This document shows, in pieces, positions 1-51,975 of a stretch of 51,975 bases of DNA. Under the pieces are notes generated by a model. It saw only the letters and a program-made list of their open reading frames with translations, ran no database searches and was not told where the DNA came from. Within the stretch, counting starts at the first letter, position 1. Each line of letters starts with the position of its first letter. Origin of the DNA: Acidobacteriota bacterium. GTDB lineage: Bacteria; Acidobacteriota; Blastocatellia; Chloracidobacteriales; Chloracidobacteriaceae. A program made the position numbers and the translations under genes. The stretch covers positions 1 to 51,975 of the forward strand of contig JACQXX010000087.1 in NCBI GenBank assembly GCA_016208495.1, given 5' to 3'.

Positions 1-3000
1 GCGATTGACTACGATGGAACAAGTGCCACACCGTTTGACGACCAGATTCTGTACCTGGACATCAACTTCAACGGGAACACGGCAGGAAACGTCGGGTTTT
101 CAGTGAACGGACAGTTGGACTTCGCGGGCAACCCGGTGTCAGTGACGGTGGGGAACATCACGGGTGGATTGATTCCAGACGTGGCGTACCTGTGCTCGGG
201 ATCATTTAACACGGGCGTGTCGGACGGGTTCGCGGGAATTGACGTGGCGTCGGATGCGGCGCCAGGGTCACCGGAACAGGTGATCGGCGGCGGTGTGGGC
301 GCGGGCAACGCGGTGGTTGCCGAAGCGGGCTTCACGGGAAGCGTGTATGATGCGCAGGGAGCCGTTGGCAGCGTCAACGACTATGACGATGAAGCGGGAA
401 CGATTGAAAACAACCGTCGGCAGTTTGACGTGGCGCCGATCACGGCGTTCCAGGGAAATCTGTGCCCACGGGCGATTATGTTCTCCCGGACGTCACAGTT
501 GCAGGACGGCGCCAACGACCTGGTGTTTGTGGCGACGGACTTTGGCTCAGTCGGGGACGGCGTGGCCGGGATCGATAGCGACGGAGACCTGCTGGACGAT
601 GTGTTGTCAGCCCCGGATCGGAGCGCGGACCCAGTCGGGTCGGTGTTTGTGTTGTTGAACGACACCACGAGCGCGTCATTCCAGGGAACAATCCTGCGCA
701 ATGCGCGCCGCCAGGATGAAGATTATGACTTTGGATCAACGCCGCCCTTCCCATTTGGGAAACAAAACGGGTTGATTCTGCCATCCGGCAACCTGCCATC
801 AGGGGTGTCAGGTGGGGACTTCAACGGGGACAACGTGTTTGACATTTGTTCGTCAAACAACCTGTCGGGAACGGTGACGGTGTTTAACTCCGGACCGATT
901 GCGGCGGTGCAGCCAACGGCGGCGCCAACCTCACCCCAGGTGAGTTCATATCCGAACATTTTGACGGCGTTTTTGCCAGTGGGCGGATCACCGACAACGG
1001 TGTACACACAGGATCTGAACGGGGACAGCAAACTCGACATTCTGGGAACGAACCTGTTGCCAGGTGGCTATGCGCTGTTCGGTTCATCAACCGCGGGTGG
1101 AACCCTGTTCAATCAGGGAACGCTGCGTGGATTGGGCCTGGATTCAGTGGTGACGAGCAATGGCGCGGTGTCATTGGCGATCAACACGATTCCGGCGAGC
1201 GGTGTGATTCCGATCAACGGGCTGCGGGATCCGATTGAATTCGGGGACAATGCGGGAACGTTGCTCGACATCGTGATTGCACGCGGCAGCACGCCATCGG
1301 ATCTGACGGGCGCGCCAGGCGGCCTCAACGTGGGCTACGGAACGGCGTCGGGAGCGAACTTCGTGCAGTTCGGCACCGTGCGGTTGAGCAGCTTTGTGGG
1401 TGTGGCCGAAGGCAACATCAACAACGATGCGCTGCCGGATGTGGCGATTGTGGATCGCGGAGCGTTCCAGATCGTGATTCTGCAGAACAGTGCGGATGGA
1501 TTGGCGGCGACGGCCCGGCGACGGATCGGGTTGTTCAACCTGCTGGACTTCTTCCCCCGCAACGAAGCGGGTGGTTTGACGTCATTGGACATCGGCGATG
1601 TGAACCGGGACAACCTGCGAGACATCGTGGTGGCCGTGGACGGACCAAACGATCAGGCAGTGGTGCTCTATAACCTGGGCAGCACGCAGATTGACTTTGA
1701 CACGCGGTTTGCAATTCGCGCGTTCCCAATGGGCGGCGACCCAACAGCGATCAAGCTGGCGGATCTGGCCGGACCAGCGGGACCGGGAAGCGGAACGGCG
1801 ACTGGAAAAGATGGGGCACCGGAAATGATCGCGGTGAACCGACGCACCAACAGCGTGACAACGCTGATCAACAACGGCGCTGGAATTTTCGGCCAGGGCC
1901 GGGTGGCGGAAACGGGCGGCTTTGATCCGCTGTCACAGGCGATTGCCGACTACAACGACGATGGCAAGTTGGACACCGCGGTGTTGAACCGAGGCCGTCG
2001 TGGATTGGGAACCGGCACGGGTGAAGAAGATGACTCAGTGGTGAGCATCATGTTGGGCAATGGCGATGGATCATTCCAGGCGACGAACTTCCTGGTGCCA
2101 GTGCCACGGCAGTCAGTATCAATCGCCGCCGCCGGATACGGGGTGGTGCGCAATGCAATTCAGATTGACATTCCAGACCTGAACCTGGATGGAATCATCG
2201 ACCTGGGAGTGGCGTCACAGTTGGGCGGCGATTTGACCAACGATATTGACAACCCATTCACGGTCAATGATTCAGATGGAACGGATGAAGCGGGAGCGTT
2301 GACGGTGCTGTTCGGCAGTTCAAGCCAGGATGGCCAGTTTACGCGGTCAACGCAGTCACAGTCGCTGGTGGACACGGTGCGAACCGGTGGCCGGGTGGCG
2401 ACCTTCCCAGGATCGCCAGATCCGCTGGGACTGTATCCAGTGATTGGATACGGTGAATTGTCAATCAACGCCGACTACAACCAGAATGGACGTCCAGACG
2501 CCCACGTGGGTGGTGTGGAAACCAACAATGGCAACCTCATTGGGGGCGGCGGATCAAACGATGGCGTGTTGGAAGACCTGTTCGCGGGAACAATGACGAG
2601 CCTGGACAACCTGAGCGCCGCGTTTGCCGCGCAACGGACGACCAACGTGTTCCCATCAGGGTTGAATAACCTGCTTACGACTTCTGGAACGGCGCCAGTG
2701 GACGAAGACAACGTGACGGGCGTGGCGTCAGCCGGCGCGTTCGTGGTGAGCGACACGGGAGCGATTGTTGACCAGTTCACCAACGACTTTGATCTGGGCA
2801 ACTTCCAGATTGCACCCGATGCCGTGAGCGTGACGCGCATTGGTCGGGTGTATGAAAGCATCAACATCACCAGCATTTTGAACCACGCGCCAATCGTGAC
2901 GACCTCGAACGGGAATCGTGCGTTTGACGGCCCAGGCCGGAAAGTTGTGTTGTCGGAAGCCGAGCAGAAGACAATCAACGTGAAAGCCGAGGACGTGGAC

Positions 3001-4083
3001 CAGAGCCTGGATGGCCGGTTGTTGAAGTATCGGTTAGTGGAATTCCCAAGCTTTGTGTCATTGACGGATAACGGTAATGGTACAGCGTCAATTTCAGTGA
3101 AACCAGGATTGACGGATGGATCAGCCACCGCCAACAATGGTTTGGGTCAGGATTATCGAGTGGCCGTGGAAGTGACCGATCAGGACTTCCGTCTGCCGCT
3201 GACGAGCCTGCTGTTCTTCCGAATCTTTGTGAAAGACGCGCCAACCGCGCCGTCAATCACGCCGATTCCGGATCAAGTCGTGAATGCGACCCTGTCATTG
3301 GCGGTGCCAGTGACGGCGACGGATGCGACCAACCGCCGCTTGACGATGTCAACGACGTTTGCGCAGCCATTCTCAACCTTCACGGATGGTGGTGGTGGAA
3401 CGGCGCTGTTCCAGTTCCGGCCAACCGAAGCCAACGGTGGCGTGTTCAACGTCAGCGTGACGGCGACCAATGACCTGGGCTTGAGCGCGACGGCGAGCTT
3501 CAAGCTGACGGTGATTGTCAACACCGCCCCAACCCTGAGCACGATTGCTGATATTACCACTCAGGAATTGAGGGATAGTGTTGTGACGGTTAAGGCAATT
3601 GACCCAGACCTGGGGACGTTGAATCAGACGTTGACCCTGTCAATGTCAGGGGCCCCAAGCTTCGCGATCCTGAGCGATGCTGGGAACGGCAACGGAACGA
3701 TCACGTTGTCACCGAAGATTGGTGATGCGGGAACGTACCGGATCACGGTGCGTGCGCTGGATAACGGTATCCCAGCCAAGACGGGTGAAGTGAGCTTCAA
3801 CGTGACGGTGACGTCAACGGTGCAGATCACTGCCGCCAGCTTTGCCAAGAAACGCTTGTTCGTGGCGGGTTCAAACTTCGGTCCGAACCCAACCCTGATC
3901 GTCAATGGTGTGACGGTGCCGGCCAATCTGATTGTGCCGACCTCCGCGCCAAACAGCATCACGGCCAAGGGCAACAACAAGAAACAGTTGGGCCTGCGCA
4001 AGGGCACCAACACCCTCGAAGTGATTGGCATCAATGGTGTCAAGTCAGCGGCCTACACGCTGAACCTCGCCGATGCTGAATAG
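1..4083 (+). CDS. Secreted FG-GAP/VCBS repeat protein with cadherin-like and IPT-like C-terminal domains (5' truncated)
   Basis: The open frame runs unbroken from base 1, so the start lies outside the window; the GTG at 103 is only the first internal start-like codon. The first two thirds carry calcium-loop FG-GAP/VCBS motifs spaced along the chain (for example DFNGDNVFD, DLNGDSKLD, DVNRDNLRD, DYNDDGKLD, DLNLDGIID, DYNQNGRPD), typical of beta-propeller surface or secreted proteins. Three Ig/cadherin-like modules follow, with NHAPIV, PTAPSI and NTAPTL boundaries. The last ~85 residues form an IPT/TIG-like domain ending in LNLADAE, resembling the C-terminus of the product at 37998-39161. Codons are strongly biased to GTG, ACG, TCA and CCA. 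Role inferred: extracellular binding or adhesion. No catalytic motif is visible. Confidence 0.85.
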   Translation, partial: AIDYDGTSATPFDDQILYLDINFNGNTAGNVGFSVNGQLDFAGNPVSVTVGNITGGLIPDVAYLCSGSFNTGVSDGFAGIDVASDAAPGSPEQVIGGGVGAGNAVVAEAGFTGSVYDAQGAVGSVNDYDDEAGTIENNRRQFDVAPITAFQGNLCPRAIMFSRTSQLQDGANDLVFVATDFGSVGDGVAGIDSDGDLLDDVLSAPDRSADPVGSVFVLLNDTTSASFQGTILRNARRQDEDYDFGSTPPFPFGKQNGLILPSGNLPSGVSGGDFNGDNVFDICSSNNLSGTVTVFNSGPIAAVQPTAAPTSPQVSSYPNILTAFLPVGGSPTTVYTQDLNGDSKLDILGTNLLPGGYALFGSSTAGGTLFNQGTLRGLGLDSVVTSNGAVSLAINTIPASGVIPINGLRDPIEFGDNAGTLLDIVIARGSTPSDLTGAPGGLNVGYGTASGANFVQFGTVRLSSFVGVAEGNINNDALPDVAIVDRGAFQIVILQNSADGLAATARRRIGLFNLLDFFPRNEAGGLTSLDIGDVNRDNLRDIVVAVDGPNDQAVVLYNLGSTQIDFDTRFAIRAFPMGGDPTAIKLADLAGPAGPGSGTATGKDGAPEMIAVNRRTNSVTTLINNGAGIFGQGRVAETGGFDPLSQAIADYNDDGKLDTAVLNRGRRGLGTGTGEEDDSVVSIMLGNGDGSFQATNFLVPVPRQSVSIAAAGYGVVRNAIQIDIPDLNLDGIIDLGVASQLGGDLTNDIDNPFTVNDSDGTDEAGALTVLFGSSSQDGQFTRSTQSQSLVDTVRTGGRVATFPGSPDPLGLYPVIGYGELSINADYNQNGRPDAHVGGVETNNGNLIGGGGSNDGVLEDLFAGTMTSLDNLSAAFAAQRTTNVFPSGLNNLLTTSGTAPVDEDNVTGVASAGAFVVSDTGAIVDQFTNDFDLGNFQIAPDAVSVTRIGRVYESINITSILNHAPIVTTSNGNRAFDGPGRKVVLSEAEQKTINVKAEDVDQSLDGRLLKYRLVEFPSFVSLTDNGNGTASISVKPGLTDGSATANNGLGQDYRVAVEVTDQDFRLPLTSLLFFRIFVKDAPTAPSITPIPDQVVNATLSLAVPVTATDATNRRLTMSTTFAQPFSTFTDGGGGTALFQFRPTEANGGVFNVSVTATNDLGLSATASFKLTVIVNTAPTLSTIADITTQELRDSVVTVKAIDPDLGTLNQTLTLSMSGAPSFAILSDAGNGNGTITLSPKIGDAGTYRITVRALDNGIPAKTGEVSFNVTVTSTVQITAASFAKKRLFVAGSNFGPNPTLIVNGVTVPANLIVPTSAPNSITAKGNNKKQLGLRKGTNTLEVIGINGVKSAAYTLNLADAE

Positions 4084-4117
4084 TCTCTGAGAGGCAGTGC
4101 TTCGGCCTGCTTCCACG

Positions 4118-4155
4118 GCGGGTGGGTTTCATAACCCACCCGCTTTTTTATTTTT
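4118..4155 (+). terminator. Intrinsic terminator of the FG-GAP gene
   Basis: A perfect 11-bp GC-rich stem (4118-4128 with 4133-4143) closes a TCAT loop and is followed directly by TTTTTTATTTTT. It lies 35 bases after the stop codon and is the clearest rho-independent terminator in the window. Confidence 0.9.
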
Positions 4156-4305
4156 CGAGACTGCCCAACCCGGAAAATTGGTGAGACATTGGTTGAATAT
4201 CAGTCGTATGCTTGGACGATTCCTTTCACCCCAATCACCAATCACCAATCACCACATCCGCCCAGTGAAAAAACCATCCAACCTGAAGAGGTTTTTCATC
4301 GGACT

Positions 4306-5532
4306 ATGTCTTATATCGAAATCATCAGATTAGCACTTAGTGCTATACTGGCCCATAAGTTACGGTCATTTTTGACGTTACTTGGGGTCATTTTCGGAGT
4401 TGCCACGGTCATTGTTGTTGTTTCGCTGATTGAAGGGTTTAACACCTATGTTGATGAAAAAATTTCGGACATGGGCCCCAATGCAATTGTGATTCGAAAA
4501 TTCAGCATTGACGATTTCAACAGTCTTGATGCCTTTGAAAAGGCGCAAAAACGAAACAAAGATATAAAGTTGGAAGATCTGGAAGCGATCAAAGCTCAAT
4601 CCCGGTATGCCATATCAGTTGGCGCGCAAACCGGAGGTGGGGCAGAGGTCAAGCGTGGGGATGAAATCCTGTATGAAGTCAGTCTCACGGGCCGAACTGA
4701 TACGATGGGAGACATCCAGCGCATGGAAGCGGTTCATGGCAATTATTTTACCTTCCAGGATCTTGAGCATAAGCGGCAGGTCTGTTTTATTGGATCAGAA
4801 GTTGCCGAACGTTTGTTTAAAACGGCCAATCCAATTGGAGGCGAGATTAAAATTGACGGTCGAGTCTTTTCGGTCGTTGGAGTTTCCAAATCACTTGGAT
4901 CCGCCTTTGGTGCCTCGCGGGACAAGTTTATTGATATCCCGCTCACAACCTTTCAGAAAATCTATGGTACCCGGCGCTCGCTTGCCGTCTATGTCCAGGT
5001 TGCGAATGAACAGGTTGTCCCAGACGCCGTGGATGAAGTCCGTGTCATTATGCGGAACCGCCGGCATTTATCATTTGGGGACCTGGATAATTTTGGGATT
5101 ACTACGGTAGAAATGATTTCAAATCTGCGTCAGCGGATCTTTGGCACTATTCAGATGACCGCCATCGGAGTTACTTCAATTGCCTTAGTGGTGGGCGGCA
5201 TTGTGATTATGAACATAATGCTGGTTTCGGTAACTGAGCGAACCCGTGAAATTGGCATTCGAAAATCTTTAGGTGCTCGTCGAACTGATATCATTCGTCA
5301 ATTTCTGGCTGAATCGTTTGTTCTGGCTCTGGTTGGGGGAGCGATTGGGGTCACGATTGCCTATATGATTGCCTTGTCCCTGGCAGCTTTTACACCAATT
5401 CCAGCCCGACTTCCTCTGGTGGCTGTCTTTCTGGCATTACTGGTCTCTGGAGGGGTGGGAATTGCTTCGGGCGTGTATCCAGCCTGGCGAGCCGCCTCAT
5501 TGGATCCTATCCGCGCCTTGCGAGCTGATTAA
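4306..5532 (+). CDS. ABC transporter permease, MacB/FtsX type
   Basis: 408 residues if started at ATG 4306; an in-frame opening exists from 4189, but residues before MSYIEIIRLAL are not family-like, and a GAAGAGG lies upstream of 4306. The order is classical: one N-terminal membrane helix (about residues 20-42), a MacB-type periplasmic core (to about 275), then three C-terminal helices. The FtsX signature MNIMLVSVTERTREIGIRK follows the second helix, and the protein ends PIRALRAD. Such permeases export peptides, lipoproteins or drugs, or transmit mechanical signals. It is 29 bp from a second permease of the same type, so both are probably co-transcribed and may heterodimerise. No ATPase or membrane-fusion gene is adjacent. 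Confidence 0.88.
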   Translation: MSYIEIIRLALSAILAHKLRSFLTLLGVIFGVATVIVVVSLIEGFNTYVDEKISDMGPNAIVIRKFSIDDFNSLDAFEKAQKRNKDIKLEDLEAIKAQSRYAISVGAQTGGGAEVKRGDEILYEVSLTGRTDTMGDIQRMEAVHGNYFTFQDLEHKRQVCFIGSEVAERLFKTANPIGGEIKIDGRVFSVVGVSKSLGSAFGASRDKFIDIPLTTFQKIYGTRRSLAVYVQVANEQVVPDAVDEVRVIMRNRRHLSFGDLDNFGITTVEMISNLRQRIFGTIQMTAIGVTSIALVVGGIVIMNIMLVSVTERTREIGIRKSLGARRTDIIRQFLAESFVLALVGGAIGVTIAYMIALSLAAFTPIPARLPLVAVFLALLVSGGVGIASGVYPAWRAASLDPIRALRAD

Positions 5533-5561
5533 GGCAGGTTTGAAGACGGGGAGTAACACAA

Positions 5562-6824
5562 ATGAACCAGTTATTGAATAATGTGTTGATGGGATTCGAT
5601 ACCCTCAAAGCGCATAAACTACGGACCTTCCTGACAATTCTGGGGGTTATTGTTGGTACTTCAACTGTGATTGTCATTTCTGCCTTTGTTTCAGGTATCA
5701 ATGTCCAGGTAACCAAGGAAATCGAAGCCTGGGGGACCAATACCATTTATGTCTATAAGTTCAACCCAGGATTTAACTTCCGCCCAACGCTTGAAGAACG
5801 AACCCGTAAGCCCATAACCAAAAAAGAAGCCGTCGCCATTCGCGAAGGGTGCCCTTCGGTCAAAGAAGTGGCACTGTTTCTTTCTCCAATTGATTTTTCA
5901 AATGAAGGAGGGCGATTGGAGCGCCGGATTCCAATTCGGTATCAGGACCATGAAATGCGCAATAGTACCTTACAAGGGACCTGGCCAGCTTATGAGCGAA
6001 TGGGGGTCGTGAATCTCAGCGAAGGACGCTTTTTTACCGAAGAAGAAAACACTCGATGTGACCGGGTTTGTGTCATCGGTTTGGACGTTGCTGAGACCTT
6101 GTTTCCAACAACTGCTGCGTTAAATCGTGAGGTATTGATTGATAATTATCCCTTCCAGGTGATTGGTGTGCTTGCCCGGCGCGATCATTTTCTGGTGGGA
6201 GATGATGATGCCAATAATGAAAACAAAGCCGTTTACATCCCATATGAAACCTGCCACAAAATGTATCCCCACCTTGATGACCATTTTGTGATGGGAATGG
6301 CCAAACCGGGAGAACTGGATGCTGCCGTCAATGAAATGACCAGTGTCCTTCGACGCGTGAGAAAAGTTTCATACAACGACCCTGATAATTTCGGTGTTTC
6401 GACCTCAGACAACATTGTTGAGCAATTTGGCCAGATCACTGGTGGTATATTTTTGCTCATGGTCGCTATCTCAAGCGTTGGCCTCTTGATTGGTGGTATC
6501 GGAGTGATGAATATCATGCTGGTTTCAGTGACTGAGCGAACCAAGGAAATTGGCATTCGCAAAGCCATCGGTGCCCGGCAACGCGATATCATTCAACAGT
6601 TTTTGATTGAAGCTGTCACTTTGACTGGGATTGGCGGATTGATTGGGATTGGAATTGGATGGTTAATGGCGATTGGAATCCAGTATGTACTTCCTTCTTA
6701 TGTACCACCATTAGCCCCAGTTGTTGGGATGGTTGTATCGGTGGCAACTGGCGTCATCTTTGGATTATGGCCGGCTATGAAAGCTGCCCGGCTTGACCCA
6801 ATTGAAGCCCTTCGATACGAATAA
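5562..6824 (+). CDS. ABC transporter permease, MacB/FtsX type (second of a pair)
   Basis: 420 residues, starting MNQLLNNVLMGFDTLKAHKLR after a GGGGAG ribosome site. It shows the same layout as the preceding gene: an N-terminal helix, a periplasmic MacB-like domain (about residues 45-285), then three helices with MNIMLVSVTERTKEIGIRKA and the closing PIEALRYE. The two permeases share the FtsX motif almost word for word but diverge in the periplasmic domain, consistent with an old duplication and heterodimer formation. The ATPase partner must be encoded elsewhere. The substrate cannot be told from sequence. Confidence 0.88.
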   Translation: MNQLLNNVLMGFDTLKAHKLRTFLTILGVIVGTSTVIVISAFVSGINVQVTKEIEAWGTNTIYVYKFNPGFNFRPTLEERTRKPITKKEAVAIREGCPSVKEVALFLSPIDFSNEGGRLERRIPIRYQDHEMRNSTLQGTWPAYERMGVVNLSEGRFFTEEENTRCDRVCVIGLDVAETLFPTTAALNREVLIDNYPFQVIGVLARRDHFLVGDDDANNENKAVYIPYETCHKMYPHLDDHFVMGMAKPGELDAAVNEMTSVLRRVRKVSYNDPDNFGVSTSDNIVEQFGQITGGIFLLMVAISSVGLLIGGIGVMNIMLVSVTERTKEIGIRKAIGARQRDIIQQFLIEAVTLTGIGGLIGIGIGWLMAIGIQYVLPSYVPPLAPVVGMVVSVATGVIFGLWPAMKAARLDPIEALRYE

Positions 6825-7174
6825 TATTTATAAGGGAGTCGGATGGAAATATCATACCACCAGGGTTCAGGGTTTTCGGAAGGGATGAGGGATGAAGGAT
6901 GAGGGATGAAAAAATCACCCTGTCACTTTGTCAGTCGGTCATCTTGTCAGGGTTTAGGGTTCAGGGCCAGATACTCCAGTTTGAGCGGTACCTGCCGGTT
7001 CCCCAGTCCTCATTTTGAGTGGGATCAAGTCACTTCATCGCCTCAAACCCTGAAACCCTGAAACCCTGAAACCTGAACCCGATTTCATTGGGATTTTATT
7101 TTCTTCCGGATCCCTAATGCCAGTTGATATAACAACCTGCAGCCTTAGACAAAAAAGTTGAAAGCAGAATTATT
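6825..7174. repeat. Intergenic region with heptamer and octamer short tandem repeats
   Basis: No gene is recognised in this 350-bp gap. It holds GGGATGA-type heptamers (about 6882-6911), a short GTCA-rich stretch (6918-6950) and a GGGTT(T)AGGGTTCAGGG stretch near 6940-6965. The last is complemented by AAACCCTG octamers at about 7042-7083. The inverted arrangement could fold into a long hairpin downstream of the permease operon. Confidence 0.7.
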
Positions 7175-7345
7175 ATGTCGTTGACAGAACAAGAGATCAG
7201 TGGGTATGCCTGCCCTAAATGTCATACTCCGGTTCAACTGGCGGCTGATAAATCCTCGGTCGTGTGCCCCCAGTGCAAGGTTGCCTTCCCAATTCAGGAA
7301 GATATCCCCCATCTTATCTTTGAAGAATCCATTCCTTGCTCATGA
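7175..7345 (+). CDS. Trm112-like small zinc-ribbon protein
   Basis: 56 residues, beginning MSLTEQEISGYACPKCHTP. Two CxxC knuckles (CPKC and CPQC) are followed by FPIQEDIPHLIFEES, the usual Trm112/YcaR/UPF0434 ending (a P-I-x-x-x-I-P-x-L-L-like motif). Eukaryotic Trm112 activates methyltransferases. Bacterial members are short and often sit beside lipid A, LPS or glycosyltransferase genes. Its TGA overlaps the next ATG (ATGA at 7342-7345), so it is translationally coupled to the glycosyltransferase. No strong ribosome site is visible. The function of the bacterial protein is not established. Confidence 0.8.
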   Translation: MSLTEQEISGYACPKCHTPVQLAADKSSVVCPQCKVAFPIQEDIPHLIFEESIPCS

Positions 7346-8394
7346 ATCCAGAAGCAATTCGACGAGTGTTACTCGTTCGATTGAGGTCAATTGGTGATAC
7401 GGTGCTCATGACCCCGGTCTTGGAAGCCTTAAAGCAGTGGTCACCCAATATCTCAATTTCAGTTGTAAGCGAGCCCCTTTCGGCACCAGTTCTTGAAGCT
7501 CACCCCCTGGTTGATCAGTTATTTATTGTTCCACGAACCCGCAAAAAATGGCGAGATTTGATTCAACGAGGACGGCTGATTCAGGATTTAAGACAGGAAG
7601 GCTTTGATCTGGCGGTCAATTTACACGGAGGTACAACCGGGGCCTGGATTTGCTGGCTTTCAGGGACACCACGCCGGGTCGGGTTTGCACTCCCCAATAC
7701 AAAATTTCTGTTAACGACTGTTATTCCGCCACCCCAGGAAGTCTGGCAAAAAAAGACGATTCACTGCGTGGAGCAACAACTTGCCTGGATCAAATACCTG
7801 GGAATCCCAATTCAACATCCCCCAACGCTTTCACTCAAATGCCAGCCTGAGAGTTTGAAAACCGTTGCCGCTTTTCTCACCGTCAACGGCATTTCATCAC
7901 CCTATGCCGTTTTTCACCCGGCGGCAGCTTTTGCAACCAAACAATGGGCACCGGTGCGATTTGCTCAAGTGATTGACCGTGTCAGGGAATTAGGGCTGAA
8001 ACCAATTATTTGCGTGGCCAGGTCTGAAACTGGGGTGGCACGGGCTATTCAAGGAGACCTGATTTCCAGAGATGAAACGCTTGTAATTGACCATTTTTCG
8101 CTTTCAGAAATGATGGCCCTCATTGCTGGGGCGTCACTTTTTGTCGGGAATGATAGTGGCCCAGCGCATATTGCTGCAGCTTTGGGGCGTCCAATGGTGG
8201 TTATTTTTGGATCTTCAAACGAGGAAGTCTGGCATCCGTGGACAACCTCACCCCATGAGGTGGTCCGCCGCCGACTTCCATGTGTTCCCTGTGCCGGGTA
8301 CACCTGTCAGGTATTTCCAGAGCCGGAATGCATTAAAGGAGTTGAAGTGAGGGATGTACTTCAGGCAATTCAGCGAGTGCTTGGCACCTGGTAG
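7342..8394 (+). CDS. Glycosyltransferase family 9 (heptosyltransferase-like)
   Basis: 350 residues from ATG 7342, which overlaps the stop of the Trm112-like gene; TTG 7336 is a less likely start. The N-terminal LLVRLRSIGDTVLMTPVLEAL is the GT9 acceptor-side motif. The C-terminal half has FVGNDSGPAHIAAALG and VVIFGSSNEEVWHPW, the ADP-heptose-binding region. A Cys-rich tail (CVPCAGYTC, ECIKG) is common in the family. GT9 enzymes add heptose or related sugars to LPS core in the cytoplasm, which supports a Gram-negative envelope. The acceptor cannot be assigned, and no other LPS gene is adjacent. Confidence 0.88.
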   Translation: MNPEAIRRVLLVRLRSIGDTVLMTPVLEALKQWSPNISISVVSEPLSAPVLEAHPLVDQLFIVPRTRKKWRDLIQRGRLIQDLRQEGFDLAVNLHGGTTGAWICWLSGTPRRVGFALPNTKFLLTTVIPPPQEVWQKKTIHCVEQQLAWIKYLGIPIQHPPTLSLKCQPESLKTVAAFLTVNGISSPYAVFHPAAAFATKQWAPVRFAQVIDRVRELGLKPIICVARSETGVARAIQGDLISRDETLVIDHFSLSEMMALIAGASLFVGNDSGPAHIAAALGRPMVVIFGSSNEEVWHPWTTSPHEVVRRRLPCVPCAGYTCQVFPEPECIKGVEVRDVLQAIQRVLGTW

Positions 8395-8418
8395 CCTGAT
8401 ATCTGGGGACTGGGTTGA

Positions 8419-8435
8419 GGATGTGTCATCCTTTT
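8419..8435 (+). terminator. Weak hairpin with T-run after the GT9 gene
   Basis: GGATG and CATCC flank a TGT loop and are followed by TTTT, in the 62-bp gap between two convergent genes. The stem is only 5 bp, so this is tentative. Confidence 0.35.
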
Positions 8436-8456
8436 AAAGATCAGGCCCAATCCTCA

Positions 8457-9533
8457 TTAGCTTGGAACCGGCATATCTTCGTCAACCCATTCCTGATACC
8501 GAATCATATCCGCCCCAGAGAATCGTTTTAAAAGCTCAGGTCTATCCAAAAGCTGCCCAGCTCCGACCACCACTGCTTCCATCGGGTTCGACGCCCGCAT
8601 GGCCGGTAATCCAAGTTCAAGGTGAACCCGCCGATAAAAGTCTCGAAGCAGTGACCCGCCGCCAGCCAGAGTTACACCAGTTCGATGAATATCAACGGCT
8701 ACGGCTGGTTTACTTGACTCAATGACCTGTCTGATTCCTTCGATGATGGTGTCGAGGGTATGGTCGAGAGCTTCAACCACTTCGCTTTGCAATAATGTCA
8801 ATTCACGAACTTTATAGTTGGTGAGGTTTTTCCCGGTGACCAGCATTGACGCTTCGTTTTCCTGTGGAATGGCTGAGCCAAGGTTGATCTTGATTTGTTC
8901 CGCCGATTGTTCGTCAATCACCAACTTATGTTTGCGGTGCAGGTATTCAACAATATCCTGGGTCATGCGATTTCCGGCAATTTCAAGCGATTTTGAAGCG
9001 ATAATTCCAGTGGTACTGACAATTGTGATGTTGGTTGTGCCACCACCGATATCAACCAGAAGATGGGCTTGAGGGCTGCGAAACATCACCTCAGAGCCGA
9101 CTGCCGCCGCCAGTCCTTCGTCAATTAAGAACACTTTGTTCGCCCCAATACTATAGGCCGCATTGCGGAGCGCCCGACGTTCGGTTTGAGTGGCTGAACT
9201 GGGAATACTCACCACCAGTTTGCAGTATCGGCGTGATTCGCGTTTACAGGCGGCGTGAAAGAAATTCCGAAGCATTTTTTCCGCCAGATCATAGTCGGCA
9301 ATGGTTCCATCCTTCATCGGACGATGAACCACGGTGTCGTATGGCTCGCGGCCAAGCATCGCAATGGCCCGTCGCCCAACCGCGACAACGTTCCCCGTAT
9401 CCCGATTAATGGCAATCGCTGATGGCTCATTGAGAATAATCCCATGGCCACGGGAGTAAATCAGGGTATTGGCCGTACCGAGGTCGATTGCAACCCCGCT
9501 GACAAAAAAATTCCGAATCGATTCCCACCACAT
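8457..9533 (-). CDS. mreB: Rod shape-determining protein MreB
   Basis: 358 residues, a usual MreB length, starting MWWESIRNFFVSGVAIDLGTA. Actin-fold nucleotide sites are intact: phosphate-1 DLGTANTLIYS (about residue 17), phosphate-2 DIGGGTTNITIVS (about residue 167) and adenosine site LAGGGSLL (about residue 290). MreB filaments organise lateral peptidoglycan synthesis at the inner membrane, implying a rod-shaped cell. No mreC, mreD, pbp2 or rodA follows, so this is a detached mreB copy, perhaps a paralogue of one in a canonical cluster. The neighbouring GT9 gene converges on it. Confidence 0.93.
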   Translation of the reverse strand: MWWESIRNFFVSGVAIDLGTANTLIYSRGHGIILNEPSAIAINRDTGNVVAVGRRAIAMLGREPYDTVVHRPMKDGTIADYDLAEKMLRNFFHAACKRESRRYCKLVVSIPSSATQTERRALRNAAYSIGANKVFLIDEGLAAAVGSEVMFRSPQAHLLVDIGGGTTNITIVSTTGIIASKSLEIAGNRMTQDIVEYLHRKHKLVIDEQSAEQIKINLGSAIPQENEASMLVTGKNLTNYKVRELTLLQSEVVEALDHTLDTIIEGIRQVIESSKPAVAVDIHRTGVTLAGGGSLLRDFYRRVHLELGLPAMRASNPMEAVVVGAGQLLDRPELLKRFSGADMIRYQEWVDEDMPVPS

Positions 9534-9714
9534 GATCTATCACCCTTGATGAAAAAACGAAAAAAGGAAGAACTCAACCGAACTGTGGGATGCAGAGCAA
9601 CCTGGTTGTGTTTTTAGAATGAGCCAACCGTCTTTATCAGAGCAGGTTGCGAATTGCAAAGGACAAATGAAAGCCTCAAGTCAGTGAAGAAAAAACAGGA
9701 TGAAATTGGGTTCT

Positions 9715-10175
9715 TCATCCTATCTTCGGCGTGGAGACCCGGTCCTGGCTGGGCCGGGAGGAAACGCCGCTCCTTTTTGAGTTGATACGAAAGCGGGAAG
9801 AACGAATCCTTCCCACCCTCGATGTGATGTGAAGAGAGTACATCACGCACCGATTTGCATCGGGTAGTGCGTACCGGTCTAACTGTGACCGCCGACCGGA
9901 TTCGACTTCCTCTCGACCGGATTTGGGAAGGTTTGCCGTGACCGGCACTGGCACTGACTCCCATGCCTGTTTAACCTGTCACCGTAGGGCAGCGGACTGA
10001 GGCGGCATCCGCAGGTACCTGTATATTCTTCCCAATCGGTTCCCGTGATTTGCACGGGGGTCTGGTCAACCGGAGCTTGAGCCAATCTCCCCACACCGGC
10101 CATCCGTCAGGATGGCGTCGTGGCGACACAACTCAAGCTCGGCCCTTGAGGACCGAGTCTGTTGACTTACTTTTC
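9715..10175 (-). mobile_element. Structured GC-rich block: possible IS200/IS605-like remnant or structured RNA
   Basis: Several nested inverted repeats are visible. CGGCGT (9727-9732) pairs with ACGCCG (9764-9769) around an inner CCCGG/CCGGG stem. GAGCTTGAG near 10071 pairs with CTCAAGCTC near 10131, enclosing GCCATCC/GGATGGC. Read on the minus strand, the left-hand hairpin looks to me like the subterminal hairpin seen after tnpB genes in IS200/IS605-type elements, where an omega RNA overlaps the 3' end. No tnpA or tnpB coding sequence is present. This is inference from memory of such ends. A free-standing structured RNA is the alternative; RNase P, tmRNA and SRP RNA signatures were not seen. 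Confidence 0.35.
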
Positions 10176-10293
10176 CAGGGAGCGTTTTTCACTTATAGTA
10201 TTACTTACTATTGGATAAAAAGCTATCCTCCGTGCCGATCACTATGCGAACAATTAAGGAAATATCAGGCAGTTAAAATGATAGATGATACTG

Positions 10294-10488
10294 ATGAAAA
10301 TAACTCGACCACAGTGGATAGAATGTTGGGAGTCTGGAGAAGCAATGAACGTGAGCCCGGAGGCTGGTTTAGGAAAATTTGAATGTGCCTATAAGAGGTA
10401 TTTCGGAGAAGAAAGTCTGTTTCTTGATGAGTGTCTGTGCCTTCAGTTGCTTGCCCAGTGTGAGATCCAGTATCTCATTCAATCTTGA
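10294..10488 (+). CDS. Possible small hypothetical protein
   Basis: 64 residues, beginning MKITRPQWIECWESGEA and ending QYLIQS. It is acidic and Cys-containing, with no signal peptide, membrane helix or recognised motif. There is no convincing ribosome site. It lies in the AT-rich stretch right of the hairpin block and ends 34 bp before a convergent gene. Amino-acid composition looks protein-like, but nothing else supports it. Treat it as a weak candidate. Confidence 0.25.
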   Translation: MKITRPQWIECWESGEAMNVSPEAGLGKFECAYKRYFGEESLFLDECLCLQLLAQCEIQYLIQS

Positions 10489-10522
10489 GACCCCGGACGC
10501 GGCTGCCCGACCAGAATGGCAA

Positions 10523-11248
10523 TCAAACACCAAATCCGCGAACCCGTCGTGATCGAGTAACTGGAAAACTTGAATTCAATGGAAGACTCGTTTTCGGGGC
10601 CACCAGTTTTGACTGTGGTTCCTGGTTTGGCGGCGCCTCGGTTGCATCCGTTTCAGGTTGAGTTGGTTCGGATTGTTCTTCAAAGTGCTTCAGGATTTGG
10701 GGGCGAGCCTGCTTGACCGCTGCCACCAGACCAAGATAGACACTTTGAAATTCGTCAAATCCAACCTGGGGATCCGTTCGAACAGAAAACTTAAACCCAA
10801 TATCATCTTCTTCATCAATAAAAAATGCCCCCACTGCCAGTTGATCGTTGAGGCTGAGTAAAGTCTTAAAAAGTAGAGTTGGATTGGCTATTTTTTTGGT
10901 ATTTCCAAATTTGTAGGCATAAAAGCCCAGCATTTTCTTCGATGGCATGTTGACCAAAACCAGGTCCACCACCTCTTTTCCACTCTGATAATGTGTCACC
11001 AGGGTGCTGGTATTCCCTTGTCGTTTTTCACTCTTGACATTCATTCGTTTCAAATATCCCTGCAGGGTATCAACCAGGGTTGGAGCCGGTTTAGGGACAG
11101 TCGGGGTTGATTGACCGGAAGTTGTACTGGTTGCCGGTGAGGTCGTTTTTTTCTTGGGCGGCGGAGCCTCCTGGGCAGAGACCGCGGGTCCTGTCAGGAA
11201 ACAGAAAAGCAGAGGCAACAAGGCAGATGCAAAATGGGTCAAGCGCAT
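10523..11248 (-). CDS. Secreted YbjN / type III chaperone-like domain protein
   Basis: 241 residues from ATG 11248, which gives a clean signal peptide: MRLTHFASALL, hydrophobic core, then AVSAQE for cleavage. The longer frame to 11386 would bury it behind 46 unlikely residues. After a Pro/Thr/Lys-rich linker comes an alpha/beta domain (about residues 55-190) with LVDTLQGYLKRMNVKSE, LVLVNMPSKKMLGFY and FFIDEEDDIGFKFSV, resembling YbjN/Tir-chaperone folds. The acidic, Pro-rich tail ends RVRGFGV. Location is inferred as periplasmic or secreted. The family has no firm biochemical role. It is divergent from the SprT-like gene. Confidence 0.6.
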   Translation of the reverse strand: MRLTHFASALLPLLFCFLTGPAVSAQEAPPPKKKTTSPATSTTSGQSTPTVPKPAPTLVDTLQGYLKRMNVKSEKRQGNTSTLVTHYQSGKEVVDLVLVNMPSKKMLGFYAYKFGNTKKIANPTLLFKTLLSLNDQLAVGAFFIDEEDDIGFKFSVRTDPQVGFDEFQSVYLGLVAAVKQARPQILKHFEEQSEPTQPETDATEAPPNQEPQSKLVAPKTSLPLNSSFPVTRSRRVRGFGV

Positions 11249-11505
11249 AAAAAGAGTGATGGACAAGTTCGAGTTTGGTGCGGTGGCTGGAGGAATTGAG
11301 GGGATTGAGGGGTATGAAAAACCCGAAGCCCGGTTGCAAAGTAGCATGCTCTGGAAAAGGCTGGCAAGGATTCTTTTCCTGACCAAAATATGCTCAAATA
11401 GGGCGCCGTAATCACCGTCACTCCATTCAATTCCATGAAGAAAAAGTGCTGGTGGTTGAATTCAATATCACGATTTGAAAGTGATTTCCTTTCTTACCCA
11501 AATCC

Positions 11506-12297
11506 ATGTCAGAACAAAAAGTTGTTTCGTCTCCAGCCGTGGAAACACTTGAAACCGAGTTAGCTGAGTTTGCTCGTCACCAATTTCGGAAATTTGCTCC
11601 GCGCAAGGTGGCGCCCGCTGAGTTTCAGGTTCGATTTTACCCGTATGCCGGGTTTAACAATACCATCCGACTGCGGCAGGGAACGCTACTGATCCGGCTG
11701 TCTGATTTACTCAAAGGTGCCTCGCCGGTGGTTCGGCACGCGATTATTGGTATTTTAATTGCCAAGATTTTAAAGAAGCCGGTTCCGGTTGAGTATGAAG
11801 AAGCCTTTCGAGTTTTTACGCAACTTCCCAGTGTCAAAACTGCCATTGAGCGCGCCCGCCGGGTCCGAGGGTTTAAGCACGTCACTGGTGAAAAAGGCCA
11901 GGTCTATGACCTTGGAGAACTGTTTCAAACACTCAACCATCAATATTTTTCTGATGAATTAAGCCAGCCAACCCTGACCTGGAGCCGAACCCAAACCCGC
12001 CGGATTCTCGGTCATTATGACCGGGCTCACCACACCATTGTCATCAGCCGAACCCTTGATGATCCACGCGTCCCAGGCTACGTTGTGGCCTATGTGCTGT
12101 ATCACGAAATGCTGCATATCAAGCACCGGGTTCGTTCCGTCAATGGTCGAAATTGTATTCACTCAACTGAGTTTCAGACCGAAGAACGTGTCTTTGCCAG
12201 GTATACCGAAGCCCAACAGTGGTTAAGTGAACTTGCTCGTCGTCCCAAACCCAAGCCGGTCCGGAGAAAATCACCTGCCAAGCCAAATAGTGGTTAG
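11506..12297 (+). CDS. SprT-like / M48-type zinc metallopeptidase-domain protein
   Basis: 263 residues. The zinc site is H200-E201-M-L-H204 in VLYHEMLHIKHR, with H219 (CIHS) as likely third ligand. The preceding LGELFQTLNHQYFSDEL and RRILGHYDRAHHTIVISRTLD are typical SprT-family lead-in sequences. No signal peptide or membrane helix is visible, so it is probably cytoplasmic. The roughly 120-residue N-terminal domain is not recognised, and the C-terminus is a basic tail (RRKSPAKP). SprT-like proteases cut DNA-protein crosslinks in eukaryotes; bacterial function is unknown. Its TAG stop is part of the first AGTGGTT repeat unit that follows. Confidence 0.8.
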   Translation: MSEQKVVSSPAVETLETELAEFARHQFRKFAPRKVAPAEFQVRFYPYAGFNNTIRLRQGTLLIRLSDLLKGASPVVRHAIIGILIAKILKKPVPVEYEEAFRVFTQLPSVKTAIERARRVRGFKHVTGEKGQVYDLGELFQTLNHQYFSDELSQPTLTWSRTQTRRILGHYDRAHHTIVISRTLDDPRVPGYVVAYVLYHEMLHIKHRVRSVNGRNCIHSTEFQTEERVFARYTEAQQWLSELARRPKPKPVRRKSPAKPNSG

Positions 12298-12435
12298 TGA
12301 TTAGTGATTAGTGGTTAGAAATCAACACTTTCCAAGAACCAAGCACCAAATAGTGGTTAGTGGTTAGTGGTTAGTGGTTAGAAATCAACACTTTCCAAGA
12401 ACCAGGAACTCACCACTCACTCACCACTACTAACC
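12289..12435. repeat. AGTGGTT heptamer array, inverted arms
   Basis: AGTGGTT/AGTGATT heptamers begin inside the last codons of the SprT-like gene and supply its TAG. Two left-arm clusters are separated by a conserved segment AGAAATCAACACTTTCCAAG followed by AACCA. The right arm (CACCACT, CTAACC) faces the 3' end of the convergent kinase. The same repeat and segment recur at 21307-21737. Confidence 0.9.
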
Positions 12436-12438
12436 TTC

Positions 12439-13431
12439 TTAAACATTGCGAAGCGGAAAATTGCGTCCGGCCATGTTGGGTGGAAGCGAGCATTCAGCCG
12501 CTTCGGTTAACTCCTGGGCAAATTCCAGGGTTGACGAGGGGCGATCCTCAGGTTTTTTGCTAAGGGCTCGCAAGACCACGTCTGAGACAGGTTTGGGCAA
12601 ATCTGGTCGGAGCGTGTTGGGTGGTTGAGGTGGAATCCGAACGTGCTTGTTGGCCAGTTGCATTACGGTCGGAGCATTAAATGGAACGCATCCAGTGAGC
12701 ATTTCATACAAAATCACTCCCAGCCCATAGACATCAGTGCGAGCGTCAATGGTTTTGTCCATCCATTGTTCGGGGGACATATAGTAGGGAGTTCCCGCCA
12801 CCCGGCCCTGTTCAGTCAATGTTTTCATTAAGTTACCGGTAAACCGAAGTTTGGCCAGACCAAAATCAATGACTTTGACAACTTCGCCCTGGCCTTCATA
12901 TTTCTCAACAATAATGTTTTCCGGTTTCAGATCACGGTGAATGATTTTGTTGTTATGGGCGACATTCAGTGCCGAACACATCTGGTTAAACAGATGAACC
13001 GTCCGATGGAGATCAAGCATCTTTTCCTCGCGCAAAACCTGGCGCAAGGTTCGGCCAGACAGCATTTCCATCACCAGGAACGTGATGCCGTCAGGTGTGA
13101 CCCCAAAATCATACACGGCAATGGTGTTTGGATGATGGATTCGGCCCAGGGCAAGTGCTTCGCGTCGGAACCGTTCGGTTGCGGCTGAGTCAGCCACCAG
13201 TTCCGGTTTCAGGACTTTTACGGCGACATCATCCTGAATTGATAATCGTCGGGCACGATACACGGCACCACTGGCCCCTTGACCAATTTTGGACTTGATC
13301 AGGTATTTGTTATCAAGCGTTCGGCCCAATAAATAATCTTCACCCGCCAGTTCTGGTAGTCTGGTTCCGTCTTCTGGGCAAAATCGCATGGTATCTGGCC
13401 AATCTCGGGTACAACGTGGGCATTTTTTCAT
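12439..13431 (-). CDS. Serine/threonine protein kinase with N-terminal Cys knuckle
   Basis: 330 residues from ATG 13431; a TTG 21 bp upstream is possible, and neither start has a strong ribosome site. The N-terminus has CPRC and FCPEDG (C4, C7, C18), a partial zinc knuckle common ahead of acidobacterial kinases. The kinase domain spans about 43-315: glycine loop GQGASGAVY, K72 in VAVKVL, HRDLKPEN (D167), DFG (D189), GTPYYMSPEQW. All catalytic residues are present. Unlike most PknB relatives, it has no transmembrane helix or sensor domain, so it is cytoplasmic. The substrate is unknown; the orphan response regulator upstream is a neighbour but not a demonstrated partner. Confidence 0.9.
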   Translation of the reverse strand: MKKCPRCTRDWPDTMRFCPEDGTRLPELAGEDYLLGRTLDNKYLIKSKIGQGASGAVYRARRLSIQDDVAVKVLKPELVADSAATERFRREALALGRIHHPNTIAVYDFGVTPDGITFLVMEMLSGRTLRQVLREEKMLDLHRTVHLFNQMCSALNVAHNNKIIHRDLKPENIIVEKYEGQGEVVKVIDFGLAKLRFTGNLMKTLTEQGRVAGTPYYMSPEQWMDKTIDARTDVYGLGVILYEMLTGCVPFNAPTVMQLANKHVRIPPQPPNTLRPDLPKPVSDVVLRALSKKPEDRPSSTLEFAQELTEAAECSLPPNMAGRNFPLRNV

Positions 13432-13677
13432 AGGCAACTTAGGGTGAGACAAGCCAACCTGACAGAGTTTATTCTACCAGGTGGAGGAAGTTCCCTGGTG
13501 TATCCTCTTTGACAACTTGTTCCCTCTGGCCAACCGTGGCAATGAGGGGATTGGCACGTGCAAGCGATTGAATTGATTGTTTTTCGGAGCGTGGAGATTG
13601 TGGGTGAACAGACTGGCCCAGTATACGATGTTTCACAAGAAAGCGCCAATCAGGGAACGCAAAAGCCCAAAGAAAAA

Positions 13678-13820
13678 GGGCTGAAAACATCAGGCTGAAG
13701 ACAGTAGGCTCGGGGTATGAAACCCATTTTCTTCAGCCCCGAGCTTGCGAGACTTCAGCCCCAAGCCCTAAGCCCTGGTTTGTTCAGCCCCAAGCCCTAA
13801 GCCCGCCTTCTTCAGCCCTA
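13678..13820. repeat. GGGCTGA-type heptamer array, inverted arms
   Basis: Left-arm units GGGCTGAAAACAT/AGGCTGAAG (13678-13710) face right-arm units CTTCAGCCC and CAAGCCCTAAGCCC (13730-13818). The TAG stop of the response regulator on the minus strand is read out of TAGGGCTGAAG, at the array edge. The gap between the kinase start and this array (13432-13677) shows nothing else recognisable. Confidence 0.85.
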
Positions 13821-14495
13821 ATTCCCAGGTTCCTTGAGCATATATCCCGCACCACGAATGGTATGAATCAACTTCGGTTCAAAGTCGCGATCTATTTTGT
13901 TCCGCAGGTAGTTGATATAAACGTCAATCACATTTGTCAGCGTATCAAATGACAAATCCCAGACCTTTTCAGACAGAACGGTGCGCGAAAGCACGCGATT
14001 GGGGTTTTGCATCAGGCATTCAAGCAGGGCAAATTCTTTGGCTGTCAGCAAGATTTCTTTGCCGCTCCGCATAACCTTCCGGGCGACTGGGTCAAGCATA
14101 AGGTCCGCGACTCGAAGGACGGGTGAGGTATCCTGTCGCGAACGCCGGATCAATGCCCTGATTCGAGCCACCAGTTCAACAAAGGCAAATGGTTTGGTCA
14201 GGTAATCATCTGCCCCAAGATCAAGCCCTTGAACCCTGGTTTCCAGGTCATCTCGGGCAGTCAAAATCAGAATTGGGGTGTGGACCTGGCTTTCCCGAAG
14301 TCGCCGACATACTTCGAGCCCGCCCATGGAAGGCAGCATCAAATCCAAAATAATGACGTCATAAGGAAATTGAAGCGCCTGGATGAAGCCGTCTTCGCCG
14401 TCATGGACCACATCAACCGCCATTCCTTCTTCTTTCAGGCCGCGTTCCACAAGCGAAGCCATTTTCACTTCATCTTCGATCACCAAAACTCTCAT
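13818..14495 (-). CDS. OmpR/PhoB-family response regulator (orphan)
   Basis: 225 residues. The receiver domain (1-118) has the acidic pocket E7/D8, phospho-acceptor D51 in VIILDLMLP, and the switch Thr and Lys in LILTAR and YLTKPF. The winged-helix DNA-binding domain (about 128-222) has MLDPVARKVMRSGKEILLTAKEF and ends in the expected IRGAGYML. It should bind DNA when phosphorylated. No histidine kinase lies next to it; the gene upstream encodes a HIT protein and the one downstream a Ser/Thr kinase. Its signal is unknown. Confidence 0.93.
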   Translation of the reverse strand: MRVLVIEDEVKMASLVERGLKEEGMAVDVVHDGEDGFIQALQFPYDVIILDLMLPSMGGLEVCRRLRESQVHTPILILTARDDLETRVQGLDLGADDYLTKPFAFVELVARIRALIRRSRQDTSPVLRVADLMLDPVARKVMRSGKEILLTAKEFALLECLMQNPNRVLSRTVLSEKVWDLSFDTLTNVIDVYINYLRNKIDRDFEPKLIHTIRGAGYMLKEPGN

Positions 14496-14519
14496 GTCAG
14501 TTTCGTTTTACCCGTTTTC

Positions 14520-14870
14520 TTACCCTGGAGGCCATCCAAGGTCACGTCCACCTAGCACGTGGACATGTAACTGAAAAACTGTCTGTCCAGCGTTGCGTCC
14601 AGTGTTGACCACCACTCGATATCCGGTTTCCGCAATACCCGTTGTTTGGGCAATTTGAGCCGCCACCCGCAACAAGTGCCCAAGCAGTTGTGTGTCTTCT
14701 CCGGTTGCTTCACTGATTGATTCCAGTGGTTTGCGGGGAATCACCAGGATATGAACCGGCGCCTGGGGGTTGATATCACGAAAGGCGACACACTGGTCAT
14801 CTTCAAACACAATATCCGCCGGGATTTCCCGGCGCGCAATTTTCAGAAAAATGTTGTTTGGATCTGCCAT
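14520..14870 (-). CDS. HIT-family nucleotide-binding protein (HinT-like)
   Basis: 116 residues, full length for HinT, starting MADPNNIFLKIARREIPADIV. The C-terminal motif reads VFQLHVHVLGGRD. The second and third histidines of the triad (H102, H104) are present; the first position is Gln (Q100). H102, corresponding to the nucleophile of HINT1, is retained. HinT enzymes hydrolyse AMP-lysine-type phosphoramidates and acyl-AMP in the cytoplasm. It lies 24 bp upstream of the response regulator on the same strand and may be co-transcribed with it. Confidence 0.9.
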   Translation of the reverse strand: MADPNNIFLKIARREIPADIVFEDDQCVAFRDINPQAPVHILVIPRKPLESISEATGEDTQLLGHLLRVAAQIAQTTGIAETGYRVVVNTGRNAGQTVFQLHVHVLGGRDLGWPPG

Positions 14871-14902
14871 AAAGGGAAGTCCTTTGAGGAAGAGCGAGTT
14901 GT

Positions 14903-15118
14903 GAGTAGCGAATAGCGAGTCGTCAAGCCAGGAAAAGAAGGTACGGAGTAGTCAGGACAAAATCAGGTGAGGTCTTTAGTAAAATTTCACAGATATTTTC
15001 AACACGGAGTTCGCGAAAAGAATCAATCATTTACCAGATTGGATATCCTGGTGATCTTATGAAAAAGCACAGAGCAAGTATGGCTTGACGACTCGCTATT
15101 CGCTACTCGCTACTCGCT
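14903..15118. repeat. 28-bp perfect inverted repeat built of ACTCGCT heptamers
   Basis: Bases 14903-14930 are the exact reverse complement of 15081-15108, with about 150 bp between them. Both arms contain GAGTAGC/GAATAGC heptamers, and the right arm continues to 15118, close to the murA stop. The interior (14931-15080) is AT-rich with no gene. This is either a heptamer-array pair or a small hairpin element. Confidence 0.85.
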
Positions 15119-15127
15119 TTTGAATTG

Positions 15128-16387
15128 TTAACTCCGAAACCGTTCGATTTGGGCGCCGACCGAGCACAATTTTTCTTCAATTCGTTCATAGCCCCGATCA
15201 ATGTGGTAAACCCGATCCACAATGGTTTCGCCATCCGCCGCCAGACCGGCCAGCACCAGGGAAGCACTGGCGCGTAAATCGGACGCCTGGACTCCAGCCC
15301 CCGTGAGTTTCCCCGTGCCACTCACGATAGCCTGATTTCCACGAAGTGTAATGTGCGCACCCATGCGCATCATTTCACTGGCGTGCATAAACCGGTTTTC
15401 AAAAATGGTTTCGGTGATGACCGATGTTCCTTCGGCGTGGGTCATCACGGCCAGATACTGAGCCTGCATATCGGTTGGGAAGGCCGGGAAGGGAAGCGTT
15501 GTCACATTTAAGGCTTTCAGTGGCCCGGCATAGGACGCATGAAGGGCAACATCGCTTAGCCGATCAATTTTGAGGCCGGCTTCCTGAAACTTATCAATCA
15601 CCGCTGTCAGGTGATCTGGGTTGCAATCAGTAATTTCCAGATTGCCCTGGGTTATGGCCGCAGCCGCCAGAAGGGTTCCGGCTTCAATTCGGTCAGGAAT
15701 GATCGTGTGCTCAGCACCACGTAACCGCTCGACGCCTTCAATGACAATGGTTGGTGTTCCCGCACCCGTGATCCGGGCGCCCATTCGATTGAGCAGCACT
15801 GCCAGATCAACGACTTCGGGTTCACTGGCGGCGTTTTGGAGCACTGTTCGGCCACGTGCCAGCGCACCGGCCATCATCAGGTTTTCAGTCCCGGTGACCG
15901 TTACCTGATCAAAATAGACTTCGGCTCCAACCAGTTTGTCGGCATGGGCAACGACATTTCCATTCACCAGTTCAATTGCGGCGCCCATTTTGGTAAGTGC
16001 CATCAAGTGAAGGTCAATCGGGCGTTGTCCGATGGCACAACCACCAGGCAAACTGACACTGGCGTGTCCAAAGCGAGCGACCAGCGGTCCTAAAACCAAA
16101 ACTGAAGCCCGCATGGTTTTCACCAGTTCATAGGGCGCTTCACAAAATTGAATTGGATCGGCCTGAATTTTCAATGTGCCACGTTCCGGCATCAGGACAA
16201 GGCCACCCATGTCTTCAATGAGTCGCCGCATCGTGATGATGTCCCGGACATACGGAAGATTGTGTAATGTGACCGCATCTGAGGTAAGGAGGGCGGCTGC
16301 CATACAGGGGAGGGCTGCATTTTTGGCCCCACTGACACTGATGCGCCCTTCGAGGGGGTTTTTACCAATGATTCGAAACTTATCCAT
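15128..16387 (-). CDS. murA: UDP-N-acetylglucosamine 1-carboxyvinyltransferase
   Basis: 419 residues, standard length. It transfers enolpyruvate from PEP to UDP-GlcNAc, the first committed step of peptidoglycan synthesis, in the cytosol. Key residues are intact: K22-N23 in SGAKNA, R93 in TMRAS, and the catalytic C117 in GGCAIGQRP. Cys rather than Asp at this position predicts fosfomycin sensitivity. The chain ends [19 protein letters not shown], as expected. It is transcribed in the same direction as the HIT gene but separated by the 28-bp inverted-repeat element. Confidence 0.96.
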
Positions 16388-16431
16388 CCTAGTGATTCAA
16401 CCTTTAAAAAATTAGAGATAACTCAGATTAA

Positions 16432-16592
16432 AGTCAGTAGTCAGTAGTTGATAAGTCAGTAGTCAGTAGACCAAATCCAGGTATTTCAGTCTGCAAAGAC
16501 CTTGAAAGAACTCTTTGCAAGCTACTCAAAAAGAACCAGATAGACTTGACCGACAATTCAAAATCCCAACGTTTGACTACTGACTACTGACT
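16432..16592. repeat. AGTCAGT heptamer array, inverted arms
   Basis: AGTCAGT units at 16432-16470 just upstream of murA are matched by ACTGACT units at 16574-16592, four bases from the stop of the sigma-54 activator. Between them (16471-16573) nothing is recognised. Each unit junction (AGTAG, read in either arm's sense) carries TAG. Confidence 0.85.
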
Positions 16593-16596
16593 CTTT

Positions 16597-19500
16597 TCAT
16601 TCAATCGTTTCCAACCCAAACCGTTTGCGCTTGAGGATCAGGCCCTGTCGGGTGAGTCCCAATTCACGTGCGGCGCGGGTGATATTGCCGGAATGCCGTT
16701 CCAGGGCTTCTGAAACCAGCTTGCGTTCAAGCTCTTCGACGGCTTCGGACAGCGTTTTGGGTGTGGCAATCATTGAGCCGGAGCGCCGCCCTTGAATCGA
16801 AACCGAGACTGGACGCTGCCAGACTTCGTTGGAAAAATGTTCTGGCATCAGGATGGTTTCGTGGGGCGCGAGGGCCACAGCCCGTTCAATTTCATTTTTT
16901 AATTGGCGGACATTTCCAGGCCAGGAGAATTTGCTCAGGATTTCCATCGCGGCTTCAGAAAGAGAAATGGTTTTGTTTTCTTTTTTCGCGGCGGCTTTGA
17001 GCAGATAGCGAACCAGCACCGGGATGTCTTCGCGGCGTTCACGCAAGGGCGGCACATGAATGCGAATGACATTGAGCCGGTGATACAGATCTTCCCGAAA
17101 TTTTCCACGCTCAACTTCCTTTTCCAGGTCCCGATTGGTGGCAGCCACCACGCGCACATCAACTTTGACCGGGTGGTCTTCCCCGACAGGGTGGATTTCG
17201 CGATCTTGTAGAAAGCGCAGTAACTTGGGTTGGACGTGCAGCGTGAGTTCGCCGATTTCATCTAAAAACAATGTTCCACCACTGGCGGCGCGGATGATGC
17301 CAAATGAATCTTTATCGGCACCGGTAAAGGCGCCGCGCCGGTGGCCAAACAACCGGCTCTCCACGAGTTCGGCTGGAATGGCGGCACAATTAAAGGGCAG
17401 AAACGGTTTGGCGCTTCGGGCGCTGGTATTGTGAACCGCCCGGGCGATGAGTTCTTTGCCGACACCAGATTCACCTGTAATCAAAACCGTCACGTCCGAT
17501 GAGCGAATTTTTTGAATTCGTTCCAGTGCCCGCATCATGGCCGGGGATTCACAGACAAACCCGGCGGCCACCAGATTGCTGCTGGTTTTATAACTGCTGA
17601 CAATGGTTTGTGAGGCCCGAACCGTGTTGCGCAGCATACAGTTTTCAAGTCCCAATTCGACAACCCGCAACAGCGAATCCAGGTTCCCCAGTTTGGTGAC
17701 CGAAGCTGGTGTTCCACCGCTCAGATAGAGCCAGAAGCGACGAAGCGGAGTTGGGTCATTGGTATGCCGGTTGTCGGCCAATAATTTTAGTTGAACGCCT
17801 GGCGGAAGCGGTTTTTCTTCTTCAAGGTGCAGCCGGAGTTCAAAAAACGCGCGGTCGGCTTCTTTGCGGTCGCATCCACGGGCGGTAACCAGTTTCAGAC
17901 TTTCATCCGCCAGTTGCTCAAACACCACCGCCTGCATTTGCAATTCATCGCGGATAATGGTGGCAACTTCACGCAGGAGCAAATCGTGTGAGGTGGCCGC
18001 CGTAATCAGGCGCTCGACAATGAGGGTATCCATGGTGAGTGCGGCTGATTCCGGACGCATGGAATATGAATTGTCGAGCAGTCGTTCAATGGCTTCCGTT
18101 GCCTGTTTTTGCCTGGGTTCGGCTTTGAGATCGGTAAAAATCTTGCAGGCTTTTTCCAGATGGGACATTGCCCGGTGCGGATTCGCTGTCCGCGCCATCG
18201 CCAGGCCGATTTCAAGATGGCTGCAGGCGGCCTCATAGGCAAAGCTGATTGATTCAAAGATGGAAATACTTTGCGCCAGCAGGGAAATTGCTTCGGTTGA
18301 CTCACCACGCGAGAGCCGGATGATGCCTTCATACCGGGCCGCCAGCCCTGACATGTGAAGGTTCGGCTGTGTTTTGAGCAGTTCCTGGGCTTGTTTGAGG
18401 TAATCAGCGGCTTTTTCAATATCAGAGCGCTGCAAATAGCCCGTGGCAAGCCGCAAGTAGGTGCCGGGAATATCCACCAGGCGGCCAATTTTGGAGTTGA
18501 GCTGGAGGGTGTGTTGAAATTGAACCAGCGCGTCATCAACCCGGTTTTGGGCCAGAAACACATCCCCAAGCGTCTCCCAGCCCATGGCTTCAATGGATTT
18601 GATACCGGTTTCAAGCGCCAGTTCAATGGCCCGCCGGACACAGCGTTCTGCATCCTGAAAGCGTCCCTGGCGCAGGTACAATTCGCCAAGTGTATCAAGC
18701 ACCACACTTTCAGTTCGCTTGTTGATGCCGGTGGCCAGATCAAACGCCATTTTGAGTGACGTTTCGGCCCGTTGCCATTCGCCGATTCCCAGTTGGGCAT
18801 CAGCCAGGTTGTTATAGGCGATCCCGAGCAGGTTGCGATCTTTGGTTTGTGACCAGTGCTCAATGGCGCGTTCGTAGTTGGCAACAGCTTTATGAATATT
18901 GCCTTCCTCAATCTCGACCATCGCCAGATTATTGAGGAGTTTGCCGATGGAAATGTGATCGGCGACCGTGGGGCGGCTGGACATTTTCTCAAGCAATTCT
19001 AGCCCACGCATTGAATCTTCACGTGATTCCTGCTGCCGGCCTTCGAGATAATCAACCAGGGACAGATTCCAGTAGGTTTGCGCCAATGCCCGGGCATCGC
19101 CCACGGCTTCCAGGTGATCAAGCCCGGCCAGCAAGTGGTCGCGTGAAATGGCATATTCGTCAATCATCCAGTACACATACCCAATCAGAGCGTGGGATGA
19201 CCCGCAACCAGTGACATCTTTAATTTCGGTGTACAGCTTGAGCGCATTGGTGGCGCAATAAATAGAACGCGGAGCATTATCGAGCCATCGGTAAATGCTC
19301 CCCATGCGATACCACAGATTGGCAATCGTGGTTTGGGGGAGGGTGTATTGGCGACCAGTCAAATCAACCGGAATGATTGCGGCCAGGGCCTCATCATACC
19401 GCCCGGTAATTTCAAGCAATTCAGCCAACTGACACCGGAGTTGAGCGGCTTCTTCCCGTGAAACAGATTCATTTTGCAGCAACTCGCCAATGAGCTGAAT

Positions 19501-19605
19501 TCCTTTGGTTGGGTCTCCGCCTTGCACACTTAAACTTTCCATCGTCATCCGTTCAAGGGTGACGTGGTCTGAGACATCATTGTTTGGCACCCAGCGATTA
19601 TTCAT
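16597..19605 (-). CDS. Sigma-54-dependent transcriptional activator with TPR and GAF-like sensor region
   Basis: 1002 residues, about twice the usual activator length. Residues 30-510 are tetratricopeptide-like helical repeats (NNLADAQLGIGEWQRAE and LGDVFLAQNRVDDAL are good examples). Residues about 525-655 look GAF-like. The AAA+ domain follows: Walker A GESGVGKE (711-718), the sigma-54 contact loop GAFTGA (758-763), Walker B GGTLFLDEIGE (776-786) and an arginine-finger region. The C-terminus is a Fis-type helix-turn-helix (HSGNITRAARELGLTRQGL). With GAFTGA intact it should remodel sigma-54 holoenzyme. No receiver domain is present, so signals probably enter through TPR partners or a GAF ligand. 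The target promoter is unknown. Confidence 0.93.
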   Translation of the reverse strand: MNNRWVPNNDVSDHVTLERMTMESLSVQGGDPTKGIQLIGELLQNESVSREEAAQLRCQLAELLEITGRYDEALAAIIPVDLTGRQYTLPQTTIANLWYRMGSIYRWLDNAPRSIYCATNALKLYTEIKDVTGCGSSHALIGYVYWMIDEYAISRDHLLAGLDHLEAVGDARALAQTYWNLSLVDYLEGRQQESREDSMRGLELLEKMSSRPTVADHISIGKLLNNLAMVEIEEGNIHKAVANYERAIEHWSQTKDRNLLGIAYNNLADAQLGIGEWQRAETSLKMAFDLATGINKRTESVVLDTLGELYLRQGRFQDAERCVRRAIELALETGIKSIEAMGWETLGDVFLAQNRVDDALVQFQHTLQLNSKIGRLVDIPGTYLRLATGYLQRSDIEKAADYLKQAQELLKTQPNLHMSGLAARYEGIIRLSRGESTEAISLLAQSISIFESISFAYEAACSHLEIGLAMARTANPHRAMSHLEKACKIFTDLKAEPRQKQATEAIERLLDNSYSMRPESAALTMDTLIVERLITAATSHDLLLREVATIIRDELQMQAVVFEQLADESLKLVTARGCDRKEADRAFFELRLHLEEEKPLPPGVQLKLLADNRHTNDPTPLRRFWLYLSGGTPASVTKLGNLDSLLRVVELGLENCMLRNTVRASQTIVSSYKTSSNLVAAGFVCESPAMMRALERIQKIRSSDVTVLITGESGVGKELIARAVHNTSARSAKPFLPFNCAAIPAELVESRLFGHRRGAFTGADKDSFGIIRAASGGTLFLDEIGELTLHVQPKLLRFLQDREIHPVGEDHPVKVDVRVVAATNRDLEKEVERGKFREDLYHRLNVIRIHVPPLRERREDIPVLVRYLLKAAAKKENKTISLSEAAMEILSKFSWPGNVRQLKNEIERAVALAPHETILMPEHFSNEVWQRPVSVSIQGRRSGSMIATPKTLSEAVEELERKLVSEALERHSGNITRAARELGLTRQGLILKRKRFGLETIE

Positions 19606-19965
19606 CGAACCGTCCTTTGTGGTATCCGTGGAAAGTGGTCAACCAGTGCAACAGCAGGGCATCGGGAAACTGGCTGAAAAAACCTGGTCCAGTTATCAGG
19701 GTGGTGGAGGTTGGGTGAAGCTATTATGGTGATGAACCGCTAGTTTACCAAAGCTCAATCGAGTGTGAAATAAGCGCGTGACCGGAATTTTAGGTTCGGG
19801 GTTTTGGGGCTGGAAATTGAGGGTGAAGAACTTCTTATTTTTGAATGAAATAGATGAAAAACAGCATCACTGAGGGGTGAAGGTATTCAAAAGTGGGATT
19901 GCAAAATTCAGACGGTGGAAGGCCATTCAGATTGGATCAATCCGTCTGTGCTTTCCACAAACACT
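19606..19965. other. Intergenic gap with no recognised feature
   Basis: This 360-bp stretch lies between the activator start and the stop of the zinc-ribbon protein, both on the minus strand. It presumably holds the activator promoter. I see no convincing sigma-70 or sigma-54 boxes, no gene and no strong hairpin; a short GGGGTTTTGGGGCTGG tract lies near 19800. Confidence 0.4.
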
Positions 19966-20607
19966 CTAGTTTGTGTTTCGTGCGCGTGGGATTGCCTCCC
20001 GAGCCTGAGGAGGTAACATTTCGGTGGTGTGTTCGGTAACTGATGGTGGAACAATCATTTGGGATGCGCCGGACGGTAATTGCAACTCTGATGTTGAAAA
20101 CCGCGCTCCACTTTCCAACTGTCGTTGCTTGTCGGCATCAACCTGAAATTCCTGTTCCTGCCGGCGTGGGGGCGGGGTGGTGGTAAAAAACCAGCCATTA
20201 ATCAGGATTCCAAGACCAATAAAGAGTGGAACAAACCCCACTGGCCAGGGAATCCGGTCTCCCATCACGCTACTCAACAAAAGCATAAAAACCACGACTC
20301 CAAATCCAACTGAGGCAACGGTGATACCAATTCGAATCCGGCGAAGGCGGCGTTCTTCAGGGGATTCCAGAAATTTCTCAATCTCAGGGAGCACATCTTC
20401 AGCCAGGTGGGATAAATCTTTCACCGTCCGAAGTTCAAGGATTTTCGAAGCAATTGCTTTGCCGATTTCATCGCGAGCGGAAACCGCCGCCGCCGTCACT
20501 GAATCGGGGCGCTGCAGCGAGGTCCGCACAACGCGCATATCAGTCCCACAGGCACGGCAATACTGGCTGGGCTGGCGTTCTTCAGTTCCACAGTTTGGGC
20601 AAAACAT
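19966..20607 (-). CDS. Zinc-ribbon membrane protein of unknown function
   Basis: 213 residues from ATG 20607, chosen because GAGGGA sits 6 bases upstream; the TTG four codons earlier would overlap that site. The N-terminal zinc ribbon is CPNC-x9-YCRACG. Then comes a soluble helical region (about 30-85), two membrane helices (IGITVASVGFGVVVFMLLL and VGFVPLFIGLGILINGWFF), and a cytoplasmic or disordered tail with a Pro-Pro-Arg linker. The ribbon plus paired helices layout recurs in the protein at 42828-43499. Zinc-ribbon/TM proteins of this sort are common and uncharacterised in this kind of genome. Confidence 0.7.
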   Translation of the reverse strand: MFCPNCGTEERQPSQYCRACGTDMRVVRTSLQRPDSVTAAAVSARDEIGKAIASKILELRTVKDLSHLAEDVLPEIEKFLESPEERRLRRIRIGITVASVGFGVVVFMLLLSSVMGDRIPWPVGFVPLFIGLGILINGWFFTTTPPPRRQEQEFQVDADKQRQLESGARFSTSELQLPSGASQMIVPPSVTEHTTEMLPPQAREAIPRARNTN

Positions 20608-20828
20608 GGCTTCCCTCAAAAGATTTTCAATCTGGTGATTGCGTTTGGTGACAAAATGAAGCTAGGCTGCGAAAATAGCCTTCCCATAATAGGAAATTGC
20701 TGCCCCCTGCAGCAACCTTCTTGAGAAATCTTTTCACATGGTAGTTTTTGGTACAGACCAGATACGCTCTTTTTCCTGCCTGCCTCTGGTCGGCTGGCTA
20801 CCACCATCCTCATCCCACTTTGAGCCTT

Positions 20829-21275
20829 ATGAACGGACAAGCCTATATTCTGCACGAACGTGCCAAAGCACTTGCTCAATACCCGCATATGCGGCGTGTT
20901 GGTGGTCTCTTATATATTTCAGGAACTTCGTCCCGCCGACCAGACAACACCTTTGACGGCGTTACCCACGAGTCTGATGGGACGATAACGCTTGATATCC
21001 GTGCCCAAACTCAGGCGGTGATTGAAAATATCCGACTGATTTTACGCGAAGCCGGCGCCGACCTGACCCATCTGGTTGATATGACAGTCTTTCTGGTGGA
21101 TATGAAGGATTACCCTGGGTACAACGAAGTGTATAATCACTATTTTCAGGCTGAAACCGGGCCGACACGAACCACTGTGGCCGTTCATCAATTACCCCAC
21201 CCCCACCTCTTGATTGAAATCAAAGCCATTGCGATTGACCCGGCTCATATCCAGGAAGATCGGGCCATTTTGTAA
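20829..21275 (+). CDS. RidA/YjgF-family protein, probable 2-aminomuconate deaminase
   Basis: 148 residues from ATG 20829; the 27 codons upstream are not family-like. RidA-fold hallmarks are RVGGLLYISGTSS, TQAVIENIRLILREAGADLTHLVD, the substrate-binding Arg in GPTRTTV, and the Glu in LLIEIKAIAID. General RidA proteins remove reactive imines. Members encoded beside 3-hydroxyanthranilate dioxygenase and ACMSD, as here, are usually 2-aminomuconate deaminases (AmnD/NbaF type), which release ammonia later in the same pathway. The RRPDNTF segment after SGTSS fits that subgroup from memory. Assignment rests mainly on the neighbourhood. Confidence 0.75.
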   Translation: MNGQAYILHERAKALAQYPHMRRVGGLLYISGTSSRRPDNTFDGVTHESDGTITLDIRAQTQAVIENIRLILREAGADLTHLVDMTVFLVDMKDYPGYNEVYNHYFQAETGPTRTTVAVHQLPHPHLLIEIKAIAIDPAHIQEDRAIL

Positions 21276-21306
21276 GAATGAAGAATTGAGAATGAAGAAA
21301 CCATAT

Positions 21307-21416
21307 AGTGGTTAGTGGTTAGTGGTTAGTGGTTAGTGGTTAGTGGTTAGTGGTTAGAAATCAATACTTTCAAAGCAGAACCAGGAACCAAGCACCAAAG
21401 AGTGGTTAGTGGTTAG
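21307..21416. repeat. AGTGGTT heptamer array, left part
   Basis: About seven AGTGGTT units start 30 bases after the RidA-like stop. They are followed by AGAAATCAATACTTTCAAAG and an AACCAAGCACCAAA segment also present at 12289-12435, then more units. A MITE-like element interrupts the array at 21417. Confidence 0.9.
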
Positions 21417-21671
21417 TACTACAGCGAGGTTTCGGTTTTAACCTGCGAAGCGGGTGATGGCTCGTAGCCCAGGGTGGAGTCTTCGAAACCCTGGGTTGAC
21501 GGTCATTCCCAATTTCTCCCGCCCCACCGGCAACCGCCTACGGCGGTTGCCGGTGGGGCGGGAGGTCGGTCGGGCCGTTGGTCCCAGGGTTGCACCCTGG
21601 GCTAGCGTGCCTACGCGGGAGTTCCTGGGCTCAAAACTCGGTTTTTTATTAAAACCTCGCTGTAGTATTAG
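21413..21671. mobile_element. 251-bp MITE-like element with 10-bp perfect terminal inverted repeats and TTAG target duplication
   Basis: The element proper is 21417-21667. It begins TACTACAGCGAGGTTT and ends with the exact complement of the first 10 bases. TTAG is found on both sides (21413-21416 and 21668-21671), and removing the element restores a continuous AGTGGTTAG heptamer array. The interior is non-coding, with a 23-bp perfect hairpin (21516-21538 with 21542-21564, loop TAC) and an outer AGCCCAGGGT/ACCCTGGGCT pair. No transposase is encoded, so it would need one in trans. Confidence 0.85.
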
Positions 21672-21737
21672 TGGTTAGAAATCAATACTTTCAAAGCAAA
21701 ACCAAGAACTAACCACTAACCACTAACCACTAACCAC
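21668..21737. repeat. AGTGGTT heptamer array, right part
   Basis: The array resumes after the MITE with TTAGTGGTTAGAAATC, the conserved segment, then inverted ACTAACC units (21708-21737). These end about 20 bases before the ribosome site of the dioxygenase gene. Confidence 0.85.
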
Positions 21738-21768
21738 TTCTTTCATTCTTCATTCAAAAGGAGTTTCC

Positions 21769-22293
21769 ATGCCAGGACTATCAACTATCAATTTCAAACA
21801 GTGGATTGAAGAACATCGCCATTTATTTCAACCACCAGTTGGGAATGCCCAGATTTGGAAGGACCGGGAATTTATGGTAACCGTGGTCGGTGGTCCAAAC
21901 AGCCGGAAGGACTACCATATTGACCCCGGCGAAGAGTTTTTTTATCAACTTGAAGGCGATATGGTGTTGCGGATTGTCGAAGATGGCGTTCACCGGGATT
22001 TACCCATCCGCGAAGGAGATATTCTTCTCCTGCCGCCATTTGTGCCGCATTCGCCCCAACGCGGTCCCAAAACCCTGGGACTGGTGATCGAACGGATTCG
22101 ACGTCTGGATGAACTGGATCAGTTCCAGTGGTATTGCGAAGCCTGTGGAACTGTCCTTCACACCGTCAGTGTGCACGTGTCAGACATCACGACCCAGCTT
22201 AAACCGGTCTTTGATGCCTACTGGGCTGACCTTGACGCCCGAACCTGTAAACATTGCGGAGAAGTACAACAGCCCCCTCCTCCTCGTGAATAA
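21769..22293 (+). CDS. nbaC: 3-hydroxyanthranilate 3,4-dioxygenase
   Basis: 174 residues, the usual bacterial length, with AAAGGAG eight bases before the ATG. It opens the ring of 3-hydroxyanthranilate to 2-amino-3-carboxymuconate semialdehyde, using Fe(II) and O2, in the tryptophan-kynurenine pathway. Cupin iron ligands are H50, E56 and H94. Substrate residues R46, R98 and E109 align with those of the Cupriavidus enzyme. The second, rubredoxin-like metal site is complete (C123-x2-C126 and C160-x2-C163). It sits between the RidA-like gene and ACMSD, as expected for the pathway. The stop codon touches the palindrome that follows. Confidence 0.94.
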   Translation: MPGLSTINFKQWIEEHRHLFQPPVGNAQIWKDREFMVTVVGGPNSRKDYHIDPGEEFFYQLEGDMVLRIVEDGVHRDLPIREGDILLLPPFVPHSPQRGPKTLGLVIERIRRLDELDQFQWYCEACGTVLHTVSVHVSDITTQLKPVFDAYWADLDARTCKHCGEVQQPPPPRE

Positions 22294-22396
22294 AGTCAGT
22301 GCCACCTGCGTCAGCGGGTGGTTTTCATGTTAAGCCACAGGCTCAGAGAGAAACCGCTGTTATTTGCCCACCCGCTGACGCAGGTGGTACTGACTT
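22293..22396. repeat. 29-bp near-perfect palindrome between dioxygenase and decarboxylase genes
   Basis: Bases 22293-22321 pair with 22368-22396 with one mismatch around a 46-base loop. The left arm begins at the last base of the dioxygenase stop codon. The arm core CACCTGCGTCAGCGGGTGG resembles the hairpin at 26447-26482, which suggests a dispersed REP-like family. It could attenuate transcription or protect the upstream mRNA. Confidence 0.85.
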
Positions 22397-22407
22397 CAAT
22401 TATTGCT

Positions 22408-23436
22408 ATGAAAATCATTGACTTGCACACCCACATCCTTCCTCCAAATTGGCCCAATCTGAAGGACAAATATGGGTATGGCGGTTGGCCAAGACTGGAT
22501 TACCTGTCCCCTTGCCACGCCAAAATCATGATTGATGATCGGTTTTTTCGTGAAATCACCGACAATTGTTGGGATCCAGAGGTGAGGTTAAAAGAGGGAG
22601 GCGTTGATATCCAGGTATTGTCAACGGTGCCGGTCATGTTCAGTTACTGGGCTAAACCGCAGGATGCGTATGACCTGTCCCGGTTTTTGAATGACCACAT
22701 TGCCGAACTGGTCAATCGGTGGCCAGACCGGTTTGTGGGACTGGGAACCTTACCTCTTCAAGCACCAGATCTGGCCATTCAGGAACTCAAACGCTGTGTT
22801 CAGGAGCTTGGTCTGGCTGGGGTTGAAATCGGAAGCCACGTCAACGACTGGAATTTGGACCAACCGGAACTCTTTCCGGTATTTCAGGCTGCCGCGAAGC
22901 TGGGGGCTTCGGTGTTCGTTCATCCGTGGGACATGATCGGGCGTGAACGGATGCCTCAGTATTTCCTGCCGTGGCTGGTCGGGATGCCGGCTGAGTCGTC
23001 ACTGGCAATTTGTTCAGTGATTTTTGGAGGAGTTTTGGAGCGACTTCCGCAATTGAAAATCTGCTTTGCCCACGGCGGCGGTGCTTTCCCATATACGCTT
23101 GGGCGGATCAACAAAGGATATGAAGCCCGGCCTGACCTATGTCAGATTCACATTACTCACCCGCCCCGAACCTATCTGCCTCAAATTTATGTTGATTCAC
23201 TGGTTCACGATCCAGACGCTTTACTCTATATCCTCAAACTCTTTGGCGCCAATCGAGTTGCGATGGGCTCCGATTATCCATTTCCACTCGGCGAATTCCC
23301 ACCTGGAAATTTGATTAGGTCAATTGATGAACTGGATGAACCGACGAAAGAACGGTTGTTGTGGGGGACAGCCGCGGAGTTTCTCGGACTTGAAAAGAAA
23401 ATGGTGCCGTGGGAGGCGCTTGAGAATGAAGAATGA
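22408..23436 (+). CDS. nbaD: 2-amino-3-carboxymuconate-6-semialdehyde decarboxylase (ACMSD)
   Basis: 342 residues from ATG 22408; the frame is open from 22318, but that part translates the palindrome. Amidohydrolase-fold metal residues are clear: H-x-H in IDLHTHILPP (H9, H11), a His in VFVHPWDM, FAHGGGAFPYTLGRI, and the Asp in MGSDYPFPLGEF. ACMSD removes CO2 from the dioxygenase product, steering carbon to 2-aminomuconate and away from quinolinate/NAD. Together with nbaC and the RidA-like gene it makes a three-gene catabolic set. The 2-aminomuconate semialdehyde dehydrogenase and kynureninase are not in the window. The TGA stop is the first TGACAAG repeat unit. Confidence 0.92.
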   Translation: MKIIDLHTHILPPNWPNLKDKYGYGGWPRLDYLSPCHAKIMIDDRFFREITDNCWDPEVRLKEGGVDIQVLSTVPVMFSYWAKPQDAYDLSRFLNDHIAELVNRWPDRFVGLGTLPLQAPDLAIQELKRCVQELGLAGVEIGSHVNDWNLDQPELFPVFQAAAKLGASVFVHPWDMIGRERMPQYFLPWLVGMPAESSLAICSVIFGGVLERLPQLKICFAHGGGAFPYTLGRINKGYEARPDLCQIHITHPPRTYLPQIYVDSLVHDPDALLYILKLFGANRVAMGSDYPFPLGEFPPGNLIRSIDELDEPTKERLLWGTAAEFLGLEKKMVPWEALENEE

Positions 23437-23616
23437 CAAGGTGACAAATGACAAGGTGACAAATGACAAGGTGACAAATGACAAGGTGACAAATGACAAG
23501 GTGACAGGGTGACAGGGTGACAGGGTAATAGAATGACAGAATGACAGGCCAATAAATATGTCACCCATTCACCTTGTCACCCATTCACCTTGTCACTCAG
23601 TCACCTTGTCACCAGG
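23434..23616. repeat. AATGACAAGGTGAC double-heptamer array, inverted arms
   Basis: The left arm (23434-23548), regular in its first ~70 bases as AATGACA/AGGTGAC units, supplies the ACMSD stop. The right arm (23560-23616) is CACCTTGTCACCCATT-type and gives TGACCTGGTGAC on the minus strand, reading into the stop of the convergent ligase. The two arms could pair over 40 bases or more. Confidence 0.92.
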
Positions 23617-24744
23617 TCATTTCTTGGCGGCTGGGGCGACAGGCAGGACCCCTTCGGTGGTTTCTTTGATCAGGTTGTCAACCACGGCGTGGAGATCGCC
23701 GGTTTCTTCATAAACCTTGAGTTGACGGTCAGCGCTTGACCCTTCCTTCATGATGGTATGCACGTATTCGATTTCCTTGCGGCTTCCGAGTTCGTCCACC
23801 ACATCATCCACAAAGTCCAATAATTCACAGATTAAATCCCGGACTGGAACTTCAATCTGTTTTCCGAAGTCAATCAGCTTTCCGTCGAGGCCATAGCGAA
23901 CGGCGCGCCATTTATTTTCCTGGATCAGCGCCCGGCGATAGAGGCGGAACCCCATATTCTGCTTCAACAATTTATAGAGTTTGGCCACAATTGCCTGGAA
24001 CAGCGCGGCAATCGCGATGACTTCATCAACTTTTGCTGGCAAATCACAGGTGCGGAACTCCAGCGTGGGGAAGATTGGGTGTGGGCGGACATCCCACCAG
24101 ATTTTTTTGCCATTATCAATGCATTTGGTTTTGACCAGCAGTTTGACATAGTTGTCAAATTCACTGGCGGAGCCAAAGTAGTCTGGAATGTCAGTTCGTG
24201 GGAACGCCTTAAATACTTCAGAGCGGTATGATTTCAGGCCCGTATTGCGGCCAATCCAGAACGGCGAACTGGTTGAAAGCGCCAGCACGTGCGGCAGGAA
24301 ATACCGGGCAGCATTCATAATATGGATGGCATCTTCCCGGCTTTCCATTCCAACGTGAACGTGCAGACCATAAATTGAAAGGGCACGTGCCACCTGCTGC
24401 ATTTCTTCGATCAAGGCATAGTAGCGTTCGTCAGGCGTGATCAACTGATCTTTCCAGTGAGAGAACGGATGGGTTGATGCCGCGACAATCGCCAGATTTT
24501 TCTTTGCCGCCAGGGTGGCAATCGTCCGCCGAAGCTTGGTGACATCTGCCCGGGCTTCCTGAATGTTTTTGCAAATACCAGTGCCGACTTCAATCTGGGA
24601 CTGGTGCATTTCCTGTTTGACTTGCTCGCCGAGGAGCATCATGCCCTCTTCCAGAATCTCGGCCACGCGTGAGCGAAGTTCGCGAGTTTTGGGGTCAATA
24701 ATCTGAAATTCTTCTTCAATGCCAAGTGTGAATTCCTGTGCCAT
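23617..24744 (-). CDS. Carboxylate-amine ligase, GCS2/YbdK family
   Basis: 375 residues, standard for the family. It opens with LGIEEEFQIIDPKTREL, the GCS2 nucleotide/glutamate motif, and has HPFSHWKDQ, LHVHVGMESREDAI and RPHPIFPTLEFRTCDLPAKVDEV. YbdK-type enzymes have weak gamma-glutamylcysteine ligase activity in vitro, and their natural substrates are often unknown. It is the last gene of a minus-strand run with two ATP-grasp enzymes (130 and 291 bp gaps), suggesting a shared amide-forming pathway rather than ordinary glutathione synthesis. The C-terminus is a short Ala/Pro/Lys tail. Confidence 0.9.
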   Translation of the reverse strand: MAQEFTLGIEEEFQIIDPKTRELRSRVAEILEEGMMLLGEQVKQEMHQSQIEVGTGICKNIQEARADVTKLRRTIATLAAKKNLAIVAASTHPFSHWKDQLITPDERYYALIEEMQQVARALSIYGLHVHVGMESREDAIHIMNAARYFLPHVLALSTSSPFWIGRNTGLKSYRSEVFKAFPRTDIPDYFGSASEFDNYVKLLVKTKCIDNGKKIWWDVRPHPIFPTLEFRTCDLPAKVDEVIAIAALFQAIVAKLYKLLKQNMGFRLYRRALIQENKWRAVRYGLDGKLIDFGKQIEVPVRDLICELLDFVDDVVDELGSRKEIEYVHTIMKEGSSADRQLKVYEETGDLHAVVDNLIKETTEGVLPVAPAAKK

Positions 24745-24874
24745 GTAGGTATCCCCTTAAGTGAGGTTTGTGGGATCAGAAATGGAGATTGAAGCTGGTC
24801 GGCGGACTGACAAAACCTCTCGTCCACAAAGAGATTTTCTCAATCCCAAACCTGAATCCCAGGCCCTCGAAAAA

Positions 24875-26224
24875 TTAGTCATTCAGGATGAATGTTGGAA
24901 CCATGCCGCCACCCGAGGTGACGTTGCACAGTGCGTTACTGGAGAGACGCGTAAAGGCGCCGCCAACTTTCCCATAAAACAGCAACGGGTCAAGATCAAC
25001 CAGTTGCTCAATAAACGTGATGTCACCTTCGGGCGTGTAATGAGGAAAAACTTCCTGGGCCGTGCTGACCCGTTCCTGGACCAGATAATCGCCGGTGAGC
25101 GCGGTTTCAATGGCGTCATCCCACTCTGATTCATTTGATTCCCAGCCGATAAAAATACCTTTCCCGCCATATTCATCATTTGGTTTGAGCACCAGGGTAT
25201 CACGGTTGGCGCGGGTATAACTGACCAGATCAATGGACTGGCCATAATACATGGTGTTGCCTTCCTGACACCGGCGAGTCCAGGGAATGTGGGCCTTGAT
25301 GGCTGCCCGCTGCTCTTCGGTGAACAAATGGGCATTGGCCTCATCAGTCAGAACCCCAAAGAACATCTTTTTGTGGACAAACTTGGTTCGAAATCCATTG
25401 ACCACACACACATCGTGGGCACGATAGGCGTCAATCAGCGCTTTGCACTTGTCTGGATTTTCAAGAATGTCATTGGTCAATACCCGCCGATAGACCAGAT
25501 CAATTTCAAAATCACCGGTGCGGAGTCGGCCATTGGTATGGTCCAGCTTTTCCGGCGCCACGATCTCGCAAGCATACCCGGACTGGATAAAGTACTCGCG
25601 GAATTGTTCGAATTCGCATTGGGTCGGGAGTCCCTCCCAATCCACAATCGCAATGTTGGGTTTATCGCGTCCGCCGCTCCATTCCTTAAAGGCCCGTAAC
25701 AGCGTTTCAAGCAACAAATGCCGGGCATAGAGCGGTGTCACTGGAAAAGTTTTCACAAATTCCTGCATCACCGGCAAGTCCATAAAGATTTTGCCCATGA
25801 CTTCGCAGTAAGAAATCCCAGCCGGGTTTTCGGCGTTGAGCTCAACAAAACTGTAGGCACTTTCAGTCAGAAAGGAATCAAGCCGGGACGTGACGGAAAT
25901 ACCGCTAAAGCCTGGATCAATCGCAATCAACTCAGCTTCACCGGGGGTAATCCCCAAATCGGCATTCAGGCGCGGTTCCGTGGTGACCGCCTGGCCAACC
26001 ACTTCGACGCATGACCAGATTCGTTCACAGACGTCGGTAATATGTCGCCATTGAGCTGCGGAAACAAAGTGGGGGCGCAGGTAAGGGGATAACGGTCGGC
26101 CTCCGAAAATCATTTTCTCAGCCTGAATGCGGTCTTTGATAAAATCCCGCGAATCAGTCAAGACCGATGGGTGCGCCTCAAGAAGTTGATTATAGTGAGC
26201 AACGGCAGCACGAACTCGTTCCAT
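24875..26224 (-). CDS. Circularly permuted ATP-grasp family protein
   Basis: 449 residues. The N-terminal part has YLRPHFVSAAQWRHI and a Ser/Asn-rich motif around FVELNAENPAGISYCEVMG (about residues 125-145), which carries the metal-binding E-x-N normally found late in ATP-grasp enzymes. The lysine-bearing ATP segments come later: KFVHKKMFFG, LVLKPNDEYGGKGIFIGW and YLVQERV (about 310-395). This inverted order indicates circular permutation. It ends with a Gly-rich NVTSGGGMVPTF. Such enzymes join a carboxylate to an amine through acyl-phosphate. Substrates are unknown; partners are the genes on either side. Confidence 0.82.
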   Translation of the reverse strand: MERVRAAVAHYNQLLEAHPSVLTDSRDFIKDRIQAEKMIFGGRPLSPYLRPHFVSAAQWRHITDVCERIWSCVEVVGQAVTTEPRLNADLGITPGEAELIAIDPGFSGISVTSRLDSFLTESAYSFVELNAENPAGISYCEVMGKIFMDLPVMQEFVKTFPVTPLYARHLLLETLLRAFKEWSGGRDKPNIAIVDWEGLPTQCEFEQFREYFIQSGYACEIVAPEKLDHTNGRLRTGDFEIDLVYRRVLTNDILENPDKCKALIDAYRAHDVCVVNGFRTKFVHKKMFFGVLTDEANAHLFTEEQRAAIKAHIPWTRRCQEGNTMYYGQSIDLVSYTRANRDTLVLKPNDEYGGKGIFIGWESNESEWDDAIETALTGDYLVQERVSTAQEVFPHYTPEGDITFIEQLVDLDPLLFYGKVGGAFTRLSSNALCNVTSGGGMVPTFILND

Positions 26225-26446
26225 AGTGTTTGTCTTTCAGAAAGGGAGAAAGAATACCATTTTGGAGGTGTGGTTGCGGAGAAAGGCAGACTTTTCAACG
26301 AATGAACTGCTTGATGATCCGACCTGACGATTTCAAAATGGTATTGAGGTTGGGGGCAAACGGGGAGCAACCAGAGACAATGTGGATGTGATGCAACATC
26401 GCTTGATGTTCGGAAAAACTGAAAATCCATCCAAAAATCAACCAGT

Positions 26447-26482
26447 GGTCAGGCTCACCTGCCTCAGCGGGTAAGACTGACC
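26447..26482. repeat. REP-like hairpin
   Basis: GGTCAG and CTGACC flank CTCACCTGC/GCGGGTAAG, with one mismatch and one wobble. It resembles the arms of the palindrome at 22293-22396. It lies in the 291-bp gap between the two ATP-grasp genes; the remainder of that gap (26225-26446) shows no gene or other signal. Confidence 0.6.
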
Positions 26483-26515
26483 GACCAGCCTGTGCCATTC
26501 ACTTCCACTTCGTGC

Positions 26516-27481
26516 TTATTCAGCCGCCGCGTCCGCTTTTACCGTAATTTCCTGGTTCATCATTGAACTCCAGCGGAACGGTTTGTGAGTGGGCTGGCCA
26601 TCTTTGGCGTATCGAATCAGCAAATCGCTAACCCGTGAAACCATCCACTCAAAGTTGACCGGACCGACGGAGAATGAATCGGCATCCGGCGCTGGATTCA
26701 TAAAGTCAATGGCATACGGAATGCCGTCACGAATGGCAAATTCAACCGTGTTGATATCATAGCCCAGCGCCTCGTTGAGGAGGATGACTTCGGCGACCAC
26801 CCGGTCATAGAGTTTCTTGTCGAGATACTCTTCGGGTTTCATATCAACATACTGGTTTGGATATGGACGGGTTGGATCATAGGGCATGACCAGCACATCC
26901 CGCCGACCAATCCCATAACAGCGGACATAGCGGTCAAAATGAATAAATTCCTGCAGGGTCATGCACAATTGACCGGTCCGGTCATAGACCTGAATCAGTT
27001 CGTCAATGGTATTGACCCGATACACGTCGCGCCAGCCGCCACCATCGTGTGGCTTCAAAATCGCTGGCAAGCCGACATAATCAACGATTCCTTGCCAATC
27101 GAGCGGAAATTCGAGGTTCCGCAATGATTGTGACGTGACGCGCTCCTGATAATTCTTTTGTGGAAGCAACACGGTCCGCGGAACCGCCACGCCCAGGCGG
27201 GCTGCCAGCGAGTAGTTGAAAAACTTGTCGTCAGCCGACCACCAGAATGGGTTATTGACAATGATTGCCCCGCACAGCGCCGCATTTTTGAGATAGGCCC
27301 GGTAAAACGGAATTTCGTGTGAAATGCGATCCACGATGACTTTATAGGGGCAGGGTCCATCCATGCGAACACCACCGATGTTGACATATTCGGCAGTTAC
27401 TCCGGTGCCGCTGGAGTTAATCCGTTCAATCAACGCAGGCGGAAACGTATTTTCTCGGCCAACCAAAATACCAACTTTCAT
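26516..27481 (-). CDS. ATP-grasp ligase (RimK/D-Ala-D-Ala-ligase-like)
   Basis: 321 residues from ATG 27481, with AAGGAA in front; a 48-codon in-frame extension upstream is not family-like. The N-terminal domain starts MKVGILVGRENTFPPALIER. ATP-grasp signatures follow in normal order: LPAILKPHDGGGWRDVYRV (about 165-183), LQEFIHFDRYVRCYGIG, and the metal site YDINTVEFAIRDGIPYAIDFMNPAPD split across about 255-280 (E and N ligands). Probably the first gene of a three-ligase operon with the permuted ATP-grasp and GCS2 genes. A small amide- or peptide-like product is inferred; nothing identifies it. Confidence 0.83.
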   Translation of the reverse strand: MKVGILVGRENTFPPALIERINSSGTGVTAEYVNIGGVRMDGPCPYKVIVDRISHEIPFYRAYLKNAALCGAIIVNNPFWWSADDKFFNYSLAARLGVAVPRTVLLPQKNYQERVTSQSLRNLEFPLDWQGIVDYVGLPAILKPHDGGGWRDVYRVNTIDELIQVYDRTGQLCMTLQEFIHFDRYVRCYGIGRRDVLVMPYDPTRPYPNQYVDMKPEEYLDKKLYDRVVAEVILLNEALGYDINTVEFAIRDGIPYAIDFMNPAPDADSFSVGPVNFEWMVSRVSDLLIRYAKDGQPTHKPFRWSSMMNQEITVKADAAAE

Positions 27482-28106
27482 AGTGTGGTTCCTTTGCGAA
27501 TGTGGAATGTGAACAACGGCAAAACACCGCCTCTTTGCCTGGCACACAGACCCCAGGTATCCGAAGCTGTTGCAGCGATGATGCAGAATTAATTGTGGGG
27601 GAGATAGTGTGCTGCGAGTTCGCAAACATTAGCGACTTGATATTGGGATTGTCAAGCAACCACTTAGGTTCTCATGATCAATCAGGAATGGAAAATGGTA
27701 CTAAGGTTAGAACTCTTTTATTTTCAGGTTCTAAATGAAGCCGCCAGAGGCTGACCATCCGGCTTGATGACCGGTGGCTCCAGGCTTGAAATTCAACCTG
27801 TGACAGGCAAAACAGACTATCAATTCGAAGCCGGATCTTTGAGCAAACCTTCAGTTCTGGCTCATCGAGGACGCCAGAAGGCCATCTTTCTTTTATGTTG
27901 ACTTTGTAACGCAAAGCACTCTACAATGCGAACTCCCCATCAAAGTGATTGATCTGATTGCAGTTGGTAACAATTTTACAGCAAGGGCAAAGCCTTTTCA
28001 CACCCGGCTGAGGAGGTTTTTTCAAAGTTGACTTGCCACACCTCATCATCATGAGGAAAATGCAGCCTGCTTTTAAGCCTTTTCTCGAAACTTGGCTCTA
28101 TCTACA
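27482..28106. other. Divergent intergenic region between ligase cluster and dehydrogenases
   Basis: 625 bp with no supported gene; the short frames at 27502-27738 and 27678-27914 overlap and lack motifs. A plausible sigma-70 promoter for the rightward genes lies at 27898-27927. The leftward promoter for the ligase cluster is not evident. Confidence 0.5.
27898..27927 (+). promoter_or_regulatory. Candidate sigma-70 promoter for the dehydrogenase genes
   Basis: TTGACT (27898-27903) and TACAAT (27922-27927) are separated by 18 bases, close to the TTGACA/TATAAT consensus. A start site near 27935 would give a leader of roughly 170 bases before the first dehydrogenase ATG. Confidence 0.5.
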
Positions 28107-29222
28107 ATGACTAATCTTTCTCCAAGTACTGTTACTTCTTACACTCAAGCTGACATGGATGATCCATTTTCTGGCTACCCGACCACTTCGCAGACAATGC
28201 TGGCCCACGTTCTGGTCGAGCCAGGACGATTGGAAATGCGTGAGGTGACCCGACCTGCTCCAGGTCCAGGCGGGGTCGTCATTCAGGTTCGGGCAGCATT
28301 AACCTGTGGTACGGATTTAAAAGCCTTTCTTCGTGGCCACCCAAAATTTCCAATGCCAACCCTGTTTGGCCACGAATTTTCAGGTGTGATTGCCGAAGTC
28401 GGTGCCGGAGTGACTCAATTTCGCGAAGGCGATGCGGTGATGTCAACCCACTCAGCACCTTGTGGCACCTGTTACTACTGCCAGCGCAACCAAGAAAATC
28501 TATGTGACACGATCATGGGCACCATGGTGTTGGGTGCTTATGCGGAATATATCCATATTCCCGAACACATCGTGCGACAAAACATGTATCGCAAGCCAGT
28601 TGAACTCAGTTATACAGAAGCGGCTTTACTGGAGCCGCTTTCGTGCGTTCTTCACGGCCTTGAAACCATTCGTTTCCGTGAAGATGACACGGTTTTAATC
28701 ATCGGGAGCGGGGCCATCGGGTTGCTGCATTTACTGGCACTGAAAGCCTATGGTGTTCAAAACATTCTGGTGGCTGGCCGGCGTTCCTTCCGCCTGAAAA
28801 TGGCCAAATCAATGGGTGCCGCCCACGTCATTGACGTCCGGCACGATGAGATCCAGGAATCGGTGATGGAATTGACCGGAGGTCGCGGTGCGGATACGGT
28901 CATTGAATGCACTGGACGGCCTGAGGTTTGGGAATCAGCCGTTTCGATGGCGCGTCGGGGTGGCAACGTCATCCTTTTTGGCGGTTGCAAGAAAGGCACC
29001 AGTGTCACCTTTGACACCCATCGCCTGCACTATGATCAAATCACCCTGCACAGTCCGTTCCATATGACGCCGGCTTCCGTTCGGAAAGCCTTCCAATTGT
29101 TGACCGAAAAAGGAATTGACGGGCACAACCTGATTACCGGTGAATACCGGCTTGACCAGTTGCTGGAAGTCTTTGATTTGCTTCAAAACAGCGACTGCAT
29201 CAAATGTGCGGTCATCCCCTAG
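28107..29222 (+). CDS. Zinc-dependent alcohol dehydrogenase (MDR family)
   Basis: 371 residues from ATG 28107. A TTG 15 bp earlier or Met at about residue 31 (MLAHVLVEPGRLEMREV) are alternative starts, the latter matching family length best. Catalytic zinc ligands are C in LTCGTDLKAF and H-E in GHEFSGVIAEVG. The structural zinc loop is complete (CGTCYYCQRNQENLC). The Rossmann motif is GSGAIGLLHL (about 205). These enzymes oxidise secondary alcohols, polyols or sugar acids with NAD(P)+. The paralogue downstream on the same strand suggests two steps or two substrates of one pathway. The substrate is not predictable. Confidence 0.88.
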   Translation: MTNLSPSTVTSYTQADMDDPFSGYPTTSQTMLAHVLVEPGRLEMREVTRPAPGPGGVVIQVRAALTCGTDLKAFLRGHPKFPMPTLFGHEFSGVIAEVGAGVTQFREGDAVMSTHSAPCGTCYYCQRNQENLCDTIMGTMVLGAYAEYIHIPEHIVRQNMYRKPVELSYTEAALLEPLSCVLHGLETIRFREDDTVLIIGSGAIGLLHLLALKAYGVQNILVAGRRSFRLKMAKSMGAAHVIDVRHDEIQESVMELTGGRGADTVIECTGRPEVWESAVSMARRGGNVILFGGCKKGTSVTFDTHRLHYDQITLHSPFHMTPASVRKAFQLLTEKGIDGHNLITGEYRLDQLLEVFDLLQNSDCIKCAVIP

Positions 29223-29282
29223 CCGGTCCCGGCGTAAGGGCTGACGCACAGCCCCATTTTAAAGCGGTGGTTCATGTTTCAG

Positions 29283-29360
29283 AGGTGATGCGGAAAAACC
29301 GGTGGCGAGGAGAGAACCGATGTGAGTTCTCGCCTTTGTCAGGTTTGTTCCGCATCACCT
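29283..29360. repeat. Nested hairpin between the two dehydrogenase genes
   Basis: AGGTGATGCGGAA (29283-29295) pairs exactly with TTCCGCATCACCT (29348-29360). AAACC/GGTTT extends the stem, and an inner GGCGAG/CTCGCC or GAGAAC/GTTCTC stem sits in the loop. TTCTTCTTTT follows, so it could be a terminator or processing site. Confidence 0.75.
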
Positions 29361-29411
29361 TTCTTCTTTTACCCAGAAAGTAAATTTGATTGACTGGAAA
29401 TGTGAGAATCT

Positions 29412-30434
29412 ATGAAAGTTGCCCGCATTTACGATTTTGAAGATATCCGCATCGAGGACATGCCGATGCCGGAGGTTGGTCCGACCGAAGCCCTGGTTCA
29501 GGTCAAAGCCTGTGGTGTGTGTTCGGGAGATGTCACACCCTGGTACATTAAACGCAAAGCCCCGATTGTGCTTGGGCATGAACCGGCTGGCGTGATAGCG
29601 GCTGTTGGCCGCGAAGTGACCAAATTTAAGGTCGGAGACCGGGTTTTTGCTCATCATCATGCTCCCTGTTTTGCCTGTCATCAGTGCCAGAAGGGAAATT
29701 ATGTCCAATGCCCAACCTGGAAAGCCTCAAAGATCATTCCAGGCGGAATTGCCGAATATTTCCTGGTACCGGAAACCAATCTCGGCGATACGCTCCGTCT
29801 CCCCGATTCAATTTCTTTTGAAGATGGGGCCTTGACTGAACCGGCGGCTTGCTCTGTCAAATCAATCAAACGGGCTAATCTGCATCCTGGTGATACTGTG
29901 CTGATTATTGGCCTGGGGATTATGGGACAAATGAACGTCCTGCTGGCCAGGCACTATGGCGCCGGAAAAATCATTGGGGCTGATTTGGTGGATTATCGGT
30001 GTGAGCGGGCGATTGAATTTGGTGCAGATGCGGTCATTAACCCAACACGTGAAGATCTGGTCGAGCGACTCAGCGAATTGACCGGCGGCAAAATGGCGGA
30101 TGTGGTGATTGTTGGACCTGGAAGCGCCCCGGTGATGGACCTTGGGATTCGATGTGCCGGGAAGGGCAGCACCGTGGTGTTTTTTATGGGAACACCACCG
30201 GAGGAAACTCTGACCGTTCACCCGTTTCATCTGTACTTCAATGAAATTTCGCTGGTGTCGAGCTATTCCTGCGGGCCGGATGATACCCAGGAAGCGCTGA
30301 ATCTGATCGAAGCCGGTGTGATTACGGCTCAAAAACTGGTGACCCACCGGTTTCCGCTTCAGGAAACGACCCAGGCATTTCGAAAAATGGCCGAAGCCCG
30401 CGACGTTCTCAAGGCGCTGGTGGTTTTTCCTTAG
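29412..30434 (+). CDS. Zinc-dependent alcohol dehydrogenase (MDR family), second copy
   Basis: 340 residues, starting MKVARIYDFEDIRIEDMPMPE. It has the same architecture as its neighbour: C in KACGVCSGDV, GHEPAGVIAAVG, structural zinc loop CFACHQCQKGNYVQC, and Rossmann motif GLGIMGQMNV (about 165). The two proteins differ widely outside motifs, so the duplication is old or they were assembled separately. The TAG stop is formed by TTAG at the edge of a MITE-like element that abuts the gene. Without the insertion the original C-terminus may have differed. Confidence 0.9.
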   Translation: MKVARIYDFEDIRIEDMPMPEVGPTEALVQVKACGVCSGDVTPWYIKRKAPIVLGHEPAGVIAAVGREVTKFKVGDRVFAHHHAPCFACHQCQKGNYVQCPTWKASKIIPGGIAEYFLVPETNLGDTLRLPDSISFEDGALTEPAACSVKSIKRANLHPGDTVLIIGLGIMGQMNVLLARHYGAGKIIGADLVDYRCERAIEFGADAVINPTREDLVERLSELTGGKMADVVIVGPGSAPVMDLGIRCAGKGSTVVFFMGTPPEETLTVHPFHLYFNEISLVSSYSCGPDDTQEALNLIEAGVITAQKLVTHRFPLQETTQAFRKMAEARDVLKALVVFP

Positions 30435-30723
30435 GGAGCGTTAAAAAATAAGTTCCTGGGGCGCGTTTTGCCACGTCCAGGTTTTGGTCTTGCCCCGCGA
30501 AGCGTTGCAGTTCGGATAGCCGGTCGGTTGGCCGCTTTGGGCCTACCACCGGTCACCACGGCCCCCCTGTCGCTCCCCGCTTGGCCCGCGCGAACCTGTT
30601 CCCGGTGGTAGCTCGCAAAGCCTCGCAACCACCGGCTATCCGAACGGCAGCCTTTCAGGATGCTCAATCCAAATACCCGTTCCCCAAACGAAAACGGGAA
30701 GTTGATTTTTAACGATCCCTTAG
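30431..30723. mobile_element. MITE-like element, copy 1 of 3 (285 bp)
   Basis: The element lies between TTAG (30431-30434) and TTAG (30720-30723). It begins GGAGCGTTAAAAAATAAGTT and ends in the imperfect inverse (AAGTTGATTTTTAACGATCCC). The interior is palindromic: GGATAGCCGG and CTACCACCGG on the left match CCGGTGGTAG and CCGGCTATCC on the right. Compared with copies at 37655 and 39351 it lacks about 50 bp of the central GC-rich palindrome. No transposase is encoded. Confidence 0.85.
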
Positions 30724-30727
30724 GAAG

Positions 30728-30895
30728 AGGGCTGAAGAAGGCGGGCTGAAGAAAACGGGCTGAAGACTCGCAAGCTCGGGGCTGAAGAAAACGGGCTGAA
30801 GCCTTCGGGGTGAGATTGCACATTGACCCGTTTTCTTCAGCCCGAAGTCTTCAGCCCCAAGCCCTGGTTTTCTCAGCCCGTCTTCTTCAGCCCTG
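30728..30895. repeat. GGGCTGA-type heptamer array, inverted arms
   Basis: GGGCTGAAGAAAAC units (two heptamers) at 30728-30805 oppose CTTCAGCCC units at 30835-30895. The array fills the gap between two convergent genes and adjoins MITE copy 1. Confidence 0.88.
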
Positions 30896-30901
30896 GTTTT
30901 T

Positions 30902-32539
30902 TTAGTCTACCCCTGCGTAGGAATGCAGGCCCGGCAGCACAAAGCTCACGCCAAGGTAGGTAAAGATCACAAACAAAAAGCCGATAACCGCAAAGTAAGC
31001 CGAGCTTTTGCCTTTCCATCCGTGAACAATCCGGGCGTGCAGGTATCCGGCATAGGCCAGCCAGGTAATCAGCGCCCAGGTTTCTTTCGGATCCCAGCTC
31101 CAGTAAGTCCCCCAGGATTCATTGGCCCAGACGGCACCAGTAATCAACATCATCGCCAGCATTGGGAAGCACACTGAAACTGTTTTGTAGGTCAGGTCAT
31201 CAAGTGCTTCGGTCGAAGGGAGCGCGGCCATCAAGGTTTGTCCCCTCCAGGTAAACAAAACAATAAACCCGGTGCAGGCAACAAGGGTCAAAATGGCGGC
31301 CAGTTCGATAGGATTTGAGGCAAAGGTGACCGAGAGTACTCCAGATTGGGTCGTGAGAAAATCTTGAGCAAACCCAACCAGTTGCATCGGGGCAAACTGG
31401 GTTGGGTCCTGGTCTGAATTTTTCACCAGCCAGGCGCCAAAAGCTTGAAACTGGCTCTGGTTGATATGGCTCAGAACGCTTCCAGTCATAGCTTTCATTT
31501 GGGTATAGAGCGCGCCAAATGTCAGTACCTGGATTACCAGGGCGGCTGTCATCAGGCGGTTCCCCCAGATCTGCATTTGCGCTTTGGCCTGGAGCACAAA
31601 CAGAGCGAGACAGATGGCGGCGGCCACATAAACCAGCGTTCCAAGTTGCATCAAATGCCCCACACCCGGTAAATCAGCCCGCAGGTTCCCACCTCCTGAA
31701 AGGTTTAACCCGCCGCCCATCGCGCGGACGCCTAACCCATAGGAACCAGTCGTCAGGACTTTAAAATCACCGATTATGATATAGGTCAGGATACCCAACA
31801 CCGCCACCCAAAACCCCATGCTCTCGATTTTGACCTTTTCCTTGAGCAGGTGCAGCACTGCCACCCCAAAACTCACCAGACAGACTCCATAGCTGATGGC
31901 TGCCAGACTGACGTGAATTGGTCGCCAGTAACTGCGCAAAATTGGCTGAAGGGTTGAAATTTCGTTGCCCAGAAACACGCACAAAATCATCACCAGCGCT
32001 GAAATCGGCATGGTCACAAAGCCAATGAAGTCATACTTTTTCCGGCTGGCAATCACCAGACTTGAAAAGACCGCGATGCTCGTAAAGGCAATGCCTACGT
32101 CATAGAGCCCGGTCAACGGATAGGTATGCGAAACTTTATCCGTCCAGGGCATTGAAGCCCAAATCGGGCCAATCGCCGGCTGTTGTTTGAAATGGTCAAC
32201 AATTTCAATCCAGCGAATCCCCCATCCGGCAAAATTGAGCACAAACCCAAAAGCCATTGTCCAGAGACCGATTCGCTGCAACAGGTGTTTATCTCCCAAA
32301 CCAAGCAGGTAACTCACAAAAACCACGCTGGCACTCAAATAGGCAATCAGGGCGACCACCGTCAAGTTGCCTTCTTTCAAGATGTTGGGAGCGATGTTAT
32401 TCCATCGCAACATCACCAGCCCAAGGGCCAGGATCAGCGGTATGATGTAGGTAAAACTTTTGCTCGAAGTCAGGCCAGATTGTGGCTTTACACTGGCAGC
32501 CGAAAATGGGACTTCAAGATTGACAGGGTTGGTTGACAT
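30902..32539 (-). CDS. Cytochrome c biogenesis protein, CcsA/ResC family
   Basis: 545 residues, longer than typical CcsA (about 320-400). Many membrane helices are visible. The haem-handling tryptophan-rich motif [13 protein letters not shown] starts near residue 476, within WANESW…[13 protein letters not shown]. Conserved His residues flank it ([15 protein letters not shown]). CcsA with Ccs1/ResB carries haem across the inner membrane and ligates it to apocytochrome c (System II). The partner ResB is not adjacent. The extra length is an insertion in the middle, about residues 240-400, with a Gly-rich stretch. It implies c-type cytochromes and respiration. Confidence 0.88.
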
Positions 32540-33023
32540 AACAAAAACCTCTTGCGGAGTGATCTTATGGCGGAAAGAGCCGAATCAGGACGGAGTTATG
32601 AATTATGAATTATGAAACTACTCATTTATTGTAGAAGACAGGGGGAAGCCCCAGTCATTCATACCCCATTTCATAATTCATAATTCATAATTCGTTTGGG
32701 TGTTCTTGGGGTGAAGCGCCACGAGTATAGGCGAACCAGACGGATGACGGCAAGGATTCCACGACATTTGATTGCACCCCGTCGCCCATCTGGGGCGGGT
32801 TTTTCTGTTCTTTTGGGATATCGAATCTGGATTTTTATGAGATGGCGAGTTCGCTGAAAAAGACGGAAAAGATGCACCATCTAAACCAGGTTCATTCGGT
32901 CCAGGGAAGGTGGAGGGGGCAAAAGGTAGTCAGTTCGTTCAAATCAGTGCTACTCTCCGCCTTCAATTCCAGGATCAATTGATCTTCACCCAGTCGGAAC
33001 TCACTCCATTTGTTGCTATTCAT
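32540..33023. repeat. Divergent intergenic region with AATTATG heptamers
   Basis: AATTATG units at 32596-32617 are mirrored by CATAATT units at 32670-32694, the usual inverted pair; here they lie upstream of both genes rather than at a 3' end. The rest (32700-33023) shows no gene. The in-frame opening from 32910 is untranslated leader of holA in my reading. Confidence 0.7.
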
Positions 33024-34022
33024 ATGACGCCAACTGAGTTTGTTGCTTCAGTTCAAGGTGGGAAAATCGAGCCGGTGTATCTGTTGATGGGGCCAGAGAC
33101 CTATCTTCAGTCGGAATGTTTACGCATATTGACCAGGCAGCTTATTTCTGACCCGGAAGCCCGCCAGTTTGGATATTCCGAGCATGCAGTGGCTGAGCGA
33201 TCACTTGGAACGGTATTGGGCATTGCTGGACAGTTACCGATGATGTCATCTGCCCAGGTGGTGGTCGCCCGTGAATTTGACAAAGTTTCAGATGCTGAAA
33301 TCGAAGCTCTGAAAAACTATTTGCGGCGGCCAAATCCCTCGACCACCCTGGTGTTTCAAACCACGGACCTTGATAAACGCCGGACACTGTCCACGATTCT
33401 GCTCAAAGGTTGTGCGGTTGTCGAATGTAACCGGATTGGCGACCAGGAGGCGATTGCCTGGGCTCAGGCTTTTGCGCGGAAGCAGGGGTATCAGTTTTCG
33501 CCACCTGCCGTTGGGCAATTGATTGGGATGACTGGCACCAGCCTGAACATTTTGTCCAAAGAGATTGAAAAATTGATGCTTTATGTGGGCAAAGGTGGGA
33601 CGATCACTCCGGTTGACATCGAGGCGGTGGTTGTTCGGTCACGGGAGTTTTCAAGTTTTGATTTGACGGATGCGGTACTGGCCGGGGATGCCAAAAAAGC
33701 GCTGAAATTATTGCACCGGCTGCTTGGGCAAAGTGAAGAGCCTGTTGCCCTCGTCGGCGTGCTGGCGTGGCTCTACCGCCAGATGTTGATGGCCCACGAT
33801 ATGATGCAAAACAATGTCCCGCGTGAGGAAATTGTGCGGGATTTGCGAATGCCGCCAAGCCGGGTTACCCCATTTTTGACCGCCGTCCGCCGGAAATCCG
33901 AAGCCGACATTCGACGAGGCATCATTCGGCTGGCCGAAGTGGACGTGGCGTTGAAAAGCTCACGCGCCACACCCCGTTTACAACTCGAAGTCCTGCTGTG
34001 CGACTTATTGGCCCAGTCCTGA
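33024..34022 (+). CDS. holA: DNA polymerase III delta subunit
   Basis: 332 residues from ATG 33024; 38 upstream in-frame codons lack family similarity. The delta subunit opens the beta clamp as part of the gamma/tau clamp loader. Recognisable segments are PVYLLMGPETYLQSECLRILT (domain I), VVVAREFDKVSDAEIEALKNYL, LSKEIEKLMLYVG, and FDLTDAVLAGDAKKALKLLHRLLGQSEEPVALVGVLAWLYRQML (domain III). Delta is an ATPase-like fold without a working Walker A, and none is seen. It converges on rpsT, a common pairing in bacteria. Confidence 0.9.
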   Translation: MTPTEFVASVQGGKIEPVYLLMGPETYLQSECLRILTRQLISDPEARQFGYSEHAVAERSLGTVLGIAGQLPMMSSAQVVVAREFDKVSDAEIEALKNYLRRPNPSTTLVFQTTDLDKRRTLSTILLKGCAVVECNRIGDQEAIAWAQAFARKQGYQFSPPAVGQLIGMTGTSLNILSKEIEKLMLYVGKGGTITPVDIEAVVVRSREFSSFDLTDAVLAGDAKKALKLLHRLLGQSEEPVALVGVLAWLYRQMLMAHDMMQNNVPREEIVRDLRMPPSRVTPFLTAVRRKSEADIRRGIIRLAEVDVALKSSRATPRLQLEVLLCDLLAQS

Positions 34023-34097
34023 CAGGTCGGATGGAAAAAAAGGTTTTGGAGCGGAAACAGGTGGAATGGGGAACCAGTGTTCCTGATTGAGTTACCG

Positions 34098-34120
34098 ACC
34101 CTTCCACATACAGGAAGGGT
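34098..34120 (+). terminator. Hairpin downstream of holA
   Basis: ACCCTTCC (34098-34105) and GGAAGGGT (34113-34120) form an 8-bp stem with a 7-base loop, 75 bases after the holA stop. No T-tract follows, so termination would be inefficient or rho-assisted. Confidence 0.35.
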
Positions 34121-34169
34121 GGATCCGGGAGGGGAACCTGTGGATGGCTCCATCACCCTCAACTCAAAA

Positions 34170-34199
34170 CATTTTGGCCGAACACCGGGGTGGTTCGGC
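34170..34199 (-). terminator. Possible rpsT terminator
   Basis: On the minus strand GCCGAAC and its complement (34177-34199) enclose a GC-rich loop, followed by CAAAATGTTTT. It begins 9 bases after the rpsT stop. The T-tract is interrupted. Confidence 0.45.
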
Positions 34200-34208
34200 G
34201 CTCAATGA

Positions 34209-34478
34209 CTAGCTCGCTGACAATTTGTTTACGTGCAACGTCAACCGTGATTTGTAGCGCGCAGCCGCATTTTGGTGAATCACGCCTTTTTGAACTGCTT
34301 TGTCAATCGCGGAAATGGTTGGTGGCAGTTGGGCGATGGCTTCATCTTTGGTCTTGACACTGAGCAGGCTACGCAGCTTTTTGATATAAGTGCGAACCCG
34401 GGCGCGGTTTTTGCGGTTGACTTCGTTGCGACGTTTGTTTTGACGATCACGTTTAATTGCAGACTCGTGATTTGGCAT
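34209..34478 (-). CDS. rpsT: 30S ribosomal protein S20
   Basis: 89 residues, standard size, with AGGGAG eight bases ahead of the ATG. The sequence is Lys/Arg-rich with MPNHESAIKRDRQNKRRN at the start and the typical ISAIDKAVQKGVIHQNAAARYKSRL near the end. S20 binds 16S rRNA early in small-subunit assembly. The monocistronic position opposite holA is usual. No promoter box is clear in the 278-bp gap upstream (34479-34756), which otherwise shows nothing. Confidence 0.97.
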   Translation of the reverse strand: MPNHESAIKRDRQNKRRNEVNRKNRARVRTYIKKLRSLLSVKTKDEAIAQLPPTISAIDKAVQKGVIHQNAAARYKSRLTLHVNKLSAS

Positions 34479-34756
34479 GAACGACTCCCTGTAAGATCAG
34501 TTTTCCTTGAGACAAAAGTTAATAGTGTGTGATTGGGAAAGTGAATGACGCAAACCGCGTAATTTACGGATGAAGGCGGCGGCTGTCAAGGTATTCCGTA
34601 AGGTTTTTCAGCCCAATCGGGGTTGGAGTTGGGGAAGTGCCGGGCCGTAGGGATGGTTTGCGCCGTTCCTGGTTCCTGAATAGAGTAACAGCGGGCCTTT
34701 ATTCCTTCCGGTCAAACATTCGAAATTTTTCAATTTTTTCAGATCGAGGTGTTCCC

Positions 34757-35107
34757 ATGGGTGAATGGATCAAAGTCGCCGAACGACGCCAGGTTCGTGA
34801 GGGAAGCTTTTTTGTGGTTGAGGTCAAAGAGAAAAAGATCATTTTATATAATATTGCGGGAGAATATTTTGCTTCGGCCCGGGGGTGTCCGCATATGGGC
34901 GCCCCGCTCGATGAAGGCGCCTGTGCTGGTACGGAGGTCATTTGTGTCTGGCATCACTGGTCGTTTGATCTGCGGACCGGAAAATGTACCAGTAACTCCC
35001 TGTCACCAGCCGATCTCAAGCTGTACCCGATCAAATTAGAAAGTGGGGCCTTGTGGCTGGAATACTCAGAGGATCCTCCACAACCAGCAATTGAACCGCA
35101 AGTGTAA
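34757..35107 (+). CDS. Rieske [2Fe-2S] ferredoxin-like protein
   Basis: 116 residues from ATG 34757, with GAGG eight bases before it; the upstream in-frame 40 codons are not family-like. The cluster ligands are complete: C44-P-H46 and C63-V-W-H66, in the arrangement of soluble Rieske ferredoxins and NirD-like subunits. No signal peptide is present, so it is cytoplasmic. It would pass electrons to an oxygenase or reductase, but none is encoded beside it. A role with the aromatic dioxygenases in the window is unlikely because those enzymes need no ferredoxin. Confidence 0.9.
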   Translation: MGEWIKVAERRQVREGSFFVVEVKEKKIILYNIAGEYFASARGCPHMGAPLDEGACAGTEVICVWHHWSFDLRTGKCTSNSLSPADLKLYPIKLESGALWLEYSEDPPQPAIEPQV

Positions 35108-35233
35108 ACTACTGAAGATACTTGGCTTGAGGCTGAAAGAGACTGGCTGGATCTGGCTCTCCCCATCGTCGGAACGGTCGGGAATTCCCTCCTCGCCGGA
35201 GGAAGGAACTGGTCATGAAACTTAGCGTGGTGG

Positions 35234-37600
35234 CTATTTTCGCTTCTTGATCTTGAAGACTTCGTTACTTTCGTCCTGGCCGATATTTCCAACTGTATCC
35301 GTAGCCACCACCCGAATCATTCCCTTTTTGGTCGTCAGCGATTTCGGAATTTCAAAGATAAAGGAATTGGCCGTGCCCGGTGCATCACCGAGTTTGGTTG
35401 GGAAGGTTTGTCCTCCGTCGGTTGAAAGGAAAATTTCATGGCCTCGAATTTCGCTCCTGTCGGAGGAAAGCCAGGTTATCGTGGTGCTGCTTTTGGATTT
35501 TAGCTTCTCGTCACCATTGGGATAAATCACTCGGACTGATGGGGGGTCGGTATCAACTCCGGCCATCAAGGTAAAGTCAGCCGGGCTTGAAGCTGTTCCG
35601 AAATTGAACCCGGCATCAATGGCTCGAACGGCAATTCGGGCCTGGGTGGTCGGCTCCAGATAATCAGCCGGTGTCCATTGAAATAAAAGTGTAGTGGCCG
35701 GCAGCCCGGTGACAATGGTTTCATTAAACGTCGCGCCACTATCGAGCGAAAGCAAAATATCGTGGCTAACAACACCGACATTGTCAGCGGATGTCCATCG
35801 GATTTCAAAGGTATCAATCAGGGAAATTTCCTCGCCACCGACCGGAGACTGGAGCGAAATGGTTGGCGCCACAGTATCGGTTACAGGTTGAGCCTGAAAA
35901 TTCTCAACCAACAGGGCGGCATTGTACGAACCCCACCCGGTTACCCGATCATATCCTGGCTGACAGGTAAATCCTTGCACGGCTCCAAAACTGTTATTGC
36001 CCGTTAAGGTATCAAAAAAGACCTGTGCCCCGGCACCGGTCGCCTGGGCATTTCCCAGGCGATAGATTTCAGGATTGATAGTGCCAAGTCCATTGGCTTG
36101 TTTGGCTTCGTTGAGAATGGCGCACAGCCCGGCCCAGCAGGGAGTGGAAACACTCGTTCCTCCAACACCGGCCAATGCTCCACGGATGATATAGGCATAG
36201 GCCGGGCTTCCGGCGAGTAAGGCGACATCCGGAACTGTGCGAACCGTTGTTTCAGGCACGCCAACCCCGGTTTGGAAAGCTGGTTTGGGAAAAAAGATAC
36301 TGTCGCCGCCGCCGCTCCCGGTCCATCCGGTTTCACCTCCGTGGCCAGTTGCATTGCTACTGGCATCAAATTGCGGATTGACGTTGGTGCCGCCAACGCC
36401 AGTGGCTTGTGGCGGAGAGGCCAGGACATTGACTGACGGCGCGGTTGTCCCATCAATTCGAAGGCAATCAGACACCCCGTTATCACCTGATGAAACCAGA
36501 ATTGACTGACCTTGCGTGGCAGCCTGGGCAAACAGCAGCTCAATAAATTCAGCGACTTCCAGACCGTTAAACCGCTCACATCCGCCAAAGCTCACGCTGA
36601 TGACTTTGGCTTCCGGCATATTGTTGGTGATTGCCTGAATTGAGAAGTCAATATCCGGGGCAATCACGCTTTTGACGGTGGCATCAGGGGCTGTGGCACC
36701 CGCCCATTGGACATCGAGCACGGCTTCCACTTCTTCGACTCCACCGCGATTGGGACGAGGACCAAAGGGAAACACCTTGATCGGATCCTTTGGTGGTAGA
36801 TTGAATTGCGAGCGAAAGGCAACCGGGTCGCTGAGGTTAAAATCGCTTCGGGCCGCTACGGCAATCGTAACGCCGCTTCCATCCAATCCTTGATCCAACA
36901 GTGGTTTCAGGTTGTAGACGGTGGCGATGTCAGCCGGGGCCATTAAATTTGATGGGCCACGTTGCGAAAAGGTATTTCCGGCCTGAGAGACACCAGATGT
37001 AAGGCTGGCTTCAGAGATCATCGGTTGAAACCGGGTAAAGCTGTGCAGGCCACTGATTCCCTTGATAAATGAAAAGGTCGTCGGAACGGATGGCATCCGA
37101 TTGGCGGCAAATCCAACTTCGTCATCGAGCTGATATTCGTCAAGCTGGACGTCAAAGGCGCGTTCGACAGCTTCCGCCGGGCCTTCAATGGTCATCTGGA
37201 GGCGATTTGGCCACTGGTGAGAGACCCTGAGTCCTGTCGAGCGAAGCCATTCCCTCAGTTGTGCATATTCTTGTGGCAGGCGGCCAAATCGGCTGCCAAA
37301 TTCCTGTGGTGTCAACCATTTATGGTACTGAGGCGAAGCGGGATTTTGCTGAGCCGCCATCAAATCCTGAAGTCCTTTGGGGTCGCGCGATGCCAGAACC
37401 ACCGTCAGTGGGCCAATATGGCGAAAGGCTGGAACTCGTGCCTGTTTTTTCGCCAGGTCAGCCACCAAGGGAAGTCCCCCGGAAACCTGTCGTTTGGCTG
37501 GAACCATTGAGATTTGCGAACCCGGTGACACTGACGAAACCCACACCGGGCCATGTGCGAGAAAGCACGCTACAAGAAAAGGAATCAGGATTTGTTTCAT
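35234..37600 (-). CDS. Secreted S53 peptidase (sedolisin/kumamolisin) with two C-terminal Ig-like domains
   Basis: 788 residues with an N-terminal signal peptide (MKQILIPFLVACFLAHG). The activation propeptide covers about 40-190 (LQDLMAAQQNPASPQYHKWLT is typical). The catalytic domain spans about 215-570. Active-site residues are present: E292 and D296 in EVEAVLD, oxyanion D373 in SSGDNG, and nucleophile S483 in GGTSVSTP. The calcium-site aspartates D530 and D551 (GYDRVTGWG) are kept. Two fibronectin/Ig-like modules follow (IRWTSADNVGVVSHDILLS; ITWLSSDRSEIRGHEIFLS), ending in basic KIKKRK. S53 enzymes are acid-active endopeptidases used to digest external protein. Confidence 0.93.
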   Translation of the reverse strand: MKQILIPFLVACFLAHGPVWVSSVSPGSQISMVPAKRQVSGGLPLVADLAKKQARVPAFRHIGPLTVVLASRDPKGLQDLMAAQQNPASPQYHKWLTPQEFGSRFGRLPQEYAQLREWLRSTGLRVSHQWPNRLQMTIEGPAEAVERAFDVQLDEYQLDDEVGFAANRMPSVPTTFSFIKGISGLHSFTRFQPMISEASLTSGVSQAGNTFSQRGPSNLMAPADIATVYNLKPLLDQGLDGSGVTIAVAARSDFNLSDPVAFRSQFNLPPKDPIKVFPFGPRPNRGGVEEVEAVLDVQWAGATAPDATVKSVIAPDIDFSIQAITNNMPEAKVISVSFGGCERFNGLEVAEFIELLFAQAATQGQSILVSSGDNGVSDCLRIDGTTAPSVNVLASPPQATGVGGTNVNPQFDASSNATGHGGETGWTGSGGGDSIFFPKPAFQTGVGVPETTVRTVPDVALLAGSPAYAYIIRGALAGVGGTSVSTPCWAGLCAILNEAKQANGLGTINPEIYRLGNAQATGAGAQVFFDTLTGNNSFGAVQGFTCQPGYDRVTGWGSYNAALLVENFQAQPVTDTVAPTISLQSPVGGEEISLIDTFEIRWTSADNVGVVSHDILLSLDSGATFNETIVTGLPATTLLFQWTPADYLEPTTQARIAVRAIDAGFNFGTASSPADFTLMAGVDTDPPSVRVIYPNGDEKLKSKSSTTITWLSSDRSEIRGHEIFLSTDGGQTFPTKLGDAPGTANSFIFEIPKSLTTKKGMIRVVATDTVGNIGQDESNEVFKIKKRK

Positions 37601-37628
37601 AAATTATTGCCATTCACTATCCGCTTTT

Positions 37629-37654
37629 TGATTGACTACTCGCTACTCGCTTAG
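37629..37654. repeat. Short ACTCGCT heptamer tract
   Basis: GACTACTCGCTACTCGCT lies upstream of the sedolisin start and directly abuts the TTAG at the left edge of MITE copy 2. It is the same family as 14903-15118. Confidence 0.75.
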
Positions 37655-37994
37655 GGAGCGTTAAAAAATAAGTTCCTGGGAGCGCGGGCGTCCTAATTAT
37701 GTCCAGGTTTTGGTTTTGCACCGCGAAGCGTTGCAGTTCGGATAGCCGGTCGGTTGGCCGCTTTGGGCCTACCACCGGGTCCAAAGGCCACCCCTTGTTG
37801 CTCCCCTGCTTCGCCCGCGCCCCGCAGGGGCGCGGGCGAAGCAGGGGAGCAATGGAGAGAACGAACCTGTTCCCGGTGGTAGCTCCCAAAACCTCGCAAC
37901 CACCGGCTATCTGAACGGCAGCCTTTCAGGATGCTCAATCCAAACTCCTGATTCCCAAAAGAAAACGGGAAGTTGATTTTTTACAGTCCCTTAC
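37651..37994. mobile_element. MITE-like element, copy 2 of 3 (336 bp)
   Basis: The element spans 37655-37990, flanked by TTAG on the left and TTAC on the right. It has the same ends and interior as copies 1 and 3, with a full central palindrome CTTCGCCCGCGCCCC/GGGGCGCGGGCGAAG near 37808-37845. It ends three bases from the stop codon of the IPT-domain gene. Confidence 0.85.
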
Positions 37995-37997
37995 TTC

Positions 37998-39161
37998 CTA
38001 TTTGGGGTCGTACTTGAACCGGAAGCTGGCTGAAGTCAGTTTTCCTTCAGTGAAAGTAATTTCGTTTTCGCCGTCTTTTAAATTTAATTGTTGCTGAGTG
38101 GCCTGAACCCGTAAGCGGCCAGTTTCCTGCACATAGCGGGCGAGCAAGGGCGGAACGACCACTTTATTATTGATTCGAAGCTGGCCAGTGAGCGAAAGCT
38201 GTTTCCCAAAGACTGAGAGTTTATTTTTCGCGAAGCGGACTTTTTCAATGGATGGTGGTGGCACGCTGGTGTTGGCCAACGTCACCCGGGCTAAAACTGG
38301 AAAATCCACTTCCAAATTATTGACCTGAACCCCAACCCCAACCAGGCGGCGACCATCGTCCGGTGAGATCACCGCTTTGCTTGGTTTGCGAATATCAGCC
38401 ATAAAGAAAAAATCACTTCCATCACGGCTGAGCTGGCTTGAGCCAATTGAAATCAGCTTGATGAGGACAAAAAAGCTGCCTCGATCAATCGTGAGGTCTG
38501 GGGTGTCAAACTCATTATAGTTTAGGTAAGACGTGAGCTGGGCCAGGTCAGAAAAATCCTTTGTGATTGTAAAATCACCTTGTTTGACGTTGTTAATCTG
38601 AGCATTGGACAAATCCGCGTCAGTATCGGCTGAAAAAACAAACACCCGGACCTGGGCACCGGCGGCAGATGGAGCTGACCTTCCAGCATTATCCTTAACC
38701 CAGCTATTCAAAGATGGATACAGAACATGGGTGAGTGTCGCGGGATAAATGTCAGGGGTGATTTGCTCACCGAAGAGAAAAAAGTCAGGGCGGTCTGGCG
38801 GCACAATATTAAACACAAATCCAATATTTTGCGGGACAGGTACTGACAACCCCTTTGGCAAAGCTACATAAGAAGCCGTTGGGGACTGGTTGGGCACGAT
38901 AGATGAGTGCACGGGAGGTTGCCCTGCCGATGGGGAGAGATCCGGAATTGAAAGTGGAACCGGTGAAAACTCTGGACCCACCTTGGGGTAAATGCGCTCA
39001 AATTGGGATAAGGGAACTGACTGGACAACTGGGGCTGGGAGTGGCGATTGCTGAATACTTTGCGAGGAGCGAAAGGCCAGGACATTGAGCGAAAGCAGGG
39101 AAGTTCCAAGTAGAGCAGCCACGATGACTGCTGACAAACGATGCAATCGTGGTAACAGCAT
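37998..39161 (-). CDS. Secreted protein with C-terminal IPT-like domain, unknown function
   Basis: 387 residues with a signal peptide (MLLPRLHRLSAVIVAALLGTSLLSLNVLAF). A Pro/Ser-rich region follows (about 35-120), then a beta-rich domain (about 130-290) with FFLFGEQITPDIYPATLTHVLY and DRGSFFVLIKLISIG. The final ~85 residues (KVRFAKNKLSVFGKQLS to SASFRFKYD) form an IPT/TIG-like domain resembling the end of the FG-GAP protein at 1-4083. Not otherwise recognised. It may be an extracellular or surface protein. It is flanked on both sides by copies of the same MITE. Confidence 0.65.
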   Translation of the reverse strand: MLLPRLHRLSAVIVAALLGTSLLSLNVLAFRSSQSIQQSPLPAPVVQSVPLSQFERIYPKVGPEFSPVPLSIPDLSPSAGQPPVHSSIVPNQSPTASYVALPKGLSVPVPQNIGFVFNIVPPDRPDFFLFGEQITPDIYPATLTHVLYPSLNSWVKDNAGRSAPSAAGAQVRVFVFSADTDADLSNAQINNVKQGDFTITKDFSDLAQLTSYLNYNEFDTPDLTIDRGSFFVLIKLISIGSSQLSRDGSDFFFMADIRKPSKAVISPDDGRRLVGVGVQVNNLEVDFPVLARVTLANTSVPPPSIEKVRFAKNKLSVFGKQLSLTGQLRINNKVVVPPLLARYVQETGRLRVQATQQQLNLKDGENEITFTEGKLTSASFRFKYDPK

Positions 39162-39267
39162 AATTTTGGAGAACCTGAGTTGTGAAAAACTATGTGGTGG
39201 GTTAATCCCAATTAAAAAGGAAAAAAGGGAAAGGGGAAAGGGGAAATTGCCAGATGAGGGTTGAAAG

Positions 39268-39346
39268 ATCTGGGGCTGAGGGCGGAAGAAATCGGACTGA
39301 AGAAATCGGACTGAAGAAGTTGGGCTGAAGACTTCGGGCTCGGGGC
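39268..39346. repeat. GGGCTGA-type heptamer array, part left of MITE copy 3
   Basis: Units such as GGGCTGAGGGCGGAAG, CGGACTGAAGAAAT and GGGCTGAAGACTT run up to the TAAG that borders the MITE. The array resumes on the far side at 39684, so the element split it. Confidence 0.8.
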
Positions 39347-39685
39347 TAAGGGAGCGTTAAAAAATAAGTTCCTGGGGCGCGTTCCGCCACGTCCAGGTTT
39401 TGGTTTTGCACCGCGAAGCGTTGCGGTTCGGATAGCCGGTCGGTTGGCCGCTTTGGGCCTACCACCGGATCCACGGGCCGTCTCCTTGTTGCTCCCCGCT
39501 TCACCCGCGCCCCGCAGGGGCGCGGGTGAAGCGGGGGGAGCACTGGAGAGGACGAACCTGTTCCCGGTGGTAGCTCCCAAAACCTCGCAACCACCGGCTA
39601 TCCGAACGGCAGCCTTTCAGGATGCTCAATCCAAATTCCTGATTCCCAAACGAAAACGGGAAGTTGATTTTTTACAGTCCCTAAG
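39347..39685. mobile_element. MITE-like element, copy 3 of 3 (331 bp), inserted within a heptamer array
   Basis: The element spans 39351-39681 with TAAG on both sides (39347-39350, 39682-39685). Sequence is close to copy 2 throughout, including the central GC-rich palindrome near 39504-39538. GGGCTGA-type heptamers lie on both sides. Confidence 0.88.
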
Positions 39686-39815
39686 GGCTGAAGACTCGCC
39701 AGCTCGGGGCGAAAGAAAACGGGTTTCAAACCCTGAGCCCCAAGCTCTCAGCCCTGGTTTTCTCAGCCCTGGTTTTCTCAGCCCGAAGTCTTCAGCCCCA
39801 AGCCCTGAGCCTTGT
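39684..39815. repeat. GGGCTGA-type heptamer array, part right of MITE copy 3
   Basis: A short left-sense unit (GGGCTGAAGACTCG) is followed by right-arm CTCAGCCCTGGTTTT and CTTCAGCCCCAAGCCCTGAG units. These reach the stop of the minus-strand gene at 39819. Confidence 0.82.
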
Positions 39816-39818
39816 TTT

Positions 39819-41393
39819 TTATTGATTCGACTTTCTGAAAATGACTTTGAGCGATTGTCGCCACTGCTGGCCAATTCCAATGATTTGAATCGGAACCGCT
39901 GGGTCAATCCAGGAAAGGGAATCCTGGGTTGTCGGGTGAAGGTCCAGCATTGGTGCGATTAAGCAAAGCACTGGTGGCAGTGATCGTGAAATGTTGAGCT
40001 GTGCAAAAGCCGGGTGACGATGGATATCTCCTCGGTGTAAGTGGTTTTGCACTCGATACCAGTATTCGAGCCCTTGCCACAGGTGTTGGGGATCCGCGCT
40101 GGCTTTTAATTCAAGGATGGCAAGTTGACCATTTTCACGTACTCCGAGCAGGTCAACAAACCCACCGTCTGTCAGATTAAAAGCCGCCACCTGTTCGGCA
40201 ACCGTGTGTGGTTGGAGGGACGAGTCAAGGTGTGAAATTTCACGTTGGACAATGCTTTCCAGCCAGCGTTCGGCCTGCAATCGGTACAGCGGATGTCTAT
40301 GATCAACTGGTTGTCCAGTGCGATGTTTGCCAAGCAATTGGACCAGATTGGCAAACCGTTTGTGTGAAGCTGAGGTCAACTGGCGCAACGGGTGATGAAG
40401 GGCGCTGATTCCAAACCGAAGTTGAGCCGGTGAAACAGGTGTTTCTCGAACCAACCGGGCAAACTCAAGGCCATTCCACCGAATGGAAATCCAGGGGTGT
40501 GAGAGTGAATGGCAACTGGTGATAGTGGTCGGAGAAAGATCAACGATACGGTTGAGCTGGTCGCGCTCATCTTCAGTGAGTGGCGGGATGGCTCCGCCGG
40601 ATGCCTCGAAAAATTGGTTGACCGGTCCAGTAAAGAGTGCTGGTTGATCTGGCGGGAAACTGATCGGGCGAGCCGCAGTGCAGGTGGCATCAAGTTCAAA
40701 AAGCTCTAGTTTCAGTCCGCGAATCATGGTGATTTGCCGACAGATATGTTCGATACACACCCGAGGCGCAAAAATCAGTGCTCTGGTGATGGGAACTCCG
40801 GTTTTTAACAACTCAGTCGCCATTTCCAAAACGGCGGCAACCACCTGATGTTGTGCTGGTTTGAGTTCGCCGGGGTTGATCCCAATCGCCACCCACTGGT
40901 TGGTTTGAGCGGTTATCCAGATCCGGGAAAAATAAACTGAACGCTGACCAGTTGGGGACTGGCGTGCACTGGCCCGATGAATGTGAACTGAAGGGAAAGT
41001 TCGCTTGATCAATTTGAGCAGACGGTCATGAAATTCGGTCCGTCGAGGGTGAGCCAGGATTGGAAGACTGTCGGCGGGATCAATCTGAATCAAAAGCAAC
41101 CCGGTAAGGTGCCCACTGTGTCGTGAAATCTGAATCTCTATCCGGTTGAGAGCCGACGTAAAACTGACCACCTGCCAGCTTTGGGCATAACTTTCACCCC
41201 AAAATAAAACAATCAACTTGTGGTACTTCACCTCGCAGGTCACTGTACCAGGCAGTTGTTCAAACTGGTGGATCCGATCCGGGAGCGTGAGTCTCAGGTG
41301 TAAGCAATTTCCTTCAGCGGCCTGTGTCAGCCGGAGCAGGTTCAGTTCAAGTTGATATTTGGCCGTTTCAAGATCTGGTTTCAACCCCGTCAT
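39819..41393 (-). CDS. Protein with C-terminal RecB/Cas4-like PD-(D/E)XK nuclease domain
   Basis: 524 residues; GGAGT lies upstream of ATG 41393 with long spacing. Residues 1-370 are not recognised (LPGTVTCEVKYHKLIVLFWGE and SVYFSRIWITAQTNQWVAIG suggest beta-rich folds). The C-terminal domain has D414 in GFVDLLGV, E428-x-K430 in LAILELKAS, and a QhxxY-like Q440-G-L-E-Y444 in LWQGLEYW. Those spacings match the RecB/Cas4 branch of PD-(D/E)XK nucleases, which cut DNA. All three catalytic positions are present, so activity is plausible. No helicase, methylase or defence gene is adjacent; downstream lies a heptamer array and upstream a lytic transglycosylase. Confidence 0.6.
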   Translation of the reverse strand: MTGLKPDLETAKYQLELNLLRLTQAAEGNCLHLRLTLPDRIHQFEQLPGTVTCEVKYHKLIVLFWGESYAQSWQVVSFTSALNRIEIQISRHSGHLTGLLLIQIDPADSLPILAHPRRTEFHDRLLKLIKRTFPSVHIHRASARQSPTGQRSVYFSRIWITAQTNQWVAIGINPGELKPAQHQVVAAVLEMATELLKTGVPITRALIFAPRVCIEHICRQITMIRGLKLELFELDATCTAARPISFPPDQPALFTGPVNQFFEASGGAIPPLTEDERDQLNRIVDLSPTTITSCHSLSHPWISIRWNGLEFARLVRETPVSPAQLRFGISALHHPLRQLTSASHKRFANLVQLLGKHRTGQPVDHRHPLYRLQAERWLESIVQREISHLDSSLQPHTVAEQVAAFNLTDGGFVDLLGVRENGQLAILELKASADPQHLWQGLEYWYRVQNHLHRGDIHRHPAFAQLNISRSLPPVLCLIAPMLDLHPTTQDSLSWIDPAVPIQIIGIGQQWRQSLKVIFRKSNQ

Positions 41394-41412
41394 TTGCCAT
41401 TATGACTCCTTC

Positions 41413-41451
41413 CGAAAAAGTAAAAGGCACAGCCGGTAGGGGGCTGTGCCT
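41413..41451 (-). terminator. Intrinsic terminator of the lytic transglycosylase gene
   Basis: On the minus strand a perfect 10-bp stem (41425-41434 with 41442-41451) is followed by TTTTACTTTTTC. It lies 28 bases after the transglycosylase stop and just upstream of the PD-(D/E)XK gene, so that gene is probably transcribed separately or by readthrough. Confidence 0.85.
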
Positions 41452-41479
41452 GATGGAAGGGCAAATTGTGTTCCAGACC

Positions 41480-42349
41480 TTACTCACGATTGGTAAACAG
41501 GAGCGTACCGTCGTTATTTTGAACCACTCGCGGTGGTGGAGGCGGCAATTCAGCCGGCTGGGCTTTTTTCGAAGCGTTTTTCGTCCCGTAGTGCTTTTTG
41601 CTGCCATACTTGGACGTGATATTTTTTACATACGCCTGGGTTTCGCGGATATTGGGCACCTGATTGCCATTGCGTTTCACCCGATTTTCACCCGCGTTGT
41701 ACCCGGCGAGGGCCAGTTCCACGTTGCCATCAAACATTTCCAGCAGGTCGCGCAGGTACCTGGCGCCACCATCAATGCTCTGTTGAGGGTCAAATGGATC
41801 GGTGATGCCATACCGACGGGCGGTGCCATCAATAAACTGCATCAACCCTTTGGCACCAGCCGGAGAAACCGCATATTGGCGGAATCCTGATTCCTGGCGC
41901 ATGACTTCCGTAATCAACAGTGGATCTACCCCATGTTTTTGACCAGCTTCCAGAATCAACTTATCAAGCTCAGGTTTTCCGGTTGAAATGGTTCGATCAC
42001 TGCCGACGACCAGAACTTTGGCTTTCCCCGGCACCTGAGTACTGGTAACCACCCACCGGCCATCTTTGTCTTTGATGACGTTCATGATGGTTTTTGGTGG
42101 GACTTCCCATTCGGGTTCTTCCTTTTTCACTTCAGTGGCTGGAGTTTCTGATCCTTCGGCTGGTACGGCTGTCTCTGGCGCCGGCGCCGGTTTGGCCGGT
42201 GCATCATCAACTCCGAAGTCACGGTTGGTAATCACGACTCGGCGGGGGGGGGTGTCAGCCGCTGGTTCTTCTTGAGCCAGAGCGTTTTGTCCAAAGGTCA
42301 GTGACAAAAATCCAATCAGCGTAATTTGAAGCAAGCGGTGCTTACTCAT
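41480..42349 (-). CDS. Lytic murein transglycosylase, SLT family
   Basis: 289 residues from ATG 42349, chosen because it gives a proper signal peptide (MSKHRLLQITLIGFLSLTFGQNALAQ). An Ala/Pro/Glu-rich linker (27-85) leads to the SLT domain (about 127-235): catalytic E153 in RQESGF, then SPAGAKGLMQF and LAGYNAGENRV. These are the three Slt/MltC motifs. It cleaves the MurNAc-GlcNAc bond, forming 1,6-anhydroMurNAc, in the periplasm. The extreme C-terminus (NNDGTLLFTNRE) echoes a motif after the signal peptide (RRVVITNRDFG). Probably a cell-wall remodelling enzyme. Confidence 0.9.
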   Translation of the reverse strand: MSKHRLLQITLIGFLSLTFGQNALAQEEPAADTPPRRVVITNRDFGVDDAPAKPAPAPETAVPAEGSETPATEVKKEEPEWEVPPKTIMNVIKDKDGRWVVTSTQVPGKAKVLVVGSDRTISTGKPELDKLILEAGQKHGVDPLLITEVMRQESGFRQYAVSPAGAKGLMQFIDGTARRYGITDPFDPQQSIDGGARYLRDLLEMFDGNVELALAGYNAGENRVKRNGNQVPNIRETQAYVKNITSKYGSKKHYGTKNASKKAQPAELPPPPPRVVQNNDGTLLFTNRE

Positions 42350-42827
42350 TCGGGTTTGAGTCCTTTCAACAAAATCCAAATTGCATTTAAGTTGAGCAAT
42401 ATCAGTGCCAGACATGAATTAAATCTTGATTTTTTTCGGTGCACTGACAGTGAGGTTACCTGCTCCAGAAAAACCCTGAGACGAAGCCCGAATCTGACAC
42501 GGACTTGGGATCATGAACGGGATAAGTACAAGAAAGACTGTTTGGGATGATATTTTAGGATTTCTGGATACAGATGATCGAAAGTGTAGGGATTTAGGTT
42601 GAAAGTGTCAATATCCGAGACGAATCCTGGCGCAGAGTGACAAGGTGACTCAATGACATTGTGACAGGGTGACAAGGTGACTGAATGACATTGTGACAAA
42701 ATGACAAGTCCAGCCGAGCATCAAGATTTTGTCATTTGATCATTTTGTCACCTTGTCACCCTGTCAGGTTGTCACCTTGTCACCTGGTCACCCTGTCACC
42801 TTGTCATCCCCTCACTTTGTCACCTTG
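42350..42827. repeat. Intergenic region with TGACAAGG heptamer array, inverted arms
   Basis: Left-arm GTGACAA/GGTGACT units occupy 42637-42710. Right-arm TTGTCACC/CTGTCACC units occupy 42730-42840 and run into the last codons of the zinc-ribbon gene, whose stop TGA is part of the array. Bases 42350-42636 hold no recognised feature. Confidence 0.88.
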
Positions 42828-43499
42828 TCACCTGGTCACCCGTCTGAAATCATCAGTCGGTTTAAAATAGAGACCGCCTGCTAAACTGAGCAATCCCAGG
42901 AGTAACCATTCAATACTGCGCAGATGGATGATGATTTCAGCCTGGGCCAAAGCTGTTGGATCGGTTGTCCCGGTTATTGGCCAGAAAAGGTTGGCACCAG
43001 CAGCCAGCAAACAGGCACTGGCCAGCAATCCAAACAGATGTCGGCGCACAAAAGACTGGGGTTTCAGTAAGCGGTGCAGTTGATACCGCGCCCGTTCATG
43101 CTGATGCTGCATCTGGTGACGGAATGCCGCCTGGGCTTTTTCCAATGGGGATGGGGTTAAATCAAGTCCACAGGCTGGGCAAAACCGCATCCCTGGGAGA
43201 CGTTCCTTGTTACAGCGGCGACAAACCTGGATGTGTGAGGTTGGCGGCAACGAAGTGGTCAGGTTTGGGATGTCCTTGACTGGGAGTTCGCCCTGGAGCG
43301 GTGCAGCCGTTCGGGAAACCGTTGTTGGCAGGGCACCGTTGGACGTGCCTGATTGCGAAAGAAAGAAATATTCCAGTGGTTCAGTCGCATTTGGGCGGGA
43401 ACCGAGCATTGCTGTTGGGAGTTTGGCGTTGGGCTTTCCGCACACGCCACACAAAACCTGATCCGGCTGGAGCACAGCTCCGCACGTAGAACACACCAT
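42828..43499 (-). CDS. Double zinc-ribbon membrane protein, unknown function
   Basis: 223 residues. The first ribbon is CSTCG-x10-LCGVCG at the N-terminus. The second is CRRCN-x7-RFCPACG at about residue 90. A basic linker (HQMQHQHERARYQLHRL) leads to two hydrophobic segments (LFGLLASACLLAAGANLFW and EWLLLGLLSLAGGLYF). Layout resembles the protein at 19966-20607. The last codons GTG ACC AGG TGA are also TGAC-type repeat units, so the array has been written into the C-terminus (VTR). Function unknown. The 298-bp gap to greA (43500-43797) shows nothing. Confidence 0.68.
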   Translation of the reverse strand: MVCSTCGAVLQPDQVLCGVCGKPNAKLPTAMLGSRPNATEPLEYFFLSQSGTSNGALPTTVSRTAAPLQGELPVKDIPNLTTSLPPTSHIQVCRRCNKERLPGMRFCPACGLDLTPSPLEKAQAAFRHQMQHQHERARYQLHRLLKPQSFVRRHLFGLLASACLLAAGANLFWPITGTTDPTALAQAEIIIHLRSIEWLLLGLLSLAGGLYFKPTDDFRRVTR

Positions 43500-43797
43500 A
43501 AAATTTCCTCACTTGAACAGAAAAACTGTGTTGGGGACTTGAGCCAATCGCCGTGACCATCAGGATTGAGGAACTGGCCACTTGAAGTGCGGCAGGCTTG
43601 ACAGTTTTCCAGATGAGGAAATCCAAATGAGCGTTGGTTGGATAGACGGAAAGAAACCAGGAGGGAGCGGGGCAAAAACGGGCAATTTTCTCAGAAGAAA
43701 AGCCAGTGAACCAGGGCAGTTGGGGAAAAGGGGAACTGTTCGCCGTTCACCTTTTCGATCCCCAAACCCTGACCCCGTCAGTCGCTGACTTGCCCGG

Positions 43798-44268
43798 TCA
43801 TTGCGCGAGTTCGTCGTGGATGGTACGCAGTTTGAGAATTTCAAAGCGACGCACCCCCTGTGGGGTTTGAGCCTGGACTTCATCGCCTTCTTCTTTGCCC
43901 ATAAAGCACCGGCCCAGGGGAGACGTGGTCGAAATCAACCCGTTTGGCACGTCTACTTCTTCGGGGGTGACCAGTCGGTAGGTGATTTCCGTGTCTCGGT
44001 CCAGATCCAGAACTTCCAGGGTTGATCCATAGGCTGCCCGATCACGAGGCAATTGATCAATGTTGAGCATTGAGAGGGCGGCGAGGCGTTGATGCAGGGC
44101 ACCCAGACGGGCTTGAACATAGCGCTGGCGTTCCCGAGCCGCCTGGTACTCTCCATTTTCGCGCAAGTCACCAAGGGCGGCGGCTCGTTGGAGTTCACGT
44201 GGGAGTTCAATTTTCAGCTCCTGCTCAAGTTTGCGTATTTCCTCTTCCAGTATTTGTTTGACTTTCAT
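43798..44268 (-). CDS. greA: Transcript cleavage factor GreA
   Basis: 156 residues, standard length. The N-terminal coiled coil runs to about residue 75. Its tip carries [13 protein letters not shown], where D34 and E37 match the acidic residues that hold Mg2+ in the RNA polymerase secondary channel. The C-terminal FKBP-like domain contains [19 protein letters not shown]. GreA rescues backtracked polymerase by stimulating cleavage of the nascent RNA. It is divergent from the GAF/PAS gene across a 630-bp gap. Confidence 0.94.
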
Positions 44269-44898
44269 TAGTTAACAGGCATCAACGCTCAGCTTTTGAA
44301 TGCTAAGGGGAAACACCTTACTCCTTTCATGAATAATTTCCCGCTGGACTCCGATTTCTCGAACAGAGCTCCTTAAACCAGGATTCAATGGGGAATCCTG
44401 GTTTCGGAAAAAAAGAACCCCCGGTCAGGCTATCTCTCGCCTGACTGATTTGATGAAGCCTTCTGACGTTGGTGGATGAACCAGGAAACCTGAGTCTATC
44501 AGGGGAAAGAGTTTCTGGCATTTTTTCCCTAAAAAATCAAGATGCCTTGGATAAGAAACCGAGACTTTGCACAATGGGAGTCTTGTCGCCCAGAGATGCT
44601 TTAGACTATACTTTCAACTCGTCGCTTCTATCTAAAGTACTTCGTAGCACCCTTTACATTTCGTTAACCCAGCACACCACGACCTGAAAACAAGCTTATC
44701 AGGATAAGTCTTTTTTCTGTAGCGAGATAAGCCTTCCAAAGACGCTGCTGGTAAAAATCAACTTTCAGGGGAAACCTGCCTCACAGGGGGATTGGTGACA
44801 CTGGCACTCCACACTATTTCAGGATGAAATATCTCGTGGGTGCTGGTGATGGATCTGGTAGGGCATCGGCTCAGATCTTCGGAATCATCAGTGACACC
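44269..44898. other. Divergent intergenic region with hairpins
   Basis: There is no supported gene. A perfect 11-bp stem occurs at 44376-44403 (AACCAGGATTC, loop AATGGG). GTCAGGC/GCCTGAC follows at 44424-44445. CTTATC/GATAAG with a T-rich run is at 44695-44717. An in-frame extension of the downstream gene to ATG 44824 is possible. Promoters are not clear. Confidence 0.5.
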
Positions 44899-46977
44899 AT
44901 GAAAATACGCGATTTCGTTGACGCTTTTCGGCGCAAGCCTGCCAATCAAGAAAGTTCGGTGCCTCCTAAGAACAAAGGGGAGGACGAATCGCTTCCGCTG
45001 GTTGAAGTGGCAGATGTTGTTTCGAAAGCTGAACGACCTCCAGTCCCGATTCTTTCTGCCCCAGTGGTTCAGACGCTGATGGGATCCGTACCGATTCCCC
45101 AGCGATTTGACCCCCGGCGGGGCCGTGACGCCTCGCTGCAATCGGCTGGGTCTGGTGGAAACCCCTTGCCTTTGGAGCCAAGTGGCCGACCACCCGCCGT
45201 TCCGGATCCAGTCCCTGACGCCTCGAATATTCTGGAGATTGGCTTGGAGCCAGGCAGTCCCTCGGTTGGGTTAGATCAGATAGACACTGAACCCACCATC
45301 GGTCAACCCGCCAACTGGTCAGACGCGGACCCTTTGGGGGATTTGGTGCCAACCGCACCGCTCCCAACCGCACCCTTTGTGCCGCCTCCGCCGTTGCCTC
45401 CGCCAGTATCACTGGCCGATCCGCTGGCTGATTTTCATACACCGCCAACTCCGACTCCATCGCCGTCAACCCAGCACATGGCAAATCCGTTTGCGGGTCC
45501 GCCCCCAAATGCACCGCTCGCGGCGTCCTTACCGCCGCCCAGAATGGTGCCGCCGGCGCCGCCAGTTGCCGACCCCTGGTTTTCGTCTCCGTCGCCGCCT
45601 CCACGGCCTACGCCGGCTGGAGAAATGACAGGGCTGGACGCACTTTTGAGTTCTTCATCAGAGAGCCTCCCGACCTTTAAACCTGTGTCTTCGTTGCCGC
45701 CGGCTGCCCGCCCAACTCCAGTTCGGCAACCAGCGCTGGATACACGGCTAATCGAGGTTTTTCAAAAACTGGCCACATTTACGGGAGACATCGCTGAAAC
45801 GACATCTTCCGAAGGTGTTTACGAAACTCTGGTGCGGGCGGCACAAGACTGCTTACAGGCAGCGCGTGCCTTTTTGATTCCTTTTGATGTTGATGGAAAC
45901 CCGCTACCGGTGCCGACCGAAGTGTATGACACGCCTCCCAAAGTCTCCCTGGAAGGCATGTTTTTAACCCGCTCTTTTGCCAGTGCCTTGATGGAACGGG
46001 TGGGCACCCCTGAAAAGTCATCGCTTGTGGTTCAATTAGCGACCGGGCAAACCCTGCTGCCTCCGAATCAGGCGGCAACGATTGAGTGGTATTTACTGCC
46101 TCAGTTGACATTGCCTGGCGCCCTGGTGATTGGCGTGCAATGGAATGCGCCGGTTGGTCCTCCTGCCTATGGAGGGGCAGTGGCTGAGGTGCTGCTCAAT
46201 TGTGCTCAAAGTGTTTTACTGCGGCTTGAATCCCCGCTGCCGCCTCCGCCTGAACCCGCCATGGTCCAACCCGTGGAAGAGCCAGTCGTCCAAACTGTTT
46301 TACCTCAAGGGGTTGCCGAAAATGTGCTCAAACTGCTGGATGAAGCAATCTTTGTCATTGATAACCAGCGTCACTTACGGTTTGGCAATCCGATGGCTGA
46401 ATTTCTGACCGGCTGTTTTCAGGGTGAGCTGCAGTCATCAACATTTGATGAAATCAGCCAGGGGCCAGGGATGCAAAATGCGAATCTGTGGCAGCATTTG
46501 CACATGTCCACTGAAGACCAGCAAATCCACACTGATATCAATACCCTGGATGGAGGCTCCCTTTCGGTAACGGTTTCCGCCTTGACACTTTCCGCCAGTG
46601 ACGGTCAGGCTGCCGCTGAGTTTGCCAATGGCCGCGTGATTGCCGTTCGGGATGTCACCCAGAGTCGCACGGATGCTGCCCAGGTCGTCATGGCCGAGCT
46701 TGAAGGGGTTCGTCACGAATTAGAGCAAACCCGGATGCAACTGGAGCAATCGCGAGCTGAACTGTTTGCGGCGATGAGCGTTGGGCGACCTGCCCCGCCA
46801 CAAGACCAGGTCAATGCGTTTCGAAATTCGCTGATGATGGTACTTGGGTTTTCAGAGTTATTGAATCGTGGCGAGTACGGGCAGATGAACCCTCAGCAAT
46901 TTGAAATGTTCCGCAATATTGAACATCACGCCAAACAAATGTCAGCACTCTTAGAAACATTGCTGCCAGCCTCATAG
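44899..46977 (+). CDS. GAF/PAS sensor protein with degenerate histidine-kinase dimerisation region
   Basis: 692 residues from ATG 44899 (MKIRDFVDAFRRK); ATG 44824 would add 25 residues, and neither has a good ribosome site. Residues about 40-280 are low-complexity, Pro-rich (PPPLPPP runs). Then come a GAF-like domain (LIEVFQKLATFTGDIAETT… about 280-445), a PAS domain (VLKLLDEAIFVIDNQRHLRFGN, about 475-600), and a coiled coil. The end (NAFRNSLMMVLGFSELLNRGEYG…LLETLLP) resembles a HisKA helix pair, but the phospho-His is replaced (apparently Asn) and no ATPase domain follows. So it cannot autophosphorylate. It lies 274 bp upstream of a REC-HD-GYP gene and may signal to it. Confidence 0.7.
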   Translation: MKIRDFVDAFRRKPANQESSVPPKNKGEDESLPLVEVADVVSKAERPPVPILSAPVVQTLMGSVPIPQRFDPRRGRDASLQSAGSGGNPLPLEPSGRPPAVPDPVPDASNILEIGLEPGSPSVGLDQIDTEPTIGQPANWSDADPLGDLVPTAPLPTAPFVPPPPLPPPVSLADPLADFHTPPTPTPSPSTQHMANPFAGPPPNAPLAASLPPPRMVPPAPPVADPWFSSPSPPPRPTPAGEMTGLDALLSSSSESLPTFKPVSSLPPAARPTPVRQPALDTRLIEVFQKLATFTGDIAETTSSEGVYETLVRAAQDCLQAARAFLIPFDVDGNPLPVPTEVYDTPPKVSLEGMFLTRSFASALMERVGTPEKSSLVVQLATGQTLLPPNQAATIEWYLLPQLTLPGALVIGVQWNAPVGPPAYGGAVAEVLLNCAQSVLLRLESPLPPPPEPAMVQPVEEPVVQTVLPQGVAENVLKLLDEAIFVIDNQRHLRFGNPMAEFLTGCFQGELQSSTFDEISQGPGMQNANLWQHLHMSTEDQQIHTDINTLDGGSLSVTVSALTLSASDGQAAAEFANGRVIAVRDVTQSRTDAAQVVMAELEGVRHELEQTRMQLEQSRAELFAAMSVGRPAPPQDQVNAFRNSLMMVLGFSELLNRGEYGQMNPQQFEMFRNIEHHAKQMSALLETLLPAS

Positions 46978-46978
46978 G

Positions 46979-47160
46979 CACGGGCTGAAAAAGTCGGGCT
47001 GAAGAATCTCGGGCTGAAGAAATCGGGTTGAAGACAATGGGCTGAAGAAATTGGGTTTATTTCATCCCTCATCCCTCATCCCTTCCTGTGCCCCAAGCCC
47101 GAAGTCTTCAGCCCCGAGCTTGCGAGACTTCAGCCCTGAGCCCCAGGATTTTCAGCCGCA
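46979..47160. repeat. GGGCTGA-type heptamer array, inverted arms
   Basis: CGGGCTGAAAAAGT, CGGGCTGAAGAAT and similar units begin 2 bases after the PAS-protein stop. A TCCCTCA heptamer tract (47065-47080) forms the centre. CTTCAGCCC units (47105-47155) form the opposite arm. Confidence 0.88.
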
Positions 47161-47251
47161 ATGCGACCCTCAAGCCCCCTTATTTCAGGAACCTCTCTGA
47201 CAAGGACAGCACACCAAAAATTCATTCCATACAGAAAACGGAAATTTCGCT

Positions 47252-48274
47252 ATGACGCAAACTGCCCCACGAAGAATCCTCTTCGTTGATGATGAACCAG
47301 CTATGACCCAACTCGGCAAAGTTGTTTTAGAACGCGCTGGACATCGCTGTTCTTTGGCGACCAATGGAGAAGAAGGGCTACAACGTATTTTGGCCGACCG
47401 ACCGGACCTTGTCATTTTGGACTATATGATGCCTGGAATGAGCGGGGCCGAGGTGTTTCGCACACTTCGTACCTACTCTTTATACAAAGAGGTACGGGAC
47501 ACTCCAGTCCTGATGCTCACCGCGAAAACCGATAACGACACCGAACGGCGTCAGTTGATGGAGCTTGGGCTGGCGGCCTATTTGACCAAGCCGTTTGGTC
47601 ACCGCGAATTGCTCAATGTCATTGACAACATCCTCATTACCAGCGAAGTCCGAAGGCATCACCAGCAAATCGCCGCCGATATCAAAAGCGCCTACATTGG
47701 GGCAATTCATACCTTGCTGAAACTTTTAGAAATGAAAGATCCCTATGCCAAAGAACACTCTCAAATGGCGGAACTGATATCGGTTGCCGTGGCTGAGCAG
47801 TATGGATTGAATGAGTATCAAATCGAGACCATCCGTCTGGCGGCTCTGCTCCATGACATCGGGAAAGTTGAAATCCCCGAACACATCCTCAACAAACCCG
47901 AACCTTTTTCGACTGATGAGCGCTCCGTCATGCAGCAACACGTGAGCTATAGCGTCCAAATTTTAGACGCCATTCCCGAAATGCGGGAAGTTGCGATTTT
48001 GGTGGGATGTCATCACGAGCGGATTGATGGGAAAGGCTACCCGCAAGGGTTGGATGCCGATGAAATTCCGCTTGGCGCGCGCATTATTGCGGTGGCGGAT
48101 GCCTACGATGCCATGCAGGGCAATCGCTCCTATCGGAGCAGACTATCGAAAGAAGAAACCATCGCCCAACTCAGAGCCAATGCTGGAACCCAGTTTGACG
48201 GCGATGTGGTCGAGTATTTTATTGAAGCCCTGGAGACAATCGAAGCCCGAAAGAGTGACCGTGTGACAAAGTGA
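47252..48274 (+). CDS. Response regulator with HD-GYP cyclic-di-GMP phosphodiesterase domain
   Basis: 340 residues. The receiver domain (1-128) has D13/D14, phospho-acceptor D57 in VILDYMMPG and K113 in YLTKPF. The HD-GYP domain (about 150-335) is complete: HDIGK (H201, D202), HHERIDGKGYP (H254, H255; GYP 262-264), and HVSYSVQIL. Such proteins hydrolyse c-di-GMP to GMP in the cytosol and lower biofilm or raise motility outputs. Predicted active. The stop TGA lies inside GTGACAAAGTGACAAGG, so the last residues RVTK are repeat-encoded. Confidence 0.93.
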   Translation: MTQTAPRRILFVDDEPAMTQLGKVVLERAGHRCSLATNGEEGLQRILADRPDLVILDYMMPGMSGAEVFRTLRTYSLYKEVRDTPVLMLTAKTDNDTERRQLMELGLAAYLTKPFGHRELLNVIDNILITSEVRRHHQQIAADIKSAYIGAIHTLLKLLEMKDPYAKEHSQMAELISVAVAEQYGLNEYQIETIRLAALLHDIGKVEIPEHILNKPEPFSTDERSVMQQHVSYSVQILDAIPEMREVAILVGCHHERIDGKGYPQGLDADEIPLGARIIAVADAYDAMQGNRSYRSRLSKEETIAQLRANAGTQFDGDVVEYFIEALETIEARKSDRVTK

Positions 48275-48470
48275 CAAGGTGACCGTGTGACAAAGTGACA
48301 AGGTGACAGGGTGACTCTATGACAAGGTGACTCTATGACAAGGTGACAGGGTGACTCTATGACAAGATGACACAATATCATTTGGTCACCTTGTCACCTT
48401 GTCACCTTGTCACCCTGTCACCTTGTCACCTTGTCACCTTGTCACTCTGTCACCCTGTCACCTTGTCAGT
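48253..48470. repeat. TGACAAGG heptamer array, inverted arms
   Basis: The left arm runs 48253-48370 (GTGACAA, GGTGACT), starting within the HD-GYP coding region. The right arm runs 48385-48470 (CACCTTGTCACCTTGT). It separates convergent HD-GYP and HPPD genes and ends 5 bases before the HPPD stop. Confidence 0.92.
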
Positions 48471-48475
48471 CATTC

Positions 48476-49600
48476 CTATTTGTCCAACGTTCCGCGGGCG
48501 GCCTGGTCACGTTCGATTGATTCAAACAGGGCTTTGAAATTGCCTTTGCCGAAGCTCTCGCTGCCCATGCGTTGAATAATTTCAAAGAAGAAGGTTGGCC
48601 GATCCTGGATTGGCTTGGTGAAGATTTGCAACAAATAGCCGCTGTCATCCTTGTCAACCAGAATGCCTAGATCCCTCAAGATTTCAACATCTTCCCGAAT
48701 CGGTCCAACTCGATCCAGCAACGTGTCATAATAACTGCCAGGCACGGTTTGGAACTCGATGCCGTTGGCCCGCAACTGGCGCACCGTGGAGAGAATATCC
48801 GCCGTGGTAATGGCCGCATGCTGGACGCCCGGTGTCTGGTAAAAATCAACATATTCTTCAATTTGCGAGCGTTTGCGGCCTTCGGCGGGCTCATTGATCG
48901 GCAGTTTGATGCCGAGTGTCGGGCTGGCCATGACTTTGGACCGCAAGGCCGTGAATTCGGTGCTGATGTCGTTTTCGTCAAAGTGACGGAATTGGAAGAA
49001 CCCAAAGATTCGTTCGTAGTACTCCACCCAGGTTTCCATCTCGTTCCAGCCCACATTGGCCACAATGTGATCAATCCGGATGAGTCCCGCCCGGTTGGGG
49101 GAGGGCAGATACAGGTCGCGGAATCCAGGCAGGAAGGTGCCTTTATAGCCTTCGCGTTCGATAAACCGGTGAATCGTGTCGCCATAGGCTTTGATGGCTG
49201 CGGTTTTGACGGTGCCGTGCTCGTCTTCAATCGTGGTTGGCTCCTGAACTGATTCCGCACCACGAGCCATGGCTTTTTCATAGTCGCCGAAGGCATCAGC
49301 CGTTTTAAAAGCGACCGCATTGACTCCGTCACCGTGCTTGCGAACGTGCTCGGTAACCGGATGCTCAGGTAAAAAGGCCCCCGTGATGATCAACTTGATG
49401 TCATTTTGTTTTAAGACATAGGACACTGTCTCACGGGTGCCGGTTTCCGGACCACGGTAGGCAACAATGTCAAAACCCAGGGCAAAGCGAAAAAAGAAGG
49501 CTGACTGTTTGGCATTGCCGACAAAATATTCCAGATGGTCAAAATCATTGACTGCCAGCGGTGTCGCTTTTCCAACCAGAGATTCTTTGGGAGTCGTCAT
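48476..49600 (-). CDS. hppD: 4-hydroxyphenylpyruvate dioxygenase
   Basis: 374 residues, typical length. It converts 4-hydroxyphenylpyruvate to homogentisate with Fe(II) and O2, the committed step of tyrosine catabolism (and of some quinone or pyomelanin routes). The iron triad is intact: H178 in RIDHIVANVG, H261 in VQHAAITT and E340 in FFFEIIQR. The C-terminal FGKGNFKALFESIERDQAARG that gates the active site is present. Other tyrosine-pathway genes (hmgA, maiA, fahA) are not in the window. With ACMSD/nbaC it shows two separate aromatic amino-acid degradation routes. Confidence 0.96.
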   Translation of the reverse strand: MTTPKESLVGKATPLAVNDFDHLEYFVGNAKQSAFFFRFALGFDIVAYRGPETGTRETVSYVLKQNDIKLIITGAFLPEHPVTEHVRKHGDGVNAVAFKTADAFGDYEKAMARGAESVQEPTTIEDEHGTVKTAAIKAYGDTIHRFIEREGYKGTFLPGFRDLYLPSPNRAGLIRIDHIVANVGWNEMETWVEYYERIFGFFQFRHFDENDISTEFTALRSKVMASPTLGIKLPINEPAEGRKRSQIEEYVDFYQTPGVQHAAITTADILSTVRQLRANGIEFQTVPGSYYDTLLDRVGPIREDVEILRDLGILVDKDDSGYLLQIFTKPIQDRPTFFFEIIQRMGSESFGKGNFKALFESIERDQAARGTLDK

Positions 49601-49955
49601 AGAAAAATTCCTTTCCTCGCCACCGGGTCTCGGCTCGCGAGATACATTTTCAAAGAAAGCGATGAAGTTCGATGTAATTCCTCTTGAAGATCAGCCTTTG
49701 GGAGGAACTGATATCAGTTGAGGCTGGGTCAAGAGAGGGATGAATGGCTGGAAGCGTATCCCAAGCAATGGGCGAAAAGCAACTGGGTGCTTTTTTTAGG
49801 GTTCGGGGTTCGGGGTTCGGGGTTCGGGGTTCGGGGTTCGGGGTTCGGGGTTCGGGGTTCGGGGTTCGGGGTTCGGGGTTCGGGGTTCGGGGTTCGGGGT
49901 TCGGGGTTCGGGGTTCGGGGTTCGGGGTTTGAACCCCGAACCCTGATCTAAAACA
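49601..49955. repeat. GTTCGGG heptamer array (about 18 perfect units) with short inverted end
   Basis: From 49799 to about 49928 the DNA is an uninterrupted run of GTTCGGG. It then reads TTTGAACCCCGAACCCTG, a short inverted arm, 9 bases before the phosphodiesterase stop. The left part, 49601-49798, holds no gene. This is the longest perfect array in the window and the only heptamer here without a stop triplet. Confidence 0.95.
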
Positions 49956-51623
49956 TCACCCCAAATACCCAAGTTCCCGCAGGCGTTCGCGGACTTCTTC
50001 GCTTTCCTCGTCGGAAAATTCGAGATCAGGCAGGTCCTCGCCCGTCGCAGCATCACCGACCTGAACCGGGTGCTGGCGCATAAAGTCATCGGTGAAGAGT
50101 CCGGTTAAGACTTTGCCGTCCATATCTTCGGGGACTGGTAATCCCATCAAATGCAGAATGGTTGGGGCGCAATCCAGAATTTTGGCTTCGGTCAGATGGG
50201 CGCCTTGCCGGATATTGGGTCCCTGAACCATCAAAATACCGTGCATCCGGTGGGTGCCTGAGTTTCCAAACGCATCCACAATGAATCGGTTGGAGGTAAA
50301 ATCCATATTCCCCAGCGACACATAGCGCATATCTTTGGGCAGGAAACACACATCCGGGGCGTCAGCGATGTGCTCGCCTTGATAGAGGTCTTCGCGAGTA
50401 TAGAGTTCGCCGATAAAGGGTTCACCCGTGTCGGGGTCACGCATAGCCTGAAGTTTTTTGACGATCTGATCCCGGACTTTGGAATAGTCGGCTTCCTCGA
50501 CCATGCCGTGCGGTTCTCGACCTTTCAGGTTGATGAAAATCTGGCCGTAATTCCCTTTTGAAAAGGCGGTAGTCCGTGACCAGTCCACATCATTAAAAGA
50601 GAGGAATAACTGATTGAGGCGGCTGACTTTGTTGCCCTGCGTTCCAACGCCGCGTGCTGGACGGATTTTCTTGAAAATTGGCTGACGAGAGAGTTTAAAA
50701 GCAAATTCCGGCGTCATCCCAAGTGCAAACATGGCCTGTTTCAACCGGGTTTGAGCCGTGCGTTTGAGTTTGAGAAACCCTTCCTGCATCAACCAGATAT
50801 TGAAAGCACAGTATTTGTGGGCGGGTCCAAAGCCATGATCGGAGGCGAGAACAACGGTAGTTTCCGGGCCGGCAGCCGTCACCATATTGCCGACTTCCTG
50901 ATCAACTTTTTGCCAGAATTCAACGATACGGGCGCGATGGGCTTTAAATTCCTCGCTGTCATGGCGTGGATGCGACTGATCCATCACGTGCCACGTTTCG
51001 TGCTGGAGGCGATCTGTTCCCCAAATATGGGTGACGAGAAAATCCCAGTCTTCGCGTTCCATCAGATAGCGGTTAACCTTGGATTTGTAATCAACTTCAT
51101 CAAAAACTTCGTCGAGCACACCGTCTACATTGCCCTTGGCGTAGGTTTGGGTGAGATAGAGCCGGTACGGGCCAAGTTTGCCTTCGATATCAGCGAGCAA
51201 CGTGTTGGGGTAGGTAATATCGCGGCGTCCCCGAGGCGTCATAAAATCCGAGATCAGAACACCATTGACCGGACGTGGTGGATAGGTCACGGGGAAGTTA
51301 GTGACAATTACCTTTTTTCCGGCATCGCCCAGAATTTCCCAGAGCGCTTTGCCAGTGCGTTGGGTGGCATTGGCCGCCATTTCGCGCATGCTGCCACCCC
51401 GGCGCTGGATAAATTCCAGAATGCCGTGTTTCCCAGGATTTTTGCCGGTGGCAAACGACGTCCAGGCTGTCGAAGTGATGGGAGGGAAGACCGTTTCGAG
51501 TGGGCCCCGCGTGCCCTGTTGATTGATCCTGGCCAGATTTGGAAGCTTGCCTTCCTTCATCAATGGATCAATCCAGTCAAATGTTGTTCCGTCAATACCG
51601 ATAACTAAAACCCGATTGCGCAA
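49956..51623 (-). CDS. Type I phosphodiesterase/nucleotide pyrophosphatase (alkaline phosphatase superfamily)
   Basis: 555 residues, no signal peptide. Metal and nucleophile motifs of the AlkP/NPP fold are present: VLVIGIDGTTFDWI (metal Asp), a nucleophile Thr/Ser in ITSTAWTSFATG, LVTHIWGTDRLQHE, VVLASDHGFGP (Asp-His) and a late GNSGTHRMHGILMVQGP. These cleave phosphodiesters or phosphonates, or transfer phospho-groups. Homologues in many genomes are simply AlkP-superfamily hydrolases of unknown substrate. The C-terminus is acidic (EFSDEESEEVRERLRELGYLG). The gene stands alone, with a 51624-51706 gap to the fragment beyond. Confidence 0.88.
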   Translation of the reverse strand: MRNRVLVIGIDGTTFDWIDPLMKEGKLPNLARINQQGTRGPLETVFPPITSTAWTSFATGKNPGKHGILEFIQRRGGSMREMAANATQRTGKALWEILGDAGKKVIVTNFPVTYPPRPVNGVLISDFMTPRGRRDITYPNTLLADIEGKLGPYRLYLTQTYAKGNVDGVLDEVFDEVDYKSKVNRYLMEREDWDFLVTHIWGTDRLQHETWHVMDQSHPRHDSEEFKAHRARIVEFWQKVDQEVGNMVTAAGPETTVVLASDHGFGPAHKYCAFNIWLMQEGFLKLKRTAQTRLKQAMFALGMTPEFAFKLSRQPIFKKIRPARGVGTQGNKVSRLNQLFLSFNDVDWSRTTAFSKGNYGQIFINLKGREPHGMVEEADYSKVRDQIVKKLQAMRDPDTGEPFIGELYTREDLYQGEHIADAPDVCFLPKDMRYVSLGNMDFTSNRFIVDAFGNSGTHRMHGILMVQGPNIRQGAHLTEAKILDCAPTILHLMGLPVPEDMDGKVLTGLFTDDFMRQHPVQVGDAATGEDLPDLEFSDEESEEVRERLRELGYLG

Positions 51624-51706
51624 GGGATGAACCTCTTCTGAGATGAAATGTGGTGTGAAGATAACTGGGCATCTTGCCAGAAAACCAGCCTCACGTCACC
51701 TTTTTC

Positions 51707-51922
51707 CTACGAGAGGAGCCTGCTATCGTTGACAACATCGTTCCCCCATTTTTTCTCAATAAACTTCCACTCCTTATCAGCTTTTTCTTTATCACCAATA
51801 AAATCATAGAGTTGAGCACGCTCTATGTAGTCAAACAGCAATTCTTTGTTTGAATAAAAAAAGGTCAATTCAGAAAGAGAAGTCCAGGTGAAGGCGGAAG
51901 AACAAAGAGAAGAAGAAGGCAA
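51707..51922 (-). pseudogene. C-terminal gene fragment, TPR-like, upstream broken by low-complexity DNA
   Basis: The last ~50 codons (KELLFDYIERAQLYDFIGDKEKADKEWKFI and onwards) read like the end of a helical, TPR-like protein. Upstream the minus strand becomes pyrimidine-rich low complexity (51880-51975), translating to Ser/Phe/Leu runs that do not look like protein. The only Met lies inside that tract; a TTG at about 51871 is a possible start. Most likely a truncated remnant, or a gene interrupted by a repeat insertion. The window ends here, so it may continue. Confidence 0.4.
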
Positions 51923-51975
51923 AGGAGGCGAAAGGAAGAGGAAGCAGGAAGAGCGGGAAGGAGGAAAAGCCGAAC

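Follow-up and report, generated by a model that had tools for sequence, protein, structure and literature searches.

The gene analysed here lies on the reverse strand of a 51,975-nt stretch of contig JACQXX010000087.1 from an Acidobacteriota bacterium (assembly GCA_016208495.1); the whole stretch is called the window below. Its reading frame is uninterrupted and starts with ATG, and the parts into which the encoded protein was divided are listed in Table 1. Among 13 family members that were measured, the mass ranged from 49.8 to 62.5 kDa. On the same strand, genes for a lytic transglycosylase, a zinc-ribbon protein and GreA are found upstream and a gene for a protein without a Pfam match is found downstream; a PADLOC search of these four neighbours gave no match. 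An AAGGAG sequence (window 41391-41411) precedes an out-of-frame ATG, the first base of which lies seven positions before the ATG of the nuclease gene. A MITE-like repeat of about 350 bp with inner palindromes is present at 37634-37991 and 39330-39682, one copy being just behind the nuclease gene, and its 292-bp core has at least 84 matches at 40 or more places, approximately, in the same genome (40 of 236 first-look candidates were scored).

Table 1 Features of the nuclease gene and of the protein it encodes (window coordinates)
Feature	Position	Strand	Basis
Whole gene: 524-aa, 59.3-kDa putative two-module NucS-like nuclease	39819..41393	(-)	ORF, translation, calculated mass, full-length relatives
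Beta-domain, residues 31-103, seven predicted strands	41085..41303	(-)	AlphaFold secondary structure; YojF match
First predicted PD-(D/E)XK fold (pseudonuclease), residues 114-246	40656..41054	(-)	PaqCI match, no conserved catalytic residues
Linker QPALF, residues 250-254, resembling a beta-clamp motif	40632..40646	(-)	Low-confidence linker in AlphaFold model
Middle part, residues 268-357: predicted helix, small beta-sheet, helix	40323..40592	(-)	AlphaFold of residues 262-524 alone
Second, putatively catalytic PD-(D/E)XK domain of NucS type, residues 368-522	39828..40292	(-)	EndoMS 5gkj_B, 5gke_A and 2vld_A superpositions
Active-site stretch E375, D414, E428, K430, Q440, Y444	40062..40271	(-)	Invariant in 103/103; D/E/K against NucS D160/E174/K176

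Conservation was assessed in 103 distinct sequences of at least 400 aa (window protein included), after seven loci with shorter ORFs were removed and identical proteins were merged. D414, E428, K430, Q440 and Y444 were invariant in the whole set, and the same was true of E375, which is a further residue of the site, and of Q401, W445 and F463. The columns of Q440, Y444 and W445 are biased in 75 of the 103 sequences, since Q..YW was part of the pattern by which these were collected; all 26 sequences from a whole-protein search keep the same residues. The exact string D-x13-E-x-K-x9-Q-x3-Y was present in 66/66 rows of alignment A3 (window included) and in 23/23 rows of alignment A5, which represents one Blastocatellia-side family, and it occurred in one of 13,200 composition-preserving shuffles. 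The motif D414, E428-x-K430, Q440-x3-Y444, which a preliminary description had noticed in the window sequence, was thus confirmed residue by residue and is conserved more than chance would allow.

The structure of the whole protein was predicted by AlphaFold from the 66-sequence alignment (pLDDT 88.2, pTM 0.77), and residues 262-524 were also modelled alone (pLDDT 91.5, pTM 0.89). In the latter model the domain carrying the motif residues is predicted to adopt a PD-(D/E)XK fold. Fold assignments were based on VIA-align, and according to the tool's own note a Z score below 8 may reflect a common arrangement only. The best superposition of the catalytic domain was with EndoMS (5gkj_B, Z 12.2, 2.1 Å, 108 residues), followed by 5gke_A (Z 11.4) and 2vld_A (Z 11.3), and these three NucS/EndoMS matches had rmsd values of 2.1-2.6 Å across 107-115 residues. 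The next folds were XisH (Z 8.6), SduA (7.7, with 20% identity across 131 residues), PaqCI (7.7), Bacillus cereus Shedu (7.0), Upx (6.8) and Card1 (6.3). When the PDB was searched by Foldseek with the C-half model, EndoMS took ranks 1 and 2 at a best E of 3.0e-3, which is not significant; below E 0.001 Foldseek gave no match for either model in the PDB and none for the whole model among viral models. The preliminary description had compared the motif with active RecB/Cas4 nucleases, and of this comparison the RecB-type site stood, whereas the nearest fold found was that of NucS/EndoMS and not of Cas4. Cas4 proteins carry conserved Fe-S cluster cysteines; cysteines of this type are not conserved in the present family (best Cys column 15/103).

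Curated families do not claim the window protein, and its sequence similarity to NucS is weak. Single-sequence searches of Pfam, NCBIfam, PHROGs and the PDB with the window protein gave no significant match, the scores being 12.8 bits against Pfam NucS_C (cut-off 24, E 0.12) and 13.3 bits against NCBIfam NucS (cut-off 216, E 0.032). With the whole-protein profile, NucS was the first match in the PDB (E 0.077) and Card1 the second (0.12), whereas with the C-half profile Card1 came first (E 8.7e-4) and NucS behind it (0.026). In the profile alignment, which is weak (E 0.077), D414, E428 and K430 fall without gaps on D160, E174 and K176 of Pyrococcus abyssi NucS, whose site has been reported to include also K44, E127, Q187 and Y191 (PMC7343888). 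Judged by their order and by the Q-Y spacing, E375, Q440 and Y444 are probably the counterparts of E127, Q187 and Y191, and six of the seven listed NucS residues would then have a counterpart here, K44 being the seventh. The D-E, E-K and Q-Y spacings (14, 2 and 4) are shared by both proteins, whereas K-Q is 10 here and 11 in NucS, and E-D is 39 here and 33 in NucS. The C-terminal domain is therefore predicted to combine the core fold of the PD-(D/E)XK superfamily with D and E-x-K, and it appears to share with NucS a catalytic domain of RecB type that bears E, D, E-x-K, Q and Y.

The other known nucleases resemble the family in part. Card1 and Can2 (6wxw, 8q3y) are CARF-domain CRISPR effectors, and Card1 heads the PDB sequence matches obtained with the C-half profile, but its structural match is lower than that of EndoMS. 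The XisH family (2okf, 2inb) has a compact PD-(D/E)XK fold that matches both modules of the window protein at Z 8.0-8.6, while XisH chains are single-domain and about 130 residues long. The PD-(D/E)XK domain of Shedu SduA (8ps5, 8ti9) reaches Z 7.0-7.7, again lower than EndoMS, and no defence context was seen here. DUF4263 is the profile of the Shedu (SduA) family, and it was absent among the 11 Pfam families listed for the 66 A3 rows. The PADLOC models PDC-S11 matched 57 of the 66 A3 rows, and PDC-S18 was also reported by PADLOC. PDC-S11 was rejected as the identity of the window protein because its match there spans residues 370-458 only.

The preliminary description had left the N-terminal part of about 370 residues as unknown, and this no longer holds, since a beta-domain and a second, degenerate PD-(D/E)XK fold are predicted in it by AlphaFold and structure search. 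The structure of this half was taken from the whole-protein model. Residues 11-112 match YojF (Z 9.1), and the first nuclease fold matches the nuclease domain of PaqCI (8epx, 8em1), a Type IIS restriction endonuclease, with Z 9.7 and 3.3 Å across 120 residues; further matches were XisH (Z 8.1 and 8.0), Nt.BspD6I (7.8) and Can2 (6.7). The order of a beta-domain followed by a nuclease domain, known from NucS/EndoMS, is also seen in this half, residues 6-237 matching whole EndoMS with Z 9.4 across 184 residues. The rmsd of this match is 16 Å, which indicates that the beta-domain and the N-terminal nuclease fold are placed differently from those of EndoMS.

The first fold is probably catalytically dead. 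No conserved acidic residue or Lys was found in residues 104-250, where the best acidic column reached 46/66 and the best Lys column 17/66, compared with 66/66 for the catalytic columns of the C-terminal domain in A3. A D-x8-20-[D/E]xK-type string occurs in 16 of 66 N-halves, at no conserved position. The residues that are conserved in this half of A3 are R118 (63 of 66), R157 (63), W191 (64), P210 (65) and R220 (61), the window protein itself deviating with M191 and Q220. By counting along the strands, which is uncertain by about two residues and is not a superposition, R157 lies near the position of the catalytic Asp and A/V169-A/G171 near that of E-x-K. Profile comparisons between the N-half and the C-half gave probabilities of only 0.2-3.7% and thus no sequence kinship, so a duplication would have to be deduced from the predicted structure. 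The architecture of one live and one dead nuclease fold is likewise a prediction of the structural model.

NucS/EndoMS has approximately 250 residues with one N-terminal DNA-binding domain and one nuclease domain, and acts as a homodimer that cleaves both strands where bases are mismatched, whereas the present protein has 524 residues and two predicted nuclease folds. One tentative reading is a single-chain, NucS/EndoMS-like pseudo-dimer of two fused modules, the first catalytically dead, in which both would hold damaged or mismatched DNA and only one strand would be nicked. If this doubtful reading were true, a double-strand-breaking repair enzyme would have been turned into a nickase that coexists with MutS-MutL across much of a phylum. 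Should the protein be a repair nuclease in which one site is active and the other dead, nature would have provided a means of testing what makes NucS-type enzymes nick DNA in one case and break both strands in another.

A fairly unlikely alternative is a true mismatch endonuclease, a divergent NucS/EndoMS serving as a second mismatch-repair system and activated by the sliding clamp through a QxxLF-like linker. The NucS-type site and catalytic fold speak for it, and so does the QPALF peptide of the window protein. Q250 and L253 did not vary among 24 class members but did so once more sequences were included, and QPALF as a beta-clamp motif was therefore kept as a lead only: QxxL[FL] was found at the linker position in 19 of 103 sequences, and QxxLF was found there in 11 and missing in 92, as it was anywhere in the 23 rows of A5. 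It has been reported that actinobacterial NucS binds the clamp through a C-terminal peptide, [E/K][L/Y][T/R]LF (PMC8228993); in contrast, a NucS-type clamp motif was found in the last 40 residues of none of the 103 sequences here. The published account of DV-NucS, an enzyme discussed below, also argues against this reading, as it lists cutting at abasic sites and uracil and suggests that cleavage of mismatches may depend on partners (PMC10140301).

The ordinary mismatch repair genes weigh against it as well. MutS (1003.6 bits) and MutL (545.8 bits) are both over the cut-off in the same genome, where no NucS_C match was found at E 0.001, and MutS is over the cut-off in 53 of 58 genomes, this one included. 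The main job of NucS is thus already taken. The nuclease does not replace MutS-MutL, and a nick-making or lesion-directed role would fit better than bulk mismatch repair. In the proteomes surveyed in PMC5290159, bacterial NucS was limited to Actinobacteria and Deinococcus-Thermus, and 28 organisms were reported to carry both NucS and MutS-MutL. Separate proteins of about 350-420 aa with a NucS_C domain (PF01939) were also noticed in other genomes of the phylum, for example at L156-L159 (17 of 149 over the cut-off).

The gene belongs to the chromosome of its lineage as far as its distribution indicates. Of 58 genomes of relatives in the class, the genome of the window included, 55 contain one match each, and the three without a match are drafts of 200, 480 and 520 contigs. 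In a first sample of the phylum 44 of 149 genomes matched, and with the family profile 141 of 395 phylum genomes matched, 122 strongly (E 1.6e-45 or better) and 19 weakly (3e-8 or worse). Among the matches listed, the weak ones fall in the C-terminal domain, and all 54 listed genomes from the same genome, family, order and class match strongly; the listing covers 20 of the 254 genomes without a match, so that a member of the class may be among the others. A tree was built from 39 sequences, namely the window protein and those of 38 class loci, after two of the 40 that had been fetched were dropped for their short ORFs. Each of the seven multi-member families lies on one side of a branch, and the family labels require eight changes, which is the minimum, compared with 26.9 in shuffles, none of 200 being as low. 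No match to the window protein was obtained at E 0.01 in 72,556 plasmid records or in 50,697 phage records. These results point to apparently vertical inheritance within Acidobacteriota and to a chromosomal gene rather than a mobile defence gene.

An apparent restriction to Acidobacteriota is suggested by a scan of named genomes with a single pattern, in which 80 of 85 relatives were kept and 79 of the 80 records were titled Acidobacteriota (Blastocatellia, Terriglobia, Bryobacterales, Acidiferrales and others). Locus L059, titled Acidimicrobiia, has the gene together with neighbour clusters common to acidobacterial loci and is probably a mislabelled bin. A contig from a viral collection, L115 (1-11512), has the nuclease gene at its end, then host-like ORFs and then Mu-like phage ORFs, as judged by eye from the translations, an order that suggests a prophage with some adjoining host DNA.

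The neighbourhood survey proposed in the preliminary description, which had seen no defence or repair partner beside the gene, showed the gene among housekeeping genes, with a partner that changes by clade and with one HNH nuclease among the recurrent neighbours. In 18 of 40 class loci truB is downstream on the same strand, the gap up to the tblastn match having a median of 12 bp, and prkA (16), DUF444 (14) and spoVR (9) are also found in these 40 loci. The order nuclease, truB, prkA, DUF444, often followed by spoVR, recurs at L117, L119, L120, L126, L138 and other class loci, and in one family a topA-like gene, named by eye, stands ahead of the nuclease, truB, prkA order. In 67 other loci the neighbours were a small upstream protein (14), a convergent HNH gene (14), comF (13), an upstream metallophosphatase (13), queA (11, within 1.5 kb upstream) and dinB (9), the names being taken from Pfam. 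Among the ten recurrent neighbours that were scanned with Pfam, no known defence family was found by its name. In one family 20 of the 28 loci examined have a GDSL lipase gene, confirmed by Pfam in the three cases scanned, immediately upstream (18 of 20 in genus g13 and two of two in g126, that is 20 of 22, the other six family loci being without it); 34 such genomes were found in the phylum search. The lipase gene is not beside the window gene.

These neighbours invite the reading of an RNA-processing nuclease, or one for quality control of tRNA or rRNA, which we consider improbable. It would be supported by the close truB and queA genes and, in two of the 40 class loci, by a gene that resembles rsmB as judged by eye. 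However, the neighbours vary by clade, the topA-like gene, dinB and the GDSL lipase genes being among them, and thus look like local operon history, and the nearest catalytic folds are those of DNA nucleases.

The weakest reading, a nuclease that on its own would act against phages or plasmids in the manner of Shedu (SduA) or the PDC-S11 candidates, and in which the N-terminal module would sense invading DNA and the C-terminal domain would cut it, is quite unlikely: the PDC-S11 matches, the Z scores of SduA and Upx and the first place of the CRISPR-linked Card1 in the C-half search mean that the domain may be akin to defence nucleases, but Shedu is a patchy, horizontally moving defence gene, whereas the present gene is found once in nearly every genome of the class, follows the family labels, has housekeeping neighbours elsewhere, is without plasmid, phage or PADLOC matches (the last in the four window neighbours) and encodes a domain that EndoMS fits better.

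A protein that may belong to the same family has been described from Antarctic Dry Valley metagenomes (PMC10140301, 2023). Beside an ordinary NucS cluster that includes Acidobacteria among its phyla, a 'Cluster 2 NucS' was reported there, some members of which exceed 500 aa and have an N-terminal extension, with the last 200 residues NucS-like, and all four contigs that were inspected had a lysophospholipase gene immediately upstream. One expressed member, DV-NucS (58.8 kDa; Ga0136640_100017415), cleaved duplexes that carried an abasic site or a uracil opposite A or T, and it also acted on single strands; the incubations lasted 18 h and no active-site mutant was included (PMC10140301). Its size, NucS-like C-terminus and N-terminal extension, together with the upstream lipase gene of one clade here, suggest that DV-NucS may be of the same family. 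This GDSL clade aligns with the family of the window protein over 483 columns at probability 100, and Pfam NucS_C matches 12 of the 23 A5 rows (best E 9.7e-4) and NCBIfam NucS 17 of 23 (best 1.2e-5). Several points differ: the extension is given as 100 residues for Cluster 2, whereas the present family exceeds NucS in length by about 270 residues; Cluster 2 was without UniRef50 members, whereas the present family occurs in public genomes; and the Pfam NucS E value is 3.5e-6 for DV-NucS but at best 9.7e-4 in A5 (PMC10140301). In the sections of that paper used for this comparison, Cluster 2 is described with no mention of a dead second fold or of a tie to a single phylum. Compared by description, DV-NucS is somewhat more likely than not to belong with the GDSL clade.

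Taken together, the gene probably encodes a chromosomal, vertically inherited DNA-repair nuclease of Acidobacteriota that is related to NucS/EndoMS through its catalytic domain, with a dead N-terminal half holding the DNA or lesion, and that acts on damaged or mismatched DNA. A DNA-repair role is more likely than defence because of the occurrence in 55 of 58 genomes, the tree, the housekeeping neighbours, the lack of plasmid and phage matches in the records searched, and the presence of MutS and MutL. Of the two roles offered in the preliminary description, a stand-alone repair nuclease is therefore favoured by the invariant site, the predicted NucS-type fold, the single copy per genome and the tree following family labels, while the anti-mobile-element role found no support. 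Our confidence in the repair explanation is reduced by the Card1 sequence result and by the mismatches with the DV-NucS paper, and the NucS scores far below the cut-offs, the RNA genes among many neighbours (truB, queA), the missing C-terminal clamp motif and the MutS and MutL already present also count against it.

If the repair explanation is right, D414, E428 and K430 would hold the metal ions as in NucS, and the C-terminal module would use the metal-dependent E/D/ExK/QxxxY chemistry of RecB/NucS nucleases to cut a strand of DNA. The beta-domain and the dead PD-(D/E)XK fold, which make up the N-terminal module, would be the half that holds the DNA or the lesion. The substrate would most likely be DNA with damage (uracil, abasic sites) or mismatches, processed alongside the usual MutS-MutL pathway, and the question would then be why the lineage keeps a NucS-type enzyme beside MutS-MutL.

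Acidobacteriota are major soil bacteria, and the gene is near-universal yet unnamed in at least one class and common in others. No description of the two-fold architecture or of its status as an acidobacterial core gene was found in the literature titles and abstract openings scanned. The predicted dead second nuclease fold, the apparently vertical inheritance and the apparent restriction to one phylum are new here, the family having possibly been glimpsed once in metagenomes.

In another part of the window, a full-length HEARO RNA (100.4 bits) was found at 9901-10166 on the reverse strand, with a further ORF at 10523-11386. Beside it are a 116-aa edge ORF without a Pfam match and a 358-aa ORF (8457-9533) that encodes MreB.
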